Below, one piece after another: positions 1-8,193 of a stretch of DNA of 8,193 nt; position 1 is the first letter of the stretch; each line of letters opens with the position of its first letter. The translations under genes and the position numbers were made by a program. The notes under the pieces are model-generated. The model ran no database searches, was not told where the DNA came from, and worked only from the letters and a program-made list of their open reading frames with translations. Origin of the DNA: Candidatus Scatomorpha stercorigallinarum (GTDB lineage: Bacteria > Bacillota_A > Clostridia > Oscillospirales > Oscillospiraceae); contig DVOV01000063.1 in NCBI GenBank assembly GCA_018713375.1, positions 1 through 8,193 of the forward strand, written 5' to 3'.

Positions 1-46
1 ATAGAGGGCCCCCTCGTTTCTTGATTATCGGCGCGTGCCGCAATGT

Positions 47-66
47 TGGTATACCATGGTATACCA
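47..66. promoter_or_regulatory. Tandem GntR/FadR-type operator-like sites
   Basis: TGGTATACCA occurs twice head to tail, at 47-56 and 57-66, each a perfect 10-bp palindrome, across the centre of the larger palindrome. The TGGTnnnACCA-like core is the shape bound by FadR-subfamily GntR regulators (UxuR/ExuR and LldR operators are of this type). If the left arm is an assembly artefact, only the 57-66 copy is certain to exist. Its position about 140 bases ahead of the transporter start fits an operator controlling the operon by the substrate or a metabolite. No regulator gene lies in the window; it may lie upstream. Confidence 0.45.
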
Positions 67-83
67 ACATTGCGGCACGCGCC

Positions 84-89
84 GATAAT
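84..89 (+). promoter_or_regulatory. Possible -10 element
   Basis: GATAAT matches the sigma-70/sigma-A -10 consensus at five of six positions and would place a transcription start near 96, giving a leader of about 108 bases before the transporter. No good -35 hexamer sits at the right distance: the region around 60-66 is occupied by the operator-like site, and TTGCGG at 70-75 is too close. The element would make sense as a regulated promoter overlapped by the GntR-type site. Because it lies inside the suspect palindrome, confidence is low. Confidence 0.25.
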
Positions 90-112
90 CAAGAAACGAG
101 GGGGCCCTCTAT

Positions 113-203
113 GTCTGCTGCTTCGGACTGAGTTCAAAGCTGCCCCGCCGTAAGGGCGGGCACGGAAGGGAAACAAATCAGAAAAAGGAAAGTGGGATAA
201 ACA
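113..203 (+). other. Operon leader with small GC hairpin
   Basis: This non-coding stretch precedes the transporter. It contains a 6-bp hairpin at 144-160 (CCCGCC, loop GTAAG, GGCGGG) and a weaker possible stem at 113-128 (GTCTG/CGGAC with one G-U pair). A purine-rich tract at 181-196 includes AAGG (185-188) and GTGGG (192-196), the only ribosome-site candidates before the ATG at 204. I compared it from memory with purine, cobalamin, Moco and guanidine riboswitch cores and recognised none. There is no U-run after the hairpin, so it is not an intrinsic terminator. Confidence 0.4.
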
Positions 204-1460
204 ATGTCTAACACCAAAAGCAACAAGAACAGCGCCTACAGCTGGCTTGTCCTCATCATGATCACCCTCTGCTACACCTGCACGTTCTTCAGCCGCTTTG
301 TGTGGTCGCCCGTCATGAGCGAAGCGGCCGGCGACATCGGCATGACGATGAGCCAGGCCGGCGGCCTCATGAGCGCTTTCTATTTCGGCTATCTGATACT
401 GCAGATACCCGCCGGCATCGTCGCCGACCGTATCCGCGTAAAGTACCCCATGTTCATCTGCATGGTCCTCATCGCCGGCTCCACCTGGCTGATGAGCAGC
501 GACATCGTCAGCAGCTACACCTCCGCTTACGTGGTCCGTTTCATGGGCGGCTTCTTCAGCGGCACCATCATGGCCTGCGCCTCCCGCCTGCTGTCCAACT
601 ACTTTGAGGCCAAGGTGCGCGGCATCGCCTTCGGCATCCTGCTCGCCTCCCCCTCCCTCGGCACCCTGCTCGCCAACCAGATCGGCCCGCGCGTGCTCGA
701 GGCTTCCGGCTGGCGCGTCACCTTCCAGGTCTGCGCCATCATCATCCTCGTGATCGGCGTCCTCGCCGTGGTGCTCATCCGCGAGCCCAAGGCCGAGCCC
801 ATGCCGGCCAACGCCCCCAAGAGCAGCCTGCTCGACGGCCTCAAGAACTACTTCTCCAACAAGCAGCTCATCCTGCTCTCCATCGCCGGCTTCCTCTTCA
901 TGGCTGTCCCCACCGGCTATTCCACCTGGGCCAACCAGTTCATGACCGGCGCCGCCCCCGCCGGCGGCGGCCTCAGCTCTGTTGACGGCGGCACCATCGT
1001 CACCTGCTACGCCGTGGCCTCCGTCATCGGCTCCATGTCCTCCGGCTTCATCGGCAAGAAGTTCAACTGGAACCGCAAGTACCTGATCATGGAGATCTAC
1101 ATCGCCATGGCGATCTTCCTCTTCATCTTCGGTATGCAGCGCAGCTTCACCGGCCTGCTCATCACCTCCATCCTCTTCGGCCTCGTGAGCTGCTTCTCCT
1201 CCAGCCACATCACCACCTGGGCCGTGAACATCGGCGGCAGCAAGTACGCCGCCACCACCACCGCCACCCAGAACCTGCTGCTGCAGGCCAGCAACGTCAT
1301 CTTCCCCACCGTCGCCGGCTCCATCGTTGACGGCGCCACCGTGGACGGCGTTGTGTCCTCCTACATGGGCGTCTGGTACATGTACAGCGCGCTGCTCGTC
1401 GTGGCCTCTATCGTCATGATATTCACCAGCAAGAAGTCCGCCGCCGAGTCCATGCAGTAA
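204..1460 (+). CDS. MFS transporter, probable substrate importer for the operon
   Basis: This 418-residue major facilitator superfamily permease is of normal family length with about 12 hydrophobic segments; the first is near residues 13-32. The loop between helices 2 and 3 carries the MFS signature as AGIVADRIRVK (residues 70-80, with Asp75-Arg76). The RGIAFG stretch at 139-144 and GWRVTF at 169-174 are the usual landmarks around helices 4-6. The loop after residue 194 (REPKAEP) matches the central cytoplasmic loop joining the two six-helix halves. The style resembles anion:cation symporter or CynX/NarK-like members, but the substrate cannot be read from the sequence. It is first in the operon, with 36 bases before the [2Fe-2S] subunit gene, so it most likely imports, or exchanges product for, the molybdoenzyme substrate. 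The ATG at 204 has only a modest ribosome site; the protein's N-terminus (MSNTKSNKNS, then helix 1) looks complete. Confidence 0.9.
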   Translation: MSNTKSNKNSAYSWLVLIMITLCYTCTFFSRFVWSPVMSEAAGDIGMTMSQAGGLMSAFYFGYLILQIPAGIVADRIRVKYPMFICMVLIAGSTWLMSSDIVSSYTSAYVVRFMGGFFSGTIMACASRLLSNYFEAKVRGIAFGILLASPSLGTLLANQIGPRVLEASGWRVTFQVCAIIILVIGVLAVVLIREPKAEPMPANAPKSSLLDGLKNYFSNKQLILLSIAGFLFMAVPTGYSTWANQFMTGAAPAGGGLSSVDGGTIVTCYAVASVIGSMSSGFIGKKFNWNRKYLIMEIYIAMAIFLFIFGMQRSFTGLLITSILFGLVSCFSSSHITTWAVNIGGSKYAATTTATQNLLLQASNVIFPTVAGSIVDGATVDGVVSSYMGVWYMYSALLVVASIVMIFTSKKSAAESMQ

Positions 1461-1496
1461 ACCAGAGCTTCACAATTCCGAAAAAGGAGATATACG

Positions 1497-2018
1497 ATGA
1501 AGAATCGAGTAGAACGCATCATCACCCTGCGCGTCAACGGCAAGGAGTACGAGCTCCCCATCGGCACCGCCCAGGGCCAGGTGCCCCCGCAGGAGACGCT
1601 CGCGCACACGCTGCGCGACCGCCTGCTGCTCACGGGCACGAAGGTCGCCTGCGATGAGGGCGCGTGCGGCTGCTGCACCGTCATCATGAACGGTGAGGCA
1701 GTAACGAGCTGCATGACCTTCACCTGCGACTGCGACGGCGCCGATATAACCACCATCGAGGGCCTGGCCGACGCCACCACCGGCGAGCTCAGCGGCCTTC
1801 AGCAGGCATTCCTCGATAATGTGGGCTTCCAGTGCGGCTTCTGCACTCCCGGCATCATCATGAGCGCCGAGGCCCTGCTCCGCCGCAAGGAGTACCCCAC
1901 CGAGGAAGAGGTCCGCGAGGCCCTCTCCGGCAACCTCTGCCGCTGCGGCACCCACTATAGCGCCGTAGAGTCCGTTATGGCCTACGTCGAGCAAAGGAGG
2001 AAGGCAAACAATGACTGA
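1497..2018 (+). CDS. [2Fe-2S] subunit of xanthine dehydrogenase-family hydroxylase
   Basis: This 173-residue small electron-transfer subunit belongs to the molybdenum hydroxylase family (XDH/CoxS/HcrC type). Residues 8-75 form the plant-ferredoxin-like domain, with Cys52, Cys57, Cys60 and Cys72 in the CxxxxCxxC...C arrangement for the first cluster. Residues about 85-165 form the helical domain, with Cys113 and Cys116 in FQCGFCTPG and Cys148 and Cys150 in NLCRCG for the second. These two clusters pass electrons from molybdopterin to the flavoprotein. The N-terminal segment between NGKEYEL and the ETLAHTLRDRLLLTGTK helix is a few residues longer than usual. The start is supported by AAGGAGA at 1484-1490, six bases before ATG. 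The gene overlaps the large-subunit gene by eight bases, so translation is probably coupled. The family assignment is firm; the substrate is unknown. Confidence 0.96.
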   Translation: MKNRVERIITLRVNGKEYELPIGTAQGQVPPQETLAHTLRDRLLLTGTKVACDEGACGCCTVIMNGEAVTSCMTFTCDCDGADITTIEGLADATTGELSGLQQAFLDNVGFQCGFCTPGIIMSAEALLRRKEYPTEEEVREALSGNLCRCGTHYSAVESVMAYVEQRRKANND

Positions 2019-4305
2019 AATGCGTCACATCGGCCGCGAGACCAAGCGCATCCTGGGCGAGGACATCCTCACCGGCAAGGCCATGTACACCGGCGACTTC
2101 CACCCGGCCGGAATGCACTACGGCAAGATCCTGCACAGCCCCTATCCGTTTGCCCGCATCAGGAGCATAGACTACTCCCGCGCCATGGCCATGCCCGGCG
2201 TCAAATGTGTCGTCACCCACGACGACATTGACCCCGACCTGAGCATCAACAACGGCTTCACCCCGCCGCGCCACCCCAACGTGCTGGACGAGTACGTCCG
2301 CTTCGTGGGCGACGCCGTGGCCCTGGTCGTGGCTGAGACCGAGGACATCGCCGAGGAGGCCTGCAAGCTCATCGACGTGGACTACGAGGTGCTCACGCCC
2401 GTGTTCAACATGGACGACGCCCTGAAGCCGGACGCCCCCCAGCTCTACAAGGTCTTCCCGGGCAACATCGCCCCCCACAAGCAGAATCTCAACTTTGAGA
2501 CCGGCGACATCGAAAAGGGCTTCTCCGAGGCCGACTATGTCGTCGATATCACCACCGGCATGGACAACGGCCAGAACCCGATGCCCCTTGAGGCTCCCGT
2601 GATAGTGGCCGAGTGGAAGAACGACACGCTCGACCTCATTGCCTCCTGCGCCGCCCCCGCCTACTGCCAGCAGAACGTGGCCTCCTCCATGAACCTGCGC
2701 TATGAGCAGGTGCGCATCATGGCCCCCGCCGTCGGCGGCTCCTTCGGCAGCAAGCTCTACAGCGGCAACGTACAGGTGCTCGTGCTCGCCGGCCTGATGG
2801 CCATGAAGGCCCATGTGCCCGTCATGCTGCGCTACACCCGCGAGGAGCACCTCTCCTTCCACCAGAACCGCATGTCCACCAAGGCCCACATCAAACTCGG
2901 CCTGAAGAAGGACGCCACCGTCACCGCCGTGGAGATGCGCCAGTACTCCGACGCCGGCTACTGCGCCAGCACCCAGGAGTTCATGATGGCCGTCGGCACC
3001 AACAGCCTTATCCACCTCACCAAGACGGAAAACAAGAAATACGACGGCGACGTCGTCGTCACCAACCACATGTGCTCCGGCTCCTTCCGCGGCTACGGCT
3101 ACCTGGAGAGCACCACGCTGCTCTCCCGCGCCATCTTCGCCGGCTGCGAGAAGTTGGGCATCGACCCCGTCGAATATCTCCGCAAGAACGCTCTTACCAA
3201 GGGCGAGCATTTCTTCAACGCCAACGCGGCCCCGCACTTTGAGCAGGTCAACGCCGTGTTCGACTGGAGCCACGTCGTCGAAGAGAGCGCCAAGGCTTTC
3301 GGCTGGCATGACAAGTGGAAGGGCTGGGGCGTCCCCACCTGGACGAGCCCGGACGGCCGCTATGCCCGCGGCGTGGGCGTGTTCTCCGCCGGCCATGCCG
3401 ACACCGGCGGCAAGCCCTCCAACGCCAGCGTCACCCTCACTGGCCTCGGTGGCGTGTATGTCAACACCGTCATGGTCGACTTCGGCGCCGGCACCCGCGA
3501 GGTCATGCAGAAGGTCGCCGCCGAGGCACTGAACATGCCTCTCGAGAACGTGCGCCTCTCCCCCGCCGACACCCAGGCGGCTCCCCCCGACTTCGGCTCC
3601 ACCGGCTCCCGCTCCACCTACTGCGGCGGCATCTGCGTCAAGCGCGCCTGCGACGACATCCTGCGCCAGATCGGCGAGCGCGCCGAGGCCAAGCTCGGCA
3701 TCCCCGCCGCCGAGGTCCGTTTCGGCAACGGCTTCGTGTGGCAGGAGGGCAACCCCGATAAGAAGTGGCCCCTCTTCCCCTTCATCATGGGCAAGGTGGA
3801 CGGCATCACCGGCGTCGGCCATCACAACGGCGTCGATAACTCCACCATCTACCAGATCCAGTTTGTGGAGATCGAGGTGGACAAGGAACTCGGCACCATC
3901 AAGGTCCTCGACCACTTCTCCGGCGCGGACGCCGGCCGTATCGTCAACCCGCTCTCTGCCAAGAACCAGATGGAGTCCTTCTTCGCCGGCATCGACATCG
4001 CCTGCATGGAGGAGACGGTCTACGACCCGCACGACTACCGCGTGCTGAACGCCAACAACATCGACTACAAGATGCGCATGTTCAACGAGGTCCCCCATCA
4101 CTCCGACCTGGTGCTCGAGAGCTGCAAGAGCGCCGATTCGCCCTATCCCTTCGGCGCGAACGGCATCGGCGAGCCGACCATCGCCCCGGGCGGCCCGGCC
4201 ATCACCATGGCCCTCTACAACGCCTGCGGCATCATGCTCGAGAGCTATCCCTACACCCCGGGCAAGATCCTGGCGGCGCTCAAAGAAAAGGAGGAGAACG
4301 CGTAA
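2011..4305 (+). CDS. Molybdopterin-binding large subunit, xanthine dehydrogenase family
   Basis: This 764-residue catalytic subunit has the length of XdhA/HcrA-type separate large subunits. Residues 13-130 form the small N-terminal a/b-hammerhead domain (LTGKAMYTGD, then VRFVGDAVALVVAE). The rest is the molybdopterin-binding region. Landmarks are GGSFGSK (242-248), SGSFRGYG (356-363), TGSRST (531-536), NPLSAKNQ (646-653) and GANGIGE (715-721), whose Glu721 matches the catalytic base of the family. There is no CoxL-type AYRCSFR loop, so CO dehydrogenase is excluded. The reaction is hydroxylation of a heterocycle, aldehyde or purine-like substrate with water as oxygen source, or the reverse reductive reaction. 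Unusual points are Ser in place of the third Gly in GGGFG, YLEST replacing the common GPQ after FRGxG, and MESF where MEGG is usual. AGGAGG at 1995-2000 supports the ATG at 2011. The stop overlaps the next start by one base. Without an aligned reference I cannot choose between xanthine, nicotinate-like or aromatic substrates. Confidence 0.95.
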   Translation: MTEMRHIGRETKRILGEDILTGKAMYTGDFHPAGMHYGKILHSPYPFARIRSIDYSRAMAMPGVKCVVTHDDIDPDLSINNGFTPPRHPNVLDEYVRFVGDAVALVVAETEDIAEEACKLIDVDYEVLTPVFNMDDALKPDAPQLYKVFPGNIAPHKQNLNFETGDIEKGFSEADYVVDITTGMDNGQNPMPLEAPVIVAEWKNDTLDLIASCAAPAYCQQNVASSMNLRYEQVRIMAPAVGGSFGSKLYSGNVQVLVLAGLMAMKAHVPVMLRYTREEHLSFHQNRMSTKAHIKLGLKKDATVTAVEMRQYSDAGYCASTQEFMMAVGTNSLIHLTKTENKKYDGDVVVTNHMCSGSFRGYGYLESTTLLSRAIFAGCEKLGIDPVEYLRKNALTKGEHFFNANAAPHFEQVNAVFDWSHVVEESAKAFGWHDKWKGWGVPTWTSPDGRYARGVGVFSAGHADTGGKPSNASVTLTGLGGVYVNTVMVDFGAGTREVMQKVAAEALNMPLENVRLSPADTQAAPPDFGSTGSRSTYCGGICVKRACDDILRQIGERAEAKLGIPAAEVRFGNGFVWQEGNPDKKWPLFPFIMGKVDGITGVGHHNGVDNSTIYQIQFVEIEVDKELGTIKVLDHFSGADAGRIVNPLSAKNQMESFFAGIDIACMEETVYDPHDYRVLNANNIDYKMRMFNEVPHHSDLVLESCKSADSPYPFGANGIGEPTIAPGGPAITMALYNACGIMLESYPYTPGKILAALKEKEENA

Positions 4306-6665
4306 TGAGATATCACGACTACGTGGCCCCCGAGTCCCTCGAGGAAGCTTCCCAGCTCCTGCAGGAGGACGGCACGGTCATCAGCGCCGGTGCCACCGAC
4401 CTCATCGGCGAGCTGAAGGGCAACATACTCACCACCCAGCCTAAGAAGGTCGTCAGCCTGCGCAACATCCCCGGCCTGCGCGGCATCGAGGTCAAGGAAG
4501 ACGGCCTGCACGTCGGCGCCATGACCACCCTCGCCGAGATCGAGCGCAGCGAGGCCGTCAACAGCGGCTGGAAGGCCCTGGCCGACGCGGCGCACTCCGT
4601 AGCCACCCCCAACCTGCGCAGCACCGCCACCATCGGCGGCAACATCTGTCAGGACATCCGCTGCTGGTACTACCGTTACCCGGACCAGATCGGCGGGCGC
4701 ATCAACTGCCTGCGCAAGGACGGCGCGCTCTGCTACGCCATGCGCGGCGAAAACCGCTATCACTCCATTTTCGGCGCCGAGAAGGTCTGCGGCACGCCCT
4801 GCTCCGGCGGCTGCCCCGCCGGCACCGATATCCCGGCCTACATGGAGCAGATCCGCGCCGGCAACTGGGACGCCGCCGCCCGCATCATCATGCAGGTGAA
4901 CCCCTTCCCGATGCTCACCAGCCGCATCTGCCCGCATCCCTGCCAGGAGAACTGCAACCAGAACCACTACGGCGACAGCGTCGCCATCCACTCCGTGGAG
5001 CGCACCCTGGGCGACTACATCCTGGACAACATCGACAAGTACTACCCCGCCCCGGCCGTTGAGACCGGCAAGAAGATCGCCGTCATCGGCGCCGGCCCCT
5101 CCGGCCTCGCCGCCGCCTGGTATCTGCGCCGCGCCGGCCACACCGTCGTCGTCTACGACCGCATGGAGAAGATCGGCGGCGTCCTGCGCTACGGCATCCC
5201 CCACTACCGCCTGCCGCGCGATATCATCGACCGCGTGGCCGCCGCGCTGGAGGGCATGGGCGTCCAGTTCCGCATGAACACCGAGGTCGGCAAGGACATC
5301 ACCGTCGAGCAGCTCGTTGAGCAGAACGACAACGTGTTCTTCGGCACCGGCGCCTGGAAGCAGCCCGTCATCGGCCTCACCGGCGAGGAACTGACCGAGT
5401 TCGGCCTCAACTTCCTGGTCGAGGTCAACACCTACCTGCAGAAGGCCATCGGCAACGAAGTGCTGGTCTGCGGCGGCGGCAACGTCGCCATGGACGTGGC
5501 CCTCACCGCCAAGCGCCTGGGCGCCAAGACGGTCAAGCTCGTCTGCCGCAAGCGCAAAGAGGACCTCTCCGCCGCCCCCGAGGAGCTCGCCCGCGTCATT
5601 GAAGAGGGCGTCGAGATCTACGACTGCCGCGGCCTGCGCAGCGTCATCACCGACGAGAGCGGCAAGGTCACCGGGCTGCACACCGTGCGCTGCTACTCCG
5701 TCCGCGGCGCGAACGGCAAGTTCACCACCAACTACGACGAGAACGACACCCTGGACATCTCCGCCGACTACATCATCATGGCCACCGGCCAGAAGGTCGG
5801 CCTTGACTTCCTGGGCGAGAAGCTGGGCGCGCAGCTCAAGACCGAGCGCGGCCTGATCGGCGTCGACAGCCAGACCTACGCCACCAAGTACCCCGGCGTG
5901 TACGCCGGCGGCGACGTTGTCACCGGCCCGGACATCGCCATCAGGGCCATCCACGCCGGCCGTGTGGCCGCCCGCAGCATCAACCGCAGCCTCGGCGGCG
6001 AGGAATTCCCCACCGTCCCCGGCACCCGTACCAAGACCTTCGACACCCTGGGCGTGGCCGAGACGAAGATGCATCTGCAGCCCGAGCTGCCCGTTTCCGA
6101 GCGCAGCCTCACCGCCGAGGACACCGGCTCCTACCCCGAGGGCGTGGCCAACGAGGAGGCCAACCGCTGCTTCAACTGCGGCTGCCTGGCCGTCAACTCC
6201 AGCGACGTGGCCACCATGCTCGTCGCCTACCGTGCCACGGTCAAGACCAACATGCGCACCCTCTCCGCCGCCGAGCTGCTGGCCTCCCGCACCCGCATCA
6301 AGGACGTGCTCAAGACCGGCGAGATCGTCACCGAGATCATCGTCCCCAACCAGGGCGAGGGCACCGTGGCCGCCTATGACAAGTACCGCATCCGCGACAG
6401 CGTGGACTTCGCCGTCACCGCCGTGGCCAGCGTGTACACCGTCAAGGACGGCGTGGTGAGCGACGCCAGCATCGTGCTGGGGGCGTGCGCGCCCGTGCCG
6501 CACGAGGCCACCGCCGCCGAGGAGTTCATCACCGGCAAGGCGCCCACGAAGGAAAATGCGAAGAAGATGGGCGAGCTGGCTCTGCTGGGCTCCATCCCCC
6601 TCGAGCACAACGCCTACAAGATCGACATGACCCGCGTCATGGTCGAGCGCAGCCTCGAGTTCTGA
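4305..6665 (+). CDS. Fused flavoprotein: XDH FAD subunit with inserted GltD-like NAD(P)H oxidoreductase
   Basis: This protein has 786 residues, against about 260-330 for a normal FAD-binding subunit. Residues 1-112 are the PCMH-type FAD domain (SAGATDLIGELK at 27-38, TIGGN at 109-113). Residues 115-152 resemble the [4Fe-4S] loop of 4-hydroxybenzoyl-CoA reductase beta subunits (Cys115, 120, 135, 143). Residues about 157-245 are a GltD-type Fe-S domain (Cys162, 166, 170, then Cys209, 213, 217). Residues 257-285 hold the Rossmann FAD motif GAGPSG, 386-417 the nucleotide motif GGGNVAMD followed by VCRKR, and 531-560 the closing flavin motif GVYAGGD. After RCFNCGC (621-627) the FAD subunit resumes with NSSDVATMLVAYRATV, and its C-terminal domain runs to 786 (YDKYRIRD at 691-698). 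The module thus sits inside, not beside, the FAD subunit. It should carry electrons between the [2Fe-2S] subunit and NAD(P); the basic residues after GGGNVAMD hint at NADPH. AAGGAGGAG just upstream supports the start. E. coli YgfM/YgfK are separate proteins of similar kinds. Confidence 0.93.
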   Translation: MRYHDYVAPESLEEASQLLQEDGTVISAGATDLIGELKGNILTTQPKKVVSLRNIPGLRGIEVKEDGLHVGAMTTLAEIERSEAVNSGWKALADAAHSVATPNLRSTATIGGNICQDIRCWYYRYPDQIGGRINCLRKDGALCYAMRGENRYHSIFGAEKVCGTPCSGGCPAGTDIPAYMEQIRAGNWDAAARIIMQVNPFPMLTSRICPHPCQENCNQNHYGDSVAIHSVERTLGDYILDNIDKYYPAPAVETGKKIAVIGAGPSGLAAAWYLRRAGHTVVVYDRMEKIGGVLRYGIPHYRLPRDIIDRVAAALEGMGVQFRMNTEVGKDITVEQLVEQNDNVFFGTGAWKQPVIGLTGEELTEFGLNFLVEVNTYLQKAIGNEVLVCGGGNVAMDVALTAKRLGAKTVKLVCRKRKEDLSAAPEELARVIEEGVEIYDCRGLRSVITDESGKVTGLHTVRCYSVRGANGKFTTNYDENDTLDISADYIIMATGQKVGLDFLGEKLGAQLKTERGLIGVDSQTYATKYPGVYAGGDVVTGPDIAIRAIHAGRVAARSINRSLGGEEFPTVPGTRTKTFDTLGVAETKMHLQPELPVSERSLTAEDTGSYPEGVANEEANRCFNCGCLAVNSSDVATMLVAYRATVKTNMRTLSAAELLASRTRIKDVLKTGEIVTEIIVPNQGEGTVAAYDKYRIRDSVDFAVTAVASVYTVKDGVVSDASIVLGACAPVPHEATAAEEFITGKAPTKENAKKMGELALLGSIPLEHNAYKIDMTRVMVERSLEF

Positions 6666-6666
6666 G

Positions 6667-7077
6667 ATGGCCACCGATAAAGAGCGCGTGCTCGCCTGGG
6701 CCTCGCGGGAGGGGGAGTTCCCCCTCCCCTCCGGGCCGGACGCCACCGGCACGGCCATCGAGCCTGACTGCGGCGACCACCTCACGATGGGCTTCAAGAC
6801 GCACCGCGAGGTCATAACGGAGATCGGTTTCGACCTGACGAAGAGCGCCTGCCCCCCGACCCGCGCGAGCGCCGTCTGCGCCGCACACCTGGCGAAGGGC
6901 AAGGCCGTGATGGCCGCTTACCTGACCGTCACCGCCAAGGCGATAGCCAAAGAGCTGAGCGCCGACGGCGAGCTCGACGAGGGCCACGTACACTGCGCGC
7001 TGATGGCCGAGCTGGCCTTCAAGCGCGCCCTGGCCGCCTACTCCGCGCGCAAGCGCGCCGAGCACGAGGCACAATAA
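6667..7077 (+). CDS. IscU/NifU-N-like Fe-S cluster scaffold protein
   Basis: This 136-residue protein carries the ligand set of the IscU/NifU N-terminal fold. Cys35 and Asp37 lie in PDCGDHLTM (IscU ACGD), Cys62 in KSACPPTRASA (IscU FGCGSAIASS position), and His109-Cys110 in HVHCALMAELAFKRAL (IscU LHCSVLAEDAIKAAL). Cys71 is an extra cysteine. The match of spacing and of the C-terminal helix is good, though overall similarity is low and the LPPVK chaperone-binding motif of IscU is replaced by GELDEGHVHC. It would assemble Fe-S clusters and hand them to client proteins. It starts two bases after the flavoprotein stop codon without its own clear ribosome site, so it is probably translated by coupling. 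Its place at the end of the operon suggests service to the cluster-rich enzyme encoded upstream. No cysteine desulfurase or Moco-maturation gene (XdhC, MobA-like) is in the window. Confidence 0.82.
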   Translation: MATDKERVLAWASREGEFPLPSGPDATGTAIEPDCGDHLTMGFKTHREVITEIGFDLTKSACPPTRASAVCAAHLAKGKAVMAAYLTVTAKAIAKELSADGELDEGHVHCALMAELAFKRALAAYSARKRAEHEAQ

Positions 7078-7083
7078 AAAGCG

Positions 7084-7115
7084 AAGCGCCGCGGCTAAAG
7101 CCGCGGCGCTTTTTT
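7084..7115. terminator. Bidirectional intrinsic terminator between convergent genes
   Basis: A 12-bp stem (AAGCGCCGCGGC, loop TAAA, then its complement) runs from 7084 to 7111, with a run of six T at 7110-7115 on the plus strand. It begins seven bases after the scaffold gene's stop. Read on the minus strand, the same hairpin is followed by TTCGCTTTTT, a weaker but plausible tail for the hydrolase transcript, whose stop codon touches the T-run. Confidence 0.92.
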
Positions 7116-8053
7116 CAGCAGCCGATGTCTTTGAGGAATCCCTTCACAGCCTCCGTATAGGCTTCTTCGTCCACGAGGAAGCTCATCGCGTGGTCCGCGC
7201 CGGGCACTGTCAGCAGCCGTTTGGGCGCCGTACAGGCGGCGTAGTTTTCCCGGGACATATCGCAGGGCACGAAGCTGTCCGCCTCGCCGTGGATGAAGAG
7301 CACCGGCGCTCGGCAGCGCCGCAGGGCCTCCGGCGCGGAGCATGCGCGGGTATCGAATCCCCCCAGTATGCGCGCGCTCGCGCGCAGCAGCGGCAGGCTG
7401 AGCGCCGGCGGGATGTGCACGCTGCGGCTGACATGCTCCATTATGGCCTCCGGCGAGGTGTAGCCGCAGTCGGCGATGATGCCTTTTACGTTCGCCGGCA
7501 GGCGGTCCGCCGCCATCAGCACCGTGGCCGCGCCCATGGAAACGCCGCCGAGGATGATGTCCCTGTCCGGCCCGAAGCGGTCAAGTATGTACTGTATCCA
7601 GTCCAGGCAGTCATAGCGCTCGCGCACGCCGAAGGTTATGGCGCGCCCGGCGCTCTCGCCGTGCGCGCGCTGGTCGGCCGCCAGGACGTCGATGCCCAGT
7701 TCCCCCGCCAACTTCAGCATCCCGCAGCCGTCGCGCAGCGGCCAGCTGTGATAGCCGTGGAAAAACAGTATCACCGGCCCCTCCCCGGACGCGGAAAAGC
7801 GGAAATACTGCCCGCTGAGCGCGAGCGCGTCCCGCGAACGGACGCCCACGTGCTCGCCTTTCAGTTTTCGCGCCGCGCCGTAGAGCTCGTCCAGCTTCCG
7901 CTGCAGCTCCGGCCTCCTGGAGCGCACCTCCGGCGGCAGGCAGTCCACCCTGCCCGACGTCCCCGGCGCAAACACGAACGCATACACGCCTCCCAGCGCC
8001 CCCGCGGCTACCGCGGCCGGCGCGCCCAGGGCGGCGAGCACCTTTTTTGCCAT
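7115..8053 (-). CDS. Alpha/beta hydrolase, YqkD-like, with N-terminal membrane anchor or signal
   Basis: This 312-residue serine hydrolase of the alpha/beta fold has the oxyanion-hole HG motif in FFHGYHSW (97-104), nucleophile Ser172 in GGVSMGAA (169-176), likely acid Asp259 in HGEADSFVP (255-263) and His288 in GADHAMSF (285-292). Residues 3-30 form an Ala/Gly-rich hydrophobic stretch after Lys3-Lys4, a membrane anchor or signal peptide, so the enzyme probably acts at or outside the membrane. The helical cap around 200-240 resembles Bacillus YqkD and related uncharacterised esterase/peptidase-like hydrolases; the substrate is unknown. The chosen ATG (8051-8053) has AGGAGGT about six bases upstream; an in-frame ATG 11 codons earlier (8086) lacks this and would put the ribosome site inside the gene. 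It converges on the molybdoenzyme operon and is separated from it by the terminator, so no functional link to that operon is implied. Confidence 0.9.
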   Translation of the reverse strand: MAKKVLAALGAPAAVAAGALGGVYAFVFAPGTSGRVDCLPPEVRSRRPELQRKLDELYGAARKLKGEHVGVRSRDALALSGQYFRFSASGEGPVILFFHGYHSWPLRDGCGMLKLAGELGIDVLAADQRAHGESAGRAITFGVRERYDCLDWIQYILDRFGPDRDIILGGVSMGAATVLMAADRLPANVKGIIADCGYTSPEAIMEHVSRSVHIPPALSLPLLRASARILGGFDTRACSAPEALRRCRAPVLFIHGEADSFVPCDMSRENYAACTAPKRLLTVPGADHAMSFLVDEEAYTEAVKGFLKDIGC

Positions 8054-8072
8054 TGTTACCTCCTGAAAGCAC

Positions 8073-8104
8073 GCGGCCCGCTGCACAGCAATGCAGCGGG
8101 CCGC
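8073..8104 (-). terminator. 13-bp GC hairpin between two minus-strand genes
   Basis: GCGGCCCGCTGCA pairs perfectly with TGCAGCGGGCCGC around a six-base loop. It lies 18 bases after the stop of the upstream minus-strand gene and about 20 bases before the hydrolase start. On the minus strand it is followed by GTGCTTTC, a poor U-tract, so it may be a weak or attenuating terminator or an mRNA-stabilising structure. On the plus strand no T-run follows it. Confidence 0.5.
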
Positions 8105-8122
8105 ACCGTTATCTGACCGCGC

Positions 8123-8193
8123 TCAGCGGGAGTTGAAGATCTTGAAGATGGTGTCGTAGGGGTCCTCGTCCTTGGCGGCGGGAGCGGCCTCCT
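8123..8193 (-). CDS. 3' end of an unidentified protein gene (partial)
   Basis: Read on the minus strand, the last 22 codons are open and end in TGA at 8123-8125; the gene continues beyond the window edge. The visible tail is Ala/Pro-rich and acidic (EAAPAAKDED) and then ends in PYDTIFKIFNSR, which looks like a flexible linker followed by a short amphipathic C-terminal helix or peptide motif. Codon choice (GAG, GCC, AAG, ATC, TTC) matches the rest of the window, which supports real coding. I do not recognise the family from so short a piece. It lies upstream of the hydrolase on the same strand, with 69 bases between them. Confidence 0.65.
   Translation of the reverse strand, partial: EAAPAAKDEDPYDTIFKIFNSR

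What the first reader, a model, noticed from the sequence alone, without database searches (positions are those of the whole stretch)
4305..6665. GltD-like oxidoreductase module inserted inside a molybdenum-hydroxylase FAD subunit
The FAD-binding subunit is split: residues 1-~156 and ~628-786 form one normal XDH/HcrB-like subunit, and residues ~157-627 are a complete GltD/NfnB-style module (Fe-S domain, GAGPSG flavin site, GGGNVAMD nucleotide site, GVYAGGD closing motif, RCFNCGC). Known molybdenum hydroxylases carry one flavin; this one should carry two, with several Fe-S clusters between them. E. coli encodes similar pieces as separate YgfM and YgfK. The architecture suggests direct NAD(P) coupling and possibly flavin-based bifurcation or confurcation. 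Related fusions may exist in databases under generic names, but I know of no characterised one.
Basis: partly seen in the sequence, partly recalled or inferred. Interest (0 to 1): 0.85.

Follow-up and report, generated by a model that had tools for sequence, protein, structure and literature searches.

The report
Molybdenum enzyme with built-in NAD(P)H module
A gut bacterial molybdenum enzyme carries a complete NAD(P)H-oxidising module spliced into a cluster-binding loop of its flavin subunit; it looks like a hard-wired reductase of an uncharacterised kind, and the module seems to have been exchanged between enzymes during evolution.

Summary
One frame (4305-6665, 786 aa) encodes a xanthine-oxidase-family FAD subunit (residues 1-161 and 627-786; one fold in the AlphaFold model) with a GltD-like module (about 162-626) nested inside. 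138 aligned rows (109 clusters at 90% identity) keep the design.

Refined: the module sits in the [4Fe-4S] loop known from 4-HBCR and PaoB, directly before the loop's last cysteine (C627). Twelve predicted ligands of three [4Fe-4S] clusters are present in 137-138 of 138 rows; C625 and C627 should bind neighbouring clusters. This predicts a wire NAD(P)H, FAD, three [4Fe-4S], second FAD, two [2Fe-2S], Mo. I favour substrate reduction. The nucleotide-discriminating pair is LE in 124 of 138 rows (NADH-like), RK in the window (NADPH-like).

New: insert and flanks have conflicting trees, and the same insert lineage occurs in a second molybdoenzyme group (Mo subunit 26-27% identical): it behaves as an exchangeable cassette.

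Bifurcation is neither supported nor excluded. Substrate, direction, cofactors and distances are untested. Ten library searches found no description; nearest characterised relatives are 4-HBCR, PaoABC, Ucdh and the StnC/NfnABC module.

The parts
204..1460 (+). MFS transporter, perhaps the substrate importer of the operon
   Evidence: PF07690 143 bits; the NCBIfam hits are all below cut-off; an MFS gene stands at the same place in E. asparagiformis L006
1497..2018 (+). [quoted passage not shown]
   Evidence: PF01799 and PF00111; 4zoh_C 150.4 bits
2011..4305 (+). molybdopterin-binding large subunit
   Evidence: PF02738, PF20256, PF01315; best PDB match 4-HBCR alpha 1rm6_A 233.8 bits
4305..6665 (+). 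fused FAD subunit with nested GltD-like module (786 aa)
4305..4787 (+). N-terminal part of the FAD subunit, residues 1-161, with FAD motifs AGATDL (28-33) and TIGGN (109-113) and loop ligands C120, C135, C143
4788..6182 (+). GltD-like insert, residues 162-626: Fer4_20, FAD Rossmann, NAD(P) Rossmann
6183..6665 (+). C-terminal part of the FAD subunit, residues 627-786 and stop; begins with loop ligand C627
4662..4733 (+). first three predicted ligands of the loop [4Fe-4S] cluster: C120, C135, C143 (fourth: C627 at 6183-6185)
   Evidence: 138 of 138 rows for the three, 137 of 138 for C627 (the gap is P0008); PaoB and 14 fetched unfused relatives have four such cysteines
4800..5000 (+). predicted GltD-type cluster ligands C166, C170, C209, C213, C217, E232
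   Evidence: 138 of 138 rows each; aligned with E. coli GltD
6168..6179 (+). C622 and C625 of RCFNCG, counterparts of the RCxxCG at the start of E. coli GltD, here at the other end of the module
   Evidence: 137 of 138 rows each; comparison
5088..5105 (+). GAGPSG, FAD site of the GltD-like module
5472..5495 (+). GGGNVAMD, NAD(P) site of the GltD-like module
5547..5552 (+). R415-K416, predicted NADPH-type discriminator (LE in most relatives)
   Evidence: LE 124, RK 13, RR 1 of 138; E. coli GltD RR, PreT RE
6667..7077 (+). NifU/IscU-like protein, possibly a dedicated Fe-S scaffold; three cysteines shared with its relatives
   Evidence: PF01592 43.7 bits; NifU_N genes follow the fused gene in L006 and L109; alignment of five such proteins; IscU roles of the cysteines recalled
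7084..7111 (-). 12-pair hairpin with T tail between the converging genes, terminator-like, listed on the minus strand
   Evidence: 6 such sites found, 4.3 expected in shuffles; this one has the longest stem

Best explanation
The operon encodes a transporter, a three-subunit xanthine-oxidase-family molybdenum enzyme and a NifU-like helper. The FAD subunit contains its own NAD(P)H dehydrogenase, inserted in the [4Fe-4S] loop through which electrons are thought to enter 4-hydroxybenzoyl-CoA reductase (entry by the loop: recalled). Inferred path: NADPH (window) or NADH (most relatives) reduces the GltD-type FAD; electrons pass two GltD-type [4Fe-4S] clusters, then the loop [4Fe-4S] cluster, the second FAD, two [2Fe-2S] clusters and the molybdenum, where a substrate, perhaps aromatic or heterocyclic, is reduced. 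Shown: the sequence architecture, one fold for the split subunit in the model, conservation of the predicted ligands and of both FAD motif sets, and the disagreement of insert and flank trees. Inferred: cofactor occupancy, nucleotide choice, direction, substrate class.
For: Nested domains; flanks one fold and insert a GltD fold. The insert lies between loop cysteines 3 and 4; the 12 predicted ligands are kept in 137-138 of 138 rows while C162 is C in 33. RCFNCG followed by C627 puts ligands of two clusters two residues apart. Unfused relatives already have the loop (15 of 22 aligned). A GltD module feeding a linear cluster chain is reported for StnC (PMC10482914, passages). 4-HBCR takes electrons from reduced ferredoxin, and purified Ucdh, another XO-family reductase of gut bacteria, uses NADH (PMC12771579, section 7 and passages). 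RK in the window against LE in 124 of 138 rows, with E. coli GltD (RR; NADPH use recalled) and PreT (RE; annotated NAD(+)) as yardsticks. Some relatives have contexts that fit aromatic acids: UbiD- and UbiX-family genes near one fused operon, a TylF-type methyltransferase gene near another.
Against: I found no activity, cofactor or structure data for any fused member. Direction rests on analogy; oxidising enzymes are the rule in the family. The large subunit is about equally near XdhA (355.8 bits) and 4-HBCR (350.4), far under both cut-offs. The loop is weak in the model (pLDDT about 58-62 at residues 121-140). Two residues are a thin basis for cofactor choice. The aromatic contexts belong to other clades, not to the window's operon.
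Confidence: 0.58

Rival explanations
1. Same wiring, opposite direction: an oxidative hydroxylase that passes electrons from the substrate through the cluster chain to NAD(P)+ at the GltD site.
For: Most characterised XO-family enzymes oxidise purines or aldehydes (PMC3958847, passage); the large subunit scores as high with XdhA as with 4-HBCR; the Stn complex, with its GltD module, is also reported to run towards NADP+ reduction (PMC10482914, passages).
Against: FAD subunits of xanthine dehydrogenases already reduce NAD+ (recalled), so a low-potential module would be needless; the insert sits in the loop associated with reductive electron entry; gut relatives are now shown to act reductively.
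Confidence: 0.25
2. Flavin-based bifurcation or confurcation: one of the two FADs splits or joins electrons between NAD(P)H, ferredoxin and the Mo site.
For: E232 and R302, aligned with the Glu ligand and the FAD arginine of NfnB, are kept in 138 of 138 rows; two flavins and probably low-potential clusters; the four best structural matches of the insert belong to bifurcating complexes.
Against: Glu is also found in E. coli GltD, which is not known to bifurcate; no NfnA-like gene among the six scanned; only one outlet visible; the StnC FAD does not bifurcate.
Confidence: 0.1
3. The module is not in the catalytic path: it serves as a separate NAD(P)H:acceptor oxidoreductase or as structure only.
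For: A shortened paralogue beside two fused genes keeps Fer4_20 and the cysteine motif but has no Pyr_redox_2 or FAD_binding_5 hit, so parts of the module can be lost.
Against: In the full-length rows FAD, NAD(P) and cluster motifs are nearly all kept, and the ligand sets interlock at residues 622-627.
Confidence: 0.05
4. Assembly or frame artefact joining two genes.
For: None found.
Against: Same design in 138 aligned rows, among them loci of a complete chromosome (L006) and a 3-Mb contig (L011) of cultured strains.
Confidence: 0.01

Closest known systems
4-hydroxybenzoyl-CoA reductase (HcrABC, PDB 1rm6)
   Different: No GltD module; ferredoxin is the donor (PMC12771579, passage); fourth loop cysteine at another place (its role as ligand recalled); TIGR03193/03194/03195 cut-offs not reached.
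PaoABC of E. coli and the Methylobacillus aldehyde oxidase (5g5g, 5y6q)
   Same: FAD subunit with the same four loop cysteines, the last before IATHPSD as C627 before LAVNSSD; best structural matches of the split subunit.
   Different: No insert; aldehyde oxidation (named so in PDB and E. coli records); PaoC lies far from the fused group in the Mo tree.
GltD module of StnC / NfnABC (8oh5_C, 9bov_A, 9n5u_A)
   Same: Best structural matches of the insert and best sequence matches, with RCxxCGC at the end of the module; in StnC a linear NADPH-FAD-cluster feed (PMC10482914, passages).
   Different: StnC is joined to NuoG/FdhF-like domains, not to an XO FAD subunit; Lys stands where the fused family has E232 (alignments; K170 of StnC).
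Ucdh, urolithin C dehydroxylase of Enterocloster bolteae
   Same: Gut XO-family reductase driven by NADH; E. asparagiformis, reported to have Ucdh too, encodes three fused enzymes.
   Different: Described with a medium FAD subunit and no mention of a second module; the E. asparagiformis locus that best fits the description has an unfused 288-aa FAD subunit without the loop. That this locus is ucd is inference.
E. coli YgfK / YgfM / XdhD
   Same: GltD-like protein, FAD subunit and Mo subunit encoded at one locus.
   Different: Separate genes; YgfM has no cluster loop; YgfK is longer (1032 aa).

Membership tests
Xanthine oxidase family (molybdenum hydroxylases) | Mo subunit, two-[2Fe-2S] subunit and FAD_binding_5/CO_deh_flav_C subunit | tested here: met
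   flanks form one fold
4-hydroxybenzoyl-CoA reductase | NCBIfam equivalogs TIGR03193/03194/03195 above cut-off | tested here: not met
   153.6 of 257.8, 350.4 of 994.55, 128.8 of 404.55 bits; joined flanks 136.6 with TIGR03195
4-hydroxybenzoyl-CoA reductase | [4Fe-4S] loop in the FAD subunit | tested here: met
   four loop cysteines present, arranged as in PaoB rather than HcrB; the cluster itself was not observed
4-hydroxybenzoyl-CoA reductase | reduction of a hydroxyaryl-CoA thioester with ferredoxin | not testable with these tools
Xanthine dehydrogenase XdhABC | NF043082/043083/043084 above cut-off | tested here: not met
   355.8 of 780, 129.8 of 310, 144.5 of 217 bits
GltD-like (beta-like) modules | Fer4_20 plus FAD and NAD(P) Rossmann domains with ligands for two [4Fe-4S] clusters | tested here: met
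   ligands; fold; the subfamily model NF009410 stays under its whole-protein cut-off (428.3 of 516)
Nfn bifurcating transhydrogenase | NfnA partner subunit | tested here: inconclusive
   none among the six window genes scanned; no whole genome is held
Nfn bifurcating transhydrogenase | Glu ligand of the FAD-proximal cluster | tested here: inconclusive
   E232 in 138 of 138 rows, but E. coli GltD has Glu too
StnC / NfnABC | NuoG/FdhF-type domains and Lys at the proximal cluster | tested here: not met
Ucdh (urolithin C dehydroxylase) | high identity to E. bolteae Ucdh, or urolithin C activity | not testable with these tools
   no Ucdh sequence was at hand; the papers by Pidgeon et al. are not held

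The most novel reading that the evidence does not exclude
A family of two-flavin molybdenum reductases in which a portable NAD(P)H-input cassette has been plugged, as a unit and at one exact site, into the cluster loop of at least two separate molybdoenzyme lineages and exchanged between paralogues, with NADH/NADPH choice changing along the way; and in which the paired flavins confurcate NAD(P)H and ferredoxin electrons to drive low-potential reductions (for example removal of hydroxyls from aromatics) that NAD(P)H alone could not.
Probability: 0.1. Interest if true: 0.9.

Novelty: new variant of a known kind. Interest (0 to 1): 0.6.

Why it matters
Reductive xanthine-oxidase-type enzymes of gut bacteria are only now being found (Ucdh is called the second dehydroxylating member after 4-HBCR; PMC12771579, passage). 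This family would be a set of self-contained NAD(P)H-driven ones, recognisable from sequence, present in cultured species, and needing no external ferredoxin. The exact insertion site suggests how a ferredoxin-dependent design could become NAD(P)H-dependent in one step, and the apparent cassette exchanges give a natural experiment in modular redox wiring. If the relatives act on phenolics they are candidates for unexplained gut transformations.

Tried and rejected
Frame error or misassembly: rejected. 'Flanks are not one subunit': rejected. E. coli YgfM/YgfK as the direct split form: rejected in part. A separate GltD gene beside unfused relatives: a tblastn of the insert over the fetched stretches L012-L053 (42 loci, of unequal length) matched only L017, which shows only a GltD match. 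Plasmids: 725 records match, none covers 80% of the query in one place; the eight listed cover 59-65%, mostly the GltD part. Identifying Ucdh in E. asparagiformis to ask whether it is fused: undecided; the best-fitting locus (order FAD-Fer2-Mo, TylF-type methyltransferase nearby, near-identical Mo subunits in three genomes of that genus) is unfused. Identity to the partial HcrA chain did not settle it (35.7% there, 28.1% for the neighbouring fused enzyme, 39.2% for the unfused L118 enzyme, 32.4% for the window; the paper gives 32.7% for Ucdh). Cluster-to-flavin distances: not measured. A search in another phylum failed and was not repeated. Foldseek's 50 listed rows show only GltD-type chains; the FAD-subunit matches came.

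Counts and dropped rows: one search aligned the window, the 120 listed homologs (of 3354 found) and 17 of 18 loci asked (L108 failed my motif filter: one Gly of GGGN is Arg there). The gap row at 622-627 is P0008; two rows are identical (P0059 and the L011 protein); at 90% identity there are 109 clusters, and all 109 representatives have the 12 ligands, 9 of them RK/RR. These rows are the best-scoring part of a capped list. One search took 38 ORFs from 39 loci (L092, the gene of L108, dropped); its filter asked for a cysteine motif, so its result on C622/C625/C627 is partly circular, and about half of the 38 repeat proteins. The genome surveys scored only the best 2 or 5 candidates of each genome, and three of the listed matches are partial (G543, G465, a second one in G808). 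The group tested on insert data was named from flank and Mo trees, but I had already seen the insert tree. One search used quick trees. My gene picker in scripts is crude; coordinates of neighbours are approximate.

Full report
WHAT IS THERE. The window holds a compact plus-strand set: MFS transporter (204-1460), two-[2Fe-2S] subunit (1497-2018), molybdopterin subunit (2011-4305), the fused FAD subunit (4305-6665) and a NifU/IscU-like protein (6667-7077); the last four overlap or nearly touch. A 12-pair hairpin (7084-7111) lies between them and a converging alpha/beta hydrolase. The nearest genome records are Candidatus Scatomorpha (L001, 85% over the whole fused protein). No whole genome is held for the window. 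The same order with transporter and NifU-like gene is seen in E. asparagiformis L006.

WHERE THE INSERT SITS. 4-HBCR and PaoB carry an extra [4Fe-4S] loop in the FAD subunit (ligands recalled; for 4-HBCR the extra cluster is in the title of the structure paper as cited in PMC6274584, PMC3958847 and PMC10420851). PaoB reads RC..PC..GC..EAC-IATHPSD. Of 22 unfused FAD subunits aligned, 15 have this loop (14 fetched ones and PaoB); 7 lack it: E. coli XdhB and YgfM and five of E. asparagiformis. The window reads RC120..NC135..LC143..[insert]..C627-LAVNSSD, so the insert ends just before the fourth loop cysteine. The insert's own end is RC622FNC625G, the counterpart of the RCLSCG near the start of E. 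coli GltD and of the RCxxCGC that ends the module in 9bov_A and 9n5u_A. C166, C170, C209, C213, C217 and E232 fill the remaining positions. Across 138 rows C120, C135, C143, C166, C170, C209, C213, C217 and E232 are invariant; C622, C625 and C627 are present in 137, the gap being the truncated record P0008; C162, which the eye might take for a ligand, is C in only 33. All 109 representatives at 90% identity have the 12. A further 38 ORFs from 39 loci have them too, with overlap and a partly circular filter. Assignment of residues to clusters is inference from homology; no cluster has been seen.

HOW IT PROBABLY WORKS. C625 and C627 are two residues apart and should hold neighbouring clusters, so the GltD-type clusters and the loop cluster should lie within easy electron-transfer range. 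FAD motifs of both halves are kept. This gives a linear wire from NAD(P)H to molybdenum with two FADs and five clusters. [quoted passage not shown] StnC is a worked example in which NADPH, FAD and a cluster chain feed another flavin (PMC10482914, passages). 4-HBCR takes electrons from reduced ferredoxin and Ucdh from NADH (PMC12771579, section 7 and passages). I therefore favour a reductase; direction is not shown. Bifurcation is neither needed nor excluded.

NADH OR NADPH. The pair at 415-416, just after the second strand of the NAD(P) fold, is LE in 124 of 138 rows, RK in 13 (the window included) and RR in 1; by 90% clusters 9 of 109 begin with R. E. coli GltD (NADPH, recalled) has RR and PreT (annotated NAD(+)) has RE. 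Both fused proteins of the Scatomorpha genome G004 (L055, L061) have RK although one is only 47% identical to the window's. I read this as change from NADH to NADPH, perhaps repeated; it rests on two residues and no tree of this character was tested.

DISTRIBUTION. A match at E 1e-150 or better is found in 20 of 200 genomes of the family of the Scatomorpha genome G004, in 4 of 391 of its class and 4 of 398 of its phylum, G004 counted each time and a few matches partial, and, by my reading of the list, in 10 of 17 genomes of the genus of E. asparagiformis, which itself has three. Among the 120 listed database homologs some bear names: Angelakisella massiliensis, Enterocloster lavalensis, Tannockella kyphosi, a Synergistaceae MAG. 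NCBI names are generic (FAD-dependent oxidoreductase, FAD binding domain-containing protein); JGI's automatic names for P0086 and P0110 join both halves (NADPH-dependent glutamate synthase beta subunit-like oxidoreductase/CO/xanthine dehydrogenase FA..., cut off in the list).

THE INSERT BEHAVES AS A CASSETTE. (a) In an insert tree the 25 fused inserts sampled are one group against 21 other GltD-like proteins or domains (100/100, and in 100% of 200 bootstrap trees). (b) In the flank tree they are not: L134 and L138, two of the fused proteins with a loop three residues shorter (12 of 176 rows), join nine unfused subunits of environmental bacteria (96/97; 0% of 200 bootstrap trees have one change), and one clade of all fused flanks is rejected (log-likelihood 14.4 lower, p-AU 0.012). 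(c) The Mo subunits picked in 7 of 10 such or similar loci fetched are 26-27% identical to the window's, and the six put in a tree join that unfused group (100/100). (d) For the window's own protein the flanks and Mo subunit go with Angelakisella, Enterocloster and Hungatella, the insert with P0029, P0075, P0106 and L004; insert data reject the flank grouping (86.9 log units, p-AU 0.0006). Identity to P0059, its flank kin, is 66, 48, 59% over N-flank, insert, C-flank; to P0075 50, 61, 36%. Which line exchanged its cassette is open: P0029 and P0009 are near the window in both trees, so the exchange may have happened in its relatives. Roots are midpoints, so an ancient fusion with repeated precise loss cannot be excluded for (b) and (c); (d) needs an exchange or a strong rate artefact. 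No breakpoint test was run.

CONTEXT AND SUBSTRATE. The large subunit is far below the NCBIfam cut-offs. Near one fused operon of E. asparagiformis lie UbiD- and UbiX-family genes (above cut-off; the hydroxyarylic acid decarboxylase models VdcC and VdcB match below theirs). Another lies beside a TylF-type methyltransferase gene and an unfused XO-family operon that fits the published description of the urolithin C dehydroxylase cluster (inference). In G014 a fused gene is followed by acyl-CoA-ligase-like and CoA-transferase-like genes (below cut-off). These hint at aromatic acids, but none is the window's own operon.

PRIOR KNOWLEDGE. I searched the open library ten times and found no description of this fusion. 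A 2018 survey of molybdoprotein fusions lists GltD as a new fusion for the DMSO reductase family and not for the xanthine oxidase family (PMC6147048, Table 4 in passages). Papers by Pidgeon et al. on the Enterocloster enzymes are not held, so I cannot say what they show about the FAD subunit. The kinds of module are known; their nesting, the shared ligand motif and the exchanges I did not find described.

Noticed in passing
L104:4645-6336 (-) and L111:13336-14913 (+): Directly downstream of a full fused gene, a second, shortened version (about 563 and 525 aa) keeps Fer4_20, RCLNC(G/S)C and CO_deh_flav_C (in L111 just under the cut-off) but has no FAD_binding_5 or Pyr_redox_2 hit; perhaps an electron-transfer or structural paralogue.
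   Followed up: partly
window 6667-7077: NifU/IscU-like protein encoded right after the fused gene, as in four other loci, with three shared cysteines; may be a dedicated Fe-S scaffold for this cluster-rich enzyme.
   Followed up: partly
L101 (E. asparagiformis, G001:C1:3029001-3049000): An unfused FAD-Fer2-Mo operon (288, 163, 787 aa), a TylF-type methyltransferase gene and a fused operon lie within about 12 kb; the unfused operon is a candidate for the urolithin C dehydroxylase.
   Followed up: partly
L106 (G014:C15:62000-78000): In one genome of that genus the 288-aa FAD gene is not followed by its partner subunits but by other genes that by eye look like a mobile element.
   Followed up: no
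L050:3218-6004 and L051:3138-5948: Environmental relatives with the two-[2Fe-2S] and Mo subunits in one chain (about 930 aa) and a NifU-like gene on the other strand nearby.
   Followed up: no
window 7115-8086 (-): Alpha/beta hydrolase converging on the operon; no sign that it belongs to it.
   Followed up: no
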